A DNA stretch of 64,000 bases from Bullifex porci (GTDB lineage: Bacteria; Spirochaetota; Spirochaetia; Sphaerochaetales; Sphaerochaetaceae), in contig NZ_VUNN01000001.1 in NCBI RefSeq assembly GCF_009695635.1, forward strand, positions 62,001 through 126,000, written 5' to 3'. The position numbers and the translations under genes were made by a program. Below the pieces are notes generated by a model. It was given only the letters and a program-made list of their open reading frames with translations. It had not been told where the DNA came from and made no database searches. This document shows positions 1 to 64,000 of the stretch, piece after piece (the stretch's first letter is position 1; every line of letters starts with the position of its first letter).

Positions 1-1710
1 AAATCTATTAAGGGTGCACACCTAAATAATGGTGTGCATCTTTCTACTGTAAGTGGTGTTGCTTCAACAAAGCCAGAGCTAGTTAGATATTTTGATAAAA
101 AGCAGGAAGCTATAGATATTATCACAACTAAAAGCTTCCAGGTTAATCCTAATCCAGGAAATAGAGAGCCTGTAATTTGTGAGATGGCTCCAGGGTCTTT
201 TGGTAACTCTGTAGGACTAAGAAACCCAGGTCTTGAAAAGAGCTTACCACCACTTGAAAAACTAAGAAATGAAGGATTAAGAGCACTTTTAAATGTTTCA
301 GTAAGTGCTTCAAATGTTGAAGATTTTATTACTCTTATAAAGGCCTTTGATAATATTGCTGATTCAATTGAATTAAACTTTTCATGTCCTCATGCAGCAA
401 AGGGCTTTGGCGCATCTATTGGATGTGACCTAAATATTGCAGCTGAATATGTAAGAGAGATAAGAAAAGCATATCCTGAGCAAAAATCAGCACTCCTAAT
501 TAAGCTTACTCCAAATGTTGAAGACATTGGAGCAATAGCTAAAGCTGTTATAGCTGAAGGTGCAGATGGTATCGTTGCAATTAATACTGTAGGCCCTGAG
601 GTTCATATCCATAAGGAAAGTGGCCTTCCAATTCTAAATAACAAGCTTGGTGGAAAGGGCGGTAAGAGCGGTAAATGGGTTAAGCAGAGAGCTCTTGAGG
701 CTGTTAAGCAAATTAGAGATGCTATTGGAGACGAGCCTATTATCATAGGAATGGGTGGAATGTGTGATGCCTATGATGTTGCTGCAATGGTTACAGCCGG
801 TGCCGATGCAGTTGGACTTGGCTCTGTATTTGGAACTGTTAATCAGCAGGATTGGAAAGCATATTTAGATACTCTAAAGGATGAAAGCATTTCATTACTT
901 AGTGGTAATGAGATAGCTAACAAGGCTTCTAAATATATTAGACAGGATAATAGAATGGAGTATACTAAGCATAAGGTTATCTCTGTTGTTGAGCATACTA
1001 AGGATATGCTTATCCTCACTCTTAGTGGAAAGCTTAATTGTCAATCTGGAGAGTTTGCATTCCTATTTATTCCAGGAAAGGGCGAAAAGCCATTTAGTGT
1101 AGCTCATAATTCTCCATTAACCTTCTTAATTAGAAGAAGAGGTGAATTTACAGATGCTCTCTTTAATCTTAAGGAGGGTGATGAGGTTTACACTAGAGGG
1201 CTATATGGCAAGCCTCTAAGCCATGAGAAAAAGAAGAATGTTCTCTTAATTGGTGGTGGCTCTGGTGTTGCTGTTCTTCCATTACTCTGCGATATGATTA
1301 AAGCAGATGATTCAAAGGTAGATGTATTAGTTGGAACTACATTAGAGCCAATTGGTGTTGATGGAAAGGCGCTCTTTGAGGATTTCTTTAAGAACTTTGG
1401 CACCTACACTGTTATTGCAGATGAAGGAAAACCAGGTAGAGTATTAGACCACATTAGCGAGCACTTAAGAAGTGTCTCTGATACTGCAGTATATATCGTA
1501 GGACCTGAGAAATTTATGTCTATAGCTGCTAAAAAACTCTTAGAGCTAGGTGTAAGTAAGGACTATATTTATCTTTCTATGGAGAGAAGTACTATGTGTG
1601 GTATTGGTATGTGCGGTGAATGTGTTTGTGGTGATCGTTTAGCTTGCCAATATGGTACATTCTTTACATATACATATCTACTTGAAAATGCTAAGGAGCT
1701 ACTTGGATGA
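1..1710 (+). CDS. pyrD: Dihydroorotate dehydrogenase fused to its electron-transfer subunit (PyrD-PyrK), 5'-truncated by window edge
   Basis: Oxidises dihydroorotate to orotate in pyrimidine synthesis, passing electrons through FAD and a 2Fe-2S centre to NAD. The frame is open to base 1, and residues before the first possible start (GTG at 34) already match the conserved N-terminus of class 1 DHODs, so the real start lies upstream. The first ~310 residues are the FMN TIM barrel (NPGLEK, then GMGGMCDAYD near its end). The last ~245 are PyrK-like: an FAD-binding barrel, a GGGSGVAVLPLL nucleotide loop and a cysteine cluster spaced like the PyrK 2Fe-2S site (MCGIGMCGEC...LAC). PyrD and PyrK are usually separate polypeptides; here they form one chain. 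The stop overlaps the pyrC start by 4 bases. Family assignment is sure; the fusion is seen directly. Confidence 0.93.
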   Translation, partial: KSIKGAHLNNGVHLSTVSGVASTKPELVRYFDKKQEAIDIITTKSFQVNPNPGNREPVICEMAPGSFGNSVGLRNPGLEKSLPPLEKLRNEGLRALLNVSVSASNVEDFITLIKAFDNIADSIELNFSCPHAAKGFGASIGCDLNIAAEYVREIRKAYPEQKSALLIKLTPNVEDIGAIAKAVIAEGADGIVAINTVGPEVHIHKESGLPILNNKLGGKGGKSGKWVKQRALEAVKQIRDAIGDEPIIIGMGGMCDAYDVAAMVTAGADAVGLGSVFGTVNQQDWKAYLDTLKDESISLLSGNEIANKASKYIRQDNRMEYTKHKVISVVEHTKDMLILTLSGKLNCQSGEFAFLFIPGKGEKPFSVAHNSPLTFLIRRRGEFTDALFNLKEGDEVYTRGLYGKPLSHEKKKNVLLIGGGSGVAVLPLLCDMIKADDSKVDVLVGTTLEPIGVDGKALFEDFFKNFGTYTVIADEGKPGRVLDHISEHLRSVSDTAVYIVGPEKFMSIAAKKLLELGVSKDYIYLSMERSTMCGIGMCGECVCGDRLACQYGTFFTYTYLLENAKELLG

Positions 1711-2741
1711 TTGATGCACACGTTCATTTGCGAGACTTTAACCAAAAAGAAAAGGAAACTATTGAGCATGGCTTAAGAGTTGCCAAATTAGCTGGCTTTC
1801 AAAGAGTATTTGATATGCCAAATTGCAATCCTCCATTAACTAGTAAGGAGGTTGTGCTAGAACGCTTAGCTCTCGCAAGTGAAAGTGTAAAAAAGCATAA
1901 GGTCGCTTACCACCTTTATATGGGCTTAACTAATGATGAAGAGCAAATAAAGGAAGCTGTTAATACCTATTTTATGCTCTTTCCATTAGTTGTTGGCTTA
2001 AAGATGTTTTTAGGTCAATCAACTGGTAATATGGGAATAGTTTCATATAGCGACCAGGAAAAGGTTGTTAGAGCTTTAACTCAAGCGGGCTATGATGGAG
2101 TTTTAACTGTCCATGCAGAAAAGGAAAGCTTAATGAAAAGCGAGCTTTACATTAAGGGACATAGTGAAACTCACTCTCTAGCTCGTCCAAATGAATCAGA
2201 GATAGAATCGATTAAGGATATAATTAAAATAGTTAAAGAAACTGGCTTTAAGGGAAAGCTCCATATTGCTCATATTTCAACTAAGGGTGGAGTATTAGAG
2301 GTAGTTAAAGCTAAAAAAGAGGGACTAAAGGTATTTATGGGAGCAACTCCTCACCATGCGTTACTAACTATTAATGATGCAAAATTAAATCCTCTTTTAA
2401 AGGTTAATCCTCCACTAAGATGTGAAGAGGATAGAGCCTTTATCTTTGAAAGTATTTTAAATGGTACAATAGATAGTATCGAAAGTGACCACGCTCCACA
2501 TACCTTAGAAAATAAGGAAAATGGTGCATCTGGTCTTCCTGGCTTTGGTGGTATGCTAATTTTATTAAATAAGCTAAAGGAAAAAGGCGTTAGCGAGGAA
2601 AGACTAAAAGAGCTTTATGGCTTAAATGTATTAAAGGAATTTAATTTAGAGAGTGAAGATATCTTAATTCCTACAGATGAGATTAGAAGAAAGAAAAGAA
2701 TTGAGAAGGAATATCCATTTGATCCCTTTTCTACATTTTAG
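1707..2741 (+). CDS. pyrC: Dihydroorotase
   Basis: Cyclises carbamoyl-aspartate to dihydroorotate, the step before PyrD. The N-terminal DAHVHLRD is the zinc-binding HxH motif of the amidohydrolase fold. SHAPH-type chemistry is shown by ESDHAPHT near residue 255, followed by GLPGFGG, and HIAHIST supplies a further metal histidine. At 344 residues it is shorter than many type I enzymes (~420) and near the size of short dihydroorotases. The ATG overlaps the pyrD stop (ATGA), so translation is probably coupled in one pyr operon. No terminator is visible before the mobile element that follows. Confidence 0.93.
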   Translation: MIDAHVHLRDFNQKEKETIEHGLRVAKLAGFQRVFDMPNCNPPLTSKEVVLERLALASESVKKHKVAYHLYMGLTNDEEQIKEAVNTYFMLFPLVVGLKMFLGQSTGNMGIVSYSDQEKVVRALTQAGYDGVLTVHAEKESLMKSELYIKGHSETHSLARPNESEIESIKDIIKIVKETGFKGKLHIAHISTKGGVLEVVKAKKEGLKVFMGATPHHALLTINDAKLNPLLKVNPPLRCEEDRAFIFESILNGTIDSIESDHAPHTLENKENGASGLPGFGGMLILLNKLKEKGVSEERLKELYGLNVLKEFNLESEDILIPTDEIRRKKRIEKEYPFDPFSTF

Positions 2742-2775
2742 TCTCTTCTAAGCTAATAAGAATACTCTTTGACGT

Positions 2776-2799
2776 ACTCCCACGGGCAAGCCCATGGGA
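2776..2799 (-). ncRNA. Right-end hairpin and probable 3' part of the TnpB guide (omega) RNA
   Basis: On the minus strand CCCATGGGC-TT-GCCCGTGGG folds into a 9-bp stem, perfect if one G-U pair is allowed. It lies between the tnpB stop (2887) and the proposed right end (2769). In characterised TnpB elements the guide RNA scaffold ends here and its guide is the flanking chromosomal sequence, which would begin AGAGTATTCTTATTAGC on the minus strand (2768 downward). The RNA itself is inferred from family knowledge. Confidence 0.5.
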
Positions 2800-2886
2800 A
2801 TCTGGCCATGGTAACGACGGCTGCGTCCCGAAGGATGTCTTACACCGTCTCTGACCCGCGAGACCCGTCCGGCCTCGCCTTATGGT

Positions 2887-4038
2887 TTAGGCGTCCTTCG
2901 CCTGTTCCATTCGATTCATGATACGCTTTGCCTCAGCGAGTATATTCACCGCGGCATTCACGTCCCTGTCGTGATACACCCCGCATTTCGGGCAGGTCCA
3001 CTCACGGACACTGAGGTCTTTGGTGCTCGGCCACACATGCCCGCAGACGGAGCAGGTTTGGGACGACGGGTAGTACCGTCCAATCCTGATTACCCTGGTC
3101 TCGTACTTTCGGGCACACCACTCCAGGATTTCCACAAACTCCGAAAACGCATAGTCGTGGACCTTGCGTCCCCAGAGCCTCGCCATACCCTTGATATTAA
3201 GGTCTTCTATGGCTATGACGCCGTACCTTGAACAGAGTTCGTGGCTTAGCTTCCAGAACCAGTCCCTTCTCCTGTTTGCGATGTCCTGGTGCCTGCGGTA
3301 CAGTGCCTTCAGTGCACGCTCGTATCCGTTGCTCCCCATCACCTTACGGCTCAGGGCACGGTTCGCTTTTCGGACTTCGTTTACTCCCTGTCTGAAAAAC
3401 TCCGGGGATCTGATCACACTGCCGTCCGACAGCGAAAGGAACATCTTGAGTCCGAAGTCCATGCCGACCTCACCGCGCCCGTCCCTGGTTTCACGCATGG
3501 TGACGGGGCTGTCGGTGGTGACGTAGACGAAGAACTCTCCGAGTATGTTGCGCTTTATCGTTACGGTCTTGATTTTGATCCGTTCCAAAAGTCCATCATA
3601 GGAGTCCCAGTATCTGTAGATGTGTCCGTTTATGCTGATACGTCCGCCAGTAAGGAATCTGTATCCCGACTGTTTGTAGGTGACGCTTTTGTACTTTTTG
3701 ACCTTGCGACGACGCGGTGGCGAACATTTGACTCCCTTCTCCCTGTTAGTGAAAAACAGCCGGTACGCCCTGTATATCCTGTCGGTTATCTCCTGTACTG
3801 CCTGGCTTCCCACATATCGCCAGTGGCGGTTTTCATCCACGTTGCGAAGACCACGGAGCTGTTTCTGAAGTTCATATTTATCCAAAAGCTTCCCAGTTTC
3901 GGTATAGTGGTCCTGTATGATTGTCAGTGCCGTGTTGTATATGATACCGGCGATATTTATCATATCACTAAGGTATCCGAAGTCATCGCTATTGTACAGT
4001 TTTACTGTCAGTGTCCGCATGACATCATTATAGCACAT
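2887..4038 (-). CDS. tnpB: TnpB, RNA-guided RuvC-like endonuclease of an IS605-type element
   Basis: Programmable nuclease that, in studied members, cuts the donor site left after excision. The RuvC triad is visible as D194 (VGMDFGLKMF), E278 (AIEDLNIKGM) and D359 (HDRDVNAAVNIL). A zinc ribbon of C329, C332, C349 and C352 sits between the last two. The length, 383, is normal for a full TnpB, so the gene looks intact and potentially active. Homologues usually start at MRTLTVKLYN, the seventh codon (ATG at 4020), which is the more likely start; no good ribosome site separates the two. Codons are GC-rich and unlike the neighbouring genes, a sign of recent transfer. Confidence 0.93.
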   Translation of the reverse strand: MCYNDVMRTLTVKLYNSDDFGYLSDMINIAGIIYNTALTIIQDHYTETGKLLDKYELQKQLRGLRNVDENRHWRYVGSQAVQEITDRIYRAYRLFFTNREKGVKCSPPRRRKVKKYKSVTYKQSGYRFLTGGRISINGHIYRYWDSYDGLLERIKIKTVTIKRNILGEFFVYVTTDSPVTMRETRDGRGEVGMDFGLKMFLSLSDGSVIRSPEFFRQGVNEVRKANRALSRKVMGSNGYERALKALYRRHQDIANRRRDWFWKLSHELCSRYGVIAIEDLNIKGMARLWGRKVHDYAFSEFVEILEWCARKYETRVIRIGRYYPSSQTCSVCGHVWPSTKDLSVREWTCPKCGVYHDRDVNAAVNILAEAKRIMNRMEQAKDA

Positions 4039-4174
4039 TTTATGGCATTACGCATTATCGCCTTTCATCTCTCGGCCAAGGCACGTGGGCTTTCTCGGCG
4101 GTTAATTTGTAAATATTTATTTTTATTCTTCCCATTAATTATTTATTGCTTTATAGTGTAGTAGTATTTTTGAT

Positions 4175-4312
4175 AAGGAGATTATGGATTATGTCAACTA
4201 AAGACGATGGAAACCCTTTGCCTAGTTATTTTTATCTTGAAAGAATAATCCATCTTCACTTGTCATGATTTTTTAGTCTTGCATTTTGTAGATGGAAAAT
4301 GGAGTGCAGGAC
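4175..4312 (+). promoter_or_regulatory. Structured 5' leader of the CorA gene with SD-sequestering hairpin (candidate cis-regulatory RNA)
   Basis: Three paired elements are visible. P1 pairs ATGGATTAT (4184-4192) with ATAATCCAT (4245-4253), 9 perfect bp. Inside it AACTAAAG (4196-4203) pairs with CTTT and TAGTT (4216-4227). A separate hairpin pairs GTCTTGCA (4276-4283) with TGCAGGAC (4305-4312, one G-U) plus TTTT with AAAA. This leaves the Shine-Dalgarno GGAG (4301-4304) bulged next to the start codon at 4313. That is the geometry of a translational expression platform. It does not match the M-box or fluoride consensus as I know them. Ligand and function are unknown. Confidence 0.4.
4191..4268 (+). 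CDS. Possible 25-residue leader peptide (upstream ORF) before corA
   Basis: ATG at 4191 follows an AAGGAG (4175-4180) with 10-base spacing and runs 25 codons (MSTKDDGNPLPSY... to HLHLS) to TGA at 4268, eight bases before the hairpin that sequesters the corA ribosome site. A ribosome finishing here would overlap the 5' arm of that hairpin, so translation coupling is plausible. It could equally be a chance ORF or a gene remnant beside the mobile element. Confidence 0.35.
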   Translation: MSTKDDGNPLPSYFYLERIIHLHLS

Positions 4313-5269
4313 ATGATTACTATTAGAGCTAACGACGATAAGCGCAATTATACATGGGTAGATGTTAGAGATGTTAATAGAGAGGATTTATCTGTATTAA
4401 CAGAGGAATACTCAATTTCATCAGATTTATTAGCAGATATTTTGGACCAGGATGAACAGTCAAGAATTGAAAGAGGGGATGATTATACCTCTATAATTGT
4501 TCGTATCCCACTAGATGATGAGGACCAGGATTCTCCATTAATTCAAAATGCTATCCCACTTGGTATTATTCTTTATAAGGATAAGGTCATTACAATTTGC
4601 CAAGGTGATAGTGTAGTTCTTGAGGACTTTTCAAAGAGAAGATTCAGACAGTATCCAGTTGCAACAAAGGAGGGCTTTGTCCTTTCAATCTTAGGCCGCT
4701 CTGCTTTAGTCTTTATTAGAATGCTTAAATATATAAATAGACAGAAGGATATTGTAGAGGAGAGACTTCATGATGTTGTCACTAATGATGAGATCATAAG
4801 ATTACTCGATATACAAAAGTCTTTAGTTTATTTAACAACAAGCTTAACAACAAATGAAAGCTTACTTGAGAAGCTCTCAAAGACACCTATATTTAAATTA
4901 AATAGTGAAGAGGAAGTTGACTTTCTAAACGATGTAATAACAGATAATAAGCAGGCTATAGCCATGGCTAATATCTATTCAAGTATCTTAACAGGTACTA
5001 TGGAGGCATTTAGCTCGATTTTAGGAAATAATATGAACATCATAATGAAGAGGCTCACTATTATTTCACTTGCCTTAATGTTCCCAACCTTTATTACAGG
5101 CTTCTTTGGAATGAACGTAAGACTTCCTCATCAGGATAAATTCTTTGCGTGGGTTTTCTTACTAATTATTTGTATATTTGTTTCTATTTGCGGTTCCTTA
5201 ATTGTTAATAACTGGGATGTTAGTAAGCACCAACTAAAGAAACGCAAAAAGAAAAAAGATAAAAATTAA
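4313..5269 (+). CDS. corA: CorA-family magnesium/divalent cation transporter
   Basis: Inner-membrane Mg2+ (or Co2+/Ni2+) channel, a pentamer in known members. The C-terminus has two membrane helices with the signature GMN at the end of the first (TGFFGMNVRLP) and a lysine-rich tail inside (KKRKKKKDKN). The N-terminal ~240 residues are the cytosolic funnel, acidic and without membrane segments. An in-frame ATG at 4292 exists, but the second ATG at 4313 has GGAG at 8-base spacing and matches the family start (MITIRAN), so I chose 4313 (318 residues, usual length). The leader upstream is structured. The 3' end overlaps the convergent rlmI by 4 bases. Confidence 0.9.
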   Translation: MITIRANDDKRNYTWVDVRDVNREDLSVLTEEYSISSDLLADILDQDEQSRIERGDDYTSIIVRIPLDDEDQDSPLIQNAIPLGIILYKDKVITICQGDSVVLEDFSKRRFRQYPVATKEGFVLSILGRSALVFIRMLKYINRQKDIVEERLHDVVTNDEIIRLLDIQKSLVYLTTSLTTNESLLEKLSKTPIFKLNSEEEVDFLNDVITDNKQAIAMANIYSSILTGTMEAFSSILGNNMNIIMKRLTIISLALMFPTFITGFFGMNVRLPHQDKFFAWVFLLIICIFVSICGSLIVNNWDVSKHQLKKRKKKKDKN

Positions 5270-6483
5270 CGAATTACTCTATAGATAAAGCCCTTTAGAT
5301 ACTCACTTTCTGGAAATGATATTCTAATAGGGTGGTCATCGCCTGCACTTAGAGCTCTAATTATTTGAATCTCGCACCCTGCATCTGCAGCTGCATAGCA
5401 AATAGTTTGTCTAAGTAGCTCTCTTGTAACTGAGCCAGAGCAGGAAAATGAAGCAATTAAGCCACCATTTTTAATCTTCATCATAGCGACTCTATTTAAA
5501 TCCTTATAGGCTCTTAGTGCATTTTCAAGCTTTCCCTTAGTTGCAGCAAGCTTTGGTGGATCGAGAATCATTAAATCATATTTATCTGCTTCAATTTTTC
5601 TCATTTCCTCAAATACATCACAGCTTTTAATTGTTACTTTCTCTCTTGAGCTATTTGGTATATTACCTTCATCCTCATTAATGTGTATTTGATATAGTAA
5701 ATGCCTTAATGCACTCTCTGATGCATCAAGTGCATCAACGCTAATTGCACCACCACGAAGAGCATGTAGTGTAAAGGCTCCAGTGTAGGAGCAAGCATCG
5801 AGTACTACCTTATCCTGACAATAGGCTTCAACAATATTTCTATTATCTCTTTGGTCACAGTAGAAGCCAGATTTCTGGCTATTACTATTTTCCATCTCAT
5901 ATAAAATTCCAGATTCATAGAACCTTATAGTTGAGGAAGCTAAATCGGTAGAGCCATTTTTATCAAAGTATAATATCTTTTGAGGAAGAGACTCTGCTTT
6001 TGCATATTCCTTATCCATGATGGCTGTAATTGTTTCAGGCTTTAATAAGCTAAAAAGAGTATTCTTAATTAAATCTAAATTATTATATGCGTAGCGTGAT
6101 GAGATTATTAGCTTAATGTGAGATGAGTATACATCACAGGCAAGACCTGGGATAAAGTCAGCTTCACCATGGATTAAGCGAAATGCATTATCTAAGCTTT
6201 TATTAAAGTGGTCCTTTCTTCTTAATATCGCAGCTTTAATTGCATTAACTAAGAAGCTATCATCTGGAATTACTTTTTCATCCCAGCTTAATAGATGAAG
6301 GATAATATGGCTCTTTTCATCGTAGTAGCCATATGCAATAAAGCTATTATCATTTGCTAATACTCTTGCTAATGCACCAGAAGTAAATTTTGGTTCAATT
6401 TTATCAATTGCACCTGAGAAAACCCAAGGATGGTGTTTTATTAATTGTTTTTCTTTATTTGGCTTTAATGTGACTGTATACAT
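5266..6483 (-). CDS. rlmI: 23S rRNA cytosine-C5 methyltransferase, RlmI family
   Basis: SAM-dependent RNA methylase. The N-terminal ~75 residues look like a PUA RNA-binding domain (VTLKPNKEKQLIKHHPWVFSGAI), followed by the EEHD-like middle region and a Rossmann methyltransferase. QKSGFYCDQRDNR, VLDACSYTGAFTLHA (SAM loop) and YDLMILDPPKLA (catalytic DPPK) are typical. Length 405 is close to E. coli RlmI (~396). It is convergent with corA. The palindrome TATTGTATACAATA lies about 77 bases upstream in the region shared with the divergent glycerate kinase gene; whether it affects rlmI is unknown. Exact rRNA position modified is assumed from the family. Confidence 0.88.
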   Translation of the reverse strand: MYTVTLKPNKEKQLIKHHPWVFSGAIDKIEPKFTSGALARVLANDNSFIAYGYYDEKSHIILHLLSWDEKVIPDDSFLVNAIKAAILRRKDHFNKSLDNAFRLIHGEADFIPGLACDVYSSHIKLIISSRYAYNNLDLIKNTLFSLLKPETITAIMDKEYAKAESLPQKILYFDKNGSTDLASSTIRFYESGILYEMENSNSQKSGFYCDQRDNRNIVEAYCQDKVVLDACSYTGAFTLHALRGGAISVDALDASESALRHLLYQIHINEDEGNIPNSSREKVTIKSCDVFEEMRKIEADKYDLMILDPPKLAATKGKLENALRAYKDLNRVAMMKIKNGGLIASFSCSGSVTRELLRQTICYAAADAGCEIQIIRALSAGDDHPIRISFPESEYLKGFIYRVIR

Positions 6484-6559
6484 AGTAGAAAAAATAATAA
6501 TTCAACACAACTTTTTCTTCAACACTACTATTTTTATTGATTGAGAATGAATAATCGTA

Positions 6560-6573
6560 TATTGTATACAATA
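6560..6573. promoter_or_regulatory. GntR-type operator upstream of glycerate kinase
   Basis: TATTGTATACAATA is a perfect 14-bp palindrome, 65 bases before the glycerate kinase start. The core TTGTATACAA recurs near 16843 and 59398, and one-mismatch versions at 10297 and 16753. It fits the TTGTATACAA-like sites bound by FadR/FCD-class GntR repressors, such as the one encoded at 16078-16695. Confidence 0.65.
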
Positions 6574-6638
6574 AATAAAGTAATTATTTTTTCATAGAAA
6601 AGAAATAAACAATATATAATATGCAAAAGGAGAAAAAT

Positions 6639-7769
6639 ATGAAAAAAGCAATACTAATTCCCGATTCATTTAAAGGCACAATGTCTTCAGCTGAGATTTG
6701 CTCAATAATGAAAAAAGAAATTCTAAAGTTTTATCCACAGTGTGAGATAATCTCAATTCCTGTAGCTGATGGTGGAGAGGGCAGTGTAGATGCATTCCTT
6801 GAAGCATTAGGTGGTGAGAAGATATATAAGAAGGTTTGTGGACCTTATAGTGGTGAAACAGTAGATGGCTACTATGGAGTATTACCAGGTAATGTAGCTA
6901 TTGTTGAGATGGCTGCAGCCGCTGCTCTTCCAATGGTAGGAGATAGAAAGGATCCTTCAAAGACAACAACCTATGGTGTTGGCCAGTTGATTATGGATGC
7001 TGCATCTAAGGGTGTTGAAAAGATAATTGTAGGGCTTGGTGGTAGTGCTACTAACGATGCAGCCTGTGGCTTAGCAGCTGCTTGTGGAGTAAAGTTTTTA
7101 AATAGTGAGGGTAAGGAGTTTATCCCAGTAGGTGGAACTCTTGACCAGGTTGCCAAAATTGATACTTCAACAATGTGTGAAGAGCTTAAGAAAATTAAGA
7201 TAGTTACTATGTGTGATATCGATAACCCATTCTATGGACCTGAGGGTGCTCCAGCAATTTATGGACCTCAGAAGGGTGCAGATGAGGCTATGATCAAGGA
7301 CCTCGATGAGAAGATGAGAAAGCTATCTGAGGTAATGATCAGAGATTGTGGTGTTGATGTTCAACAGATCCCAGGCTCAGGTGCCGCTGGTGGTATGGGC
7401 GGTGGTATGGTTGCATTCTTTAAATCTGAGCTTCAGATGGGTATTGAAACAGTACTTGAGACAGTCCATTTTGATGACCTACTAGATAATACAGATTTCG
7501 TATTTACTGGAGAGGGTAGAATCGATGGCCAAAGCTTAAGAGGTAAGGTTGTAATTGGTGTTGCTAGAAAGGCAAAGGCTAAGAACGTTAAGGTTGTTGC
7601 TATCGTTGGTGATATCGGAAATGATGTTGGTGGCGCATATAAGGAAGGCGTAACTGGTATCTTCTCAATTAATAGAGTAGCAGTCCCATATAAGGAAGCA
7701 AGACCTAGAGCTAAAAACGATTTAGCATTAACAATGGAAAATCTATTAGCTTATACAGCAGCTCTTTAA
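6639..7769 (+). CDS. glxK: Glycerate 2-kinase, GlxK/GarK family
   Basis: Phosphorylates D-glycerate to 2-phosphoglycerate and so feeds it to lower glycolysis. The start MKKAILIPDSFKGTMSSAE, the VADGGEGSVDAF stretch, the GLGGSATNDAACGL loop, GSGAAGGMGGG and FTGEGRIDGQS are hallmarks of this family. An ATG at 6621 is in frame, but the ATG at 6639 has AAAAGGAG six bases upstream and gives the usual N-terminus; the product is 376 residues. The upstream palindrome shared with the 10-22 kb locus suggests this is the exit step of that catabolic pathway, although it is transcribed separately. Confidence 0.92.
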   Translation: MKKAILIPDSFKGTMSSAEICSIMKKEILKFYPQCEIISIPVADGGEGSVDAFLEALGGEKIYKKVCGPYSGETVDGYYGVLPGNVAIVEMAAAAALPMVGDRKDPSKTTTYGVGQLIMDAASKGVEKIIVGLGGSATNDAACGLAAACGVKFLNSEGKEFIPVGGTLDQVAKIDTSTMCEELKKIKIVTMCDIDNPFYGPEGAPAIYGPQKGADEAMIKDLDEKMRKLSEVMIRDCGVDVQQIPGSGAAGGMGGGMVAFFKSELQMGIETVLETVHFDDLLDNTDFVFTGEGRIDGQSLRGKVVIGVARKAKAKNVKVVAIVGDIGNDVGGAYKEGVTGIFSINRVAVPYKEARPRAKNDLALTMENLLAYTAAL

Positions 7770-7781
7770 ATAATTATTTGG

Positions 7782-7805
7782 GCCTTCAGGAGAAATCTTG
7801 AAGGC
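7782..7805. terminator. Hairpin between convergent genes (weak bidirectional terminator)
   Basis: GCCTTCA (7782-7788) pairs with TGAAGGC (7799-7805). It sits between the ends of glxK and the convergent gene, but neither side has a real T-run, so termination would be weak or factor-assisted. Confidence 0.4.
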
Positions 7806-8306
7806 TCAACCTTTTATAGCCTTTAATTCCTGAGCAAATTCCTCTGTTGTCTCATAAAGGACCTTACCAATAATACCCTTTGGATTAAAAGGCTTAGACG
7901 CAAAGGTGTAGGTCCAGGTTTCATCATTAATAGTTACATCAACCTTAGCACTTAATATTTTTTTATTACTCTTTTCATATTGAGTTTTTACATCCTTTAT
8001 ATCAGAAAATGAAAAGAGCTTAATATCATCCTTCATCGCAATTGCTGCAAATTTTTTATCTAAATCCTTAACAAAGATTATTACATTATTTTGGTCGTTA
8101 GCCATTCTCTTAACATAAGAAAAGTTTAACCCTTTTTCCTTTTGAAGTTTTATAAGCTCCTTTTCAATTTCATTACAAAGTACTTTAAATGAAGCTGAGC
8201 TAATTTGTTTACGCTTTTTAGCAGTCATAGTTGCGTACAAATTAAATAAAGTAAAGGCGATAAGAAATAGTGCTAGGATATAAGTAAGTATTGAAGTAAT
8301 TGTCAT
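7806..8306 (-). CDS. Uncharacterised single-pass membrane protein
   Basis: 166 residues; I do not recognise the family. Residues ~5-25 form one hydrophobic helix (ILTYILALFLIAFTLFNLYA) followed by KKRK, so the rest probably faces the cytoplasm. The soluble part is Lys/Asp/Glu-rich with alternating beta-like stretches (NVIIFVKDLDKKFAAIAMKDDIKLFSF) and could be a small PH-like domain, which is only a guess. Its start lies five bases from a TTGTATAC half-palindrome (8311-8324) shared with the divergent sigma-54 activator gene, so its expression may be linked to the catabolic locus. Confidence 0.7.
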   Translation of the reverse strand: MTITSILTYILALFLIAFTLFNLYATMTAKKRKQISSASFKVLCNEIEKELIKLQKEKGLNFSYVKRMANDQNNVIIFVKDLDKKFAAIAMKDDIKLFSFSDIKDVKTQYEKSNKKILSAKVDVTINDETWTYTFASKPFNPKGIIGKVLYETTEEFAQELKAIKG

Positions 8307-8310
8307 AAGC

Positions 8311-8324
8311 GTATTGTATACTAC
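8311..8324. promoter_or_regulatory. Probable GntR operator (imperfect) in divergent intergenic region
   Basis: GTATTGTATACTAC keeps TTGTATAC of the operator consensus but the right arm is degraded. It sits between the unknown membrane protein gene and the sigma-54 activator, immediately upstream of the former. Confidence 0.4.
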
Positions 8325-8370
8325 TATAGAATCGATTGCAAAAGTAAAAATGGTATCTTAGAATTAACTA

Positions 8371-10248
8371 ATGATTGAAATACTTGTGATCGTACCAGCT
8401 GAAGAGCTATATGAAGCTTTTAACAATGAAATAAATAGAATTTCAATTAATGGTGTACGCTTTACTACAACATATGCATATGGAACCGAAGAGTCAAAGC
8501 TTACTATGGTTAAGTCATATGATATCGTTGTTGTACGAGGTATGACAGGAAAGGCTGTATCACAACTATATCCAGAGGTTACTCGAGTTGATATCGCAAT
8601 GAGCAGTGCAGATGTCCTCGAAGCTTTAGTAAAAATCAAAAGAAACTATAATAATGTTAAGGTAGGTCTAGTCCTCTCTGATATCTCAATATGTCCAATA
8701 GACGCAATAAAAGAGCTTACTAATATGGATGTACTCTTAAGACAGGTAAGAGATGAAAAGGATTTAGAGGGTGTAGTTAGAGAGCTTGAGAGCGAAGGGT
8801 GTGAGGTATTCTTAGGGGGCTTTACACTTAATCGTCTATGTAAAAGATTAAATATTAAAGCTGAATCGATATTAACTGGTAAGGAAGCAATAAGGAAATC
8901 AATTGCAGAAGCATTAAATGCTGCCTCAATATTAAATAGAGAGCGTACTCGTGTAAGCTTACTTCAAACTATATTAGATGTCACAGATAATGTTGTATTT
9001 GCAATTAATACCTTTAGGACAATAATTAGAGCAAATATTTTAGCTAATCAATTCTTTGGCTTTGATATCACAGGAAAAAATCTTAATGATATCATTACCT
9101 TTGGTGATGTATTTGAGCATATAACATCCTCCTTTGAGGTTGTTCAATGTATTAGTAATGAGATGGTATATGTGCGAATTGTTCCATTTGAAATTGATGG
9201 AGAGGGTAGTGGCTTTTTAATTACTATTAGCAAGATTGATCAAATTGAAAAAACAGAGAAATTTGTAAGAACAGAGCTTGCTAATAAGGGGTTAACTGCA
9301 AGATACCACTTTTCAGATATCATCGCACAAAGCTTACCAATGAGACAAATTATTGCAAAGGCAATTAGATATGCATCTGTCGATGGAAATATACTTTTAA
9401 CTGGTGAAACTGGAACAGGTAAGGAGCTTTTTGTGCAGTCTATGCACAATGCATCCTCTCGTTCTACTGGTCCCTTTGTTGCTATTAACTGTGCTGCAAT
9501 TTCAGAGCAGCTATTGGAAAGTGAGCTCTTTGGATATTCAGAGGGTGCATTTACAGGTGCAAGAAAGGGTGGAAAGAAGGGCCTTGTAGAGCTAGCTCAT
9601 GAGGGAACTCTATTTTTAGATGAAATTGGAGAGCTCCCAATACAGCTTCAAGCAAAGCTACTAAGAGTATTACAGGAAAAGCAGGTTAGAAGAGTAGGTG
9701 GAGACGAGGTAATTCCTGTAGATGTACGAATTATGAGTGCTACTAACCAAAATATCCCTGAGCTAATTGAAAAGGGGCTATTTAGAAGAGATTTATACTA
9801 CCGAATTAATCTTTTAACACTTCATATTCCTCCTCTAAGAGAGCGAGGAGCCGATATTCGGTTATTATTTACACACTATGTAAACAGGTATGCAACTAAG
9901 ATGAAGCTGGTTGTACCTAAGATAGAGGAAAGTGCCTTTAAGCAGCTAGATGAATATAGCTTTCCTGGTAATATTAGAGAGCTCAGAAATATCTCTGAGA
10001 GAATAGTAATTTTAAATGGTAGTGCTAATATTACTGGAAGTACTATCTTTGAAACAGATGTACTTGAGGGTGAGGGTGCATATGTTACAAAGCTTAGTGA
10101 AGCAAAGGTTAGCTATAAAAAATTAAGTGATGAGGAGCTCTATAAAAAATATTTAGAGCTGGGTGTTTCTCTCACTGAGTTTATTAATATTTCTGGTATT
10201 TCAAGAACTACTTTGTGGCGTAAATTTAAGAAATTTGAAACAATATGA
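8371..10248 (+). CDS. Sigma-54-dependent transcriptional activator with PrpR-type sensory domain
   Basis: Enhancer-binding protein that drives RNA polymerase-sigma54. Order: PrpR_N-like ligand domain (~1-185), a PAS-like stretch (~195-300), the AAA+ sigma-54 interaction module (~312-540) and a C-terminal Fis-type HTH (~598-622, LTEFINISGISRTTLWRKF). The AAA+ part has GETGTGKE (Walker A, ~345), GAFTGA (~392, the sigma-54 contact loop), FLDEIGEL (Walker B) and an RRDLYYRINLL sensor region, so it should be functional. No strong ribosome site is seen at the ATG. Directly downstream are phased TGAAAC repeats and a near-consensus sigma-54 promoter for pdxA, its obvious target. PrpR_N domains in known members bind small acids or their CoA/phosphate derivatives; the inducer here is unknown. 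Confidence 0.92.
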   Translation: MIEILVIVPAEELYEAFNNEINRISINGVRFTTTYAYGTEESKLTMVKSYDIVVVRGMTGKAVSQLYPEVTRVDIAMSSADVLEALVKIKRNYNNVKVGLVLSDISICPIDAIKELTNMDVLLRQVRDEKDLEGVVRELESEGCEVFLGGFTLNRLCKRLNIKAESILTGKEAIRKSIAEALNAASILNRERTRVSLLQTILDVTDNVVFAINTFRTIIRANILANQFFGFDITGKNLNDIITFGDVFEHITSSFEVVQCISNEMVYVRIVPFEIDGEGSGFLITISKIDQIEKTEKFVRTELANKGLTARYHFSDIIAQSLPMRQIIAKAIRYASVDGNILLTGETGTGKELFVQSMHNASSRSTGPFVAINCAAISEQLLESELFGYSEGAFTGARKGGKKGLVELAHEGTLFLDEIGELPIQLQAKLLRVLQEKQVRRVGGDEVIPVDVRIMSATNQNIPELIEKGLFRRDLYYRINLLTLHIPPLRERGADIRLLFTHYVNRYATKMKLVVPKIEESAFKQLDEYSFPGNIRELRNISERIVILNGSANITGSTIFETDVLEGEGAYVTKLSEAKVSYKKLSDEELYKKYLELGVSLTEFINISGISRTTLWRKFKKFETI

Positions 10249-10293
10249 AACAATAGATGAAACTTAAATGAAACATTGAAATATAATTGAAAC
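10236..10293 (+). promoter_or_regulatory. Helically phased TGAAAC repeats: probable upstream activator sequence for the sigma-54 regulator
   Basis: TGAAAC begins at 10236, 10246, 10258, 10269 and 10288, with a TGAAAT at 10277. Most steps are 10-12 bases, one helical turn. The array overlaps the last codons of the activator gene and ends about 110 bases before the -24 element at 10405, a normal enhancer distance. Assigning it to the encoded activator is inference. Confidence 0.55.
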
Positions 10294-10308
10294 GTATTGA
10301 ATACAATA
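10294..10308. promoter_or_regulatory. GntR-type operator upstream of pdxA
   Basis: GTATTGAATACAATA contains TTGAATACAA, one base from the palindromic core found at the other start regions of this locus. It lies between the TGAAAC array and the sigma-54 promoter, where a bound repressor could hinder looping. Confidence 0.5.
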
Positions 10309-10404
10309 TATTTATTTTAATCAAAAAATATTTTTTACTTATAATTTACATTCCTAAAAGAAAATACAAGAAAAAAAACTAATAATTTAAAATTTTTTAA
10401 AAAG

Positions 10405-10421
10405 TTGGCACACCTATTGCA
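10405..10421 (+). promoter_or_regulatory. Sigma-54 (-24/-12) promoter of the pdxA-tct operon
   Basis: TTGGCAC-ACCTA-TTGCA has the invariant GG (10407-10408) and GC (10419-10420) with exact 10-base spacing and matches the consensus except one base. Transcription should start near 10432, leaving a ~24-base leader with AAGGAG before the pdxA ATG at 10456. Confidence 0.85.
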
Positions 10422-10455
10422 TATATAAAGGCATAACAGAAAAAAGGAGATATAA

Positions 10456-11457
10456 ATGGAAAGAAAACCAATACTTGGTATCCTATTAGGCGATGGCGCT
10501 GGTGTAGGTCCAGAAATAATTGCAAAATTGGCAGCAGCTAACTTCTTTGAAGAATATTGTCATCCTGTATTCATTGGCGATATCAGAATCTTTAATCGTG
10601 CTTTAAATGCTGTTGGAGCAAATGTAGAAATTAGAACTATCAACGACCCTACAGAAGCTATTTGGGATGGAAAGTGTAACATCGTTAACAGAAATAATCT
10701 TTCATGTGAAGAAGCTCCTATTGGAGAGTTAACAGTTGCTTGTGGTAAGGCAAATCTTGATATGCTTACATATGCTGTAGAGCTTTATAAGGCAAAGAAG
10801 ATTGAAGGCTTCTGCTTTGGACCTCTTAACAAGGCTGGTATGAAGGAAGCTGGATGTAAGTTTGAATCAGAGCACCACCTCTTAGCTCATGAGTTTAATC
10901 ATACAGCTCCATTTGGTGAGATTAACGTTTGTGGTGAGCTTTGGACAACTAGAACAACCTCTCACATCCCAATAAAGGATGTAAGTGCTGCTCTTAGTGT
11001 TAACTCAATTATGAGAGCTATTACACTTGCTAACGTTTCCTTAAAGAATAGTGGTATCGAGCGCCCAAGACTTGCTATTGCAGCTTTAAACCCACACTGT
11101 GGTGAAAACGGTCTCTGTGGTAGAGAGGAAATCGATGTAATTAAGCCAGCTATCGAAGAGGCTATAAAGCAGGGTATCGATGCTTCAGGTCCATATCCAT
11201 CAGATATTACATTCATCAAGGCATTTAGAGGTGAATTTGATGGTGTTGTAACAATGTACCATGACCAGGGTCAGATCGCATTAAAGCTTAAGGGCTTTGA
11301 ACAGGGTATTACAATTGCCGGAGGACTTCCTGCTCCAATCGTAACATGTGCACATGGAACAGCATATGATATCGCAGGTAAGGGTATTGTTAAGACCAGC
11401 GCATTTGAAAACGCTGTAAAGATGGCAGCTAGAATGGCTAACCACCTCGCAAAGTAA
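10456..11457 (+). CDS. pdxA: PdxA-family NAD-dependent hydroxyacid dehydrogenase (4-hydroxythreonine-4-phosphate dehydrogenase-like)
   Basis: Oxidises and often decarboxylates a beta-hydroxy acid. The 333 residues match PdxA length, with GDGAGVGPE at the N-terminus and metal histidines in SEHHLLAHE, NPHCGE and MYHDQGQIALK. Many PdxA paralogues act in sugar-acid catabolism (threonate/erythronate 4-phosphate) or on aromatic diols rather than in vitamin B6 synthesis. Here the gene heads a transporter operon under sigma-54 control, so a catabolic role is far more likely than pyridoxine synthesis. The DUF1537 kinase that usually makes its phosphorylated substrate is absent nearby, so the substrate may be unphosphorylated or the kinase lies elsewhere. 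Confidence 0.88.
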   Translation: MERKPILGILLGDGAGVGPEIIAKLAAANFFEEYCHPVFIGDIRIFNRALNAVGANVEIRTINDPTEAIWDGKCNIVNRNNLSCEEAPIGELTVACGKANLDMLTYAVELYKAKKIEGFCFGPLNKAGMKEAGCKFESEHHLLAHEFNHTAPFGEINVCGELWTTRTTSHIPIKDVSAALSVNSIMRAITLANVSLKNSGIERPRLAIAALNPHCGENGLCGREEIDVIKPAIEEAIKQGIDASGPYPSDITFIKAFRGEFDGVVTMYHDQGQIALKLKGFEQGITIAGGLPAPIVTCAHGTAYDIAGKGIVKTSAFENAVKMAARMANHLAK

Positions 11458-11465
11458 GGTAAAAA

Positions 11466-11945
11466 ATGGATCTTAAGAATAAAGTTATTAAGGTTCCAAC
11501 TAAGATAATTATTCCGGTAATAACCTTTATTATCGGAGCAATATTCTTCTCAATTGGAGCTTTTGAATATGGATTCTGGGATAGCGTAGGTCAAAAGCCT
11601 ACTAAGGGCTTCTTCCCTGTAATCATAGCAGTCGGCTTAATGGCTCTCTCAGTTCTTGCTTTTGTAAATGGACTTAGAGACAAGAATAAGATGGTTGAGT
11701 TTAGACTTGAAAACTGGCTAGTACCAATCGCATTAATTTTGATGATCTTATCATCTATGGTATTTGGCCTTGTACTTACAGTTGCAGCATTCATCGTAAT
11801 CTGGCTCAAGGTCTATGAAAAGCAATCATGGAAGATAGTTCTAATTGCACTTGCAATTGTACTATTCATCGTTGTTGGATGTTTCAATATCTGGCTTGGA
11901 ATTGATTTCCCAATGGGATTCATATTAGACATGATCATTGGTTAA
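11466..11945 (+). CDS. tctB: Tripartite tricarboxylate transporter small membrane subunit
   Basis: 159 residues with four predicted membrane helices (VITFIIGAIFFSIGAFEYGF; FFPVIIAVGLMALSVLAF; LVPIALILMILSSMVFGL; IVLIALAIVLFIVVG), the TctB layout. It lies 8 bases after pdxA and 9 before tctA and forms the small permease subunit of a proton- or sodium-driven acid importer. Sequence of this subunit is poorly conserved, so assignment leans on context and topology. Confidence 0.85.
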   Translation: MDLKNKVIKVPTKIIIPVITFIIGAIFFSIGAFEYGFWDSVGQKPTKGFFPVIIAVGLMALSVLAFVNGLRDKNKMVEFRLENWLVPIALILMILSSMVFGLVLTVAAFIVIWLKVYEKQSWKIVLIALAIVLFIVVGCFNIWLGIDFPMGFILDMIIG

Positions 11946-11954
11946 GGAGGGAAT

Positions 11955-13478
11955 ATGGAAAACTTTCAGATGCTATTTCACGGCTTTACAGTAGTATTGT
12001 CCCTTCAAAACATTGGCGCATGTCTCTTAGGTGCGGTTTTAGGATTAGTAGTTGGTGCTATGCCAGGTATTGGTTCTCTTGCAGGTGTTGCGCTCTTGCT
12101 CCCTTTAACATATAAGTTCAACCCTACAACAGCTATCATCATGCTTGGTGCACTCTACTATTCAAATATGTATGGTGGCTCCTTCAGTGCTATTCTTCTC
12201 AATATCCCTGGTGACTCTCCAGCTGTAATGACAGCTCTTGATGGTTACCCAATGGCTACTAAGAGAAAGAGACCTGGACAGGCACTCTTCACAGCTAACA
12301 TGGCATCCTTCGTAGGTGGTACAATCGGTATGATTATCCTCACCTTCATGGGGCCAGCTCTTGCTGATGTAGGTCTTCACTTTGGTCCTGCAGAAATGGC
12401 TGTACTACTTCTTGTTGCAATGACAAGTATTGGTTGGCTTGTTGGCTCTAACCCTACAAATGGTGTTGTACTCTCATTAGTTGGTATCTTAATTGCTTCA
12501 ATCGGTATGGACCTTCAGACAGGTTCCCCAAGATTTAACTTTGGCAATATCTACCTACTTGGTGGTGTAAAGTTCATCCCATTCGTAATTGGTACAGTTG
12601 GCTTTGCTCAGGTAATGAGACTTATGGATGAAAAAGAGGATACTACTAAGAGTGAAATTACAGAAAAGCTCACAATTAGAGGCTCCTTACTAACTCCACA
12701 TGACTTCAAGCGTCTCCTTCCTCCAGCTATTAGATCTGGTATCATGGGTACCTTCGTTGGTGTACTCCCAGGTGCAGGTGCTACAACAGGTGCATTCCTT
12801 GGCTATGCAATGCAGAGAGCATTCAAGAATGAGGATCCACTTGGCTCTGGCGCAGTAGAGGGTATCGCAGCTTGTGAAGCAGCAAATAACGCAGCAGCAG
12901 CTGGTTCCTTTGCTCCTCTTCTTGCTCTTGGTATCCCAGGCTCAGGTACAGGCGCAGTTCTCCTTGGCGGACTTATGATGTGGGGCTTAAACCCAGGACC
13001 ACTCTTGTTTACTAATGAACCAGAGTTTGCATGGGGACTTATCGCATCACTATTCTTAGCTAACCTACTAACTCTTATTATTGCACTTGGAATTATCCCA
13101 GTACTTATTAAGATCTTGTCAGTACCAGTTAAGGTAATTATCCCAATTATCATGGTTGTATGCTTAGTTGGTGGTTATTCAGATACTTACTCAATGTATG
13201 GTGTAATCATCATGCTTATCAGTGGTATTTGTGGCTATGTCTTAGAGAAGAGTGGCTTCTCAACTGCTCCAATGCTTCTTGCATTCGTACTCGCTCCACT
13301 TTTGGAAGACAACATGAGAAAAGCATTTGTAATCTCTGGTGGTAGTGTTTCTGGAGTATTCTTCAATAGCGCAATTTCAATTGTATTAACAGTAGTATTT
13401 ATTGCAATTGCAGCAACACCAATTGTAAGAGCAATCTTAACAAAGTGTGGTGTATTAAAGGTTAAAAAAGCAAAATAA
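11955..13478 (+). CDS. tctA: Tripartite tricarboxylate transporter large membrane subunit
   Basis: 507 residues, about 11-12 membrane helices. TctA signatures are present: GAMPGIGSLAGVALLLPLTY, MLGALYYSNMYGGSFSAILLNIPGD, GVLPGAGATTGAFLGY and LALGIPGSGTGAVLLGG. Strong AAGGAGGG ribosome site. It moves a carboxylate handed over by TctC across the inner membrane, driven by an ion gradient. The substrate cannot be read from sequence; the neighbouring enzymes suggest a hydroxylated C4-C6 acid. Confidence 0.93.
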   Translation: MENFQMLFHGFTVVLSLQNIGACLLGAVLGLVVGAMPGIGSLAGVALLLPLTYKFNPTTAIIMLGALYYSNMYGGSFSAILLNIPGDSPAVMTALDGYPMATKRKRPGQALFTANMASFVGGTIGMIILTFMGPALADVGLHFGPAEMAVLLLVAMTSIGWLVGSNPTNGVVLSLVGILIASIGMDLQTGSPRFNFGNIYLLGGVKFIPFVIGTVGFAQVMRLMDEKEDTTKSEITEKLTIRGSLLTPHDFKRLLPPAIRSGIMGTFVGVLPGAGATTGAFLGYAMQRAFKNEDPLGSGAVEGIAACEAANNAAAAGSFAPLLALGIPGSGTGAVLLGGLMMWGLNPGPLLFTNEPEFAWGLIASLFLANLLTLIIALGIIPVLIKILSVPVKVIIPIIMVVCLVGGYSDTYSMYGVIIMLISGICGYVLEKSGFSTAPMLLAFVLAPLLEDNMRKAFVISGGSVSGVFFNSAISIVLTVVFIAIAATPIVRAILTKCGVLKVKKAK

Positions 13479-13496
13479 TTTGCTAGGAGGTATAAA

Positions 13497-14477
13497 ATGA
13501 AAAAATTTTTGGCAGTAGCATTAGTAATGATGCTCTCATTAGCACTCTTTGCTAATGGTACACAGGAAGGCGGCGCAGCTAGTGGTTTCACACCTACTAA
13601 GGATGTTGAATGGACATGTACATCTAAGCCAGGTGGTGGTTCTGATATCTTTACTCAGCAGATTAAAGATGCACTCAAGACACAGGGTATTACAGATGCA
13701 AACGTTGTTATTAGCTACGTTACAGATGGTGGTGGTGAAGTAGGTAGACTTCAGGTTGCTATGACAGGTAAGAATAAGGCTGACTACACTCTCCTCACAT
13801 TTAACTCTGGTGACCTTATGCCAATGGTTAAGAATACAGATAACAGAATTGAGAACTTCACACCTCTCGCAGTTATGGCAGTTGATAAGCAGCTTCTCTT
13901 CATCGGTGAAAACGCAAAGTATAAGACATGGCAGGAAGTATTAGATGCTATTAAGGCTGGTAAGAAGGTAGTTATCGCTGGATCTAAGGGTGATGATATT
14001 GAGACATATAATAAGCTTATCGCAGAGCTTGGTGTTTCAGAGGCTCAGCTTTCATACATCACAAACGACTCAACAAGTGGTGCTATCACATCACTCCTCG
14101 GTGGTCACGTTGATCTTTGTATGAGTAAGCCAGCAGCTGCTGCACAGTATGTTGAAGCTGGTAAGATGAAGGCAGTTCTCGCATTAAGTGAATCAAGATT
14201 CACAGCTCCTAGCCTTAAGGATGCTCCAACTCTCTCTGAATTCGGTTATAATAACGTTGAAGTTCCAGTATGGCGTGGTGTTGTAGGTCCTAAGGCAATG
14301 AGCGAAGAAGCTGCAGCATTCTGGTCAGAATGTCTCCGCCAGGTTTCTGAATCTCAGGTATGGCAGGAAAACTACATTGCTAAGAATGGTCTTGTTTCAG
14401 AGTTCAAGGATTACAAGGCAGCTAAGGAATATATGACACAGTACCAGGCTGACTATCTCAAGAGTCTTGGTAAATAA
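13497..14477 (+). CDS. tctC: Tripartite tricarboxylate transporter periplasmic binding protein (Bug family)
   Basis: Periplasmic receptor for the TctAB importer. The signal peptide MKKFLAVALVMMLSLALFA is followed by NGTQEGG with no lipobox cysteine, so it is likely cleaved by signal peptidase I, a leader style common in spirochaetes. The two-lobed Bug fold is seen in PGGGSDIFTQQ, GSKGDDIETYNKL, GGHVDLCMSKPAAAAQYVEAGKMKAVLAL and WRGVVGPK. AGGAGG ribosome site. The gene is followed by a stem-loop without T-run, which may stabilise the mRNA 3' end for high expression. Confidence 0.92.
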   Translation: MKKFLAVALVMMLSLALFANGTQEGGAASGFTPTKDVEWTCTSKPGGGSDIFTQQIKDALKTQGITDANVVISYVTDGGGEVGRLQVAMTGKNKADYTLLTFNSGDLMPMVKNTDNRIENFTPLAVMAVDKQLLFIGENAKYKTWQEVLDAIKAGKKVVIAGSKGDDIETYNKLIAELGVSEAQLSYITNDSTSGAITSLLGGHVDLCMSKPAAAAQYVEAGKMKAVLALSESRFTAPSLKDAPTLSEFGYNNVEVPVWRGVVGPKAMSEEAAAFWSECLRQVSESQVWQENYIAKNGLVSEFKDYKAAKEYMTQYQADYLKSLGK

Positions 14478-14491
14478 TTAAGCATTAATAT

Positions 14492-14511
14492 CAGGGAGAG
14501 CGATCTCCCTG
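14492..14511 (+). other. Intercistronic stem-loop after tctC
   Basis: CAGGGAGA-GCGA-TCTCCCTG is a perfect 8-bp stem with a GCGA tetraloop, 15 bases after the tctC stop and 18 before the next start. There is no T-tract, so it is more likely an mRNA-stabilising or processing element than a terminator. Confidence 0.6.
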
Positions 14512-14528
14512 ATTAAATGGAGATGAAT

Positions 14529-15182
14529 ATGAAAAAGGTAACATTGCTACATACAGTCAAGAGCGTTTATTCAACATTTTCAGATGATCTTAAGAGGGCA
14601 TGTCCAGAGGAAATCGAGGTAGATAGCTTAGTAGATGAATATCTAGTAACTAATGCTAAGAAGTGTGGCTACTTTCCTGAGAACAATATGAAAAAGCTGA
14701 GGCTCGATTTACAATCTGCTACATTGGAATATCCTGACTTAATCATTGTTACCTGTTCATCCTTAACTCCATTTGTTAAGCAAATGCTAAATGAGTTTAC
14801 AACTCCAATTCTCTCTATCGATGATGAGATGTGTCGTCAGGCAGCTTTGAGTAATGGAAAGATTTTAGTAGTAGCTACCGCTCCTACAACTGTTGGACCA
14901 ACAGTTGATAAAATTAAGAGTGAAAGAGAGAGTGCTGTAATTGAAACTCTCTTAATTGAGGAAGCTATGGACCGCTTAAAGAGTGGAGATGTCTCTGGTC
15001 ATGATGCATTAATTGCTGCAAAAGTTCGTGAGTTTACAGATGTAGATGTAATTGTATTAGCTCAAGCAAGCATGGCAAGTGCAAAGCACCTAGTTTATGA
15101 GACTACCGGTAAAAAGGTATTAACAAGTCCTGAAAGCTGTATTAATAAGGCTGTTAAAATGCTATTTGGAGAAAATAAATGA
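14529..15182 (+). CDS. Aspartate/glutamate racemase-family protein lacking the second catalytic cysteine
   Basis: Rossmann-like Asp/Glu/hydantoin racemase fold, 217 residues from the ATG at 14529. That start is preferred over ATGs at 14517 and 14523 because GGAG lies six bases upstream and MKKVTLLHT is a natural N-terminus. The first catalytic cysteine is kept (VTCSSLTPF), but the position where the family has its second reads VLAQASMASA, with Ala/Ser instead of Cys. Two-base racemisation is therefore doubtful; single-cysteine members include decarboxylases and isomerases. Position in the pdxA-tct operon suggests it acts on the imported acid or an intermediate. The actual reaction is unknown. 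Confidence 0.75.
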   Translation: MKKVTLLHTVKSVYSTFSDDLKRACPEEIEVDSLVDEYLVTNAKKCGYFPENNMKKLRLDLQSATLEYPDLIIVTCSSLTPFVKQMLNEFTTPILSIDDEMCRQAALSNGKILVVATAPTTVGPTVDKIKSERESAVIETLLIEEAMDRLKSGDVSGHDALIAAKVREFTDVDVIVLAQASMASAKHLVYETTGKKVLTSPESCINKAVKMLFGENK

Positions 15183-16084
15183 AAGACGATATCCATTCCT
15201 ACTGCTTATTATCAATAGTTCACTCCCAGGCTTTTCCATTTATTAAAAGTAAAGAGGAGTTTATCTCAACATTAAAAACTATTCTTTATGATGATTACTT
15301 TGATTGTGTTGAAATTTCACAAAATCCTTACGAAGGATTAATTGGTGAGGTAGTAGCATTAATTAAAGCATCTCATATGGATTTTACCTACTGTGGCCAC
15401 TCAAGACTCTTTAAGAATAAGCTAAATATTAACTCTTTAGATGAAGGTGAAAGAGTAAAGGCTGTTGAGGAGCTAAAGAGGGGAATCGATGAAGCCTATT
15501 CAATTGGTGCTAAGGAATTTCAATTCTTGTCAAGAACATATGATAAGGCTAAAATAGATGAGCATATACTCTCATTAGCTAAGAGTACTCGCGAGCTATG
15601 TGAGTATGCAAAGAAATTTGGTATTACTGTGACACTTGAGATATTTGATCATGATATTGATAAGTGCGCTTTACTTGGTCCAATTGACAGAGTTACTGCA
15701 TTCTTGGAAAAGGTAAAGGATATAGATAACTTTGGGTTCATGTGTGATTTATCACATATCCCAATGATAGGAGAGAGTATAGAAGAAAATCTGACACCTA
15801 TTAAGGATTATATCAAGCATGCGCATGTTGGTAATACCTCTATTAGAGATAAAAACGATATTGCATATGGTGATATGAATCCAAGATTTGGTTACGAAAA
15901 GGGTGAAAACGATGTAGAGGAGCTAGCATGCTTCCTACAGCATCTAAAGGATTTTGGATATCTTCATGAGAATGGCAAAAACTATCTAGGATTTGAGGTT
16001 AGACCAATCCCTGGTGAAGATGAAAGAATTGTAATAGCGAATGCAAAGAGAACCTTAAGAAGGGCTTGGCAGCTAGTTCACTGA
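15179..16084 (+). CDS. Xylose-isomerase-like TIM-barrel protein (sugar isomerase/epimerase or decarboxylase)
   Basis: 301-residue AP-endonuclease-2/sugar epimerase fold. Probable metal ligands are E in VTLEIFDHDI, D and H in MCDLSHIPMIG, H in HAHVGNTSIRD and E in LGFEVRPIPGE. It overlaps the previous stop (ATGA), so translation is coupled. It is only remotely like the second TIM-barrel gene at 21391. Relatives include hydroxypyruvate isomerase, ketose epimerases and 3-oxo-isoapionate decarboxylase; sequence alone does not choose. It ends 7 bases inside the convergent gntR gene. Confidence 0.8.
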   Translation: MKDDIHSYCLLSIVHSQAFPFIKSKEEFISTLKTILYDDYFDCVEISQNPYEGLIGEVVALIKASHMDFTYCGHSRLFKNKLNINSLDEGERVKAVEELKRGIDEAYSIGAKEFQFLSRTYDKAKIDEHILSLAKSTRELCEYAKKFGITVTLEIFDHDIDKCALLGPIDRVTAFLEKVKDIDNFGFMCDLSHIPMIGESIEENLTPIKDYIKHAHVGNTSIRDKNDIAYGDMNPRFGYEKGENDVEELACFLQHLKDFGYLHENGKNYLGFEVRPIPGEDERIVIANAKRTLRRAWQLVH

Positions 16085-16695
16085 TGCATTATATGCTCCC
16101 TGATAAGCTTTTTAGCAGAGAACTTATCATCACTTTTAAGTAGCATTAATATGTTAGTGTGCTGCTGAAGATATGAAAGTAATGCTTGTGGCTCGAGATT
16201 TTGTTCAATTCTAAGAAGCTGTATCTTAGCATCTAAACGGGTATAAACCTCAGTTAGTGCTTGGTTATCAGCACATTGAATTAAGAGAGAGTGGAATGCA
16301 CTATCAAGCTCAAAGGCTTTATCTCTTTCTCCATTGGCAAGCTGCAATTGACAGTCGAAGGCGAGCTGACTGAGCTCAAGATAATTCTTCTCAAAGAGTT
16401 CCTTTTGAAGATTATCGATAGCAAAGAACTCTAAATCGATTCTGAGTGATGCAATATCTAGTGCTACCTTGTCACTAATTTTGACAACAGCAGCATGAGA
16501 TCTTGGGGATAGGGTAACAAGGCCATACTCAGAAAGCCTTCTAATAGCTTCCCTGATAGGAGTTCTGCTAACACCAAATTGAAGAGCTAACGCATCCTCA
16601 CTGATTTTGCTACCAGCTTTAATATTTCCCTTTAGTATCTCGCTTTTAACAAGTTCGTAAACCTGGTCAGATAGAGACCTTGAAACGATTTTCAT
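16078..16695 (-). CDS. GntR-family transcriptional regulator, FCD (FadR) subfamily
   Basis: Likely repressor of the surrounding catabolic genes. The N-terminal winged helix is clear (VYELVKSEILKGNIKAGSKISEDALALQFGVSRTPIREAIRRLSEYGLV, residues ~12-60). A helical FCD effector domain of ~130 residues follows. Family members bind TTGTATACAA-like palindromes, which occur at five start regions of this locus, including one upstream of its own promoter (16753). FCD domains often bind carboxylic acids through a metal site; candidate residues are not obvious here. Its GAGGTG ribosome site gives a good start. Confidence 0.9.
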   Translation of the reverse strand: MKIVSRSLSDQVYELVKSEILKGNIKAGSKISEDALALQFGVSRTPIREAIRRLSEYGLVTLSPRSHAAVVKISDKVALDIASLRIDLEFFAIDNLQKELFEKNYLELSQLAFDCQLQLANGERDKAFELDSAFHSLLIQCADNQALTEVYTRLDAKIQLLRIEQNLEPQALLSYLQQHTNILMLLKSDDKFSAKKLIREHIMHQ

Positions 16696-16714
16696 AAATA
16701 CACCTCACAGCAAT

Positions 16715-16743
16715 AGCTTAACAGAATAGTTGTGAGACGTCAA
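16715..16743 (-). promoter_or_regulatory. Sigma-70-type promoter of gntR
   Basis: On the minus strand TTGACG (16743-16738), 17 bases, then TAAGCT (16720-16715), 20 bases before the gntR start codon. The TTGTATTCAA box at 16753-16762 sits just upstream of the -35. Confidence 0.5.
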
Positions 16744-16752
16744 TTTTGCATT

Positions 16753-16762
16753 TTGTATTCAA
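16753..16762. promoter_or_regulatory. GntR-type operator between gntR and the transketolase operon
   Basis: TTGTATTCAA, the exact reverse complement of the box at 10297-10306 and one base from the palindromic core. Probably an autoregulatory or shared site. Confidence 0.5.
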
Positions 16763-16811
16763 TATATAGGCTGTATTGATAAAAAAATGTTGGACTAAAA
16801 CGTTATTTTAT

Positions 16812-16840
16812 TTGACAGATAGAAAATATCATGGTATGTA
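16812..16840 (+). promoter_or_regulatory. Sigma-70-type promoter of the transketolase operon
   Basis: TTGACA (16812-16817), exactly 17 bases, then TATGTA (16835-16840). The operator TTGTATACAA (16843-16852) begins two bases after the -10, covering the expected start point, so repression by steric block is likely. Confidence 0.7.
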
Positions 16841-16842
16841 TA

Positions 16843-16852
16843 TTGTATACAA
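16843..16852. promoter_or_regulatory. GntR-type operator overlapping the transcription start of the transketolase operon
   Basis: A perfect TTGTATACAA palindrome within TATTGTATACAAAATACAAT, directly downstream of the -10 box; a second half site (ATACAAT) follows. Confidence 0.65.
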
Positions 16853-16874
16853 AATACAATTTAAGGAGATGAGA

Positions 16875-17765
16875 ATGAGCGAAATTATCAACAGACTCCT
16901 ATCAGATACAAATAGGAAGTTTAATGCAGCAGAGCTTGATGTACTTTCAGCTTACTTTAGAGAGATGATGTTTACAGTTCTGCATGAAAGAGGAACAGGA
17001 CACTGGGGAGGTGCAAGTAGTGCTGCTGAGTTAGTAACTAGCTTGTATTTTAACAGACTTAACATTGACCCAAAGAATCCAGGTTGGGAGGATAGAGATA
17101 GATTTGTTCTATCAAAGGGACATGCTAGTGTAAACCTCTATACTGTCCTTGCTCACAGAGGATTTTTCCCAGTTGAGGATGTACACTCCTTCAGAAAACT
17201 TGGTTCATACCTACAGGGACACCCTGCTATGAACAAAATTCCAGGAGTTGATATGTCTACTGGTGCACTTGGTCATGGAATTTCAGTTGGTCTTGGTATG
17301 GCTGAGGCTGCAAGACTTTCAGGTAAGAAATATACAACCTATGTATTAACAGGTGAGGGCTGCTTAAATGAGGGCTCAAGCTGGGAAGCATTAATGGTTG
17401 CATCAAAATATAAGACACCAAGATTAGTATTAATGGTTGACTACAACAAGGTACAGCTCGATGGTACAGAGAATGAAATTCTTCCACTCTCTCCACTCGA
17501 TGAAAAGCTTAGAGCTTTTGGCTGGAACGTATGTCCAAACAAATATGATGGTAATAACAGCGCTGATATCCTTGCATCCTATGATTGGATCGATAGCGAT
17601 GATAATTGGCCAAAGGCAATTATCTACGACACAATCAAGGGTAAGAATGTTTCCTTCAGTGAGGGTAAGAATACATGGCATGGTGCTGTAATTGATGATG
17701 AACACTTTGAGATTGGTATCAAAGAGCTTGAAGCAGATACAAAGGCTAAGGAGGAAAGACTATGA
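16875..17765 (+). CDS. Transketolase, N-terminal (ThDP-binding) subunit
   Basis: First half of a two-gene transketolase. It binds thiamine diphosphate pyrophosphate: GTGHWGGASSAAEL, SKGHASVNLYTVLA, GHISVGLGMAEAAR and the GEGCLNEGSSWEA...DYNKVQLDG motif (GDG-like with the terminal N). The product is 296 residues from ATG 16875, which has AAGGAG six bases upstream; the in-frame ATG at 16776 precedes the promoter and is rejected. It overlaps the second subunit by 4 bases. Split transketolases are widespread in anaerobes and also occur as dedicated enzymes in branched-sugar catabolism (apulose-4-phosphate type). The GntR-controlled context favours a dedicated role. Confidence 0.9.
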   Translation: MSEIINRLLSDTNRKFNAAELDVLSAYFREMMFTVLHERGTGHWGGASSAAELVTSLYFNRLNIDPKNPGWEDRDRFVLSKGHASVNLYTVLAHRGFFPVEDVHSFRKLGSYLQGHPAMNKIPGVDMSTGALGHGISVGLGMAEAARLSGKKYTTYVLTGEGCLNEGSSWEALMVASKYKTPRLVLMVDYNKVQLDGTENEILPLSPLDEKLRAFGWNVCPNKYDGNNSADILASYDWIDSDDNWPKAIIYDTIKGKNVSFSEGKNTWHGAVIDDEHFEIGIKELEADTKAKEERL

Positions 17766-18694
17766 GCGTTGCAATGAGAGAAGCATTTGGTCGTCATTTA
17801 GCAGAAATGGGTAAGACACATCCAGAGCTCGTAGTGCTCGATGCGGATGTATCTTCATCAACAAAGAGTGCCTTCTTTAAGAAGGAATTCCCAGAAAGAT
17901 TCTATAACGTTGGTGTACAGGAAGGTAACTTAGCTGGTATGGCAGCTGGTCTTGCTACCTGTGGCTTCCACCCAGTTATCAACGCATTTGCAATCTTCTT
18001 ATCATTAAAGAGTACTGACCAGATCAGAAATGATATCTGCTACAATAATCTTCCAGTTATTATTGCAGGTGCATATGGTGGTCTTTCAGATAGCTTTGAT
18101 GGGGCATCACACCAGGCAATTGAGGATATCGCAATCTTAAGATCTCTTCCTAACATGGAGGTTATTGTTCCATCTGATGCACGCCAAGCAGAGCTTGCTC
18201 TTGAGTATGCATTAACAAGAAAGAATCCTGTATATATCAGATTAAATAGAAACGCTATGCCTGATATCGATACAGATAGAGATGAGTTCTTCAAGGCTAG
18301 AGCAGTTAAGATTAGAAGTGGTAAGGATGTTACTATCGCAGCAAATGGTATCACAGCTTCTGCAGCTGTAGAGGCTGGTAAGCTTCTTGAGGCTGAAGGA
18401 ATCGATGCTGAAATCTTCTCAGTTCCATTTGTTAAGCCATTAGATAGCACATCTATCTTTGAGTCAGCTGAAAAGACTGGTGCTTTAGTTACTGTAGAGG
18501 AGCATCTCTTAGCTGGTGGCTTCTATTCAGCAATTGCAGAGGATGGCTTAAAGAGAGGCTTAAAGGCAAAGGTTGCACCTATTGCAATTGAGGATAAGTT
18601 TGGTGAAACAGGTCCATATCTTGATCTTCTTGCAAAATATGGTCTTGATAGCAAGTCAATTGCTAACGTTGTAAAGAAATTATTAAACAAATAA
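17762..18694 (+). CDS. Transketolase, C-terminal subunit
   Basis: Second half of the split transketolase, 310 residues. It has the pyrimidine-binding domain with the catalytic Glu in NVGVQEGNLAGMAAGLA, the AIFLSLKSTDQIRNDICY and GGLSDSFDGASHQAIEDIAILR stretches, and the C-terminal fold (TVEEHLLAGGFYSAIAEDG). Starts ATGA-coupled to the first subunit. Transfers a two-carbon ketol unit; donor and acceptor in this pathway are not known. Confidence 0.9.
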   Translation: MSVAMREAFGRHLAEMGKTHPELVVLDADVSSSTKSAFFKKEFPERFYNVGVQEGNLAGMAAGLATCGFHPVINAFAIFLSLKSTDQIRNDICYNNLPVIIAGAYGGLSDSFDGASHQAIEDIAILRSLPNMEVIVPSDARQAELALEYALTRKNPVYIRLNRNAMPDIDTDRDEFFKARAVKIRSGKDVTIAANGITASAAVEAGKLLEAEGIDAEIFSVPFVKPLDSTSIFESAEKTGALVTVEEHLLAGGFYSAIAEDGLKRGLKAKVAPIAIEDKFGETGPYLDLLAKYGLDSKSIANVVKKLLNK

Positions 18695-18706
18695 GGAATT
18701 ACTAAA

Positions 18707-19990
18707 ATGGATTACATTCAGAGAAGTTATGAATTATTAAGAAATTGGAAAAAGGACAGCTACATCGTAGGTGTAGGCTGCTTAGATAAGGTAGGCGAAG
18801 TAGCAGCTCGCTATGGAAAGAACGCATTAGTAGTATCAAATACTACATATATGAAGAGTGTAGCAGATGAAGTAGTAGCAGCACTTGAAAAGAATGGAGT
18901 AGCACTTGCAGGTGGAAAGATTGCAAATGATGCAAAGCCAAATGCACCTAGAGAGGATGTATACCGCTTAACAACATATGTACTTCAGTATAAGCCAGAT
19001 TGTATTGTAGCAATTGGTGGTGGTTCAACAATCGATGCATGTAAGGCAGCATCAATGCTTGCTGTCCTTGGTGGCGATATCACACCAGAAATCGATGCAT
19101 ACTTTGGAACAGGAAAGGTAACAGAGTACCTTGCAAAGACAGGAAAGAAGCTCGTACCAGTAGTAGCAGTAGAGACAAGTGCATCCTCTGGAGCACACCT
19201 CACAAAGTACTCAAATATCACAGATCCAGTTGTAGGTCAGAAGAAGCTTATCGTAGACCCTGCAATTGTTCCTGAAGTATCAGTATTTGATTATAAGGTA
19301 ACATGCTCAATGCCACTTAGTGTAACAATTGATGGCGCATTAGATGCAATTGCTCATACATTTGAAGTATTCTGTGGTGCAAAGCCAGAGGTATATGATC
19401 TTGCTAAGGAGCTAGCAGAGTGTGCAATTGGTCTTGTAACAACATATGCAAAGGATTTAATTAAGGATCCAAAGGATATTAAGGCAAGAGAAGCAATTGG
19501 TCTTGCAACAGACCTTGGTGGATATGCAATCATGATTGGTGGTACAAGTGGTGCACACTTAACATCATTCTCATTAGTTGATATCGTAGCACACGGAACA
19601 GCATGTGGAATTATGAACCCATACTATGCAGTATTCTATAGTAAGGCAATTCAGAAGCAGCTTAAGGTAGTAGGAAAGATCTTTAAAGATCATGGATACT
19701 CAAATGCAGATATCGATTCTCTTGAAGGCAGAGAATTAGCAATAGCAGTTGCATCAGCAATGATTGAGTTTGGAAAGTCAATCGGAGCACCAACAAAGCT
19801 TTCAGATCTTAAGGGCTTCAAGAGTGAGGTACATATCACAAGAGCACTTAATGCTGCAAAGGATCCAGATTTAAAGATGAAGCTACAGAATATGCCTGTT
19901 AGTATGACAGCAGATGATGTAGATGAGTATATGGCTCCAGTATTAAATGCTGCAGCTACTGGTGATCTTTCAATTATTAAGGAAAAATAA
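18707..19990 (+). CDS. Iron-containing alcohol dehydrogenase (group III)
   Basis: NAD(P)-dependent reduction of an aldehyde or ketone. GGGSTIDACKA is the cofactor loop. Metal ligands can be seen as D and H in TIDGALDAIAHTFEVF, H in GTSGAHLTSF and H in VAHGTACGIMNPYY. The length, 427, is slightly over the usual ~385. Codons end in A unusually often (GCA, GTA, ACA) compared with the transketolase genes before it, perhaps a different ancestry. Likely regenerates NAD by reducing an aldehyde released by the pathway, for example glycolaldehyde from a transketolase reaction; that substrate is a guess. Confidence 0.88.
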   Translation: MDYIQRSYELLRNWKKDSYIVGVGCLDKVGEVAARYGKNALVVSNTTYMKSVADEVVAALEKNGVALAGGKIANDAKPNAPREDVYRLTTYVLQYKPDCIVAIGGGSTIDACKAASMLAVLGGDITPEIDAYFGTGKVTEYLAKTGKKLVPVVAVETSASSGAHLTKYSNITDPVVGQKKLIVDPAIVPEVSVFDYKVTCSMPLSVTIDGALDAIAHTFEVFCGAKPEVYDLAKELAECAIGLVTTYAKDLIKDPKDIKAREAIGLATDLGGYAIMIGGTSGAHLTSFSLVDIVAHGTACGIMNPYYAVFYSKAIQKQLKVVGKIFKDHGYSNADIDSLEGRELAIAVASAMIEFGKSIGAPTKLSDLKGFKSEVHITRALNAAKDPDLKMKLQNMPVSMTADDVDEYMAPVLNAAATGDLSIIKEK

Positions 19991-20002
19991 GAGGTAATAA
20001 AA

Positions 20003-21391
20003 ATGATCAGTGTCCCTAATCCACTATCTACGAGATTTAATAATATTAATCTTCCTGATAATACTTTCATTGCTCATATGGCAACTCCAAGGCGAGTTGA
20101 AAATGTTGAAGAGGAATTAAATAAGGCTTTGCTAGCACCAATCAATTCAAAGAGCTTAATTGAGATTGCAACAGAGAAGAAGAGCAAAAAAAGTGGTGCA
20201 AAGGCTTGTATTGTTGTCTCTGATAATACAAGACCAGTTCCATATAAAGGAAAGGATGGGATACTGATTCCTATTATCGATACTCTTACTAAGGCAGGTT
20301 ACCAGGATAGTGATATTACTATCTTGGTAGCAACCGGTATGCATAGAGCTATGGGTGATAATGAGCTCAGAGCTATGATCGATGAGAGAGTCTTTGAGCG
20401 TGGAATTAGGATAGTTAACCACGATGCAGATGATAAGGATAGCTTAACATTTGTTGGTAAAACTCAAAGAGGGACGGACGCTTTTATAGACTCTCTCTAT
20501 ATGTCCTCAGATTTAAAGATTTTAACTGGTTTAGTTGAATCACACTTTATGGCAGGTGCTTCTGGTGGTAGAAAATCAATTTGCCCAGGCTTAATTGGAA
20601 AGGAATCCACTTATATTTTCCATGGCCCAGAGCTAATGGCCGATTCAATGAGTAGAGATTTAGTAATTAAGGGTAACCCTGTACATGAGGAATCACTTGC
20701 AGTTGCTAAGCTTGCAGGTGCTGACTTTATTGTAAATGTTACACTCGACCATGACTTTAAGATCACAGGTATCTTTGCTGGCGAGCTTGAAAGTGCACAC
20801 CTTAAGGCTGTAGATAAGATTAGAGAGAGTGTAGAAACTGAAATCCCTGAAAAGGCTGATATCGTAATTACTCATGGTGGCTTTGTTGGTATCAACCACT
20901 ATCAATGTGCAAAGTGTGGTGTTGCTTCAATTGGTGCATTAAAGAAGGATGGATACTTAATTGCTATTAGTGATGCAACAGACCAAAAGGATGTAATTGG
21001 TAGTCCTAACTATAAAACTACTCTTGCGCTACTACACCTAGTAGGACCAGATGGCTTTTTAAGAATGATTAAGTCTCCTGATTGGACATTCCTCCCAGAG
21101 CAGTGGCAGGTACAGCAGTGGGCTAAGGTCTTTAAGCAGACAGATGAGAAGAACTTCTATTTCTATGCTCCACAAATTAAGTCTAAGGAGTTCTGCCTAC
21201 TTCCTGGTATCGATATTAGACTACTTGATGGTGATAAGCTTGATGATGATTCAGTTGATGTCTTTGATAAGGCTATTTGGAATGCATTAAGAGATATCGA
21301 AAAGAGAAGTGGAAAACGCTTGGAGGAAATGAGCATATGTTACCTTGCAGAAGGTCCATATGAGATACCAGTTGTAAAAGGGGATAAATAA
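20003..21391 (+). CDS. larA: LarA-family nickel-pincer 2-hydroxyacid racemase/epimerase
   Basis: 462 residues, DUF2088 family. It swaps the configuration at C2 of a hydroxy acid with a nickel-pincer nucleotide. All key positions of characterised LarA are present at matching spacing: H114 (ATGMHRAMGDNE), H181 and K191 (ESHFMAGASGGRKSICPGL, cofactor lysine) and H207 (TYIFHGPELM). It should therefore be catalytic, provided the LarB, LarC and LarE maturation proteins, not in this window, exist. Family members are known for lactate, malate, phenyllactate and sugar acids. The context points to a multi-hydroxylated acid or glycerate. GAGGT ribosome site; one base overlap with the next gene. Confidence 0.88.
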   Translation: MISVPNPLSTRFNNINLPDNTFIAHMATPRRVENVEEELNKALLAPINSKSLIEIATEKKSKKSGAKACIVVSDNTRPVPYKGKDGILIPIIDTLTKAGYQDSDITILVATGMHRAMGDNELRAMIDERVFERGIRIVNHDADDKDSLTFVGKTQRGTDAFIDSLYMSSDLKILTGLVESHFMAGASGGRKSICPGLIGKESTYIFHGPELMADSMSRDLVIKGNPVHEESLAVAKLAGADFIVNVTLDHDFKITGIFAGELESAHLKAVDKIRESVETEIPEKADIVITHGGFVGINHYQCAKCGVASIGALKKDGYLIAISDATDQKDVIGSPNYKTTLALLHLVGPDGFLRMIKSPDWTFLPEQWQVQQWAKVFKQTDEKNFYFYAPQIKSKEFCLLPGIDIRLLDGDKLDDDSVDVFDKAIWNALRDIEKRSGKRLEEMSICYLAEGPYEIPVVKGDK

Positions 21392-22197
21392 TGAAATTAG
21401 GTGTTGCTATAGCTAGTGATAATGCTCTTGCTTCTGCATTTGTTGTAATGAGAGGCTTAGAGAAATCAATAAAGAAGGCTCATGAATTTGGATATGATGG
21501 TGTAGAGCTTGCTCTTAAGGATCCACATGAAATTACAAGTCAGGAGCTTGGAAGAATCTTAAAAGAAAACTCAATGAGTGTTAGCGCAATTTCATCAGGA
21601 CAGGTGTTTGCTGCTAGAGGCTTAATGTTCACAGATGAGAACAAAGAAAATAGAGAGCTTTTATATAAGGACTTCTGTGGCTTTATTGATTTAGCTTCCG
21701 ACTTCGGACAGTTAGTTAATATTGGAAGAGTAAGAGGCTTTATTAAGGGACGCGATAAAGCTCTTTGTGAAAATCTCTTTATCGATATGGCTAGTAAGCT
21801 TTCAGATTATGCTGCAGGACGTGGTGTAAAGCTAATACTTGAGCCAGTAAATCGCTATGAGATTGACTACATCAACAATACAGATGAGTGTGTTGAATTA
21901 GTTAAGAAGGTTAATAAGCCAAACTTTACTATGATGCCAGATGTATTCCATATGAATATTGAGGATGCTCATATAGGGGAGGCTCTAATTAGAAATAGAG
22001 AATATGTTGAGTATGTTCACCTTGCAGATAGTAACCGTCATGCACCAGGTGATGGTCACTTAGATTTTGATGATATTTTCTCAGCCCTTGGTAAGATTGG
22101 ATATAATGGCTGGACTACAGTTGAGTGTCTTCCATATCCAGAGCCAGAGGAGGCTGCAAGAAGAGCTGTTACCTTCTTAAGAGGTAGATATATTTAA
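21391..22197 (+). CDS. Sugar-phosphate isomerase/epimerase family TIM-barrel protein
   Basis: 268 residues, hydroxypyruvate isomerase/ketose 3-epimerase-like. Four expected metal ligands are visible: E in LILEPVNRYE, D (and H) in MMPDVFHMN, H in YVHLADSNRHAPGDGHLDF and E in TTVECLPYPEPEE. The arrangement resembles D-tagatose 3-epimerase-type enzymes more closely than the barrel protein at 15179. The AAAGGGG ribosome site lies in the end of larA. It is the last gene of the GntR-controlled operon, followed by a strong terminator. Confidence 0.85.
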   Translation: MKLGVAIASDNALASAFVVMRGLEKSIKKAHEFGYDGVELALKDPHEITSQELGRILKENSMSVSAISSGQVFAARGLMFTDENKENRELLYKDFCGFIDLASDFGQLVNIGRVRGFIKGRDKALCENLFIDMASKLSDYAAGRGVKLILEPVNRYEIDYINNTDECVELVKKVNKPNFTMMPDVFHMNIEDAHIGEALIRNREYVEYVHLADSNRHAPGDGHLDFDDIFSALGKIGYNGWTTVECLPYPEPEEAARRAVTFLRGRYI

Positions 22198-22216
22198 TAA
22201 GGTTTTATCATAATAT

Positions 22217-22248
22217 GGCTATATCGCTTGCTCGGTATAGCTTTTTTT
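22217..22248 (+). terminator. Rho-independent terminator of the transketolase-larA operon
   Basis: GCTATATCG (22218-22226) pairs with CGGTATAGC (22233-22241), 9 bp with one G-T, followed by seven T. Confidence 0.9.
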
Positions 22249-22263
22249 ATCTAAAATGGTGGC

Positions 22264-22929
22264 ATGAAAAAAGCAATTCTTTTTGATCTTGATGGAACAT
22301 TAGTCGATACAGTGGAGGATATAAGATGTGCAATTAACCACTGTATGAACCTTACATATAATAGAGAAATTACTAGAGATGAGTGTATGAGTGTTGTTGG
22401 TAGAGGCCTAAAAAATGCTCTAAAGGGTGCTTTAGCATATTCATCAGCAAGATATCCTGATGATGAGCTAGATATACTATACCACGAATTAATCTCATAT
22501 TATTATATTCATCCTTGTGATTATTCAAAGCCATATAATGGTATAACGGAATTATTAAAAACAATGTCGCAAAAAGGTTATGCGCTAGGTATTTTATCTA
22601 ATAAAAGTGATATTTTAGTAAAGGAAATAGTAAAAAAGCTATTTAGCGATATAAATTTTGCATTTGTACAGGGGTTTTGTGATAAAATACCTCTAAAGCC
22701 AAATAGGGCGGGTGTTGAGAGCTTTTCTTCCTTAGTAGACGTCCCATTAGAAAATATTTTTTATGTTGGTGATAGTGAAGTAGATGGGGAAACTGTAATT
22801 AACAGCCAGCCTGTTAAGGGTATTTTAGTTTCTTGGGGCTTTAGACCAAGAAGCGTTCTTGAGAAGTTTGAAGGTAAAAACATAAAAATAGTAAACACAG
22901 TGGAGGAGCTAAAGAATGGTATTAACTGA
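22264..22929 (+). CDS. gph: HAD-family phosphatase, phosphoglycolate phosphatase-like
   Basis: Soluble phosphatase of 221 residues. DLDGTLVDT is the nucleophile motif, LSNKSD is motif II, the lysine is in IPLKPNR and YVGDSEVDG is the acid motif IV. A helical cap lies between motifs I and II. It follows the terminator at 22217-22248, has GGTGG as ribosome site and overlaps the phosphoglucomutase gene by 14 bases, so it belongs with that gene and not with the larA operon. Substrate is uncertain: HAD proteins of this type also act on sugar phosphates. Confidence 0.82.
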   Translation: MKKAILFDLDGTLVDTVEDIRCAINHCMNLTYNREITRDECMSVVGRGLKNALKGALAYSSARYPDDELDILYHELISYYYIHPCDYSKPYNGITELLKTMSQKGYALGILSNKSDILVKEIVKKLFSDINFAFVQGFCDKIPLKPNRAGVESFSSLVDVPLENIFYVGDSEVDGETVINSQPVKGILVSWGFRPRSVLEKFEGKNIKIVNTVEELKNGIN

Positions 22930-24634
22930 CGAAATGAAAAAGGAAGTCGTCGAGAAAGCAAAGGTCTACCTTGATAGCGAAAAGAATGAGGTCTTTAGAG
23001 CAGAGGTTGCTGACGCTTTGAAAAATGAGGATTATGAATCTCTCTACGACAGATTCTACACAGCACTTGCTTTTGGTACTGCAGGTATGCGTGGTGTTAT
23101 TGGTGGTGGTACAAACCGTATCAATACCTTTATGGTAAGAAAGGTTACTCAAGGCTTAGCAGAGTATTGCTTATCTGTTGGACCTGATTCAACTGTAGTA
23201 ATCGCTTATGATTCAAGACACTATAGCCCAGAGTTTGCAAAGGCTGCTGCTTTAGTATTAAGCGCTAACAAGGTAAAGACATATCTTTATGATACACTCC
23301 ATCCAGTTCCAATGCTTTCATTTGCTGTAAGAAATATGAAGGCTACAGCTGGTATCGTTATTACTGCTAGCCATAACCCAGCAAAGTACAATGGTTATAA
23401 GGTTTATTGGTCAGATGGTGGTCAGGTTACACCTCCACATGATATTGAAATTGCTAAGCTTGCTAATGCAGTAACAGCAGATAGAATTAAGGATATCAGT
23501 GAAGAGGAAGCTAGAAAGAGCGGCTACCTTGAAAGTGTTCCTGCATCTGTTGATGAAGCTTACTATGATATGGTTATTTCATCACTTAGACGCCCTGAGC
23601 TTGTTAAGGGCTCTCCAATTACAGTTGCATATACTCCATTACATGGATCTGGAAATGTACCTGTAAGACACATGCTCTCTAAACTTGGTATTAGATGCTG
23701 TGTAGTTAAGGAGCAGGAGGAGCCAAATGGTGCATTCCCAACTGTTAAGCTTCCTAACCCAGAGTCACATGAAGCAATGAGTAAGGTAATTGAGCTTGCT
23801 AAAGAGGTTAAGGCAGATATCGTTCTTGGTACAGACCCTGATGCTGATAGAATGGGCCTTGCAATTCCTACAACTCCAGAGAAGACAGATTATCTATTAT
23901 TAACTGGTAACCAAATTGCAACTCTCCTTGCTGATTATTTAATCACAACCTCAAATGAGATGGGTATTGGCAGCAAGAAGCCATTAATCGTTAAGAGCTT
24001 AGTTACAACAGACCTTGTTGAGAAGATTGCTAAATCTAATGGTGGTGATTGTAAGGACGTTCTTACAGGCTTTAAATATATCGCTGAGCAGATGGATAAG
24101 ATTGATAAGGGTGTTAACAAGGACAACTTCTTCCTCTTTGGCTGTGAAGAGTCATATGGCTTCTTAACTGTTAATGATGTACATGATAAGGATGCTGTAT
24201 CATCAGCAGTTGCAGCTGTTGAGATGATGTGTCACTATGCATCTAAAGGTATTACTCTCCAGCAGAGACTTGATAGCATCTATGCTCACTATGGCTACTA
24301 TACAGAGCTCGTATTCTCAAGAGATTATGAGGGTGCTGCTGGTAAAGAGCAGATGAAGCAGATCATGGCTGATATGAGAAAGCTTAAAGCTGGTGATACC
24401 TTTGTTAATAGAACTATTGAAAAGGTTGAAGATCTTCTTGGTGAGAACACAGGCTTCCCTAAGGCTGATGTTATTATCATCCGCTTCACAAGTGGTGAAA
24501 AGCTTGTTGTAAGACCTTCTGGTACAGAGCCAAAGATCAAGTACTACATCTTCTTACTTGAGGGTAAGGGTGGTAGAAGCGAGCTTGAAGCTAACCGTGA
24601 TAAGATCTTAGAGGAGTTTAAGAGTGCTCTTTGA
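22916..24634 (+). CDS. pgm: Phosphoglucomutase/phosphomannomutase
   Basis: Interconverts hexose 1- and 6-phosphates. 572 residues, the long PgcA-type. The active-site serine is in TASHNPAKYNGYKVY, the Mg loop is DPDADRMG, the sugar loop GCEESYGF and the phosphate-binding loop RPSGTEPKIKYY. GGAGG is located 11 bases before the ATG within the previous gene. Overlaps the next gene by 11 bases. Intact and confident. Confidence 0.95.
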   Translation: MVLTDEMKKEVVEKAKVYLDSEKNEVFRAEVADALKNEDYESLYDRFYTALAFGTAGMRGVIGGGTNRINTFMVRKVTQGLAEYCLSVGPDSTVVIAYDSRHYSPEFAKAAALVLSANKVKTYLYDTLHPVPMLSFAVRNMKATAGIVITASHNPAKYNGYKVYWSDGGQVTPPHDIEIAKLANAVTADRIKDISEEEARKSGYLESVPASVDEAYYDMVISSLRRPELVKGSPITVAYTPLHGSGNVPVRHMLSKLGIRCCVVKEQEEPNGAFPTVKLPNPESHEAMSKVIELAKEVKADIVLGTDPDADRMGLAIPTTPEKTDYLLLTGNQIATLLADYLITTSNEMGIGSKKPLIVKSLVTTDLVEKIAKSNGGDCKDVLTGFKYIAEQMDKIDKGVNKDNFFLFGCEESYGFLTVNDVHDKDAVSSAVAAVEMMCHYASKGITLQQRLDSIYAHYGYYTELVFSRDYEGAAGKEQMKQIMADMRKLKAGDTFVNRTIEKVEDLLGENTGFPKADVIIIRFTSGEKLVVRPSGTEPKIKYYIFLLEGKGGRSELEANRDKILEEFKSAL

Positions 24635-25379
24635 TGTTGAAGCTTATATCCTTAAGCTAAAACACTATGATTTAACTCTATCTAATTTAGAGTATAGAAA
24701 TGTGAATCCTGAAGATATAAAATCCTTCAGGATCCACAGTGCTAATATGCTTGATGATGAGACACGTGATAACCTTGATAGCTATTTGATATCAAAGAGT
24801 GAGATTACTGTGTCTCATTTTTTACAGGATAAGCACTATATCCCGCGTTTATTAATTAGTGCATTAGTATTTTTACTTGTTTATTTCTTTTTATCTTTAG
24901 TTGTTAGAGATCCAATACCGATGCTCGATGAACTAATAGCTGCTTTATTACTTTCAGTATTAACCTTCCTTGGAATGTCTAAAAGAGATATTCGTCTTGC
25001 AAGAGAGAGTAAGCTTATGTATGACATTAGAAAGGAATTAGCTAATGCAGAATTAATACAAGAAGATTATTTAAACTCAATTGAAGAATATATTTATGAA
25101 ATTTCATCTAAATATTCTATTTTAGAGATAAGTGATATTTTATCAAAAACAGATGAGCTAACACAATTAGAGGATGTATCATTTACTCTTCCTGAAGCTT
25201 TTATCCAAATTATGAAAAGCTATCTTCATAAAACAAATAAGGCTCTAGATTATTATTTAAAACAGGTTAAGGATTGTAAGAAAAGAGATGAAAAGCTTTC
25301 TGCAAGACTTGTTCGTTCAGCAACCAATGAGTCTTTAGATTTATATCTACTTGCGTTTCTGTTTAAAGCTGGATTTTAA
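24624..25379 (+). CDS. Uncharacterised two-helix membrane protein
   Basis: 251 residues, family not recognised. Two adjacent hydrophobic segments at ~75-115 (LLISALVFLLVYFFLSLVV; ELIAALLLSVLTFLGM) sit between a ~70-residue N-terminal part and a ~130-residue helical, charged C-terminal part with coiled-coil character (ARESKLMYDIRKELANAELIQEDYLNSIEEYIYE). Both ends probably face the cytoplasm. Its start lies inside the end of pgm, so the pair is co-transcribed and translation-coupled. A role linked to polysaccharide or envelope metabolism would be a guess. Confidence 0.75.
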   Translation: MLFDVEAYILKLKHYDLTLSNLEYRNVNPEDIKSFRIHSANMLDDETRDNLDSYLISKSEITVSHFLQDKHYIPRLLISALVFLLVYFFLSLVVRDPIPMLDELIAALLLSVLTFLGMSKRDIRLARESKLMYDIRKELANAELIQEDYLNSIEEYIYEISSKYSILEISDILSKTDELTQLEDVSFTLPEAFIQIMKSYLHKTNKALDYYLKQVKDCKKRDEKLSARLVRSATNESLDLYLLAFLFKAGF

Positions 25380-25619
25380 TTACTTATTTTATATAATTAT
25401 AAGTATATAAAAGAAAGTAATTATCATTTTTTATTCTTAAAAAAATTTACATCTTGTCCTTTGTGAGTTATATTAAAGACGTAGAAATCTTATTTATAGG
25501 TGGTGAGATTTTATAGTTCTTTTTCTCCCTGTAAATATTATTTCTCAGTGGTGTTTTATAATATTACATAGAGAAGCTTTTAGCTTTTTTATGAAATAAA
25601 ATAAAATAGGGGGATAAAA
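25380..25619. other. Intergenic region before the GGTF lipoprotein gene
   Basis: 240 AT-rich bases without a gene. ATTACTT (25379-25385) and AAGTAAT near 25415 could close a weak stem after the previous gene. Just before the start there is a short AAGC-TTTTA-GCTT stem with a T-run, then GGGGG as ribosome site. No clear promoter is recognisable. Confidence 0.4.
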
Positions 25620-28346
25620 ATGAAGAAATTATCCATTTCGTTATTAGTAATGCTTTTAATAGCATCACTATTTACATCATGTAGCATGGGTTCTGATGAT
25701 GCTAGTGATGTACGCGTTAAAGTCAGATTAACCCCATCTGGGGGGGGCAGAAGCCTAACTACTGATATTGAAACAATTAATTTAGATGATGACAGTATCA
25801 CTTGGCACTATTCTGCAACAAAAGAAAGTGAAACAAAATTTAATTATGGTGCAACAAGTGATTCAATACTTCCAAAGGATGGAATTGTAACTTTATCTCA
25901 AGGTGATTGGACTATAAGCCTTAGGGGATTTAAAGATGGTAAAAAGGTTTATGCCGGTACTACCAGTAAGGTAACAATCAAATGGAATTTCTATGAACCA
26001 AATGTAACAGTTCCTGTACCAGTTAAGCAAAATACAGGTGATAATGGTTATATTGTTTTAAATAATGTTCTAATTTATGCTAATGATGAGTATAAGAATC
26101 CTAATTATGCATCTATAGTTGATAATCAAAATAATAATAATAAAACTGAAATATTAAATCTCAACGGCGCAAACATGAGAATTGAATGTGCTCCAGGTGC
26201 TCACACAATAACATTCGAATATAGAAATAATAATTCTACTATATCATCAAAATCTTTAGTTGTAACTGTTGTAAGTGGTAGAGAAACTACAATTAGTGGA
26301 AATATAGAAAAAGGTGAAATAACTAATGGTGGAAGTAGTGCTCCAACTTCAGATGTACAAGTTATCGAAGTTAAGAAAGAAGCAGAAGTAAAAGTTGAAA
26401 CATCTGTTGCTCCTGCTACTACAAGTACACCAGGAACTAACACAACAGTAACATTCCCTGCTGGATCTTTTAATGACGATTCTTCTAATGCAGTACTTAA
26501 TTTAAGTGTTAAATCTGCAGGAAGTGAATTCTCAGTAACAAGTTCAGGTACATCTGTTCCTGTTGCTGGTATTGATATTTCTCTTAAAGTAAATAATCAA
26601 GAAGTAACAAGTTTTAATGGTAAAGAAGTTGTAATTGAAACTTACATTGCTAAGAACCTTAATAATGTATCTGTTAAGTATAATGGTACAGATGGTGGAC
26701 AACCTACTGATGTAGTCTATGATATTGGAACAGGAAAACTTGTATTTAAAACAACTCACTTCTCTGAGTATTATGTTCTAGCTGACGAAGTTGAAGCATA
26801 TAATACTAAACAAAATAAAGTATATGCAAAATTAAAAGATGCTATAAATGATGTTTCTGAAGATAAATCTAATATAGTACTCTTAAAAGATATTTCTCAA
26901 AATGAAACAATAAATATTCCAAATGGTAAGAATTTAATACTTGATCTCAATGGTCATACATTAACTGTAAATGGGACTGCAATACTAAATAATGGTACTT
27001 TGGAAATCAAAAATGGTACAGTTGTATCTAAAACCAATGTAGCAATATGTGTAGGAAATGCTTCTAAAACAACAATTGAGTCCGGAAACTATATAGGTCA
27101 AGAAGGTGCTGTAATAACAGGATATGCGACAGGTGCAACCATTAATATAAATGGTGGTACATTTACTGCAATTGACAATGCTGTTATCTCTGGAAATGGT
27201 AAAAAAAGGACTGGTGATTCTAATACAATTAATATTTCTGGTGGTACATTTAATGGTGGAATCACTTCTACTGGTTATGTAGCTTGTGGTATATATGCAC
27301 CTTGGAAGGATAATATTAATGTTTCTGGTGGTACTTTTAACATTACAGGTGGTGCAGGTATTGTAGCACGTGCAGGTAATGTAAATGTAACAGGAGGTAC
27401 TTTTAATTGTACAGGTAGCGTAACAGGAAAAGTTGGAGACTCACGAGTTGTAGTTCCTTGCTCCACAATTGTTTTTGATAGTGAAGCTAATTATCCTGCA
27501 ATGACTGATGAATCAAAGATAACTATTAGCGGAGGAAGTTTTAAGACAGATTCTTACGTAAATTGTATTACGTTTGTTCAAAAAACTGGAGACACTAATA
27601 AACGTATTGAAGTATCAGGTGGTTCTTTTACTGATATTGCATCTGCAATGAATTATTCTACTGATGGTGCAATAATAAAGCTTGCTTCTGATGTATTAGC
27701 CAATGGAAGCTCAATATCCTCAGGAAAGAATGTAATAGTCGACTTCGGCGGTCATACTTATACATTAAATAAACCTGGCGCAGGGTCTACTAATACTGAA
27801 ACAAATGGTTTCCAGTTACTAAAGGGTTCTACAATTACCTTTAAGAATGGTACTATTACTATTTCTGAAGAAAATAAAACTCCTGCGACTGATGGAAGAA
27901 ACATTCAACGTATAATTCAAAACTATTCTAATTTGACTTTGGAGAACATGACAATTGATGGAACCAATCAGTATGGTGGTGCTTCATATGTTATGAGTTT
28001 CAATAATGATCCAGTAACTATTTCAGGAAATACAAATATTATTGGAGAAGAAGGAAAGATTGTTTTTGATGCAGATGGAAACTGGAGTGTTTATAATAGA
28101 AGTCGTGTAACTATCGATACTACCGGAACAATAACTGGCGATATAGAAGTAGGTAGAGGATACCTAACAATTATTAATGCAAATGTTGTTGGTGGTGTTG
28201 TACCATATAGCCCTGATGTTGACAAGAAGAATAGAGTATCAATTACTGGTGGAACATTTATGAAAGATCCTTCTGTTTATGTTAAAGATGGTTATAAAGT
28301 AAACAAAACTGATGATGTTACTTGGACTGTGTCTAAAAATAACTAG
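25620..28346 (+). CDS. Large surface lipoprotein with GGTF beta-helix-like repeats
   Basis: 908 residues. The lipobox LFTSC puts the lipid cysteine at C21, so it is likely anchored on the outer surface or periplasmic side of a membrane. Residues ~22-240 hold beta-rich domains (SRSL-like segment, then an Ig/carbohydrate-binding-like part). From ~500 there are repeated ISGGTF/VTGGTF/ISGGSF turns (about five GGTF and two GGSF) that look like a right-handed parallel beta-helix. Eight consecutive G bases at codons 41-43 keep the frame but would break it after one-base slippage. Function is unknown; an adhesin or host-interaction protein is plausible. The N-terminal region resembles that of the 983-residue lipoprotein at 42608. 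Confidence 0.85.
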   Translation: MKKLSISLLVMLLIASLFTSCSMGSDDASDVRVKVRLTPSGGGRSLTTDIETINLDDDSITWHYSATKESETKFNYGATSDSILPKDGIVTLSQGDWTISLRGFKDGKKVYAGTTSKVTIKWNFYEPNVTVPVPVKQNTGDNGYIVLNNVLIYANDEYKNPNYASIVDNQNNNNKTEILNLNGANMRIECAPGAHTITFEYRNNNSTISSKSLVVTVVSGRETTISGNIEKGEITNGGSSAPTSDVQVIEVKKEAEVKVETSVAPATTSTPGTNTTVTFPAGSFNDDSSNAVLNLSVKSAGSEFSVTSSGTSVPVAGIDISLKVNNQEVTSFNGKEVVIETYIAKNLNNVSVKYNGTDGGQPTDVVYDIGTGKLVFKTTHFSEYYVLADEVEAYNTKQNKVYAKLKDAINDVSEDKSNIVLLKDISQNETINIPNGKNLILDLNGHTLTVNGTAILNNGTLEIKNGTVVSKTNVAICVGNASKTTIESGNYIGQEGAVITGYATGATININGGTFTAIDNAVISGNGKKRTGDSNTINISGGTFNGGITSTGYVACGIYAPWKDNINVSGGTFNITGGAGIVARAGNVNVTGGTFNCTGSVTGKVGDSRVVVPCSTIVFDSEANYPAMTDESKITISGGSFKTDSYVNCITFVQKTGDTNKRIEVSGGSFTDIASAMNYSTDGAIIKLASDVLANGSSISSGKNVIVDFGGHTYTLNKPGAGSTNTETNGFQLLKGSTITFKNGTITISEENKTPATDGRNIQRIIQNYSNLTLENMTIDGTNQYGGASYVMSFNNDPVTISGNTNIIGEEGKIVFDADGNWSVYNRSRVTIDTTGTITGDIEVGRGYLTIINANVVGGVVPYSPDVDKKNRVSITGGTFMKDPSVYVKDGYKVNKTDDVTWTVSKNN
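25740..25747 (+). repeat. Homopolymer of eight G inside a surface lipoprotein gene
   Basis: Eight consecutive G encode Gly41-Gly43 in an otherwise AT-rich gene. Gain or loss of one base would shift frame about 40 codons from the start, the classic arrangement of a phase-variable contingency locus. Confidence 0.6.
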
Positions 28347-28353
28347 TTTCTGT

Positions 28354-28418
28354 AATGCTGCCCCTCAGCATTTAGGATAAAATCTTTCTCCCTTGGTTTC
28401 TATGTGAGCCAAGGGAGA
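28354..28418. terminator. Two stem-loops between convergent lipoprotein and xdhC genes
   Basis: AATGCTG/CAGCATT (28354-28372) and TCTCCCTTGG/CCAAGGGAGA (28387-28418). The second is a 10-bp perfect stem serving both strands; T-runs are weak, so it may stop transcription only partly. Confidence 0.6.
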
Positions 28419-28426
28419 TTATCATC

Positions 28427-29332
28427 TTAGTTAATTCTTTGGAATAATATCTCTTCATCACCACCACATATCATGTTTAAGTCACCTTGTGGGTTTAGAA
28501 TATATTCCTTAAGCATTACATTTTCTTTTAGATTTAGAGCTTCTTCGATAACTCTTTTTTCTAATGCACCACCACCTACAGTTGCATAGACCTTTTCTTT
28601 AGTTACGAACATGCTAGTTCCAATTTGTCTTGGTGCAGATCCTTTCTTTGAGATAATCCTACAAAGGACTCCTTCCTTCTTTGATAACACCTTTAAAAGC
28701 TCTATATCCATAACACTTCTATTAGGCTTAGAGCTATAGGTTTGAATTATCTCTGCCATAATTGAAACTGCAATTTCTTGAGGAGTATCTCCTCCTATAG
28801 TAATTCCAATAGGAGCATGTACCTTTGCTAATTGCTCTTCTGTATAACCTTCTTTAAGTAGCTTTTCAAAGGTATTTTTTACTTTACCTTTACTTCCAAT
28901 CATACCAACATACTCAGTTTTTTGCTTTAAGCACCACTCTAAGCATGCTTTATCACCAAAGTGACCATGAGTAAAGATACAGAAATATGGGTTATAAACA
29001 TTTAACTTAAGAGCATCCATATTACTATAGTCAACCTTAATTAGCTCTGCATTAGGAAAGTCCTCCTGCTTTAATATCTCATCTCTTGAATCAATTACAG
29101 TAATATCAATATCTTGTAGGCGTGCAAGATGGAATAATGCTTTACCAACGTGACCAGCTCCAAATAGTACTAAATGAACTGGTGGTGTTAAGTTTTCCTC
29201 TAAAACTCTACCTTTAAAGTTATTTATATTTAAGCTTTCTTCTCCTAAAGTATCACCTTCAAGGGAGGTATAGCGCTTTATTGAGCCATTCTTTAATTCC
29301 TCTAAAAGCTTTTCATAGTAAATCTTTTCCAT
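28427..29332 (-). CDS. xdhC: XdhC/CoxI-family molybdenum-hydroxylase maturation protein with swapped domain order
   Basis: Helps insert sulfurated Mo cofactor into xanthine dehydrogenase-type enzymes. The NAD-like Rossmann domain is at the N-terminus (LVLFGAGHVGKALF, ~53-66; DSRDE ~81; GMIGSKGK ~143-150). The XdhC/CoxI domain follows at the C-terminus (GSAPRQIGTSMFV ~231-243, GGGALEKRV ~253, CGGDEEI ~289). In ordinary XdhC proteins the order is reversed, so this chain looks permuted. It overlaps the NifS-like gene upstream by 20 bases and belongs to the selenium/Mo block; no Mo hydroxylase gene is in the window. Confidence 0.85.
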   Translation of the reverse strand: MEKIYYEKLLEELKNGSIKRYTSLEGDTLGEESLNINNFKGRVLEENLTPPVHLVLFGAGHVGKALFHLARLQDIDITVIDSRDEILKQEDFPNAELIKVDYSNMDALKLNVYNPYFCIFTHGHFGDKACLEWCLKQKTEYVGMIGSKGKVKNTFEKLLKEGYTEEQLAKVHAPIGITIGGDTPQEIAVSIMAEIIQTYSSKPNRSVMDIELLKVLSKKEGVLCRIISKKGSAPRQIGTSMFVTKEKVYATVGGGALEKRVIEEALNLKENVMLKEYILNPQGDLNMICGGDEEILFQRIN

Positions 29333-30470
29333 TTAAGAACTCCTTTATCACATTAGCTGTAATATCTAATTCATCAGTAGTATTAAAGTGTGAAAATGAA
29401 AATCTAATAGTACCTTCAGGGTAGGTAGACATATATTTATGAGTCATTACATTACAATGAAGGCCTACTCGTGTTTGAATATTTTTGCGAACTAAATAGT
29501 TTGCAAGCATAGCAACATCAAAGTACTTTGAACCAATTGATACTATAGGAATTTCCTCTGAGTAAGAATAAATATCAAAGTATTTAATATCTTTAATTAA
29601 AGAAAGAAAATATTTCTTTATTTCTCTTTCTTTATCTCTAATTTCAGCTTTATTTTGCTTTAAATACTTTATTGCTGCTTCTAAGCCTATAAGACCTATA
29701 ATATTTTGTGTTCCACTTTCAAATTTGTCAGGAAGGTTTTCTGGCTGTGTTAATAGATCACTAAAGGAACCAGTTCCTCCAAATATTAATGGCTTTATCT
29801 TTGATATTATTTCTTTTTTAGCAATAAAACCACCTGTACCCTGTGGGCCCATTAAGCCTTTATGGCCTGTAAAGCATAAAATATCGATGTTATCCTTTAT
29901 CATATCTAAATCGATATGACCAAGAGCTTGAGCGCTATCAAGAATTAAAGGAATATTAAAAGTCTTTAATACTTTACCGATACTATTAATATCTTGGATA
30001 CATCCATTTACATTATTTGCAACCTGGATAATACAAGCCTTTGTTTTATCAGAGAGCTTTTCCTTTATTAATTCTGGAATAATATGACCAAACTCATCTG
30101 AGGAAAGCGGAATATATTTTATTCCTCTTTCTACAAGAGGCCTCATAACAGCATTGTGTTCTAGCTGAGAGATTAATACTTCATCACCACTTTTAAATAA
30201 CCCATTAATTACAGTATTTAATGCTGAAGTTACATTTTGAGTAAAGATAACACAGCTTGGATCATTATAATTTACAAGCTCTGAAAGCTCTTCTCTAAGA
30301 TTAAAGATAATATCCTCAGCATCAAAGTTATAGTTACTTTCACCTCTTTGAAGGTTAGAACCATTGTTATAAAAGTAGTTATTCATAGCCTTTATTACTA
30401 CTTCTGGTTTAGGGTATGATGTTGAGCTATTATCGAGGTAGATTCTATTCATAAGGGTAGAATACAACAA
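29313..30470 (-). CDS. Cysteine desulfurase/selenocysteine lyase-like PLP enzyme (EF2568 type)
   Basis: Class V aminotransferase fold, 385 residues. The PLP lysine is in CFTGHKGLMGPQGTGG, with the pyridine-binding Asp in LILDSAQALGH; a C-terminal GLHCNVMTHKY carries the active cysteine. This subtype recurs beside SelD, YedE and XdhC in selenium-dependent molybdenum hydroxylase clusters, where it probably mobilises sulfur or selenium for the cofactor. The preferred start is the ATG of MNRIYLDNSSTSYPKPE at codon 7 (30452), since the family begins there. Divergent from yedE. Confidence 0.87.
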   Translation of the reverse strand: MLYSTLMNRIYLDNSSTSYPKPEVVIKAMNNYFYNNGSNLQRGESNYNFDAEDIIFNLREELSELVNYNDPSCVIFTQNVTSALNTVINGLFKSGDEVLISQLEHNAVMRPLVERGIKYIPLSSDEFGHIIPELIKEKLSDKTKACIIQVANNVNGCIQDINSIGKVLKTFNIPLILDSAQALGHIDLDMIKDNIDILCFTGHKGLMGPQGTGGFIAKKEIISKIKPLIFGGTGSFSDLLTQPENLPDKFESGTQNIIGLIGLEAAIKYLKQNKAEIRDKEREIKKYFLSLIKDIKYFDIYSYSEEIPIVSIGSKYFDVAMLANYLVRKNIQTRVGLHCNVMTHKYMSTYPEGTIRFSFSHFNTTDELDITANVIKEFLNGKDLL

Positions 30471-30522
30471 AATGCATCACTTTTCCATTGAAGAGTAAAA
30501 AATATAATGGTAGTCTATTAAT

Positions 30523-31599
30523 ATGAAACTACTAAAAGACAAAAGAAACTTACTAATTGGAGGTATCATAATAGGTGTTATTGCCTTTATGCTACCATTG
30601 TTCGGTAACCCAAAGAACATGGGTTTTTGTATTGCATGCTTTGTACGTGATATCGCTGGTGGCTTAAAGCTACATAATGCAGCTGTAGTACAGTACATTA
30701 GACCTGAGATTATCGGTCTAATATTAGGATCCTTCCTAATAGCTGTTGTTACTAAGGAGTTTAAGCCTAGAGGTGGTTCTTCTCCTGTTTTAAGATTTAT
30801 CATTGCTGCATTTGTTATGATTGGAGCACTAGCATTCTTAGGCTGTCCATTCAGAATGATTATCAGACTTTCTGCGGGTGACTTAAATGCTCTAGTTGGT
30901 TTACTTGGATTTACAGCAGGTGTTGCAGTAGGTGCATTCTTCTTAACAAAGGGTTTTTCACTTGGTAGATATCAAAAGCAAAGTAGTGTAGAAGGAGTTG
31001 CATTACCATTTGCAAACATCGTTCTTTTCGTATTGTTTTTAGCTATCCCTGCATTATTTGCATTCTCTGAGAAGGGACCAGGCTCAATGCATGCTCCAAT
31101 TATTATTTCTCTTCTTGCAGGTCTTATTGTTGGTGCTTTAGCACAGAAAACAAGACTTTGTATGGTAGGTGGAATAAGAGATACAATCCTTGTTAAGGAT
31201 ACAACCTTATTATTTGGATTCGTTTCAATCTTTGTAGTAATGCTTATTTTAAATATTGCTACAGGTAATTTTAATCTTGGATTTGCTAACCAGCCTGTTG
31301 CTCACTCTGACCATCTATTTAACTTCTTAGGTATGGCTCTTTGTGGACTTGGCTCTGTAATGCTTGGTGGATGTCCATTAAGACAGCTTATTCTTGCTGG
31401 TGAAGGTAACTCAGATAGTGCTATTTCCGTACTTGGCTTATTAGTTGGTGCTGCAATTAGCCACAACTTCTCACTTGCAGGTGTTGCAAATGAGGGTGTT
31501 AAGACTAATGGTAGAGTTGCTGTAATCTTCGGTCTTATTTTCTTAGTTAGTATTGCACTTATTAAGATTTACCAGGTAAAGAAGGAGGAAGCTAGATGA
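30523..31599 (+). CDS. yedE: YedE-family selenium/sulfur transport membrane protein
   Basis: 358 residues, about nine or ten membrane helices, YeeE/YedE fold. Conserved membrane cysteines appear in GFCIACFVRD, LGCPFRMI, TRLCMVGG and LGGCPLRQL, as in thiosulfate/selenium-related YedE proteins. First gene of yedE-tusA-DUF3343-selD, all overlapping by 1-4 bases, the classical selenium cofactor set. It most likely imports or conducts a sulfur or selenium species for SelD. Confidence 0.9.
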   Translation: MKLLKDKRNLLIGGIIIGVIAFMLPLFGNPKNMGFCIACFVRDIAGGLKLHNAAVVQYIRPEIIGLILGSFLIAVVTKEFKPRGGSSPVLRFIIAAFVMIGALAFLGCPFRMIIRLSAGDLNALVGLLGFTAGVAVGAFFLTKGFSLGRYQKQSSVEGVALPFANIVLFVLFLAIPALFAFSEKGPGSMHAPIIISLLAGLIVGALAQKTRLCMVGGIRDTILVKDTTLLFGFVSIFVVMLILNIATGNFNLGFANQPVAHSDHLFNFLGMALCGLGSVMLGGCPLRQLILAGEGNSDSAISVLGLLVGAAISHNFSLAGVANEGVKTNGRVAVIFGLIFLVSIALIKIYQVKKEEAR

Positions 31600-31799
31600 A
31601 AACAGTAGATTGCAGAGGCTTAAGCTGTCCTGAACCAATTGTACAGACTAAGAGAGCTATTGGAAAGGAAAAGGAATTAACTATCTTAGTTGATAACGTT
31701 GCCGCAAAAGAGAATGTATCAAGACTAGGAAATGCTCTTGGCTTTAACGTTACTGTCAAGGAAGATGGTAGTGATTGGTCAATAATATTTAAAAAATGA
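31596..31799 (+). CDS. TusA/YedF-type sulfur (selenium) carrier
   Basis: 67 residues with the CRGLSCPEPIVQTKRAI motif; the cysteine of CPEP carries persulfide or perselenide. Single-domain version of YedF. Starts inside the end of yedE (4-base overlap) and overlaps the DUF3343 gene, indicating tight coupling. In this context it is likely the intermediate between YedE or the NifS-like enzyme and SelD. Confidence 0.88.
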   Translation: MKTVDCRGLSCPEPIVQTKRAIGKEKELTILVDNVAAKENVSRLGNALGFNVTVKEDGSDWSIIFKK

Positions 31800-32005
31800 A
31801 TAAATACATTATTACATTCTTCTCTCATTATGAGGCTTTACAGGCTAGAAGAGTTAATAAGGAGGGACGCTTAATAAGCGTTCCTCGTGCTCTCTCATCC
31901 TCATGTGGCACTGCAATGGAAATTTTTCTTGATGAAATTAATCCAACATTTAATTATGAAGCAATATACATTGAGGATGGGAATAACTATAAAAAGGTTT
32001 ATTAA
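31796..32005 (+). CDS. DUF3343 (putative Se/S carrier-like) protein
   Basis: 69 residues. It has the typical aromatic start (ITFFSHYEALQA), RLISVPRALSSSCGTAMEI with a conserved cysteine and a short C-terminus. DUF3343 proteins accompany SelD, TusA-like and YedE proteins in selenium-Mo hydroxylase clusters; the cysteine suggests a carrier role but the biochemistry is not settled. Coupled on both sides by overlapping start/stop codons. Confidence 0.85.
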   Translation: MNKYIITFFSHYEALQARRVNKEGRLISVPRALSSSCGTAMEIFLDEINPTFNYEAIYIEDGNNYKKVY

Positions 32006-33018
32006 TGGTTAAATTAACATCTATGGTGAAGACTAGTGGGTGTGCTGCTAAGCTTTCACCAAAAGAATTATTTAGTGTAATAGAGACTTTACCTGTTTTA
32101 AAGTGTGATAAGCTGCTAAATGGATATGAGGGTGCAGAGGATGCTTTAATATATGACCTTGATGATGGAAGAGTCCTACTTGAAACTGTAGATTTCTTTC
32201 CTCCAATGGTTGATGACCCATATACATTTGGTCAAATTGCAGCCGCTAATGCTATATCTGATATCTATGCTATGGGTGGTAAGCCTGCTGTTTGCATGAA
32301 CTTAGTATGCTTCCCAGCATGCTTAGAGCTATCTGTGCTATCAGAGATATTAAAGGGTGGTATTGATAAGGTTAGGGAGGCTGGCTGTGTAATTGGTGGA
32401 GGCCACACTATTAGTGACCCAACTCCAAAATATGGCTTATGTGTTACAGGCTTTGCAGAAAAGGGTAAGGTTTGGAGAAATAAGGGTGCAAGAGTAGGGG
32501 ATGTGCTAGTATTAACTAAAGCATTAGGAGTTGGAATCATAAATACAGCTAAGAAGGCTGATATGTGTGATGACGAGGCTTTTAATATTGCAGTTAATAG
32601 TATGACTACTCTTAATAAGAGAGCATATGAGTGTGCAAAGGAGTTAGATATCCATGCAGCTACAGATGTAACTGGCTTTTCATTAGCTGGACACTCTAAT
32701 GAGATGGCATCAGCATCTGGTGTTAAGATAGTGATTGACACAAGTAAGCTTAATATTATTCCTAGTGCTTTAGAGTATGCTCGCTTTGGACTTCTTCCTG
32801 AAGGCTTATACAATAATAGAGAGTATTTAGCTGATAAAGTAGACTTTAGTAATACTATTCCTTTAGAGCTACAGGATCTTTGCTTCTCTCCTGAAACTAG
32901 TGGTGGCTTACTATTAAGTATGTCTAAAGAGGATGCTGAAAGGTTTATAAAGCTTTTTGGAGAGCCTGCACGTATTATTGGTTATGTTGCAGACGGAAGT
33001 GGTGTTGAAATAATTTAA
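32005..33018 (+). CDS. selD: Selenide, water dikinase (selenophosphate synthetase)
   Basis: Makes selenophosphate from selenide and ATP. 337 residues. The N-terminal TSGCAAKLSP keeps the essential Cys and Lys of the family motif GCGCK; the second cysteine is Ala. ETVDFFPPMVDDPYTFGQIAAANAISDIYAMGG binds ATP and metal, GGGHTISDPTPKYGL and TDVTGFSLAGH follow, and the C-terminus has SPETSGGLL. No selA, selB, tRNA-Sec or mnmH is in the window, so it may be an orphan SelD serving a Se-containing Mo cofactor. That is inferred from neighbours. Confidence 0.95.
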   Translation: MVKLTSMVKTSGCAAKLSPKELFSVIETLPVLKCDKLLNGYEGAEDALIYDLDDGRVLLETVDFFPPMVDDPYTFGQIAAANAISDIYAMGGKPAVCMNLVCFPACLELSVLSEILKGGIDKVREAGCVIGGGHTISDPTPKYGLCVTGFAEKGKVWRNKGARVGDVLVLTKALGVGIINTAKKADMCDDEAFNIAVNSMTTLNKRAYECAKELDIHAATDVTGFSLAGHSNEMASASGVKIVIDTSKLNIIPSALEYARFGLLPEGLYNNREYLADKVDFSNTIPLELQDLCFSPETSGGLLLSMSKEDAERFIKLFGEPARIIGYVADGSGVEII

Positions 33019-33061
33019 ATTACATTTGGAACCATTTATTTGGTTCCATTATTTTTCCTAA

Positions 33062-33116
33062 TAATGTTTGCTATCTTTAACATTAATATATATAATGTTT
33101 ATGATAACAAACATTA
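33062..33116. promoter_or_regulatory. Two tandem hipBA operators
   Basis: TAATGTT-N10-AACATTA occurs twice: 33062-33085 and 33093-33116, centres 31 bases (three helical turns) apart, just before the antitoxin start at 33128. In O2 the arms extend to ATAATGTTT/AAACATTAT. This fits cooperative autorepression by a HipB dimer pair. Confidence 0.65.
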
Positions 33117-33127
33117 TATGGTGGTAT

Positions 33128-33442
33128 ATGAAGAAAGCTGAGTATAATTGTGCAATTAGTACTGAAAAAATATTGAAGGAATTAGGACTTCAAATAAAGA
33201 ATGCAAGACTAAGAAGATTGATTTCTGCTCAGCTTGTTGCTGATAGGGCAGGAATAAGTAGGTCTACTCTTTGGAAGGTAGAAGCAGGGAATCCTGCTGT
33301 TGCTATGGGTAATTATGCAGCAGTATTGCATGCAATTAATGGACTTGATAAGGACTTGCTTTTAGTCGCTAAGGATGAAGAGTTGAAAAATTATCAAATG
33401 GATAAAGGAATTATATGTAAAAAAAGAGCTCCTAGAAGATAA
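33128..33442 (+). CDS. hipB: HipB-like antitoxin, Xre-family HTH
   Basis: 104-residue DNA-binding antitoxin and autorepressor. HTH around residues 22-65 (LGLQIKNARLRRLISAQLVADRAGISRSTLWKVEAGNPAVAMGNYAAVLHAI) with a basic tail (KKRAPRR). In-frame codons run back to 33068, but that would cover the operators; ATG 33128 (MKKAEYN) is the likely start, with GGTGG nearby. One base separates it from hipA. Confidence 0.85.
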   Translation: MKKAEYNCAISTEKILKELGLQIKNARLRRLISAQLVADRAGISRSTLWKVEAGNPAVAMGNYAAVLHAINGLDKDLLLVAKDEELKNYQMDKGIICKKRAPRR

Positions 33443-33443
33443 T

Positions 33444-34703
33444 ATGGCTGAAAAAAAGATTTTTGTATTTGATAGCTTCTCAAATATAAATCCTATATTA
33501 ATAGGATATATGTATATTGATATTGTTAGAGGTAATGAGCTCGTATCCTTTGAATTTGATGAAAATTATCTTGATACAATTATGCCAAAAGTAAAGCTGG
33601 ATCCTGATTTATCATATCGTAGTGGCAGACAATATGCTTATGGAAAAAGGATATTCGGTTTGTTTGCTGATTCTTCTCCAAATATATGGGGAAGAGCATT
33701 ATTAAAGAAAAAAGAGAGAATATTAGCAGACAAAGTCGGGAAAAAACCATCAAAGCTCTTTGAAAGTGATTTTCTTTTAGGTGTATATGATGAAACAAGA
33801 ATGGGTGGGTTAAGGTTTAAAACACACCTTGATGGTCCTTTTATTTCTAGTGATATTGATAATACTATACCACCCTGGACTAGTTTAAGAAAGCTAGAAG
33901 CAAGTGTAAAAGCTTTTGAGAGTGATGATATAGAAAATGATGATAGTTGGTTTGACCAGTTAATTAAACCAGGCTCTTCTCTTGGTGGTGCAAGACCTAA
34001 GGCTAATGTTTCTGATACATCAAACAATCTTTGGATTGCAAAGTTTCCTTCAAGAAATGATTCCTATGATGTAGGTGCGTGGGAAATGGTTGTCCATGAT
34101 TTAGCAAAGATGTGTATGCTAAATGTAGTAGAGGCAAAGCTTGAAAGGTTTTCAAAATTTGGTAGTACATACCTTGTTAGAAGATTTGATAGAGATAAAA
34201 ATAAGAGAATTCATTTTGCTTCTGCTATGACGCTACTTGGAAAAACAGATGGCCAAAGCTCTAGCGATGGAATAAGCTATTTAGATATTGTAGATTTCAT
34301 TAAAGAAAATGGAATAAATCCAAAAAGAGATTTAAGAGAGCTATGGAGAAGGATAGTTTTTAATATGGCTGTCTCAAATACAGATGATCATTTGAGAAAC
34401 CATGGATTTATATATAATAGGCAAGGCTGGTCTCTTTCTCCACTATATGATGTTAATCCTATTCCTTATGGTGATGAGTTGTCATTAAATGTCGATGAAT
34501 ATAATCCAAATATAAGTTTTGAATTAGCGATAGAGGTTTCAAATAAATTTTCAGTTACTAAGGCTGAAGCTACAGAGTATTGTGATGAGGTTTCAAATAT
34601 TATTAATAGTAATTATAAGAATATTGCAAAGTCTTATGGATTATCAAATAGAGAGATTGATGATATGAGTCCTGCATTCTATCTTTGCTCAAAAAAGAAT
34701 TGA
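33444..34703 (+). CDS. hipA: HipA-like serine/threonine kinase toxin
   Basis: 419 residues, full length. HipA N-subdomain (RQYAYGKRIFGLFADSSPNIWGRALL), the G/S-rich loop GSSLGGARPKA with the ATP lysine in NLWIAKFPS, the catalytic NTDDHLRNHGF (~residue 314) and the metal Asp in LSPLYDVNPIP are all present, so it should be active unless bound by HipB. Family toxins phosphorylate tRNA synthetases such as GltX. This hipBA pair lies between selD and ygeW and interrupts the selenium/Mo gene block, which suggests an inserted module. Confidence 0.9.
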   Translation: MAEKKIFVFDSFSNINPILIGYMYIDIVRGNELVSFEFDENYLDTIMPKVKLDPDLSYRSGRQYAYGKRIFGLFADSSPNIWGRALLKKKERILADKVGKKPSKLFESDFLLGVYDETRMGGLRFKTHLDGPFISSDIDNTIPPWTSLRKLEASVKAFESDDIENDDSWFDQLIKPGSSLGGARPKANVSDTSNNLWIAKFPSRNDSYDVGAWEMVVHDLAKMCMLNVVEAKLERFSKFGSTYLVRRFDRDKNKRIHFASAMTLLGKTDGQSSSDGISYLDIVDFIKENGINPKRDLRELWRRIVFNMAVSNTDDHLRNHGFIYNRQGWSLSPLYDVNPIPYGDELSLNVDEYNPNISFELAIEVSNKFSVTKAEATEYCDEVSNIINSNYKNIAKSYGLSNREIDDMSPAFYLCSKKN

Positions 34704-34808
34704 ATAGAATATGCAACAAACTGCAACAATTATACTTGCAATGGGTAATTTCCCATGATAAAGTATATGTATAAAAGAATTTTTCAAATATTAGGAGATT
34801 TTTATCTT

Positions 34809-36011
34809 ATGAAAAAGACTAAGGCTGAGATCTTAAGTATGATCGAGACTCTTAAGGGTCTAAAGACTGAGAATATGTATCTCAATGATTTTTTCCATAC
34901 TTGGAAAGAAACAGATGATGAAATTAATGCTGTTTTTGAAGTTGCAGAAATTCTACGTGCTATGAGAGAGAATAACATCTCTACTAAGGTATTTGATTCT
35001 GGCCTTGGTATTTCTGTTTTCCGTGATAACTCAACAAGAACACGTTTCTCCTTTGCTTCAGCTTGTAACCTCTTAGGTCTTGAAGTACAGGACCTCGATG
35101 AAAAGGTTTCTCAGATTGCACACGGTGAGACAGTTCGTGAGACAGCTAACATGGTTTCCTTCATGGCTGATGTAATTGGTATCAGAGATGATATGTATAT
35201 CGGTAAGGGCCATACATATATGAAGACTGTTTCTGAAGCAGTTCAGGAAGGCTATAACGATGGAGTTCTCGAGCAGAGACCTACACTTGTTAACCTTCAG
35301 TGTGATATCGACCACCCAACACAGTCAATGGCTGATATGCTCCATGTAATTAACTACTTTGGTGGTGTTGAAAACCTCAAGGGTAAGAAGATTGCAATGA
35401 CTTGGGCTTATTCTCCTTCATACGGTAAGCCACTCTCTGTTCCACAGGGTATTATCGGTCTCTTCTCAAGATTCGGTATGGATGTTGTACTTGCTCACCC
35501 AGAAGGCTATGACATCATGGGTGATGTAATTGAAGTTGCAAAGGAAAATGCTGCTAAGTCTGGTGGTTCCTTTAAGATTGCTAATACAATGGAAGAAGCA
35601 TTCAAGGATGCAGATATCGTATATCCAAAGTCATGGGCTCCATATGCAGTAATGGAAGAGAGAACAAAGCTCGTTGGCGAAGGTAAGTTTGATGAGCTTA
35701 AGGACCTTGAAAAGAGATGTCTTGAAAATAATGCTAAGTTTAAGAACTGGACATGTACTGAAGAGCTTATGAAGACAACTAAAGATGGTAAGGCTCTATA
35801 CATGCACTGCTTACCAGCTGATATCTCAGGTCTTTCATGTAAGGAAGGTGAGGTTGATCAGAGTGTATTTGATCGCTATCTCGTACCTCTCTATAAGGAA
35901 GCTAGCTATAAGCCATATATTATCGCAGCTATGATTTTCCTCGCTAAGTTTAAGGATCCAAGTGGAAAGCTAACTCAGCTATTAGATGATGCTAAGCCTA
36001 GAATAAAATAA
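34809..36011 (+). CDS. ygeW: Knotted carbamoyltransferase YgeW
   Basis: 400 residues. Carbamoyl-phosphate site FRDNSTRTRFSF, HPTQSMADM loop and MHCLPADISG near the C-terminus place it in the aspartate/ornithine carbamoyltransferase superfamily; the length and the LGLEVQDLDEKVSQIAHGETVRETANM region are YgeW-like. YgeW is encoded in anaerobic purine/ureide degradation gene sets, often with XdhC, SelD and Mo hydroxylases, which fits this block; exact substrate remains unproven. Start at ATG 34809 (MKKTKAEIL) with AGGAG upstream, rather than 34755. A small ATGGG/CCCAT inverted repeat (34741-34756) lies at a possible promoter. Confidence 0.9.
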   Translation: MKKTKAEILSMIETLKGLKTENMYLNDFFHTWKETDDEINAVFEVAEILRAMRENNISTKVFDSGLGISVFRDNSTRTRFSFASACNLLGLEVQDLDEKVSQIAHGETVRETANMVSFMADVIGIRDDMYIGKGHTYMKTVSEAVQEGYNDGVLEQRPTLVNLQCDIDHPTQSMADMLHVINYFGGVENLKGKKIAMTWAYSPSYGKPLSVPQGIIGLFSRFGMDVVLAHPEGYDIMGDVIEVAKENAAKSGGSFKIANTMEEAFKDADIVYPKSWAPYAVMEERTKLVGEGKFDELKDLEKRCLENNAKFKNWTCTEELMKTTKDGKALYMHCLPADISGLSCKEGEVDQSVFDRYLVPLYKEASYKPYIIAAMIFLAKFKDPSGKLTQLLDDAKPRIK

Positions 36012-36032
36012 ACAATACTCCTTAAAAGTTTT

Positions 36033-36064
36033 ATGGGACTGTTAAATTACTTTAGCAGTCCCAT
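36033..36064. terminator. Bidirectional terminator between ygeW and the ABC binding-protein gene
   Basis: ATGGGACTGTTAAA-TTAC-TTTAGCAGTCCCAT forms a 14-bp stem with one G-T pair, flanked by AT-rich ends on both strands. Confidence 0.75.
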
Positions 36065-36069
36065 TTAAA

Positions 36070-37125
36070 TTATCTTGAAAGCTCCTTAATTTCACTTTCT
36101 GTTAATTCGTGTTTATAGAATAGTGAATAGAATTCTTTAGCTTTTTCGATGTAGTTCTCACTTGCAAACTCTGGATAGAGCTTTGATACTGTGTAATAAA
36201 TACCAATAATTCTATTAACAGCTGGAGGGCCATCAATAAGTGGGAAAAGTACATATGGAACCTTATATACATTACCACTCTTAACAGCTGGTAAATATGA
36301 CCACTCTTTATTATTTACTACTGCATTATAAGCACTTTCTTCGAGTACAAAGATGTTATCGACAGGAAGCTTATATAGCTCCTCTAAGTTAATTTGGTTG
36401 TTTCCGCTAGAAATAGTTGTATCAACAACGTTGTTTCCACCAATAGTTTCTAATACTTCACCATGGAAGTTTCCAATTGGAATTGCGTTTAAGCCATCAT
36501 AACCTATTCCATAGTAGAAGTTCTTCTTACCACTTTGTTCTGCATTTTTAGCAACACTATTTGCATAGCTTACTGCAGCTTCAGCAAACTCAGCTAGTTT
36601 GTTTCCTCTCTCTTGATAGCCTAAAGCCTCCCCAAGTCTTACATAAGTAGATCCAATATCCTGTAGATATGACTCAATAAATATTACTGGAATTCCGATA
36701 TCAGCTTGAAGCTTATCAAGATCCTTGATCATATCTTCAACGTTACCCTTAATCTCTCCAATATCAATAACTACTTGAGGATTAGCTACAATTAAGGCTT
36801 CCTTATTTAAGTTAGCTTTCTTTCCATAGAAGGTTCCTAAAATAGGTAGGGATGCAAATTTCTCACCAAAGAACTCCTTTTCTATTTCAGATGGCTTAGT
36901 TGTAACACCAACAAATAAATTCTGGTCAAAGCTTACTAAGAAGGCACTAGCCATACTTCCTGATGGAGCAACTCTAGTAACTACACTTGGAAGTGTAACC
37001 TCACGTCCAAGATCATCTATAAAGGATACATATTTTATTTCATCTGCTTTCTCCATTTGTCCTTGAGCAAATAGGACGGAAAATGTAGTAAGTAAAATAA
37101 GTAAGATAGTTAGCAGTTTTTTCAT
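36070..37125 (-). CDS. FecB/BtuF-type periplasmic binding protein of a metal/oxyanion ABC importer
   Basis: 351 residues. Signal peptide MKKLLTILLILLTTFSVLFA then QGQMEK, no lipobox. Cluster A-2/class III fold: DDLGREVTLPSVVTRVAPSGS, NKEALIVANPQVVIDIGE, GEVLETIGGNNVVDTTISSGNNQINLEELYKLPVDNIFVLEE. It is the last gene of an operon led by a ModE-like regulator, so molybdate or tungstate (MolABC-like, which uses the same fold) is the likeliest ligand. Iron chelates or cobalamin are alternatives. Confidence 0.85.
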   Translation of the reverse strand: MKKLLTILLILLTTFSVLFAQGQMEKADEIKYVSFIDDLGREVTLPSVVTRVAPSGSMASAFLVSFDQNLFVGVTTKPSEIEKEFFGEKFASLPILGTFYGKKANLNKEALIVANPQVVIDIGEIKGNVEDMIKDLDKLQADIGIPVIFIESYLQDIGSTYVRLGEALGYQERGNKLAEFAEAAVSYANSVAKNAEQSGKKNFYYGIGYDGLNAIPIGNFHGEVLETIGGNNVVDTTISSGNNQINLEELYKLPVDNIFVLEESAYNAVVNNKEWSYLPAVKSGNVYKVPYVLFPLIDGPPAVNRIIGIYYTVSKLYPEFASENYIEKAKEFYSLFYKHELTESEIKELSR

Positions 37126-37129
37126 CTAA

Positions 37130-37774
37130 TTATTCTCCTTTTATAATTTCAAATAACCCAAATGCCTTATTGTTTCTTGCAATAAAACCATTACTTGCTT
37201 TTTCAATTTTTATATTTATATCTCTAGTCTTATAGTTTTCACTTAAAAAGGTAGATAGCTCCTCTTCATCCTTTAATGGCTGGTCAAAGGAGAGACGGTG
37301 TGTAGTGTAAGAGAAGGTAACTCCTCTTTGCTTCAAAAATTCTGCTGTTTCCTTTGATCTCTCAAACTCTGTCTCTAAAGAGCCTGCGTGCTCATTTTGG
37401 ATATAAATTATTCTTTTTTTACAAAGAGAAAATAATTTATTTAAATTATCTTCCTCCCTAAGACGACCAAAAAATACACAAATTATTACATCTACACTTA
37501 TATCAAGGTTAAATGCATCACCTAAGATATAGCTTGCTAAAGGGAATTTATTTTTTGCAAAGCTAATTGCCTTATTATCTGAATCGAGACCTGTAATATT
37601 ATAGCCTTTATCATTAAGACGTGATGTAATGTATCCAAGTCCACACCCAAGCTCGTAAATAGTTTCATCTTTATTTAGATGCTGAGAAATTAAAGAAGCT
37701 AACTCATCATGAAAGCATGACGCTGAAGCTGCAATTTCATAAAGCCTTATTTTATCATCACTCCACCACATCAT
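37130..37774 (-). CDS. SAM-dependent methyltransferase inside the ABC importer operon
   Basis: 214 residues, class I Rossmann fold: ETIYELGCGLGYITSRL (~38-54) binds SAM, GLDSDNKAISFAK follows, and a short ILGDAFNLD acid motif. N-terminus MMWWSDDKIRLYEIAASASCFHDELA looks family-specific. It overlaps the ATPase gene by 4 bases and lies 4 bases from the binding-protein gene, so it is a bona fide operon member. Substrate unknown; a small molecule tied to the imported metal is more likely than a macromolecule, but this is a guess. Confidence 0.8.
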   Translation of the reverse strand: MMWWSDDKIRLYEIAASASCFHDELASLISQHLNKDETIYELGCGLGYITSRLNDKGYNITGLDSDNKAISFAKNKFPLASYILGDAFNLDISVDVIICVFFGRLREEDNLNKLFSLCKKRIIYIQNEHAGSLETEFERSKETAEFLKQRGVTFSYTTHRLSFDQPLKDEEELSTFLSENYKTRDINIKIEKASNGFIARNNKAFGLFEIIKGE

Positions 37775-38535
37775 ACACCTTCCTTTAGCACGATGTATTG
37801 GTTTTTATATCTTTCGATATTCATCTTAGTTTGGTAATACTCTGAAAGTATCTCAGAGCTAAGCTTATCAACACTATCATTAAAGAATACTTTTCCTCTA
37901 TCTAAGATTAAAATGCGGGAAGCAATATTTAGCGCTTCAGTAATATCATGCATAGTAATAAGTGAGATATATCCCTCTTTACTTAACGCTTTTATATGGC
38001 GAATTAATATATCAGCATTCTTTAAATCAAGATTAGAGGTTGGCTCATCAAAGAGCTGTATCCTACTATTTTGAAGTAAAGCACGAGCTGCTGTTGCAAG
38101 CTGTCTTTCACCACCAGATAGAGTAGTGATATCTCTATCTGCTAAGGCAGAGATTCCAAAGCGTTCAAGTGCATCAATTGCCTTTGCATCATCCTTTTCT
38201 TTAGGTGATGAGAGTGTAGATAGTGATGGAGTTATTCCCATTAATACATAGCTTTTAACAGAGTATGACCAAATATTTGATGGGCTTTGTGGAATATATG
38301 ATAATAATTTACTTCTGTCTCTTACTGATAGCTTAGATAAATCCTTATCATCAACAAGAATAGTCCCACTACTTGGTGTTAATAAGCCTAATATATTCTT
38401 TAATAGGGTAGTTTTTCCACTACCATTCTTTCCAAGTAATGCGATGATCTCTCCATCGTTTGCATTAAATGAAATATTATTTAAAACATTATTATCCTTG
38501 TAGCTAAAGGATAGGTCCTTAATAGTTAATGTCAT
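37771..38535 (-). CDS. ABC importer ATP-binding protein (FecE/MolC type)
   Basis: 254 residues. Walker A GKNGSGKTTLL, Q-loop YIPQSP, signature LSGGERQL, Walker B IQLFDEPTSNLD and the switch histidine in TMHDITEAL are all present, so it is competent for hydrolysis. Overlaps the permease and methyltransferase genes by 4 bases each. Confidence 0.92.
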   Translation of the reverse strand: MTLTIKDLSFSYKDNNVLNNISFNANDGEIIALLGKNGSGKTTLLKNILGLLTPSSGTILVDDKDLSKLSVRDRSKLLSYIPQSPSNIWSYSVKSYVLMGITPSLSTLSSPKEKDDAKAIDALERFGISALADRDITTLSGGERQLATAARALLQNSRIQLFDEPTSNLDLKNADILIRHIKALSKEGYISLITMHDITEALNIASRILILDRGKVFFNDSVDKLSSEILSEYYQTKMNIERYKNQYIVLKEGV

Positions 38536-39512
38536 AGCTTCTTAGCCTCCCTTACGATGAGGTATAAGAAGAATGGAGCTCCTATTAAGGATGTAAGAAT
38601 ACCAATTGGAAGCTCAACTGTTGCAATTGATCTTGAGATAGTATCAACAAGAAGAAGGAATGAAGAGCCTAATAGTATTGATGCTGGTACTGTTTTTCTG
38701 TAGTCACACCCTGTAATCATCCTGACTAGGTGAGGGATAACAAGGCCTACATAGCTAATCATTCCACATAGAGAGGTTGCTGTAGCTGTAACTATAGTTG
38801 CTGAGATAATTGAAGCTAATCTAACAGCTTTAGTATTTACACCTAGTGCCTTAGCTTCCTCCTCTCCTTGAGTCATTATATTAAGTGACCATCGTAATAT
38901 AACAATAGGAACTATTGCTATTACTATTAAAATAACTACAGGAAGGATGTCCTCCTTCCTTACTGAGCTAAGAGAGCCCATTAAGAAATATGTTATTTGT
39001 GGTAAGGCTTCCTCTGGGTCTGCAATTAGCTTAATAAAGCTTATTAGTGCAGAAAAGACAGATGAAACCATCATTCCAGATAAAACTAGAGTAAGAGTAG
39101 GATTACCTCTTACTCTAGAGGATATTAAAAGGACGAATGAAACTGCTAAAATGCCAAATAGAAAGCTTACTAATGTAATTTCTAAATAGCTAAGTCCTAA
39201 TAAGATTGCAAGTGCGGCACCAAATCCTGCTCCACTAGTTGAACCTAATAAATCAGGTGAAACCATTGGGTTTTGAAAGATTCCTTGGTAGACAAGACCT
39301 GATAGCGAAATACCAGCTCCCAAGAAGGTTGCTATTATAATTCTTGGTAGGCGTAGATTAAAAATTATAGTTTTTTCCTGTGCTGTAATAGTAAAACCAA
39401 ATAGAGCCTTAAGCAAAGAAATAGGAGAAATACTATATCTTCCAATAGCAAAAGAAATTATTAGAGCAAATATAAATATTAAGGCAAAAATAGCTATATT
39501 ATACTTCTTCAT
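38532..39512 (-). CDS. ABC importer permease, FecCD family
   Basis: 326 residues with about 9-10 membrane helices. FecCD motifs: FNLRLPRIIIATFLGAGISLSGLVYQGIFQNPMVSPDLLGSTSGAGFGA, GVNTKAVRLASI and GMISYVGLVIPHLVRMITG (ATPase contact). Homodimeric permease of the class II importer. Its start overlaps the regulator gene by 14 bases. Confidence 0.92.
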   Translation of the reverse strand: MKKYNIAIFALIFIFALIISFAIGRYSISPISLLKALFGFTITAQEKTIIFNLRLPRIIIATFLGAGISLSGLVYQGIFQNPMVSPDLLGSTSGAGFGAALAILLGLSYLEITLVSFLFGILAVSFVLLISSRVRGNPTLTLVLSGMMVSSVFSALISFIKLIADPEEALPQITYFLMGSLSSVRKEDILPVVILIVIAIVPIVILRWSLNIMTQGEEEAKALGVNTKAVRLASIISATIVTATATSLCGMISYVGLVIPHLVRMITGCDYRKTVPASILLGSSFLLLVDTISRSIATVELPIGILTSLIGAPFFLYLIVREAKKL

Positions 39513-39831
39513 ATAGCTCCTTAAAGTTCTTTTGAATTAGCTCTTGAGTTCTATCTAATAAAATATCGTATTTATTCATGAATATTTTAGCGTGCTCAGT
39601 AATTCTCGCACTTCCACCGCCAATACCACCCGCTTGGCTGATAATTGCATCATGACCTGTTTGCTCTTTATAGTTTTTTATCATCTTACGGGCCTTTGAA
39701 TATGATAAGCCCATAGATTCAGCTGCAGTTAATAAAGATCCCTTTTCCTCTACATATTTTAATAATGTATAGGTACCAGGCCCAAAGAATGCTTTTTCAT
39801 TTTCTATAGTAAGCTTTACTGATAAACGCAT
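39499..39831 (-). CDS. ModE-like winged-helix regulator (N-terminal domain only)
   Basis: 110 residues matching the LysR-type DNA-binding half of ModE: LLKYVEEKGSLLTAAESMGLSYSKARKMIKNYKEQTGHDAIISQAGGIGGGSARIT. The molbindin domains that sense molybdate in E. coli ModE are missing, so it is the short form found in many anaerobes; sensing could need another protein. First gene of the operon, supporting molybdate/tungstate as cargo. Confidence 0.85.
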   Translation of the reverse strand: MRLSVKLTIENEKAFFGPGTYTLLKYVEEKGSLLTAAESMGLSYSKARKMIKNYKEQTGHDAIISQAGGIGGGSARITEHAKIFMNKYDILLDRTQELIQKNFKELYEEV

Positions 39832-39922
39832 ATTACACTCGATTGTTTTTTATAAACTATTCGAATTGTAACATGATGTAAATCAATATGTAAATAAAAA
39901 AATAATGGAAAAGCACTAATAG

Positions 39923-41038
39923 TTAATCGTATTCAGGATCTATTGTGAATTCAAAGGTGTAATCAGGCCACTTCTGATTTAAAGCAGAAAGTATTTCCTT
40001 CTTATATAATCCGTAGTTTGATACCTTAAAATCTACAACTACATCGAAGTGAACTAGATTAGAATCCCAATGGACATGAAATGCATGTAAGGATAGTACA
40101 TGAGGAGTCTTTTCCTTAAGGTAAGTTAAAATTTCACTCTTAAGCTCTCTTACATCCTCTCTATAGTCATTTACAGCAAAGAGACCAAATGTGAAATAGA
40201 TCCCTAGCTCATCCTCAATTTCTTTAGCTGTATCTGTCATAGCATCGAAGATGTTTTCAGCATGAGCTCTAGTTGGAACCTCAACATTACATGTTCCCAT
40301 ACATCTTTCAGGGCCATAGGAGTGTAGCATGATATCATAGCCACCCTTTAGTGGAGGGTGCTTTTTGATAATAGCTCTGATCTTCTCAACTGTTTCTTTA
40401 TCTGGGCGCTCACCCATTAAAGCAGAGTTAGTCTCAAAAAAGGATGATAAGCCTGCATAGAAAATAAATATTGAAACTACAATACCCATTACACCATCAA
40501 TAGGGAAGGAGGTAAACTTTCCTGCTATTAATGAAATAATAGTTAGTGAAGTAACTAATACATCAGAGAGAGCATCCTTACCTGAGGCCTTTAAGGCTTC
40601 ACTATCAACCTTCTTACCTGCTTTAGTATTTAGTATTGATAAGCCAATCTTTGTAAGAACAGAGATAAAAAGGATAATTAGTGCTATTGGAGCAACTGTT
40701 ACTTCAGCTGGATTTTTTAATCTATCGATTGAGCTTAATAAGCAGTTATATCCAGCTACTAAAATAATTACAGATATTATCATTGCTGATAAATACTCTG
40801 TCCTACCATATCCAAGAGGATGCTTTCTAGTAGGCTTCATCTTTCCCATTCTATAACCAAGTAATGTTATAATTGAGGACATTGAATCTGAGAGGTTGTT
40901 GATTGCATCATTTGTAATAGCAACACTCTTAGTTATTGTTCCCGCTACAAATTTTAATACTGAAAATATTAAATTTGCTAGGATGCCGGTAATACCGACA
41001 GTGTTAATAACCTTTTGTCTTGTTGCATCTGTTTTCAT
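39923..41038 (-). CDS. Cation diffusion facilitator (CDF) divalent-metal efflux protein
   Basis: 371 residues. Six membrane helices and a longer than usual cytosolic C-terminal domain (~150 residues). Transport-site residues look like N-N-L-S-D in helix 2 and D-A-L-S-D in helix 5, closer to Mn/Fe-type DxxxD members than to the HxxxD of zinc exporters, so Mn2+ or Fe2+ is a reasonable guess. Exports metal in exchange for protons. Single gene, not overlapping with its neighbours. Confidence 0.87.
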   Translation of the reverse strand: MKTDATRQKVINTVGITGILANLIFSVLKFVAGTITKSVAITNDAINNLSDSMSSIITLLGYRMGKMKPTRKHPLGYGRTEYLSAMIISVIILVAGYNCLLSSIDRLKNPAEVTVAPIALIILFISVLTKIGLSILNTKAGKKVDSEALKASGKDALSDVLVTSLTIISLIAGKFTSFPIDGVMGIVVSIFIFYAGLSSFFETNSALMGERPDKETVEKIRAIIKKHPPLKGGYDIMLHSYGPERCMGTCNVEVPTRAHAENIFDAMTDTAKEIEDELGIYFTFGLFAVNDYREDVRELKSEILTYLKEKTPHVLSLHAFHVHWDSNLVHFDVVVDFKVSNYGLYKKEILSALNQKWPDYTFEFTIDPEYD

Positions 41039-41137
41039 AAACCGAAATATTATTCCACAAGCTATAGCGCGTCAAGTAACAATAATTTATTTTTACATAA
41101 GTAGTTAATTCTAACTAAGTTAAGACGAGACTAACCT

Positions 41138-41166
41138 TTGTCAAAAGATATTGTTTGATATATACT
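41138..41166 (+). promoter_or_regulatory. Sigma-70-type promoter of the malic enzyme gene
   Basis: TTGTCA (41138-41143), 17 bases, TATACT (41161-41166). CTAACC (41131-41136) and GGTTAG (41174-41179) form an inverted repeat around it; the second arm overlaps the ribosome site TAGGAG. Confidence 0.65.
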
Positions 41167-41190
41167 CAAATTTGGTTAGGAGATACCACA

Positions 41191-42462
41191 ATGGACGAAT
41201 TAACAAAGAAAGCGCTAGAGTATCATGAGAGAGCTCCACATGGAAAGCTAAGTGTAGTACCAACAAAGCCATGCATGAGTGCAGAGGATTTATCATATGC
41301 ATATACACCAGGGGTAGCTAAGCCTGTATTAAAGATCGAAGAAAATAGTGATGATGCATATCGCTATACCTCAAAGGGAAATTTAGTAGCTGTAATCTCA
41401 AATGGAACAGCAATACTTGGCCTTGGGGATAGAGGAGCATTAGCTAGTAAGCCTGTAATGGAGGGTAAGGGAGTACTATTTAAGAGATTTGCAGATATAG
41501 ATGTCTTTGATATCGAGGTAGATGAGAAGGACCCTAATAAGTTTATAGAGGTAGTAAGAGCTATTTCTCCAACCTTTGGCGGAATAAATCTTGAGGATAT
41601 TAAGGGACCTGAATGCTTTTATATTGAGGAAGAGCTAATAAAGAGATGTGATATCCCAGTATTCCATGATGACCAGCATGGAACAGCAATAATTGCAAGT
41701 GCTGGATTAATAAATGCAGCTAAGGTAGTTAATAAAGAGCTTAGTAATATGAAGGTAGTAGTAAATGGAGCAGGTGCTGCAGGACTTTCATGTGCTAAGA
41801 TGTTCTTAAGTGTCGGTATTAAGAAGGAAAACCTAATCCTATGTGATAAGGAAGGTGTAATAAGATCTAATTATCCAGGCGGAGTTAGAGATGTATGGAA
41901 GCCTTTTATCAATGATAGTGGAATAGAGACTCTTAGTGATGCAATTAAGGGTGCAGATATGTTTATGGGGCTATCTGCTAAGGGCGTATTAAAGAAAGAA
42001 ATGCTATTAGCAATGGCAAATGACCCAATAGTATTTGCTATGGCTAATCCAGATCCTGAAATTACATATGATGATGCAAAGGCAACACGTGATGATGTAA
42101 TTATAGCAACTGGAAGAAGTGATTATCCAAACCAAATAAATAATGTCTTAGGCTTCCCAGCAATCTTCAGAGGGGCTCTAGATGTAAGAGCAACTAGGAT
42201 AACAGAGAATATGAAGAGAAGTGCAGCCTTTGCACTTGCGGCTCTTGCAAGAGAGGATGTTCCTGAATCTGTATTTAAAGCTTATGGTGGAGAGCATTTT
42301 GCATTTGGTAGAGATTATATAGTTCCAAAGCCATTTGACCCAAGAGTAGTACCAGTAGTAGCAACAGCTGTTGCTGAAGCGGCAATTAAGGATAAGGTTG
42401 CAAGAATCACAATAGATGACTTTGATGAATATAAAAAGAGTCTTGAGAAACGCTTAGGCTAA
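41191..42462 (+). CDS. NAD(P)-dependent malic enzyme
   Basis: Decarboxylates malate to pyruvate (or the reverse). 423 residues, the short bacterial type without phosphotransacetylase domain. SYAYTPGVAKP, the catalytic Lys in VLFKRFADIDVFD, divalent-metal NLEDIKGPECF and FHDDQHGTA, and the cofactor loop VNGAGAAGLSCAKM are present. ATG 41191 has TAGGAG 8 bases upstream and a strong promoter before that; the in-frame 41155 start lies inside the promoter and is rejected. Ends at a strong terminator. Confidence 0.94.
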   Translation: MDELTKKALEYHERAPHGKLSVVPTKPCMSAEDLSYAYTPGVAKPVLKIEENSDDAYRYTSKGNLVAVISNGTAILGLGDRGALASKPVMEGKGVLFKRFADIDVFDIEVDEKDPNKFIEVVRAISPTFGGINLEDIKGPECFYIEEELIKRCDIPVFHDDQHGTAIIASAGLINAAKVVNKELSNMKVVVNGAGAAGLSCAKMFLSVGIKKENLILCDKEGVIRSNYPGGVRDVWKPFINDSGIETLSDAIKGADMFMGLSAKGVLKKEMLLAMANDPIVFAMANPDPEITYDDAKATRDDVIIATGRSDYPNQINNVLGFPAIFRGALDVRATRITENMKRSAAFALAALAREDVPESVFKAYGGEHFAFGRDYIVPKPFDPRVVPVVATAVAEAAIKDKVARITIDDFDEYKKSLEKRLG

Positions 42463-42492
42463 GAGAATTCTTTATAGGCTAATGCTTTAGAA

Positions 42493-42521
42493 AAGAAGGG
42501 GGTTATTTCCCTTCTTTTTTT
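42493..42521 (+). terminator. Rho-independent terminator after malic enzyme
   Basis: AAGAAGGG (42493-42500) pairs with CCCTTCTT (42509-42516), followed by a T-run. Confidence 0.9.
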
Positions 42522-42607
42522 ATCGTATTTATATTCATATTTATTATATAAAATAAAAGATATTAGATTGACGATTTTTAATAAAAGAGTAATATTTCCT
42601 CTTTTGT

Positions 42608-45559
42608 ATGACAAAGTCTAGAATATTATGTATTAAAAATTGTGTTATCGTGTTAATTTCTTTACTTTTATTAATTACATCATGTCAGCAAACTGAGCTA
42701 GAAGCTATAGTAAGCACAAAGACAACTTCAAATGTAAAAATTGTAATTGATAATATCGGTTCAAGAACAATTACTCCTACTCGTCCAAACTTTAATTCCT
42801 TTTCAATATCTTTAACAGAAAATGTAGAAGAGAATGCAAAGACAATTTCAAAGAATGTTACTTTTGCTGAATCATCACTGCCTGTAGAGTTTGATAGTGT
42901 TAAAATTGGATTATATACAGTTAGTGTTGATGCTTTTGATGAGAAAAACATTAAAGTTGCTCATGGAGAGTCTGTGTTAAATGTTCAAGCTAACTCAGAT
43001 AATAGTGTACATGTTAAGCTTGATTACTTAACAGAGGGTACAGGCTCCTTCAAGGTAGATATTTCATGGGGCTTATTTAGTAATGAAAATCCATTTACTA
43101 AAGCTCTAAAAGCTGGGAATATTGGTTTTGTTGCATATGATGTAGAGAATAAATGCACTCTTAATAATGCAGAAATAACCTGGCTAAGTGCTGATCAAAT
43201 AAATTCAAATGGTTTTACTTACATTCAAACTGGAGTTCCTGCAACAAAGGGTAAAGTAATTTCCTTTAGAATTTATACAAATACAGATGAAAATGATATT
43301 CAATGTATTGCAGAAACCTTTACAACTGTAATTCAGATAATACCTAACTTAACCTCAACTCCCGATTTAAATGAAGAGGATAATTTTATTATCACAGAGG
43401 ATAGAGTTAACTTCTATGTAAAGAATGTAAATCCATCAACTATTAAAGTTACATATGGAGAGGGTGCTGAAGCCTCATCAAAGATTAATATTTCTTGGAA
43501 ATATCCTAAGCTTTCAAATGGTAACTATAGTGGTACACTTTATGTCTACTTGATGAATCAAAATGGTGTTCAAATTGAAGATAAGCATAAGTTTGATTAT
43601 ACTCAAGATGATGTAACTGGAAGCGTTGTTTTCAAAGGCTTATCAACCTCTGAAACATATTCTGTATATTTTTACAATGAATGTGAAACAGGATACTCTA
43701 CAGTTCTTGAAGGCTTAAGTGGTATTAAAACAAAGATCCTTGTTACAGGAATTAATTTTAAAACTAATATTCCTAGTAGTTTTACAATGGGTAGCTATGT
43801 TGATATTGAAGCAGCAGTATTACCATCTAATGCTTCAAATAGCTCATATACACTTTCTGTTTCTGATGGCTCATATGTAAGTGGAAATAAAACTGTAGTA
43901 TTTAATAATGCAGGTAAGTATAGAGTTACTGCAACAAGTGATGAAAACCCAAATATTACAATTACAAGTAGTCAAATTGTTGTAAAGCTTGCAGCACCTA
44001 TTGTAAAAACCTCAATAGTTGATGAAGGCTTCTTAATTGAATGGAATGAAATTGCTGGTGCCACTAAGTATATTTTAACGAAAACTAATAATTCAGCAGA
44101 TAATGCTCCAAAGATTATTGAGTTAACGTCAAATATATATATCGATGAGGATACAAACTTCTCTGGTGTTACTTACTACTATACTGTTCAAGCTATTTGT
44201 GATGATAGAGATTTAGATTCAGCTGTATCTGCTCCATCAGCTATTGCACTTGCATGTCCTGCTATTACAATCGAGCTTCCTAACGAATTTACAGATGTAA
44301 GTCTTAAAGCTTCATTAGACAGTGCAACAGCTAATTCTCCATATATGACAGAAAAGGATTCTTTAACTCTAAACATTGAAAATCCTGATAGCTCTATTAC
44401 AGAATATGCTTGGTACTTAAATGGTCAAATAATAGCTAGTGGAAATTATGATGCAATTAAGAGTATTACGATAACACCAGATAACGCTTATCTTGATATA
44501 TCCTCTATCGAAACATCTAATACTCTTATGCTTACAGTTGTTAAGGATGGCTATACCTACAGTGCAACTACATACTTTAGGTATATTGAAAATGATCCAG
44601 GTAAAATCTACATCTCACTACCTAGTGGTAGAGGTGACACTGTGGTTTATAATGAGCCTGTACAGCTAAGCTATACTACAGATAATTTAGTTAATAATAT
44701 TGAAATTAGATGGACCTCCTCTGATTCTAATATTGCATCTGTAGATAATGGTATAGTAACAGCTCATAGAGATGGTTCAGTTGATATTACAGCAACCATT
44801 GTAGCAACAGGAGAGAGTGCAACAATTAGCTTAAAAACATTTATTCCAATTAGTGAAATAAGGTTTGATGAAGCAAAGCAATTACCTACAGAATATCTAG
44901 TTGCACCATTAAGTAGTGGAGGACTTGAGATTTTAAATTCTGCTTATACCTCTGTTGATCTTAAAAACTATGTAAAGGTTATAACAGCTGATGGTACTAT
45001 CTACTCTGTAGAAAATCAAAACTGGGACAAGATTAAGGATAGAGTTGAGTGGTATGCATCAGAAAATGATTACAATAACCTTATATCAAAGGTAGAGCTC
45101 TTAAATGGTACAATTACTCCAATAATTGATTCTTTAGGTGGTAATGCTACAGTCTTCTTAAAGACAGATGAATCTGATGCTATTGCTTCAAAGAGAATTG
45201 AGATTAGAAAATATACTATGAAGGAGGGTAATGATACTATAAATGGTAAATCTATAAGGTTTAGAAGTTATAGTGATCATATACTTAACCTTGGCTTAAA
45301 TGGTAGTAATGTAACTACAAAGGACTCAAATTCTACATTTAATAAATTAGGAATATATTTAGACTGGTGCTTTAATGGAAATTTAGGTGAACATGAATAT
45401 GGTGTAACTGATTTAAGTCGTCTTAAATTTTCTCCATATGATGCTGCAGAGACTGAATTTACGTTAAAAGGTAATGGAACATACCCTACAATCGATTTAT
45501 ATATTTTAGATCAATCAAGAAACAAGGTATGTAGGCTGTCTTGTCAAAGATTAATATAA
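42608..45559 (+). CDS. Large lipoprotein with fibronectin- and Big2-like domains
   Basis: 983 residues. Signal peptide with lipobox LLITSC, lipid cysteine C26. Residues ~40-150 resemble the N-terminal region of the GGTF lipoprotein at 25620 (SRTITPT versus GRSLTTD followed by similar beta strands). A fibronectin III-like unit is around 465-545 (APIVKTSIVDEGFLIEWNEIAGATKYILTK) and a bacterial Ig-like Big2 unit around 670-745 (IRWTSSDSNIASVDNGIVTAHRDGSVDITATI). Probably surface-exposed and involved in adhesion or glycan contact; no enzymatic motif is visible. No convincing ribosome site at the ATG. Confidence 0.82.
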   Translation: MTKSRILCIKNCVIVLISLLLLITSCQQTELEAIVSTKTTSNVKIVIDNIGSRTITPTRPNFNSFSISLTENVEENAKTISKNVTFAESSLPVEFDSVKIGLYTVSVDAFDEKNIKVAHGESVLNVQANSDNSVHVKLDYLTEGTGSFKVDISWGLFSNENPFTKALKAGNIGFVAYDVENKCTLNNAEITWLSADQINSNGFTYIQTGVPATKGKVISFRIYTNTDENDIQCIAETFTTVIQIIPNLTSTPDLNEEDNFIITEDRVNFYVKNVNPSTIKVTYGEGAEASSKINISWKYPKLSNGNYSGTLYVYLMNQNGVQIEDKHKFDYTQDDVTGSVVFKGLSTSETYSVYFYNECETGYSTVLEGLSGIKTKILVTGINFKTNIPSSFTMGSYVDIEAAVLPSNASNSSYTLSVSDGSYVSGNKTVVFNNAGKYRVTATSDENPNITITSSQIVVKLAAPIVKTSIVDEGFLIEWNEIAGATKYILTKTNNSADNAPKIIELTSNIYIDEDTNFSGVTYYYTVQAICDDRDLDSAVSAPSAIALACPAITIELPNEFTDVSLKASLDSATANSPYMTEKDSLTLNIENPDSSITEYAWYLNGQIIASGNYDAIKSITITPDNAYLDISSIETSNTLMLTVVKDGYTYSATTYFRYIENDPGKIYISLPSGRGDTVVYNEPVQLSYTTDNLVNNIEIRWTSSDSNIASVDNGIVTAHRDGSVDITATIVATGESATISLKTFIPISEIRFDEAKQLPTEYLVAPLSSGGLEILNSAYTSVDLKNYVKVITADGTIYSVENQNWDKIKDRVEWYASENDYNNLISKVELLNGTITPIIDSLGGNATVFLKTDESDAIASKRIEIRKYTMKEGNDTINGKSIRFRSYSDHILNLGLNGSNVTTKDSNSTFNKLGIYLDWCFNGNLGEHEYGVTDLSRLKFSPYDAAETEFTLKGNGTYPTIDLYILDQSRNKVCRLSCQRLI

Positions 45560-45572
45560 AATAGCCACTAAG

Positions 45573-45605
45573 TTGCAGGATTTTTCTCGGTCCTGCAATT
45601 TTTTT
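45573..45605 (+). terminator. Rho-independent terminator after the Ig-like lipoprotein
   Basis: TTGCAGGA (45573-45580) pairs with TCCTGCAA (45591-45598), followed by seven T. Confidence 0.92.
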
Positions 45606-45627
45606 ATCCTTTTTTTGTATTATTAAT

Positions 45628-46923
45628 ATGATAGAAGGATTATTACTTTCACTAATTATTTACTCATCACTATGCTTTAATAAAGCTTGGATATTTATCC
45701 TGCTTTTAAGCTTTGTTTATTTAGTAAGGTATAGAAAGAGAATTATAGCTTTAGTTTTTATATGTTTAATAACCCTCTTATTGCTATTTAGAGTTGGAAC
45801 TCTGCAGCTAGAGGAGTTTACATCATATTCTTTTCCACTTGATAAAGTAAGAGCTATAACAGGCGTAGTAAGAGAAGATAGTCGAATAGACTCTTGGGGC
45901 CAAAAGAGATGTGTTATAAAGCTATATGAATGTAATTTAAGTAATGGTGATGTTGCAACTGCTAAAGGAAGAATAAATGTTACATATACAGGTTCTCCCT
46001 TATACTATGGTGATATCGTTACCTTTAGTGGTAAACTAACAGATAAAGGCTTTCAAGCTAAGGATTATAAGCTTGTAAATAGAAGTAGCCTAAACCGCAC
46101 TAGAAGCCGTTTTATTAGCTTTATTTCATCAAAAATTAATAATGATTTAAGTATGATGCTAATTCTTGGAATTACACCAAATGTTGATAGTGAAATTTCT
46201 CTTTTAGCAAGAAATAGTGGAAATAGCCATATTTTAGCGCTATCGGGAATGCATCTATCATTATTTTCTGCAATTTTAGTTTTTATTTTAAAGCCTATAT
46301 TTACAAATCGATATGCAAAGCTAATTTCATTATCAATATTAACTCTCTATATTCTAATGATCGGTCCAAAGCCATCACTAATTAGAGCATATATACTTAG
46401 CTTAGTATTTACTATTTTCAAGCTTGAAAAACCAATTGATTACTTAGTTATTTGCTTTACTATCCAAGCACTATTTTTTAAGGACAGTATAATGACGCTT
46501 TCAACACTACTTTCCTATGTGTCTCTTTGTGGAATAATGACAGTTCCAGAGCTACTATTAAATGCAATAGATGAGTTTATTGTAATTCCCAAGCTTTTTA
46601 TAACACCCTTTCTCGTAACGATAGGAGCACTATTATTTACTATCCCGATATCATTTAATTTCTTTGGCTCCTACCAGCTTAGCTCGATACTCACATCCTT
46701 TATTGCAGGTATAGTCGTCTATATTTATATGCTTCTTTGTATATTAAGTATTTTTTCAAGTAAGCTTAATTATATGCTAGATAAGGTATACACAATACTT
46801 GTATTTATTTTAGAGAAGGGGAGCTATTTTAAGCTTCAGGAGAACTTAAATGCATATTACACCTTAGTAATATCAACTTTAGCTATCATATTAATTGCAC
46901 GATTGAAAAGGCTTTGTAAGTAG
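45628..46923 (+). CDS. comEC: ComEC/Rec2-family membrane protein, without metallo-beta-lactamase domain
   Basis: 431 residues: N-terminal membrane pair, an OB-like soluble DUF4131-type segment (AITGVVREDSRIDSWGQKRCVIKLYE), then the competence core with HILALSGMHLSLFSAIL, followed by about eight more helices. Full ComEC is ~750 residues with a C-terminal nuclease domain; that part is absent here. It could import single-stranded DNA or have another role; no other competence gene is nearby. Sixteen bases separate it from rsmA. Confidence 0.82.
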   Translation: MIEGLLLSLIIYSSLCFNKAWIFILLLSFVYLVRYRKRIIALVFICLITLLLLFRVGTLQLEEFTSYSFPLDKVRAITGVVREDSRIDSWGQKRCVIKLYECNLSNGDVATAKGRINVTYTGSPLYYGDIVTFSGKLTDKGFQAKDYKLVNRSSLNRTRSRFISFISSKINNDLSMMLILGITPNVDSEISLLARNSGNSHILALSGMHLSLFSAILVFILKPIFTNRYAKLISLSILTLYILMIGPKPSLIRAYILSLVFTIFKLEKPIDYLVICFTIQALFFKDSIMTLSTLLSYVSLCGIMTVPELLLNAIDEFIVIPKLFITPFLVTIGALLFTIPISFNFFGSYQLSSILTSFIAGIVVYIYMLLCILSIFSSKLNYMLDKVYTILVFILEKGSYFKLQENLNAYYTLVISTLAIILIARLKRLCK

Positions 46924-46939
46924 AGTATTCTTTTTAGCT

Positions 46940-47794
46940 ATGTGGAATTTAAACTATGATAGCGTAAAAGAAGTAATAAGTGTCCTTGAAAGTGAAGGTC
47001 TTGCAATGAGTAAGAAGTTTGGTCAAAACTTTTTAATTGACCACAATGCAAGAGAATCTATAAGAGAGAAAATAGCTTATAAAGAAAACCTAAGTGCCTG
47101 GGAAATAGGTCCAGGTATGGGTGCTATTACTTCATTAGTCTTAAATAGTGGAATAAAGGTTAAGGCTTTCGAGATTGATAAGGGCTTTTGCAGATTATTA
47201 AAGGAAAGAGCTTTTAGCGATGAAGCTAATTTTACATTAATCGAGGGTGATGCTTTAAAGACTATAGCAAATCAAAGTGAAATTCCTGATATTATCTATG
47301 GAAACCTTCCATATAATGTTGGCTCAATAATAATAGCACGCTTAATAGAAAATAGTATTTTACCAGAAAGAATGGTTTATACACTTCAAAGAGAGGTTGT
47401 TGAGAGAATTTGTGCAAAGGAAAACTCTGATGATTACTCATCTTTTTCTGTGCTTTGTCAAATTGATTACAAGCCAACACTCTCCTTTGTAATTAGAAAG
47501 GGGTGCTTCTACCCTGAGCCACAGGTTGAAAGTGCTGTAGTTGTAATGGAAAAAAGAAAAGAAAGCTTAGTTCCAAATGACTTAAGAGAGACCTTTTTAG
47601 AGGTTAATAGAGCACTTTTCTCTCAAAGAAGAAAAACTATAAAAAATAACCTTAAGGCTTTAAACCTTAAGGATATCGATAGAGTTATTGCTTCATCAAA
47701 TCTTGCTGGTAATGAAAGAGCAGAAACACTTTCAATTGAGAAAATAGTTGAAATTGCTAAAGCAGTTAATAGTGATAAGCTTTCTTCTTTGTAA
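46940..47794 (+). CDS. rsmA: 16S rRNA adenine-N6 dimethyltransferase RsmA/KsgA
   Basis: Dimethylates two adjacent adenines near the 3' end of 16S rRNA during small-subunit maturation. 284 residues: KKFGQNFLIDHNARESI, SAWEIGPGMGAITSLVL (SAM), IIYGNLPYNVGS (catalytic NLPY), CFYPEPQVESAVVVM and LFSQRRKTIKNNL are all typical. Convergent with a MATE gene, overlapping it by 29 bases. Confidence 0.95.
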   Translation: MWNLNYDSVKEVISVLESEGLAMSKKFGQNFLIDHNARESIREKIAYKENLSAWEIGPGMGAITSLVLNSGIKVKAFEIDKGFCRLLKERAFSDEANFTLIEGDALKTIANQSEIPDIIYGNLPYNVGSIIIARLIENSILPERMVYTLQREVVERICAKENSDDYSSFSVLCQIDYKPTLSFVIRKGCFYPEPQVESAVVVMEKRKESLVPNDLRETFLEVNRALFSQRRKTIKNNLKALNLKDIDRVIASSNLAGNERAETLSIEKIVEIAKAVNSDKLSSL

Positions 47795-49094
47795 GCAGGA
47801 AGAATATCGAGATAAAGAAGGAGACAAGCTCTGCAATTACTATTGATAACCAGATTCCATCAACACCTAAGAATGGTGGGAGTACTATTACAAATATAAA
47901 TTGTAATACAAAGGTTCTCATAAAAGAGATAAATGCAGATACAAAGCCATTATTTAAAGCTGTAAAGAAGGAGGATGAGAAAATACTAATTCCCGCAAAT
48001 ATAAAGGAGAATGAGTATATATAAAATCCTCTTACTGTCATCTCATATAGCTCTTTATCATAGCCGACAAATAGCTTTGAGAGAGGAGCTGCCATTAATA
48101 AGCTGAAGGCTAGCATTAAAGCAGATGAGATTATAATCAAAAAGATTAGCTTTCTAGTTATGCTTTTTAATTCTTTATTATTTTCAGCACCGTAGTTATA
48201 TGATACTACTGGGCTTATTCCACCTGAGAAGCCTATGAATATAGCAACGAAGACCATACTTACATACATTAATACGCTATAAGCAGCAACTCCATTTTCA
48301 CCTACATATCTTAAAAGCTGTGCATTAAAAAGCATACTAATTATTGCAGCAGATGTATTTGATAAAAGCTCTGAAAAGCCATTAGAGCAGCTTTTTAGGA
48401 GTGCACTTTTATCATATTTTGTTTTAGTAAAATGGAGTCTACTACTTCTATTAAATGTAAAGTAGGTAAGTGGAATAATTCCTCCAATAGCTTGGCTTAT
48501 AGCTGTTGCAGCTGCAGCACCTGGAACTCCAAAGTGGAAAACAGCACAAAATAATCCGTCTAAGATAATATTTGTTCCACAGCTAAGTACTGTCATTACT
48601 AAGCCAAGCTTTGGCTTTTCAGCAGTTACGAAAAAAACTTGTGATTCCATTTGAACTACAAATAGAACAACTGTTGAAAGTAATATTCTTCCATATGTGA
48701 TACTGCTTTCTAAAAGCTCTCCTCGAGCACCTAAAAAGTATGCAATTTTATCGAGGAAGATGAAGCTTGGAATTGTTAATACTCCTCCAATTATAATAGA
48801 TGCGATATAGAGCATTGTGAAAAGCTGCTTTGCTCTATCGTCATCACCTTCACCCATAGTTTTTGCAACTAGAGCACTTCCACCAGTTCCAAGCATAAAG
48901 CCAAGGGATCCAATTATCATGATAACTGGATATATCATATTTACTGCAGCAAGAGCAGTTTTACCGATAAAGTTCGATACAAAATAACCATCTATAACTA
49001 AGTATATAGAGGTAAAGAGCATCATTAATATAGAAGGAAATGTAAATCTTAGTAATCGCTTAAAGGAAAAGTGGTCATTTAATTTGATTTGCAT
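47766..49094 (-). CDS. MATE-family multidrug efflux transporter
   Basis: 442 residues, twelve membrane helices in two six-helix halves. MATE features: FPSILMMLFTSIYLVIDGYFVSNFIGKTALAAVNMIYP and MLGTGGSALVAKTMGEGDDDRAKQLFT. Cation-coupled drug or metabolite exporter. Its start overlaps the marR-like gene by 16 bases, so the regulator and the pump form an operon, a common drug-responsive pair. Confidence 0.9.
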   Translation of the reverse strand: MQIKLNDHFSFKRLLRFTFPSILMMLFTSIYLVIDGYFVSNFIGKTALAAVNMIYPVIMIIGSLGFMLGTGGSALVAKTMGEGDDDRAKQLFTMLYIASIIIGGVLTIPSFIFLDKIAYFLGARGELLESSITYGRILLSTVVLFVVQMESQVFFVTAEKPKLGLVMTVLSCGTNIILDGLFCAVFHFGVPGAAAATAISQAIGGIIPLTYFTFNRSSRLHFTKTKYDKSALLKSCSNGFSELLSNTSAAIISMLFNAQLLRYVGENGVAAYSVLMYVSMVFVAIFIGFSGGISPVVSYNYGAENNKELKSITRKLIFLIIISSALMLAFSLLMAAPLSKLFVGYDKELYEMTVRGFYIYSFSFIFAGISIFSSSFFTALNNGFVSAFISFMRTFVLQFIFVIVLPPFLGVDGIWLSIVIAELVSFFISIFFLLTKKKAYHY

Positions 49095-49525
49095 ATATTA
49101 TTTAATCCCTCCTGCATTAGGTTGTTATACTCTCTAGTCTCTTCGATGTATCTATCGCTTTTTTCCTCTCCCCAAAGAAGGAATATACTATTTTCAAGCT
49201 CAATTACTTTAATTACAGTTTTTAAGCAAAGCTCCTGGCCGAGCTTTGTTAGGTTTACATTTTTCTTCCTTTTCCCATTTAAGGTAAGAGTAATTATTTT
49301 TCCTTCTTCAAGCTTTCTTAAGGCTGAATTAACTGTTTGCTTAGGAAGAGCTGCATATTGAACTAATTGGTTTAAAGCACAGCCATCACCCTCGACACAT
49401 AGTGTATAAAGGATAGAAAACTCACTATCTGTAAGCTTAAAGCTTAGAGCTGCTTCATGATATATATGGTCTAGCTCAGATATTAGATGGTTTATTCGTC
49501 TTAATTTAGGATGTGAATATCGCAT
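49079..49525 (-). CDS. MarR-family transcriptional regulator
   Basis: 148 residues from ATG 49525. Winged helix at ~35-100 (LTDSEFSILYTLCVEGDGCALNQLVQYAALPKQTVNSALRKLEEGKIITLTLNGKRKKNVNLTKLG). A TTG at 49579 would add 18 residues but lies upstream of the promoter -35, whereas ATG 49525 gives the standard MarR length; translation may then be nearly leaderless, since the -10 ends only a few bases away. It likely represses itself and the downstream MATE pump through the palindrome at 49533-49554. Confidence 0.87.
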   Translation of the reverse strand: MRYSHPKLRRINHLISELDHIYHEAALSFKLTDSEFSILYTLCVEGDGCALNQLVQYAALPKQTVNSALRKLEEGKIITLTLNGKRKKNVNLTKLGQELCLKTVIKVIELENSIFLLWGEEKSDRYIEETREYNNLMQEGLNNICKSN

Positions 49526-49532
49526 ACTACAA

Positions 49533-49554
49533 TTAAGTACGATATCGGACTTAA
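49533..49554. promoter_or_regulatory. MarR operator within its own promoter
   Basis: A 22-bp palindrome centred on GATATC with arms TTAAGT/ACTTAA and a single mismatched pair. On the minus strand it fills the spacer just after a TTGACA -35 (49560-49555) and overlaps a weak -10, ideal for repression. Confidence 0.65.
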
Positions 49555-49659
49555 TGTCAAGGTCTTCAGAAAAATTCAAAATAAGGTAAGTGGTGTACTA
49601 TTGCGAATAAGAGCAAATTGCACGATAATAATATGTGTTTAATTAATTGGAGGATTATC

Positions 49660-50238
49660 ATGGCAAATCAGTTTATCGTTGAAACAAGTGCAAGGCACGT
49701 TCATGTAACACAGGAGACACTTGAATTACTCTTCGGCGAAGGTTATCAGCTCACAGTTAAGAAGGAACTTTCTCAGCCTGGTCAGTTCGCTTCTAATGAA
49801 AGAATTACAGTTGTAGGACCAAAGAAGGAGCTCGCTAATGTTTCTATTCTTGGACCATGTAGAAAACTTAATCAGGTAGAGCTTTCTGCAACAGATGCTC
49901 GTTCAATTGGTATCGATGCACCAATTAGAGAGAGTGGTGATGTAGCAGGTTCTGGTGCTTGTAAGCTTATTGGACCTAAGGGTGAGGTTGAGCTTAAGGA
50001 AGGTGTTATCGTAGCTAAGCGCCACATCCACATGACAGAAAAGGATGCAGCTGACTTTGGTGTTACTAATGGTGAGATCGTTAATGTTCTTATCGAAAAT
50101 GGTAATGGCAGAAAGACTATCTTTGGTGATACAGTTATTCGTGTTTCAAATAGCTATGCTCTTGCTATGCACGTTGATACAGATGAATCAAATGCTGCAG
50201 CATGTGCAAGAAACCAGATGGGTACTATTGTAAAATAA
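49660..50238 (+). CDS. pduL: Phosphate propanoyltransferase, PduL-type
   Basis: 192 residues. Interconverts acyl-CoA and acyl-phosphate in fermentation. ETSARHVHVTQETLELLFG and VAKRHIHMTEKDAADFGV carry the zinc-binding histidines of the two PduL domains. ATG 49660 has GGAGG six bases upstream and gives the usual N-terminus MANQFIVE; the TTG at 49618 is rejected. No microcompartment-targeting extension is visible, and no other pdu gene is here, so it is probably the cell's general phosphotransacylase. Confidence 0.92.
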   Translation: MANQFIVETSARHVHVTQETLELLFGEGYQLTVKKELSQPGQFASNERITVVGPKKELANVSILGPCRKLNQVELSATDARSIGIDAPIRESGDVAGSGACKLIGPKGEVELKEGVIVAKRHIHMTEKDAADFGVTNGEIVNVLIENGNGRKTIFGDTVIRVSNSYALAMHVDTDESNAAACARNQMGTIVK

Positions 50239-50260
50239 TAAAATCTTATTAAGACAGATA

Positions 50261-50294
50261 AATCGCTACTAAAGAAAAATAGTAGCGATTTTTT
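50261..50294 (+). terminator. Rho-independent terminator after pduL
   Basis: AATCGCTACTA (50261-50271) pairs with TAGTAGCGATT (50280-50290), followed by a T-run; an 11-bp perfect stem. Confidence 0.92.
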
Positions 50295-50305
50295 ATCAAA
50301 TGACT

Positions 50306-52162
50306 TTAAGATATTTCTGATACTACATTTACTTTTTTACCTGAAAAAGCAATTGCATACTTTAAAACTTTTTCAAAACCATATTGTTTAAACTCTGAAT
50401 CATATCTTAATAAATTAATTTGAGATAATGCTTGGTGTGCAAGAGCATTAAGCTTATCTTCTGTAATATTCTTTTGATATTTTAGCTCAATAATTATAGC
50501 TGGATATTTTATTTGTCTTGGCAATAACGAGATATCATATCTTCCATCTCCTGCTTCTCTATTAGACTTAATAATATATTGATTATCCATCAATGCAAGA
50601 AGTCCTAACATCAAGCCATGATAAAAGCTCTCAGAGCTTTTGTCAAAAAAGCTAATTGAATTATTTAAGTACTCTGATAAAGCAAGCTGTAACCTCTCAT
50701 AGCTATTAGAAAATAGGCTTTCTACTATAGTATCCATAGTAGTTCTCTTGATTACTCCACTTGTGACTAAGCTTGATAAGACTTCACTTCTATATACAGC
50801 TTCAATTTCTTTATTAGGAATCTTTACTTCACATAGATAATTTCCATCTTCTTGAATATATTTAGTTACAGGCTTTAAATACCCAGCAACTATCAACAAG
50901 CTATAAATATATTGAGAGTTTTCTTTGATTGAGCGATATATTACATTCTGATCAATCCTAGCAACTACCTTTTCACCTTGAAGTAGTGCATTTAAACGTT
51001 GAACACTATCATCATTTAAGGTTTGCATTACCTCATGTAAAATTTCATTGCTTCCACTATTTGCCCAATATGCTTGAGGAATACAATCGCGAGAAATGTA
51101 ATTAATAACAGACCATGGATTATAAATTTCTTTTTTACCAAATAAATATCCATCATACCAATTCTTTAATTCAGTTTCTTTATCTAGTTTTCCATAGTAT
51201 GAAAGCATATTTTTTACTTCATCTTCCGTAAAGCCAAAATAGCTTTCATATTCTTCATCAAATAGTGAGTGCACTGAAATATTGTTCATACCACTAAATA
51301 TGCTTTCTTGAGAGATACGCAAAATTCCAGTTAAAAAACCATATGAAAGATATTTATTATCCTTAAAGGCTCCTGAAAAGAAATTTCTCATAAAGCTGAT
51401 TATTTCATCATAAAACTCTTTTATATAGCCTTCTTGAATAGGTGTATCATATTCATCAATTATAATAATTGGATTCTTTTTATAGTGGATAGCGAGTATT
51501 TTTGAAAGCCTCTCAAGTGCTGAGCTTATATCAACCTCATTAGCATTACCATTAAGTATTTTTAAAAAGTAGTCTTTTTCATATTGTGATATTTTATTGC
51601 TATCTAAAACCTCAATATGTCTTGCATATTCTTCCTGCAGTAATCCTTTTATTTTATCTAGAGTTGCGGTCCAGCTATCAAATTTAACATCCTTAAATGT
51701 TAAAAAGATGACAGGGTATTTTCCTTGATGAGCTTGATACTCTTTTCCGCATTTCCAAATTTGTTTATTAATAAAATATTTTGATGTATCTTCATCAGAT
51801 ATCTCAAAAAATACTCTGAGCATATCCATGTTTAATGTTTTTCCAAACCTTCTTGGACGAGTAAACAGAGAAACTAATGGCTTTTTATCTAGAAAATCCT
51901 TAATTAATAGTGTTTTATCAACATAGTAATATTCTTCCTGAGCTCTGATATAATCTGAAATACCAATTGGTAGTGGCTTTAATTTAGTGATGCTTTGTTT
52001 ACCATTAATTGTTCTGCCATCTATAGGCTTTTCAGCATTATTTGGGATCATCCAAACACCCTTTTCTTTTTTAACACCTTCAATTTTTCCACTTTGGCAC
52101 ATTACGTTAACTGCGCGTGTAGAAATATTCCACTCTATAGCCTTCTCTTTACAAGTTTTCAA
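50306..52162 (-). CDS. HTH-AAA-ATPase with C-terminal PD-(D/E)XK nuclease-like domain (AAA-ATPase_like/DUF1703)
   Basis: About 618 residues from a TTG start at 52162, preceded by AAAGGTG; an in-frame ATG at 52207 lacks a ribosome site. Residues ~1-45 look like an excisionase/MerR-type DNA-binding helix-turn-helix (AIEWNISTRAVNVMCQSGKIEG...WMIP). Then comes the AAA-like core with SLFTRPRRFGKTLNMDML (P-loop) and PIIIIDEYDTPI (Walker B). The C-terminus has DGRYDISLLP and AIIIELKY, the acidic and ELK residues of a restriction-nuclease fold. The AAA/DUF1703 pair is a large, poorly understood family expanded in gut bacteria; the added HTH is notable. A triple repeat lies upstream. Confidence 0.82.
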   Translation of the reverse strand: MKTCKEKAIEWNISTRAVNVMCQSGKIEGVKKEKGVWMIPNNAEKPIDGRTINGKQSITKLKPLPIGISDYIRAQEEYYYVDKTLLIKDFLDKKPLVSLFTRPRRFGKTLNMDMLRVFFEISDEDTSKYFINKQIWKCGKEYQAHQGKYPVIFLTFKDVKFDSWTATLDKIKGLLQEEYARHIEVLDSNKISQYEKDYFLKILNGNANEVDISSALERLSKILAIHYKKNPIIIIDEYDTPIQEGYIKEFYDEIISFMRNFFSGAFKDNKYLSYGFLTGILRISQESIFSGMNNISVHSLFDEEYESYFGFTEDEVKNMLSYYGKLDKETELKNWYDGYLFGKKEIYNPWSVINYISRDCIPQAYWANSGSNEILHEVMQTLNDDSVQRLNALLQGEKVVARIDQNVIYRSIKENSQYIYSLLIVAGYLKPVTKYIQEDGNYLCEVKIPNKEIEAVYRSEVLSSLVTSGVIKRTTMDTIVESLFSNSYERLQLALSEYLNNSISFFDKSSESFYHGLMLGLLALMDNQYIIKSNREAGDGRYDISLLPRQIKYPAIIIELKYQKNITEDKLNALAHQALSQINLLRYDSEFKQYGFEKVLKYAIAFSGKKVNVVSEIS

Positions 52163-52191
52163 AATAATCACCTTTATTATGAAAGATATAT

Positions 52192-52240
52192 ACGAAAAAT
52201 ATAACATTAAAACGAAAAATACAAAACAGATATTTTTCGT
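52192..52240. repeat. Three copies of ACGAAAAATA upstream of the HTH-AAA-nuclease gene
   Basis: Exact copies at 52192-52201 and 52212-52221 (20 bases apart) and an inverted copy at 52231-52240. They lie 30-78 bases before the start codon, in the promoter region, and could be binding sites for the HTH of the encoded protein. Confidence 0.6.
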
Positions 52241-52396
52241 TCGAAGAATATGTAGTTAATTGAGAGGATAAAAAGGAAGGAGAAGATTAAAAAAGAAAAA
52301 TTTTATCTTTATTCTTTTGTCCATTTTATATTGAGTTTTATCCATAAAGTGTTATTCTGATAATGCAGAAAAATTTCTGTAATATTGTAGGAGGTT

Positions 52397-52410
52397 CTAG
52401 CATAGGCTAG
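52397..52410 (+). promoter_or_regulatory. Small hairpin between ribosome site and start codon of the BMP gene
   Basis: CTAGC-ATAG-GCTAG lies between AGGAGG (52389-52394) and ATG 52420. The distance of 25 bases is too long for initiation, but folding of the hairpin would shorten it to about 11. A weaker TAGG (52408-52411) at 8-base spacing is an alternative ribosome site. Confidence 0.4.
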
Positions 52411-52419
52411 GTAAATTTT

Positions 52420-53514
52420 ATGAAGAAAATTTTAGTTTTTGCTCTTATTGCTCTATGTGCTTTCTCCCTTTTTGCTAGTGGTGCAAAGGAAGATGCTTCA
52501 TCAGATCAGATCAAAGCAGTTCTTTTAACAGACCAAACAGGTATTGATGATAAATCCTTCAATGCAGCTGCTTGGCGCGGTATTTTAGCTTTCTATGGCG
52601 ATGAAGGTGCTGGTAGAGGTACTCTCTATGAAAACATCACAGCTCAGAGTACAGATGAATATATTCCAAACCTCAAAAATGCAGCTGAGGGTGATTGGGA
52701 TTTAATCATCACTACAGGCTTTACATGGGGCGATGCATTAAATGAAGTTGCAGCTATGTATCCTGATCAGAACTTCATCATCGTTGACGTAGATTACTTA
52801 ACAGATAGAGAAAATCTTATCCAGTACATCTATGAAGAGGAGCAGGGCTCTTACTTAGTAGGTGTTGCAGCTGCAATGCAGGCTAAGAAGGATGGAATTG
52901 AAAATCCTAAGTTTGGCTTTATCGGTGGTGTTCCAGGTGCTACAATCACAAAGTTCGAAATTGGTTACTTCGAGGGTATTAAATCAATTTATCCTAATGC
53001 AGAGTTCGTAGACTACTATGCTAACGACTGGGGTAAGCCAGAGCTTGCTAAGGCTATGGCTAAGAACTGGTACGATAGTGGTGTATACTGCATCTTCTCA
53101 GCAGCTGGTGGTACAGGTGGTGGTACAATTGCTCAGGCTAAGGAATATAGAATGGCTGGTAAGAATGTATGGGCTATCGGCGTAGACTCAGATCAGTATG
53201 AGGATGGCTTATATGGTACTAATGGTGAATCAGCTGTATTAACATCAATGATTAAGAAGGTTGAGAACTCAACATTTGATGCTCTTACAAAGACTAAGGA
53301 TGGTACATGGAAGGGTGGTGTTGTAACTCAGAACCTTGCAAATGAAGGTGTTGGATATTCAAAGGCTAACCCAGCTCTCTCTCAGGAAGCTATTGAAGCA
53401 GCAGATAAGGCTGTTAAGGGTATCTTAGATGGTTCTATCGTAATTGATAAAACTTATAAGGCTGCACTTGCTAAGGGCTTAGTTCCAGCAGGTCTTTCAG
53501 CTATTGACGACTGA
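52420..53514 (+). CDS. bmpA: BMP-family nucleoside-binding protein of an ABC importer
   Basis: 364 residues. Signal peptide MKKILVFALIALCAFSLFAS, then GAKEDASS without lipobox. BMP/PnrA-like fold: LLTDQTGIDDKSFNAAAWRGI, DLIITTGFTWGDALNEVAAMYPDQNFIIVD, EEQGSYLVGVAAAMQAKK, GFIGGVPGATITKFEIGYFEG and AIGVDSDQYE. Binds purine or other nucleosides outside the inner membrane for the ABC genes that follow. First gene of a nucleoside import/salvage operon; strong stem-loops separate it from the ATPase gene, probably giving it higher expression. Confidence 0.92.
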   Translation: MKKILVFALIALCAFSLFASGAKEDASSDQIKAVLLTDQTGIDDKSFNAAAWRGILAFYGDEGAGRGTLYENITAQSTDEYIPNLKNAAEGDWDLIITTGFTWGDALNEVAAMYPDQNFIIVDVDYLTDRENLIQYIYEEEQGSYLVGVAAAMQAKKDGIENPKFGFIGGVPGATITKFEIGYFEGIKSIYPNAEFVDYYANDWGKPELAKAMAKNWYDSGVYCIFSAAGGTGGGTIAQAKEYRMAGKNVWAIGVDSDQYEDGLYGTNGESAVLTSMIKKVENSTFDALTKTKDGTWKGGVVTQNLANEGVGYSKANPALSQEAIEAADKAVKGILDGSIVIDKTYKAALAKGLVPAGLSAIDD

Positions 53515-53525
53515 TAAAAGCTATG

Positions 53526-53581
53526 CGGGCACTGTTTGTGCCCGTATACTTCTTTCTTCAAGACTTGAGGAAAGAAGTATA
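53526..53581 (+). other. Double stem-loop after bmpA
   Basis: CGGGCAC-TGTTT-GTGCCCG (53526-53544) is immediately followed by a 37-base near-perfect inverted repeat (53545-53581; arms TATACTTCTTTC/GAAAGAAGTATA, stem about 16 bp with a G-T). No T-run. Position between a binding-protein gene and its ABC partners suggests mRNA processing or protection of the bmpA segment. Confidence 0.65.
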
Positions 53582-53597
53582 CCATAAAGGAATATTT

Positions 53598-55133
53598 ATG
53601 AGTGAATATGCTATAGAAATGCTTGGAATTACCAAGACTTTCCCTGGGATAATCGCAAATGACAATGTTGACCTCAGAATAAAGAAAAATGAGGTCCATG
53701 CTATCTTAGGAGAAAACGGAGCCGGAAAAAGTACTCTAATGAGTATTCTATTTGGTGCATATGCCCCAGATAGTGGACAAATTAAGATTAACGGACAGGC
53801 TGTTGATATTAAAAATCCAAATGTTGCTACTGCCTTAGGTATCGGTATGGTACATCAGCACTTTAAACTGGTTCATAACTATACTGTTACTGAGAATATC
53901 GTACTCGGCAGAGAGCCTAGAAATAGATTTGGAATTGTATCTCTTAATCAAGCTGAAAAGAGAGTACGTGAGCTATCTGAACGCTATGGCTTTATGGTAG
54001 ATCCAAGAGCGAAGATAGATGATATCACTGTAGGTCAGCAGCAGAGAGTAGAAATTCTAAAAACCTTATATTCTGACTCAGATATTATCATCTTAGATGA
54101 GCCTACTGCAGTACTAACTCCACAAGAGATCGACGAGCTTATGGAGATTATTAGAAAGCTTAAGGCAGAGGGAAAGACTATAGTATTAATTACTCATAAG
54201 CTTAAGGAAATAAAGGCAGTTGCAGATAGATGCTCTGTTCTTAGACGTGGAAAGTTTATAGGTTGTATCGATATTACTCCAAATACAAGTGAGCAGGAGC
54301 TTGCTACTATGATGGTAGGACGCTCTGTTAAGTTTGATATCGATAAAGCACCATGTAAGCCAGGTGAAAAGGTCCTTGAGATTAAAAACCTTTGTGTAAA
54401 GGATAGTATCGGTACTATGAAGGTTAAGGACCTATCTCTCGATGTAAGACGTGGTGAGATAGTTGGTATCGCTGGTGTCGATGGTAATGGTCAAAGTGAG
54501 CTTCTATATGCGCTCTCCGGCTTAAGTCCTATACAAAGTGGTGAAGTTATTCTATCTGGAAAGGTAATTAATAAGGACACTATTCGAGAAAGAATTGAAG
54601 AGGGTATGGGTCATATCCCTGAGGATAGACAAAAGCATGGCTTAGTTGCGGGCTTAACAGTTGCAGAGAATATTGTCCTTAAAGATTTCTATAGTCCAAA
54701 GTATACAGGTAAGTTTGGCGTTCTAAACTATAAAGCAATTGATGAAAGTGCAGTTAAGCTTATTGAGGAGTTTGATATTAGAACTGCACAGGGACCACAT
54801 ACTCCTGCAGGCTCCTTATCTGGTGGTAACCAGCAAAAGGTTATTGTTGCTCGTGAAATTTCTCTATCCCCTGATGTATTACTCGTTGCTCAGCCAACTC
54901 GTGGTCTTGATGTAGGTGCAATTGAATACATTAGAAAGCGTGTAGTTGAAGAGCGTGATAAGGGACGTGGTGTATTACTAATTTCCTTTGAGCTAGATGA
55001 GGTAATGAATCTTTGTGATAGAATTGCAACTATTTCAAAGGGCTCTATCGTTGGTGTATTTGATGCGGGAGAGGTTACTAGTCAGGAAATCGGCTTGATG
55101 ATGACAGGTATTAAAGCAAAGGAGGGTAAGTGA
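53598..55133 (+). CDS. Nucleoside ABC importer ATP-binding protein (double cassette)
   Basis: 511 residues with two ABC modules. The first has GENGAGKSTLM, a Q-loop at HQHFKL, the degenerate signature TVGQQQRVEI and IIILDEPTAVLTPQE. The second has a degenerate Walker A (GVDGNGQSELL), LSGGNQQKVIVAREI and LLVAQPTRGLDVG. This asymmetry is typical of YufO/RbsA-like importers. ATG 53598 (MSEYAIEML) follows AAAGGA; the in-frame ATG at 53523 overlaps the stem-loops and is rejected. Confidence 0.92.
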   Translation: MSEYAIEMLGITKTFPGIIANDNVDLRIKKNEVHAILGENGAGKSTLMSILFGAYAPDSGQIKINGQAVDIKNPNVATALGIGMVHQHFKLVHNYTVTENIVLGREPRNRFGIVSLNQAEKRVRELSERYGFMVDPRAKIDDITVGQQQRVEILKTLYSDSDIIILDEPTAVLTPQEIDELMEIIRKLKAEGKTIVLITHKLKEIKAVADRCSVLRRGKFIGCIDITPNTSEQELATMMVGRSVKFDIDKAPCKPGEKVLEIKNLCVKDSIGTMKVKDLSLDVRRGEIVGIAGVDGNGQSELLYALSGLSPIQSGEVILSGKVINKDTIRERIEEGMGHIPEDRQKHGLVAGLTVAENIVLKDFYSPKYTGKFGVLNYKAIDESAVKLIEEFDIRTAQGPHTPAGSLSGGNQQKVIVAREISLSPDVLLVAQPTRGLDVGAIEYIRKRVVEERDKGRGVLLISFELDEVMNLCDRIATISKGSIVGVFDAGEVTSQEIGLMMTGIKAKEGK

Positions 55134-56245
55134 TGAAGAATAAAGAAAAACAAAGCTTCCTTGATTGGTTTTTATCAAGTCAGGGAGCAACCTCTGTTGC
55201 TGTAGTTATTTTAGGCTTTATAATTGGTACTATTCTAGTTTTATTAGTAGGTAGAAATCCTGCAGGATTATTTAAAGCAATTGGACAGTCAATTATTGGT
55301 AAGGCAGGTAAGAATGGTGCTTGGAACTTCAGAAATGTTGGTGAGACACTAGCTTACTCTATACCGTACATCCTCTGTGGCTTATCAATGGGCTTTGCTG
55401 CGAGAGTCGGACTCTTTAATATTGGAGCTGAAGGTCAGTACATAGTTGGTATGCTAGCAGCTCAGGCTGTAGCAGTTTGTATTCCTTCATTTCCTTTCCA
55501 GTGGTTAATCTGCTTATTAGTTGCAATAGTTGCAGGTGCTATTTGGGGTGGTATAGTAGGCTTTTTAAAGGCTAAATATAAGGTTAGTGAGGTAGTAGCT
55601 ACAATCATGCTTAACTACATCGCACTATATCTATTTAGAATTATAGCATTTAAGATGCCTGCAGGTCTTACAAATAGAACATATCAGACAGCACCACTAC
55701 AAAGTGGAGCCTTATTATCAAAATTCTTAATAAAGACTTCAAACCTTAATATTGGCTTCTTCTTTATGATAGCTGCTTGCTTAATCTATTGGTTTATCAT
55801 GGAAAAGACTAAGATGGGATTTGCCTTTAGAGCAACTGGTTATAATAAGGATGCTGCAAGATGCTCAGGTATTAATGCAGATAGTGCAATTGCCTCCTCA
55901 ATGGCTATCTCAGGTGCATTTGCTGGCTTAGCAGGTGCATGTGTTCTTCTTGGAGGAGCATATACAACAGGAAGAATTATTCAGGGAATGGATAACTATG
56001 GCTTTATGGGTATTGCTGTTGCGTTAGTTGGTAACTCTAGAGCATTAGGAATCTTCCTCGCGGGCTTACTCTTTGGTGTTCTTAAGCAATCACAATCAAT
56101 AATGCAGGGAATGAATATTCCTAAGGAGATTACATTTATCATACAAGGCCTAATAGTAATCTTTATCGCACTTAGAAGCGGGCTCGAGCTAGTTAAGGCT
56201 TACCGCTCACGTGTTCTTGTGAGAAAGGAGGCTCAAAAAGTATGA
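55133..56245 (+). CDS. Nucleoside ABC importer permease 1 (YufP-like)
   Basis: 370 residues, about 10 membrane helices. Motifs: FAARVGLFNIGAEGQYIVGMLAAQ, KYKVSEVVATIMLNYIALYL, GYNKDAARCSGINADSAIASSMAISGAFAGLAG and the GIAVALVGNSRALG contact loop. ATG 55133 overlaps the ATPase stop and has GGAGGG at 6 bases; the GTG at 55130 is less likely. Confidence 0.92.
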   Translation: MKNKEKQSFLDWFLSSQGATSVAVVILGFIIGTILVLLVGRNPAGLFKAIGQSIIGKAGKNGAWNFRNVGETLAYSIPYILCGLSMGFAARVGLFNIGAEGQYIVGMLAAQAVAVCIPSFPFQWLICLLVAIVAGAIWGGIVGFLKAKYKVSEVVATIMLNYIALYLFRIIAFKMPAGLTNRTYQTAPLQSGALLSKFLIKTSNLNIGFFFMIAACLIYWFIMEKTKMGFAFRATGYNKDAARCSGINADSAIASSMAISGAFAGLAGACVLLGGAYTTGRIIQGMDNYGFMGIAVALVGNSRALGIFLAGLLFGVLKQSQSIMQGMNIPKEITFIIQGLIVIFIALRSGLELVKAYRSRVLVRKEAQKV

Positions 56246-57147
56246 TGATTTTTCAATCAATTCCAACAATCATGATGATTGTTGCACCAATATTAATCAC
56301 AGCAATCGGCGGTATGATTTGTGAAAAGAGTGGTGTAGTAAATATCGCTCTTGAGGGCTTAATGAGTATTGGAGCATGTACAGCAGCAAGTGTACATTTT
56401 CTAATGGAAGCAGCTGGCTGCGGAAGATATTCTCTAGCTGTTGCACTCCTTGCAGGTATGGTAGTATCTGGATTATTTTCACTTATTCATGGTGTTGCTG
56501 CTATAGATCTAAAGGCTGAGCAAACTATATCTGGTACAGGTATTAACCTTCTTGCAGATGGTATTACAGTATTTGCATGTCAAATTCTCTTCTCTCAGGA
56601 TCGCTCTAAGGAGTTTAGAGTTGGTATGCTAACCGATAAGCTTGGCTTCTACCCAACCTTCTATATCGCAATTGCAGTAGTTGCTATTAGCTGGTTTATG
56701 CTCTATAAGACTCCATTTGGAATGCATCTAAGAGCATGTGGTGAACACCCTGCAGCTGCAGATAGTGCTGGTATTAATGTTAGAAGAATTAGATATACTG
56801 GTGTATTTATCTCAGGTATCTTAGGTGGTCTTGCTGGTGGCTGTGTTGTATTAACACAAACTATTCAGTTCACATCAAATTTAATTAATGGTAGAGGCTT
56901 TATAGCTCTAGCAGCTGTTGCTTTTGGCCGTTGGACACCATGGGGTGTTACTGGTGCTGCTTTACTGTTTGGTGGAGCTCAAGCCTTAGCAGTTCTTTCA
57001 ACAAACTTTACAGCACTAAAGGCACTTCCTTCAGAGGTCTTCAATATCCTTCCTTACCTCGTAACACTGCTTGCATTAGTCATCTTCTCCGGAAGAGATT
57101 ACGCACCTCAGTCATGTGGTAAGCCATATAATAAGAGTTCATCATGA
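56242..57147 (+). CDS. Nucleoside ABC importer permease 2 (YufQ-like)
   Basis: 301 residues, about 8 helices. ITAIGGMICEKSGVVNIALEGLMSIGA, LKAEQTISGTGINLLADGI, HLRACGEHPAAADSAGINVRRIRYTG and GRGFIALAAVAFGRWTPWG match the second permease of BMP-type nucleoside importers. Translation-coupled to both neighbours by overlapping codons. Confidence 0.92.
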   Translation: MMIFQSIPTIMMIVAPILITAIGGMICEKSGVVNIALEGLMSIGACTAASVHFLMEAAGCGRYSLAVALLAGMVVSGLFSLIHGVAAIDLKAEQTISGTGINLLADGITVFACQILFSQDRSKEFRVGMLTDKLGFYPTFYIAIAVVAISWFMLYKTPFGMHLRACGEHPAAADSAGINVRRIRYTGVFISGILGGLAGGCVVLTQTIQFTSNLINGRGFIALAAVAFGRWTPWGVTGAALLFGGAQALAVLSTNFTALKALPSEVFNILPYLVTLLALVIFSGRDYAPQSCGKPYNKSSS

Positions 57148-57866
57148 CACCACATAATAGAGCAAAAATTAATGAAATCGCTAAGAAGGTCCTCCTACCG
57201 GGGGACCCTAATAGAGCAAGGTTCGTCGCTGAGAATTTCTTTGAAAATCCGAAGCTAGTTACAGATGTTAGAGGGATACTTGGCTACACTGGTAAATATA
57301 AGGGAATTGAGGTAAGTGTAATGGCATCAGGAATGGGTGGTCCTTCCTGTGGCATCTACTCATATGAGCTATTTACTCATTACGATGTTGATACAATCAT
57401 AAGAATCGGAACCTCAGGCGGGCTTCAAGAGGAATTAGAGGTTGGAGAGCTTGTATTAGCTATGAGTGCCAGTACAGATTCTGCTTGGGCTCATCAATAT
57501 AACCTCTCCGGAACACTATCTCCATGCCCAAATGCAAAGCTATTTACTTTAGCTTTAAAGAAGGCTGAGGAGCTAGAGCTAAAGCATAGTGCAGGTATGG
57601 TATTTTCCTCTGATTACTTTTCATCCTACAACGCTCTTGGAGCAGATGAGTGGAAGTCTTGGGCTAGAGTTGGTGCCTTAGTTCAAGATATGGAGACATA
57701 TGCTCTTTATTCAACTGCGATGTATTTAAAGAAAAGAGCGCTCTCAATTCTTACAATGACAGATAACTGTGTTAATGGAAAATCCTTTAAAGATGAAGAG
57801 AGAATGGAAGGAAACAGAAATATGATTAAGCTTGCTCTTGAGACTATAGTAGAGGATGCAAAATGA
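57144..57866 (+). CDS. deoD: Purine-nucleoside phosphorylase, DeoD type
   Basis: 240 residues, hexameric trimer-of-dimers family. LLPGDPNRARFVAENF binds phosphate, GMGGPSCGIYSYELF and RIGTSGGLQ follow, DMETYALYSTA binds ribose (usually EMEAAGLY) and TMTDNCVNG supplies the catalytic Asp region. Splits imported purine nucleosides to base and ribose 1-phosphate. Small departures from consensus in the ribose site could alter specificity. Overlaps the permease stop. Confidence 0.92.
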   Translation: MTPHNRAKINEIAKKVLLPGDPNRARFVAENFFENPKLVTDVRGILGYTGKYKGIEVSVMASGMGGPSCGIYSYELFTHYDVDTIIRIGTSGGLQEELEVGELVLAMSASTDSAWAHQYNLSGTLSPCPNAKLFTLALKKAEELELKHSAGMVFSSDYFSSYNALGADEWKSWARVGALVQDMETYALYSTAMYLKKRALSILTMTDNCVNGKSFKDEERMEGNRNMIKLALETIVEDAK

Positions 57867-58465
57867 GTAATGTAAATACTATTCTTCGTCATCGCTTTGC
57901 TTGTAAGAAGTATAAAAGTACTATGCTTTCAAGAGAGGTTATAGATGAGATTTTAGAAGCAGGAAGACTCTCTCCAACCTCCTTTGGCTTAGAGCCTTGG
58001 ACCTTCCATGTTTGTAAAAGTGAAAACCTCCTATCTTCCTGCTTTTACCAAGAGAGTATGAAGAGCGCTCCTATTACTGTAGTTATTACTACTAAAAGAG
58101 GACACTTTTTTGATCCAATGAGTGAGTTTATCAAGAAAAGAGCTATAAGATTTCCATCAACTCTAGATGAATTTATAGATGACTATAAGGGGTACTATGA
58201 ATTTTTAAGAGATAATAACTCACTTGATTCATGGTCTAGAAGCCAAAGCTATATTGCATGCGCTAATATGATGACTAGGGCAGCTGAGCTTGGTGTTCAA
58301 AGCTGTGCTATAGAGGGGTATGATAATGATAAGGTTATCTCTGCATTAAAGCTTGATAAAGATGATGAAGAGGTCGGTATCGTTATTGCCTTTGGCTATC
58401 CCGATGAAGAGGAAAGAGAGAGGATTAGAATAAGTGCTGAGGAAGCATTTGTTTATCATTTATAA
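57863..58465 (+). CDS. Nitroreductase-family flavoprotein
   Basis: 200 residues. FMN-dependent NAD(P)H oxidoreductase fold: HRFACKKYKSTMLSREVIDEILEAGRLSPTSFGLEPWTFHV, AACANMMTRAAELGVQSCAIEGYD and IVIAFGYPDEEE. Embedded in the nucleoside operon by a 4-base overlap with deoD. Physiological substrate unknown; it could be a general electron sink. Confidence 0.88.
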   Translation: MSNVNTILRHRFACKKYKSTMLSREVIDEILEAGRLSPTSFGLEPWTFHVCKSENLLSSCFYQESMKSAPITVVITTKRGHFFDPMSEFIKKRAIRFPSTLDEFIDDYKGYYEFLRDNNSLDSWSRSQSYIACANMMTRAAELGVQSCAIEGYDNDKVISALKLDKDDEEVGIVIAFGYPDEEERERIRISAEEAFVYHL

Positions 58466-58470
58466 GCAAT

Positions 58471-59391
58471 ATGGAAAAGATTATTTTTGATGTTGATACA
58501 GGTCATGATGATGCAATTGCTATTGCAATGGCAGCTGGACTAAGAGATGAAATTGACGTTTTAGGATTAATTGCAACTAATGGTAATGTTGCTCTCTCTA
58601 AAACGCTAGAAAATACATTAAATGTTGCAGAGGCAGTAGGCCTTGAGTGCCCTGTATTTTATGGCTCATCAAAGCCTCTTTTAAGGGATGTAGTTGCTGC
58701 AGGTGATTTCCATGGTGAGAGTGGACTCGATGGCACTACCTTTGAAAAGAGAAAGAAGCAGGAGTGTAAGGGTAATGGTATTCTTTGGGCAATTAATACA
58801 GTTTTAAATAACCCAGGAGAGATTACCTTCGTTTCTGTTGGTCCATATACAGATTTAGCAATTTGTATTAAAGCTCATCCAGATTTTGCTAAGAGCTTAA
58901 AGAGAATAGTTGTAATGGGCGGCTCTATGGGAAGAGGTAATGCAACTGATAGTGCAGAGTTTAATATTTGGGGAGACCCTGAGGCTGCTGAGATAGTCTT
59001 TAACTGTGGTGCTGAAGTAGTTGCTATGCCTTTAGATGTTACTCTTAAAGTAATTCTTGATGAAGAAATACTTGAAAAAATAAAGAGTGAAAAGGATAGT
59101 AGCTATAAAAAGCTTTTGCTATCACAGCTTGATTTCTATATTAAAGCAAACAAGATAAATAATAACTCAATGCCTCATATGCACGACCCATGTACTATTG
59201 CATATTTAGCTGACCCTACAATATTTAAATTTGAACAGCGTAATGTACATGTTGAGACTAAGGGAGCATTAACATATGGTAGAACTGTTACTAGTGATAT
59301 CGATGAAAATGCTAAGGTCTTTTTAGGTGTTGATGCAAACCTAGAGAGGTTTTGGGAGCTCTTCTTTAAGGCCTTCAGAGCTTTGAAGTAG
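58471..59391 (+). CDS. Inosine/uridine-preferring nucleoside hydrolase
   Basis: 306 residues. IIFDVDTGHDDAIAIAMA is the calcium-binding N-terminal motif, ATNGNVALSKTLENTLNVAE, the FHGESGLDG loop, VVMGGSMGRGN, DSAEFNIWGDPEAAEIV and HMHDPCTIAY complete the active site. It hydrolyses ribonucleosides to base and ribose. Last gene of the nucleoside operon. No terminator hairpin is evident after it. Confidence 0.93.
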   Translation: MEKIIFDVDTGHDDAIAIAMAAGLRDEIDVLGLIATNGNVALSKTLENTLNVAEAVGLECPVFYGSSKPLLRDVVAAGDFHGESGLDGTTFEKRKKQECKGNGILWAINTVLNNPGEITFVSVGPYTDLAICIKAHPDFAKSLKRIVVMGGSMGRGNATDSAEFNIWGDPEAAEIVFNCGAEVVAMPLDVTLKVILDEEILEKIKSEKDSSYKKLLLSQLDFYIKANKINNNSMPHMHDPCTIAYLADPTIFKFEQRNVHVETKGALTYGRTVTSDIDENAKVFLGVDANLERFWELFFKAFRALK

Positions 59392-59395
59392 TAAT

Positions 59396-59409
59396 AATTG
59401 TATACAATT
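59396..59409. promoter_or_regulatory. TTGTATACAA palindrome upstream of tyrA
   Basis: AATTGTATACAATT, a perfect 14-bp palindrome with the same core as the operators in the 6-17 kb locus. It lies upstream of a possible promoter (TTGTAA 59422-59427, 17 bases, TATCTT 59445-59450) for the next gene. It may be bound by the same GntR protein or a paralogue, or be coincidental. Confidence 0.4.
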
Positions 59410-59456
59410 TTATTTAGATAATTGTAAAAAAGAAAGAATAAATATATCTTTGTCCT

Positions 59457-60206
59457 ATGCAGATTGGTGTATATGGACTTGGTAGATTTGGTTCCTTCTG
59501 GGCTTCTATGTTAGCTCGTCATCCATTTTCAAGCGATGCTAAAGTAGTTGGATACTCAAGAAGTAATCATAAATTACCTTTTGGTGTTGAAGCGGTGAGT
59601 GAGGATGAGGTCCTCTCTTCAGATATATTATTCTTTTGTGTTGCTATTTCATCTTTTGAGGATGTGTTAAAGCGTGTCTCTTCAAGAATTAAAAAGGGTG
59701 CAATAGTATTAGATACTTGCTCTGTAAAAACATATCCAACAATGTGGATGCAAAATAATCTTAATAAGGATGAGTATTGTTTAATTGCATCACACCCAAT
59801 GTTTGGCCCTGATAGTGCTAAAAATGGAATTAAGGGATTACCTATTGTACTTTGCAAAATTAGTGAGGATGAAAGATATACCTTAATTAAGGATTACTTT
59901 GTACGTATTGGTCTTGATGTACTCGAGATGACTCCTCGTCACCACGATAAGGAGGCTGCTTACTCTCAAGGCGTTACACACTTCGTTGGTCGTACCTTAA
60001 GTGAGCTAGGAATGTGCCCAACTCCTATTGCAACTCAAGGATATAAGTCTTTGATGACTATAGTTGAGCAAACCTGTAATGACCCAATTACACTATTTTA
60101 TGATCTTCAAAAATATAATCCTTACGCTAAGGAGATGAGATTATCACTTCAGGTTGCGATAGAGAAGGTATTAAATACTCTAGCTGAGCAGGAGGGGGAT
60201 CATTGA
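59457..60206 (+). CDS. tyrA: Prephenate dehydrogenase
   Basis: 249 residues, NAD(P)-dependent tyrosine biosynthesis enzyme without fused chorismate mutase or ACT domain. MQIGVYGLGRFGSFWA is the Rossmann loop, DTCSVKTYPT and ASHPMFGPDSAKNGIKGLPIVLC are family signatures and VTHFVGRTLSELG carries the catalytic histidine. Short members like this can also use arogenate. No ribosome site is apparent; the predicted promoter would give a very short or absent leader. Confidence 0.9.
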   Translation: MQIGVYGLGRFGSFWASMLARHPFSSDAKVVGYSRSNHKLPFGVEAVSEDEVLSSDILFFCVAISSFEDVLKRVSSRIKKGAIVLDTCSVKTYPTMWMQNNLNKDEYCLIASHPMFGPDSAKNGIKGLPIVLCKISEDERYTLIKDYFVRIGLDVLEMTPRHHDKEAAYSQGVTHFVGRTLSELGMCPTPIATQGYKSLMTIVEQTCNDPITLFYDLQKYNPYAKEMRLSLQVAIEKVLNTLAEQEGDH

Positions 60207-61495
60207 AGGTTTGTGTTTATACTCTTGGCTGTAGACTTAATCAATGTGAGAGTGAAGCAATTTGTGATAGCTTCTTAAAGGAAGGCTATGAAATTGTAAA
60301 GGAAAATGATGAAGCCTCTCTTTATATTGTAAATACCTGTACTGTAACGAGTAAGGCAGAGCAAAAGGCTCGTAGGATGATTAGAATCTTTTCAAAGAAG
60401 GGTGAAGCAGTAGTTGTCACTGGCTGCTATGCTCAGATGAATGAAAAGGAGATAAAGAGCTTAAGCGATAATATTATTTGTATTCCTCTTGTTAAGAAGG
60501 CATCTCTACTTGATTTAGCTAAGCATATAAAAACCTCCCTAGTAGCTAATATCTCTTTATTTGATAGTGTTTCATCATTTGCAGAGGTTGAAACCTCTCC
60601 ATTTAGCTACAATGCTCAATCATTTTCATACCACTCTAGAGCATATTTAAAGATTCAAGAGGGGTGTGATAATGAGTGTGCCTACTGCCGTGTTCATATT
60701 GCAAGAGGTAAAAGTCAGTTTTTAGATCCTAATGAGGTTATTGCTAGAGCCTTAGAGCTAGAGCGCTCTGGCTTTAGAGAGATCGTTCTAACTGGTGTTA
60801 ACCTTACTATGTATGACCATGAGGGAGAAGGTCTTGGTGGTGTATTACTACGCTTATTACCAAAGCTCTCTCTTAATACAAGATTAAGACTATCCTCTAT
60901 GGAGCCTGACCATATTGATGAAAAGCTAATTGAGGCTTGTAGTGATGTAAGAATGCATCCTCACTTTCATATTCCTCTTCAAAGTGCAAGTGATAAGGTA
61001 TTAAAGAGAGTAAATAGAAAGTATTCAGCTTCACACTTAGAGTGGGTTATATCTAATTTAAGAGCTGTTAAGGATGACCCTTTTATAGCTTGTGATGTAA
61101 TAACAGGACTTCCTGGAGAAGAGGAAGAGGACTTTGAGATCACAAGACGCTTCTTAGAGGAGAAGCAATTTGCAGCTCTTCATGTCTTCCCATTTTCACC
61201 TCGTCCTGATACTCCATTGATGAATGCAAAAGATAGAGTTGAGGAGCGAGTAAGAGATGAGAGAGCTTTAATTTTAAGAGAGCTTTCAAATAAGCTAAGT
61301 GATGCTTATATCACTCGTCAAATTGGTAAAAAAAGCGAGGTACTATTAGAAAGTAGGAAAAATGGTGCGTTCTATGGAACTACCGGAAACTACTTAAAGG
61401 TAAAGATAGATAGTGTTCCATTAAATGCTCAAAGAGGTGAGATATTAAAGGGACACATAGAAAAAAAAGGTGTATTTATTGTAGATGAAAGCTGA
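60203..61495 (+). CDS. mtaB: tRNA threonylcarbamoyladenosine methylthiotransferase MtaB
   Basis: 430 residues. Radical SAM methylthiotransferase that makes ms2t6A at tRNA position 37. N-terminal UPF0004 domain with cysteines in LGCRLNQCESEA, NTCTVTSKAEQKARRMIR and VTGCYAQ (second cluster), radical SAM motif EGCDNECAYCRVHIARGKSQF and a short C-terminal TRAM-like region. TTG start with a strong GGAGGGGG five bases upstream; overlaps the tyrA stop by 4 bases. The CR-LNQCE and ARG-KSQ features favour MtaB over MiaB or RimO. Confidence 0.9.
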   Translation: MKVCVYTLGCRLNQCESEAICDSFLKEGYEIVKENDEASLYIVNTCTVTSKAEQKARRMIRIFSKKGEAVVVTGCYAQMNEKEIKSLSDNIICIPLVKKASLLDLAKHIKTSLVANISLFDSVSSFAEVETSPFSYNAQSFSYHSRAYLKIQEGCDNECAYCRVHIARGKSQFLDPNEVIARALELERSGFREIVLTGVNLTMYDHEGEGLGGVLLRLLPKLSLNTRLRLSSMEPDHIDEKLIEACSDVRMHPHFHIPLQSASDKVLKRVNRKYSASHLEWVISNLRAVKDDPFIACDVITGLPGEEEEDFEITRRFLEEKQFAALHVFPFSPRPDTPLMNAKDRVEERVRDERALILRELSNKLSDAYITRQIGKKSEVLLESRKNGAFYGTTGNYLKVKIDSVPLNAQRGEILKGHIEKKGVFIVDES

Positions 61496-62834
61496 TTTTG
61501 ATTCTCCAAAAGTAAAATCAACAATAATAAGACTTGCGCTTCCTATGATCGCAGCGCAATTTGTTAATCTATTATATTCTATTGTCGATAGAATATTCAT
61601 AGGACACATTCCAGGTGTTGGGCCAATTGCACTAACTAGTGTTGGTCTCTGCTTTCCTATCATTCAAATTGTTGCTGCTTTTACAAACCTCTATGGCTTT
61701 AATGGAGGAAGTCCTCTATCGAGTATCGAAAGAGGAAAGGGGAATTTAAAGGAAGCAGGATTAATAATGGGAAATAGCTTCGCTCTATTAGTAATTACTG
61801 GAGTAGTCTTAACTATTATTACACAGTGCTTTGCTTCTCCACTTTTATATATTTTCGGTGCTAGTGAGAAAACAATTAGTTATGCAATTGAGTATTTAAG
61901 AATATACTCAATTGGCTTTACATTCTCTTTAATTGCAACTGGAATGAATGCATTTATTAATAGCCAGGGCTTTTCAAATATTGGAATGAAGACTGTTTTA
62001 ATAGGTGCACTATTAAACTTTATCCTTGACCCACTATTTATCTTTATTTTTAGTTGGGGCGTTAAGGGTGCAGCCCTTGCAACTTGTATCTCACAATGTG
62101 TATCAGCACTATGGGTACTTAAGTTCTTAACTAGCTCTAAGCCTATATTAAAGCTTAAAAGAGAGGAAATGATTCTTGAAGCAAAGAGAGTAAAGAGTAT
62201 AGTAACTCTCGGAACCTCTGGCTTTATTATGGGTGCAACAAACTCTGCAGTACAAATTGTTTGTAATAGAATGGCACTCTTATATGGTGGAGATCTTTTA
62301 GTTGGTGCATTTACTATTATTAACTCTGTAAGAGAGATCTTCTCAACTCCTGTAAATGGCCTTACAAGTGCTACTAGCCCTGTAATGAGCTATAACTATG
62401 GAGCTAAGCGCTTTGATAGAGTTATGAAGGCAAGTAACTTTGCTATAATGGTATCTGCGACATTTACATCTATTTTTACACTTACTATCTTGCTTTTCCC
62501 GCAGATGTACATCCGCTTATTCTCAAGTGATACTCAAATGGTAGAGGTAACTACTAGGGCGTTAAGAATATATTTCTCACTCTTTGTATTTATGAGCTTC
62601 CAGCAGGTTGGTCAAAGCACCTTTGTTGCACTTGGAAAAGCAAAGCAAGCAATATTCTTCTCCCTCTTTAGAAAGATAATAATTGTAGTTCCACTAACAA
62701 TTATACTTCCACTCTTTATGGGTAGTGATGGTGTAGTTGCTGCAGAACCTATTAGTAACCTTGTTGGAGGTATGGCTAGCTACCTTACAATGAGATATAT
62801 AACTAGTAAGGAGTTTAAGAGGGCTGCCTCTTAA
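61485..62834 (+). CDS. MATE-family efflux transporter (second copy)
   Basis: 449 residues, twelve helices. LALPMIAAQFVNLLYSIVDRIFIGHIPGVGPIALTSVGLCFP, NGGSPLSSIERGKGNLKEA and NYGAKRFDRVMKAS define a MATE protein, only distantly like the copy at 47766. Overlaps mtaB by 11 bases. The 3' end overlaps the convergent cysE gene by 20 bases. Confidence 0.9.
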   Translation: MKADFDSPKVKSTIIRLALPMIAAQFVNLLYSIVDRIFIGHIPGVGPIALTSVGLCFPIIQIVAAFTNLYGFNGGSPLSSIERGKGNLKEAGLIMGNSFALLVITGVVLTIITQCFASPLLYIFGASEKTISYAIEYLRIYSIGFTFSLIATGMNAFINSQGFSNIGMKTVLIGALLNFILDPLFIFIFSWGVKGAALATCISQCVSALWVLKFLTSSKPILKLKREEMILEAKRVKSIVTLGTSGFIMGATNSAVQIVCNRMALLYGGDLLVGAFTIINSVREIFSTPVNGLTSATSPVMSYNYGAKRFDRVMKASNFAIMVSATFTSIFTLTILLFPQMYIRLFSSDTQMVEVTTRALRIYFSLFVFMSFQQVGQSTFVALGKAKQAIFFSLFRKIIIVVPLTIILPLFMGSDGVVAAEPISNLVGGMASYLTMRYITSKEFKRAAS

Positions 62835-63705
62835 TTCTTTCTGTAATAATTATTTCAGGGTCTGGGATCATAACACGAGAGTTGGCTGGAATTGAGGTTT
62901 TAATCCAGGTTGAGGAGCCAATTGTTGTATTGTCCCCAATTGTTATATCACCTAGTATAGTTGCATTTGCATAAATTGTTACATTGTTTCCAATAGTTGG
63001 GTGTCTTTTTGCTCCCTTTAATAGCATACCACAGCCATCCTTTGGAAAGGATAGTGCTCCTAAGGTAACACCCTGATAGATTTTAACATTGTTTCCAATA
63101 ACTGTTGTTTCACCAATTACTACACCTGTTCCATGGTCAATAAAGAAGCTTTCACCAATTTGAGCACCTGGGTGGATATCAATACCAGTTTCTCTATGCA
63201 TAAGCTCGTTCATCATTCTTGGAACTAATGGAAGCTTCTCTGTAAATAATAGATGTGCAACACGATGGACAGCTAATACCTTTAATGCTGGATAGCAGAG
63301 AATTATTTCGTGTTGGCTTCTAGCTGCTGGGTCGCCCTTAAAGCCAGCTTCAGCATCTTTTTTTATAAGTGTTCGAATATTTGGAAGCTCTGTTAATACT
63401 ATATCAACTATTTCTTCAACTCGTTTTTTAGCTTCCTCTTGGCTTAAGCCCTCATAGAGGAGAGCTAGTAGAGCCTCTTCCTCTAAGATAGATGAAAATC
63501 TTTCCATCTCGGCTTTAATAACACATTCAAGTGTTTCACAGCAACTTTCTTTAGCTCTTCCGGGAAAGAGTAGCTCCATTAGGGATTTTATTAATGTTGC
63601 TACATCCTCCATCCTAGGAAGAGCCGTTAAGCCTTGAAAGTGGTGTACTCTCTTTACTCTATCAAATGATGCTAAATAATTGCAAATATATCGCTCAACA
63701 TTCAT
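62815..63705 (-). CDS. cysE: Serine O-acetyltransferase, EpsC/SATase type
   Basis: 296 residues. Acetylates serine for cysteine synthesis. The C-terminal left-handed beta-helix of hexapeptide repeats is clear: GIDIHPGAQIGESFFIDHGTGVVIGETTVIGNNVKIYQGVTLG, GNNVTIYANATILGDITIGDNTTIG, with catalytic Asp/His in FIDHGTG. A long helical N-terminus (~150 residues) marks the variant common in anaerobes and spirochaetes. Confidence 0.92.
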   Translation of the reverse strand: MNVERYICNYLASFDRVKRVHHFQGLTALPRMEDVATLIKSLMELLFPGRAKESCCETLECVIKAEMERFSSILEEEALLALLYEGLSQEEAKKRVEEIVDIVLTELPNIRTLIKKDAEAGFKGDPAARSQHEIILCYPALKVLAVHRVAHLLFTEKLPLVPRMMNELMHRETGIDIHPGAQIGESFFIDHGTGVVIGETTVIGNNVKIYQGVTLGALSFPKDGCGMLLKGAKRHPTIGNNVTIYANATILGDITIGDNTTIGSSTWIKTSIPANSRVMIPDPEIIITERIKRQPS

Positions 63706-63753
63706 GGACGAAATATAACACCAAAATCGAGTGAATAAAAAGAGAAAAACTAA

Positions 63754-64000
63754 TTATTCTTCTTCGTTTTCGCTTAATAGCTTGCCAACATAGTCACGAA
63801 GCTTAAATGCAACAAGTGAGCTTACTATCATTTTTAATACATCGCCAACAATAAAAGGAGTGAGTCCTCCTGCTAACGTTTGAGCAAGTGTTAGATGTCT
63901 TGAGTATCCAAGCCAGAATAAGCCAGGTATGTAAATAACTACAGTTGCTACGATAGAAACGATTAAGTAGTAGATAAAGGAGTACTTCTTATTCTTCTTA
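63754..64000 (-). CDS. bioY: BioY-like ECF transporter substrate-binding subunit, 3' end only
   Basis: Partial gene running off the window edge; ends with TAA at 63756-63754. The visible 81 residues include two hydrophobic helices and GGLTPFIVGDVLKMIVSSLVAFKLRD, the conserved C-terminal GxxPFxxGDxxK stretch of BioY biotin-uptake proteins, then an acidic tail (SENEEE). S-component of an energy-coupling-factor importer, probably for biotin. Assignment rests on the C-terminus only. Confidence 0.72.
   Translation of the reverse strand, partial: KKNKKYSFIYYLIVSIVATVVIYIPGLFWLGYSRHLTLAQTLAGGLTPFIVGDVLKMIVSSLVAFKLRDYVGKLLSENEEE

Follow-up and report, generated by a model that had tools for sequence, protein, structure and literature searches.

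A probable leader-peptide attenuator upstream of the Mg2+ channel gene corA in Bullifex porci and related spirochaetes

The leader of the Bullifex porci corA gene carries a short upstream ORF (uORF) with a conserved acidic peptide motif, together with RNA segments able to pair in two alternative ways. By analogy with known systems, this leader probably works by translational attenuation: an acidic/Gly/Pro peptide would cause the ribosome to falter at low Mg2+ and so raise CorA. Three components of this reading come directly from computation: a conserved coding motif, alternative helices that co-vary among relatives, and a switch in the accessibility of the corA Shine-Dalgarno sequence (SD) that depends on the position of the ribosome. 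The DNA analysed (the window) is a 64,000-nucleotide stretch of contig NZ_VUNN01000001.1, and the features of the leader are collected in Table 1.

A first-pass annotation of the window had named the gene corA, which is correct (Table 1); the protein is also matched by the TIGR00383 CorA equivalog model, with a score below that model's cut-off. The annotation's further claim of a uORF with an AAGGAG and an ATG at 4191 ahead of corA is borne out by the sequence. Comparing upstream sequences by eye, we found a TGTGNTACTAT-like element in relatives at the place of TGTAGTAGTAT in the window (4157-4167), and a consensus scan returned promoter sites no more numerous than in shuffles. No intrinsic terminator was found in the corA leader. 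A second ORF of five codons, ATGGATTATGTCAACTAA, lies in another frame at 4185-4202, overlapping the uORF start 4 nt past the SD, and may compete with the uORF for initiation.

Table 1. The corA leader of Bullifex porci: features and their positions in the window
Feature	Position	Strand	Basis
Candidate promoter (TTCCCA 4129-4134, TATAGT 4152-4157)	4129..4167	+	By-eye likeness to relatives; consensus scan no better than shuffles
Flank pairing	4171-4181 with 4256-4265	+	Fold
Shine-Dalgarno of uORF, AAGGAG	4175-4180	+	Sequence
r1, ATGGATTAT	4184..4192	+	Pairs with r2 4245-4253; fold and swap test
uORF, 25 codons + TGA, MSTKDDGNPLPSYFYLERIIHLHLS	4191..4268 (ATG 4191, TGA 4266-4268)	+	Present in 65/65 corA leaders; purifying selection on motif codons in relatives
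Conserved motif codons DDGNPLP, proposed ribosome-faltering site	4203..4223	+	Comparison; in simulation, corA SD most open with P-site at codon 5
r2, last uORF codons	4245..4265	+	Pairs with r1, or with r3 via TCCATCT 4249-4255
5' arm of hairpin occluding corA SD (r3:r4)	4276..4289	+	z -4.28, 0/200 shuffles
r3, AGATGGA, partner of r2 4249-4255, in loop of r3:r4 hairpin	4290..4296	+	Fold probabilities; swap test
r4, 3' arm with corA SD	4299..4312	+	Hairpin stability, simulation, swap test
corA SD, GGAG	4301-4304	+	Sequence; ATG at 4313
corA, Mg2+ channel, 318 aa	4313..5269	+	PF01544, 181 bits, E 5e-53

Directly upstream of the leader lies an IS200/IS605-type TnpB element, whose tnpB gene occupies 2887-4038 on the minus strand (guided_TnpB, NF040570). 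Matches to its other copies in the genome, of which about 10 are near-complete at 94-96% identity, place the element at 2769-4112; short solo copies of one of its ends (query 70 to about 280) also occur in the genome. Because the element stops 16 bp short of the first promoter-like hexamer ahead of corA, we take the leader to be native and outside it. Elsewhere in the window, a single ORF at 34-1710 joins a dihydroorotate dehydrogenase domain to a part that by eye resembles a PyrK-type electron-transfer protein; Pfam shows the first domain only.

CorA relatives were drawn from named genomes plus further genomes of the same group, giving 65 distinct corA leaders at a CorA protein identity of at least 50%. 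Every one of them (65/65) has a short ORF with its own SD and an acidic/Gly/Ser(+NPLP) N-terminal motif, the uORFs being chosen with an acidic-motif filter and their sequences also displayed without any filter. These ORFs begin with ATG or GTG, run for 14-32 codons and end a median of 35 nt before corA (range, 17 to 75 nt). Examples of the peptides are MDEGGSINPLPR, MDDGSYPLPG, MSDDSGSPLPR, MKRQSEEANPHPDS and MSTSDDGGSIRYR-like sequences, with the early acidic residues arranged as D-D, D-E, E-E, D-P or D-x-D near the N-terminus. The prolines are not invariant, and several leaders (among them L087, L088, and L090) keep DDGGS or DDSGS without PLP. It had been suggested that NPLP recalls the leader peptides of Mg2+ transporters; the acidic/proline likeness stands, while the emphasis on NPLP, which is not the invariant part, does not.

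Only the N-terminal motif of the uORF is conserved. Comparing the 24 leaders of the largest subgroup in pairs, we counted 0/108/824 differences at codon positions 1/2/3 of the motif and 826/815/680 in the tail that follows, which indicates that the motif is read as protein and that the tail is unconstrained as protein. The motif is also specific to its place: the peptide criterion picks out 64 of the 65 corA leaders and 2 of 306 other genes of the same DNA, and one of the two control matches is corA itself, so that the background is about 1/305. This ORF baseline was used to measure specificity in place of a strict DNA pattern (SD plus MD(D/E)GGS), which occurs at only 3 places in 18 genomes, all just upstream of corA, and is too strict for the purpose. 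Short ORFs of related appearance, MDDGKGPAFPFLLSA, MGDDGASPCPFLPLS and MDDGVLQPYPFLH, lie about 2.2 kb past the corA start (near 4790 in L045 and L047, near 4701 in L016 and L024); in L016 the gene after the short ORF encodes a HAD-type hydrolase, and the baseline matches there are of the MDDG/MGDDG type. These ORFs may be due to chance or may mark another target.

Computation divides the leader into four pairing segments. Across the leaders, r1 lies at the uORF SD and start, r2 spans the final codons of the uORF or follows directly on the stop, r3 lies immediately 5' of the corA SD, and r4 contains the SD. Fold prediction for the ribosome-free leader gives r1:r2 together with r3:r4, with r2:r3 as the alternative pairing. 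The r3:r4 hairpin of the window (4276-4289 with 4299-4312) ends at the corA ATG, and the 50-nt segment that holds it (4269-4318) folds at -15.4 kcal/mol compared to -6.7 ± 2.0 kcal/mol for dinucleotide shuffles, none of 200 being as good (z -4.28). This upholds the first-pass proposal of a hairpin pairing across the corA GGAG up to the ATG. Its details need amendment: the uORF stop does adjoin the hairpin, at a measured distance of 7 nt rather than eight, and the SD is not in a bulge, as the minimum-energy fold pairs it with a U-tract through G-U and A-U pairs. Stems had also been proposed in the upstream half, and an r1:r2 stem indeed exists with comparative support, but by itself it is about as stable as its shuffles (z -0.61). 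Since the stability of the entire leader is likewise not significant against shuffles (z -1.06), the case for leader structure rests on comparison rather than on stability.

Because the arms differ between species, that comparison took the form of a swap test, in which arms were exchanged between species and the pairing energies of matched and mismatched arms were compared over the 65 leaders. Matched arms paired better for all three proposed helices: r1:r2 (-19.3 versus -15.3 kcal/mol; 54/65 leaders, P = 7e-8), r2:r3 (-17.6 versus -11.4 kcal/mol; 63/65, P = 1e-11) and r3:r4 (-13.0 versus -9.7 kcal/mol; 52/65, P = 3e-9), these P values being optimistic, as the leader sequences are related and their independence is overstated. 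The control pairings r1:r3, r2:r4 and r1:r4 showed zero gain over the same 65 leaders. One r2:r3 pair in the MDEGGS group occurs as G-C in 12, A-T in 10, T-A in 1 and G-T in 1 of 26 leaders (0/1000 shuffles), counted on hand-anchored arms, as indels shift the columns of the MAFFT r3 alignment. The first-pass annotation had named corA homologues without the uORF or conserved stems as counterevidence; finding the uORF in all 65 leaders and three stems that co-vary supports its broader claim that uORF translation is coupled to corA initiation.

These comparisons bear on two other explanations of the leader. A structured leader ahead of a Mg2+ channel gene could be a metal-binding riboswitch with an incidental uORF. 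The first-pass annotation had matched the leader to no known riboswitch class, and Rfam agrees, placing zero families in the window at gathering score, the M-box included. The interval between motif and corA, where alignments vary widely, has no conserved aptamer core, and conservation is strongest in a coding stretch; we therefore regard a riboswitch as extremely unlikely. Alternatively, the uORF product could be a small protein acting in trans, on CorA for example, with the RNA structure incidental. Purifying selection on the N-terminal motif would fit such a protein, but a peptide of this length with an unconserved tail would not, and neither would leader segments that co-vary, with tail codons doubling as r2. 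A protein acting in trans thus seems very unlikely.

To model the effect of a translating ribosome, we set it on each uORF codon in turn with 15 nt covered from the P-site, refolded the downstream RNA and computed the cost of opening the corA leader from SD to ATG, using an energy model that ignores pseudoknots and co-transcriptional folding. An earlier measure reaching to -16 took in part of the r2:r3 helix, so that its sign was blurred or inverted for the MDEGGS and Aphodenecus-like groups; the SD-to-ATG measure replaced it. Averaged over the 65 leaders, the opening cost is 5.3 kcal/mol with the ribosome at the motif, 9.5 kcal/mol with the ribosome five or more codons further on, and 8.1 kcal/mol for the free leader. 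The cost is higher late than early in 63/65 leaders, by a mean of +4.3 kcal/mol compared to -0.8 kcal/mol for shuffles of the downstream part (P = 2.5e-12), and its steepest rise falls a median of +4 codons past the motif. The outcome is unchanged with 12, 15 or 18 nt covered; studies of mgtP used a ribosome cover of 12-15 nt (PMC3641672).

The window leader behaves similarly, with opening costs of 5.6 kcal/mol early, 10.2 kcal/mol late and 9.9 kcal/mol free. Its corA SD is unpaired to about 40% when the P-site is at Asp5 and to 0-6% in the free or late state, and r2:r3, a short helix of 7 bp, forms with a probability of 0.43 when the ribosome sits on codon 5 and of 0.00 in the free or late state. 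The switch shows most plainly at Asp5; when the ribosome stands precisely on the motif's final Pro, r3:r4 remains the preferred fold, and r2:r3 has a probability of 0.03.

The simulation also addresses the specific mechanism that the first-pass annotation had favored, namely, translational coupling, in which a ribosome that has reached the end of the uORF unfolds the hairpin's 5' arm, exposing the corA SD. The short gap between stop and stem in the window is compatible with coupling, and a terminating ribosome slightly lowers the opening cost there (8.0 versus 9.9 kcal/mol free). Over all 65 leaders, however, a ribosome at the stop covers r2 and leaves the SD shut, at a cost of 8.6 kcal/mol versus 8.1 free and 5.3 at the motif. 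Coupling would moreover have no need of a conserved N-terminal peptide motif, and the distance from uORF stop to corA varies more than fourfold among the leaders (see above). We consider this form of coupling quite unlikely, and the melting of the hairpin at the uORF stop was not upheld.

We instead propose that the leader works as an attenuator. In the absence of a ribosome, r1:r2 and r3:r4 would form and corA would be closed. A ribosome that falters on the D-D-G and then N-P-L-P codons, whether it pauses there or drops off and re-initiates, would occupy r1; this would leave r2 free for r3, so that r4 and the corA SD would be open and corA could be translated. A ribosome that reads on would cover r2, allowing r3:r4 to form and the SD to close. 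At low Mg2+ the ribosome would probably falter on this acidic/Gly/Pro nascent peptide through intrinsic destabilization, an effect described for MgtL and inferred for MgtQ, and the result would be more CorA. We infer uORF translation, faltering at the motif and Mg2+ as the signal, with low Mg2+ chosen by analogy with MgtL and mgtQ.

Both analogues come from enterobacteria, the group in which, within the literature searched, acidic/proline leader peptides are described as sensing Mg2+ through the ribosome. In Salmonella, mgtQ is a short ORF with early acidic codons before mgtB, and a ribosome on segment 1 favors the 2:3 pairing and opens the mgtB ribosome-binding site (RBS) (PMC8092293). Acidic codons impede uORF translation in attenuators of the mgtQ type, and ribosomal protein L31 counteracts this. 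The corA leaders share with this type a short ORF with its own SD near a Mg2+ transporter gene (in all 65) and early acidic codons. They also share, by computation, stems 1:2 and 3:4 opposed to 2:3, the target RBS in the last stem (segment 4), opening of that RBS by an early ribosome (63/65), and translational control. The differences are that mgtQ has 8 codons and lies between mgtC and mgtB in enterobacteria, whereas the uORFs described here have 14-32 codons, precede corA in spirochaetes and encode another peptide motif.

MgtL offers the closest parallel for the peptide. Its acidic and proline residues destabilize the ribosome at low Mg2+, raising mgtA in enterobacteria (PMC11282234, PMC11552253), with ribosome drop-off at an EPDP motif (PMC11282234). 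Two mutually exclusive folds of mgtL are set by ribosome progress, and the readout in Salmonella is mainly Rho-dependent termination (PMC11552253). The corA leaders resemble mgtL in having an acidic/proline N-terminus ahead of a Mg2+ transporter and alternative folds set by the ribosome; they differ in a readout that looks translational, in a D-D/E-G-(G)-S motif with PLP optional, and in the transporter family. We rejected an assignment of the corA uORF as MgtL, as EPDP is absent from the peptides listed and the window has DDGNPLP, although the uORF would work like MgtL.

Enterobacterial corA has a leader uORF of its own, corL, with two alternative folds and translation inverse to corA expression (PMC11552253); the spirochaete leaders are alike in having a uORF in a corA leader, two alternative folds and, as proposed, an inverse relation between uORF translation and CorA. 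CorL is described as starting at UUG, with a conserved N-terminus that has one proline and is poor in acidic residues, and as acting with Rho (PMC11552253). Judged by that description, the assignment as CorL was also rejected, given the ATG/GTG starts and different motif here. The mgtP and mgtM attenuators of the Salmonella mgtCBR leader are reported to respond to proline and ATP, with a readout mostly on transcription elongation (PMC3641672); as proposed for corA, ribosome position in a short ORF picks the alternative stem, and one stem sequesters an RBS. A mycobacterial M-box with a conserved uORF is also known as a Mg2+-responsive leader (PMC12810186), but the M-box is a metal-binding aptamer, to which the corA leader has no match.

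Similar peptides extend beyond the 65 leaders. Cognate peptides before corA in other Spirochaetia include MSDPDGGSPR, MPDSDGHS, MDSDPGS, MNDSDGGS, MDGGSSYPIR and, in L096, MNDPDGSSHPH, whereas such a peptide is absent from many corA leaders of one Treponema-like genus group. The acidic uORF is missing from corA in several related Treponema-like genomes of one family (L112, L115, L116, L120, and L123-L126). In the Lachnospirales (Bacillota), 7 of 18 corA leaders begin with MD (for example, MDVGPSYRR, MDCGPSPDKR, and MDLAPSC); these MDxGPS-type peptides have SDs (L146, L147, L148, L149, L151, L152, and L154), and simulation gives a similar rise in SD opening cost in five of the seven (L146, L147, L151, L152, and L154).

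The B. porci genome also encodes one MgtE, a Mg2+ channel non-homologous to CorA. Its gene (L171, G000:C3, around 47032) is preceded by AAGGAG and a leader ORF, MEEGSSRRSVQPQNEDTVPLSRTVSLL (MEEGSS...), whose last codons pair with its own SD. Both the motif and an r1:r2 stem are present in this leader, but the model shows no matching r3:r4 SD switch; an Rfam search of two mgtE loci gave no match, and no mgtE turned up in the other four genomes sampled from this genus. By a relaxed acidic/Gly/Pro criterion, such peptides precede 10 of 47 mgtE genes in the class versus 4 of 335 control genes (Fisher P = 2e-7), with MSDSDGGGSIPR, MDTDPGSC and M..ADGDDPLSR as examples. Three mgtE leaders of the same family (L202, L203, and L207) encode ADGDDPLSR or SDDPLSR; as a sequence, this acidic-acidic-proline motif is close to the known ribosome-destabilizing kind.

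No observation ties the leader to Mg2+ more strongly than the occurrence of what appears to be one peptide type ahead of two Mg2+ channels without homology to each other. This occurrence also weighs on the possibility that the attenuator has the same design with another signal, such as charged tRNA-Pro, EF-P/ABC-F capacity or general translation stress. Many of the motifs do include NPLP codons, and a response to proline supply has been reported for the mgtP and mgtA leaders (PMC3641672). Against such a signal, the motif has no run of Pro codons, the leaders lacking PLP retain the acidic core, and the motif precedes two unrelated Mg2+ channels. We think a signal other than Mg2+ rather unlikely.

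Tentatively, the DDGGS, DPGS and MDxGPS peptides may represent an unrecognized, widespread class of Mg2+-sensing nascent peptides, whose N-terminal acidic-Gly/Pro-Ser motif would cause ribosomes to falter at low Mg2+ and has become attached to the unrelated channels CorA and MgtE in Spirochaetota and Lachnospirales, and in which fast-evolving RNA switches stand behind a fixed peptide sensor. The approximately 80 natural peptide variants now at hand are a resource for learning what makes a nascent chain Mg2+ sensitive. With the motif ahead of both CorA and MgtE in spirochaetes and a similar peptide ahead of corA in Lachnospirales, reading Mg2+ by way of the ribosome may be general in bacteria.
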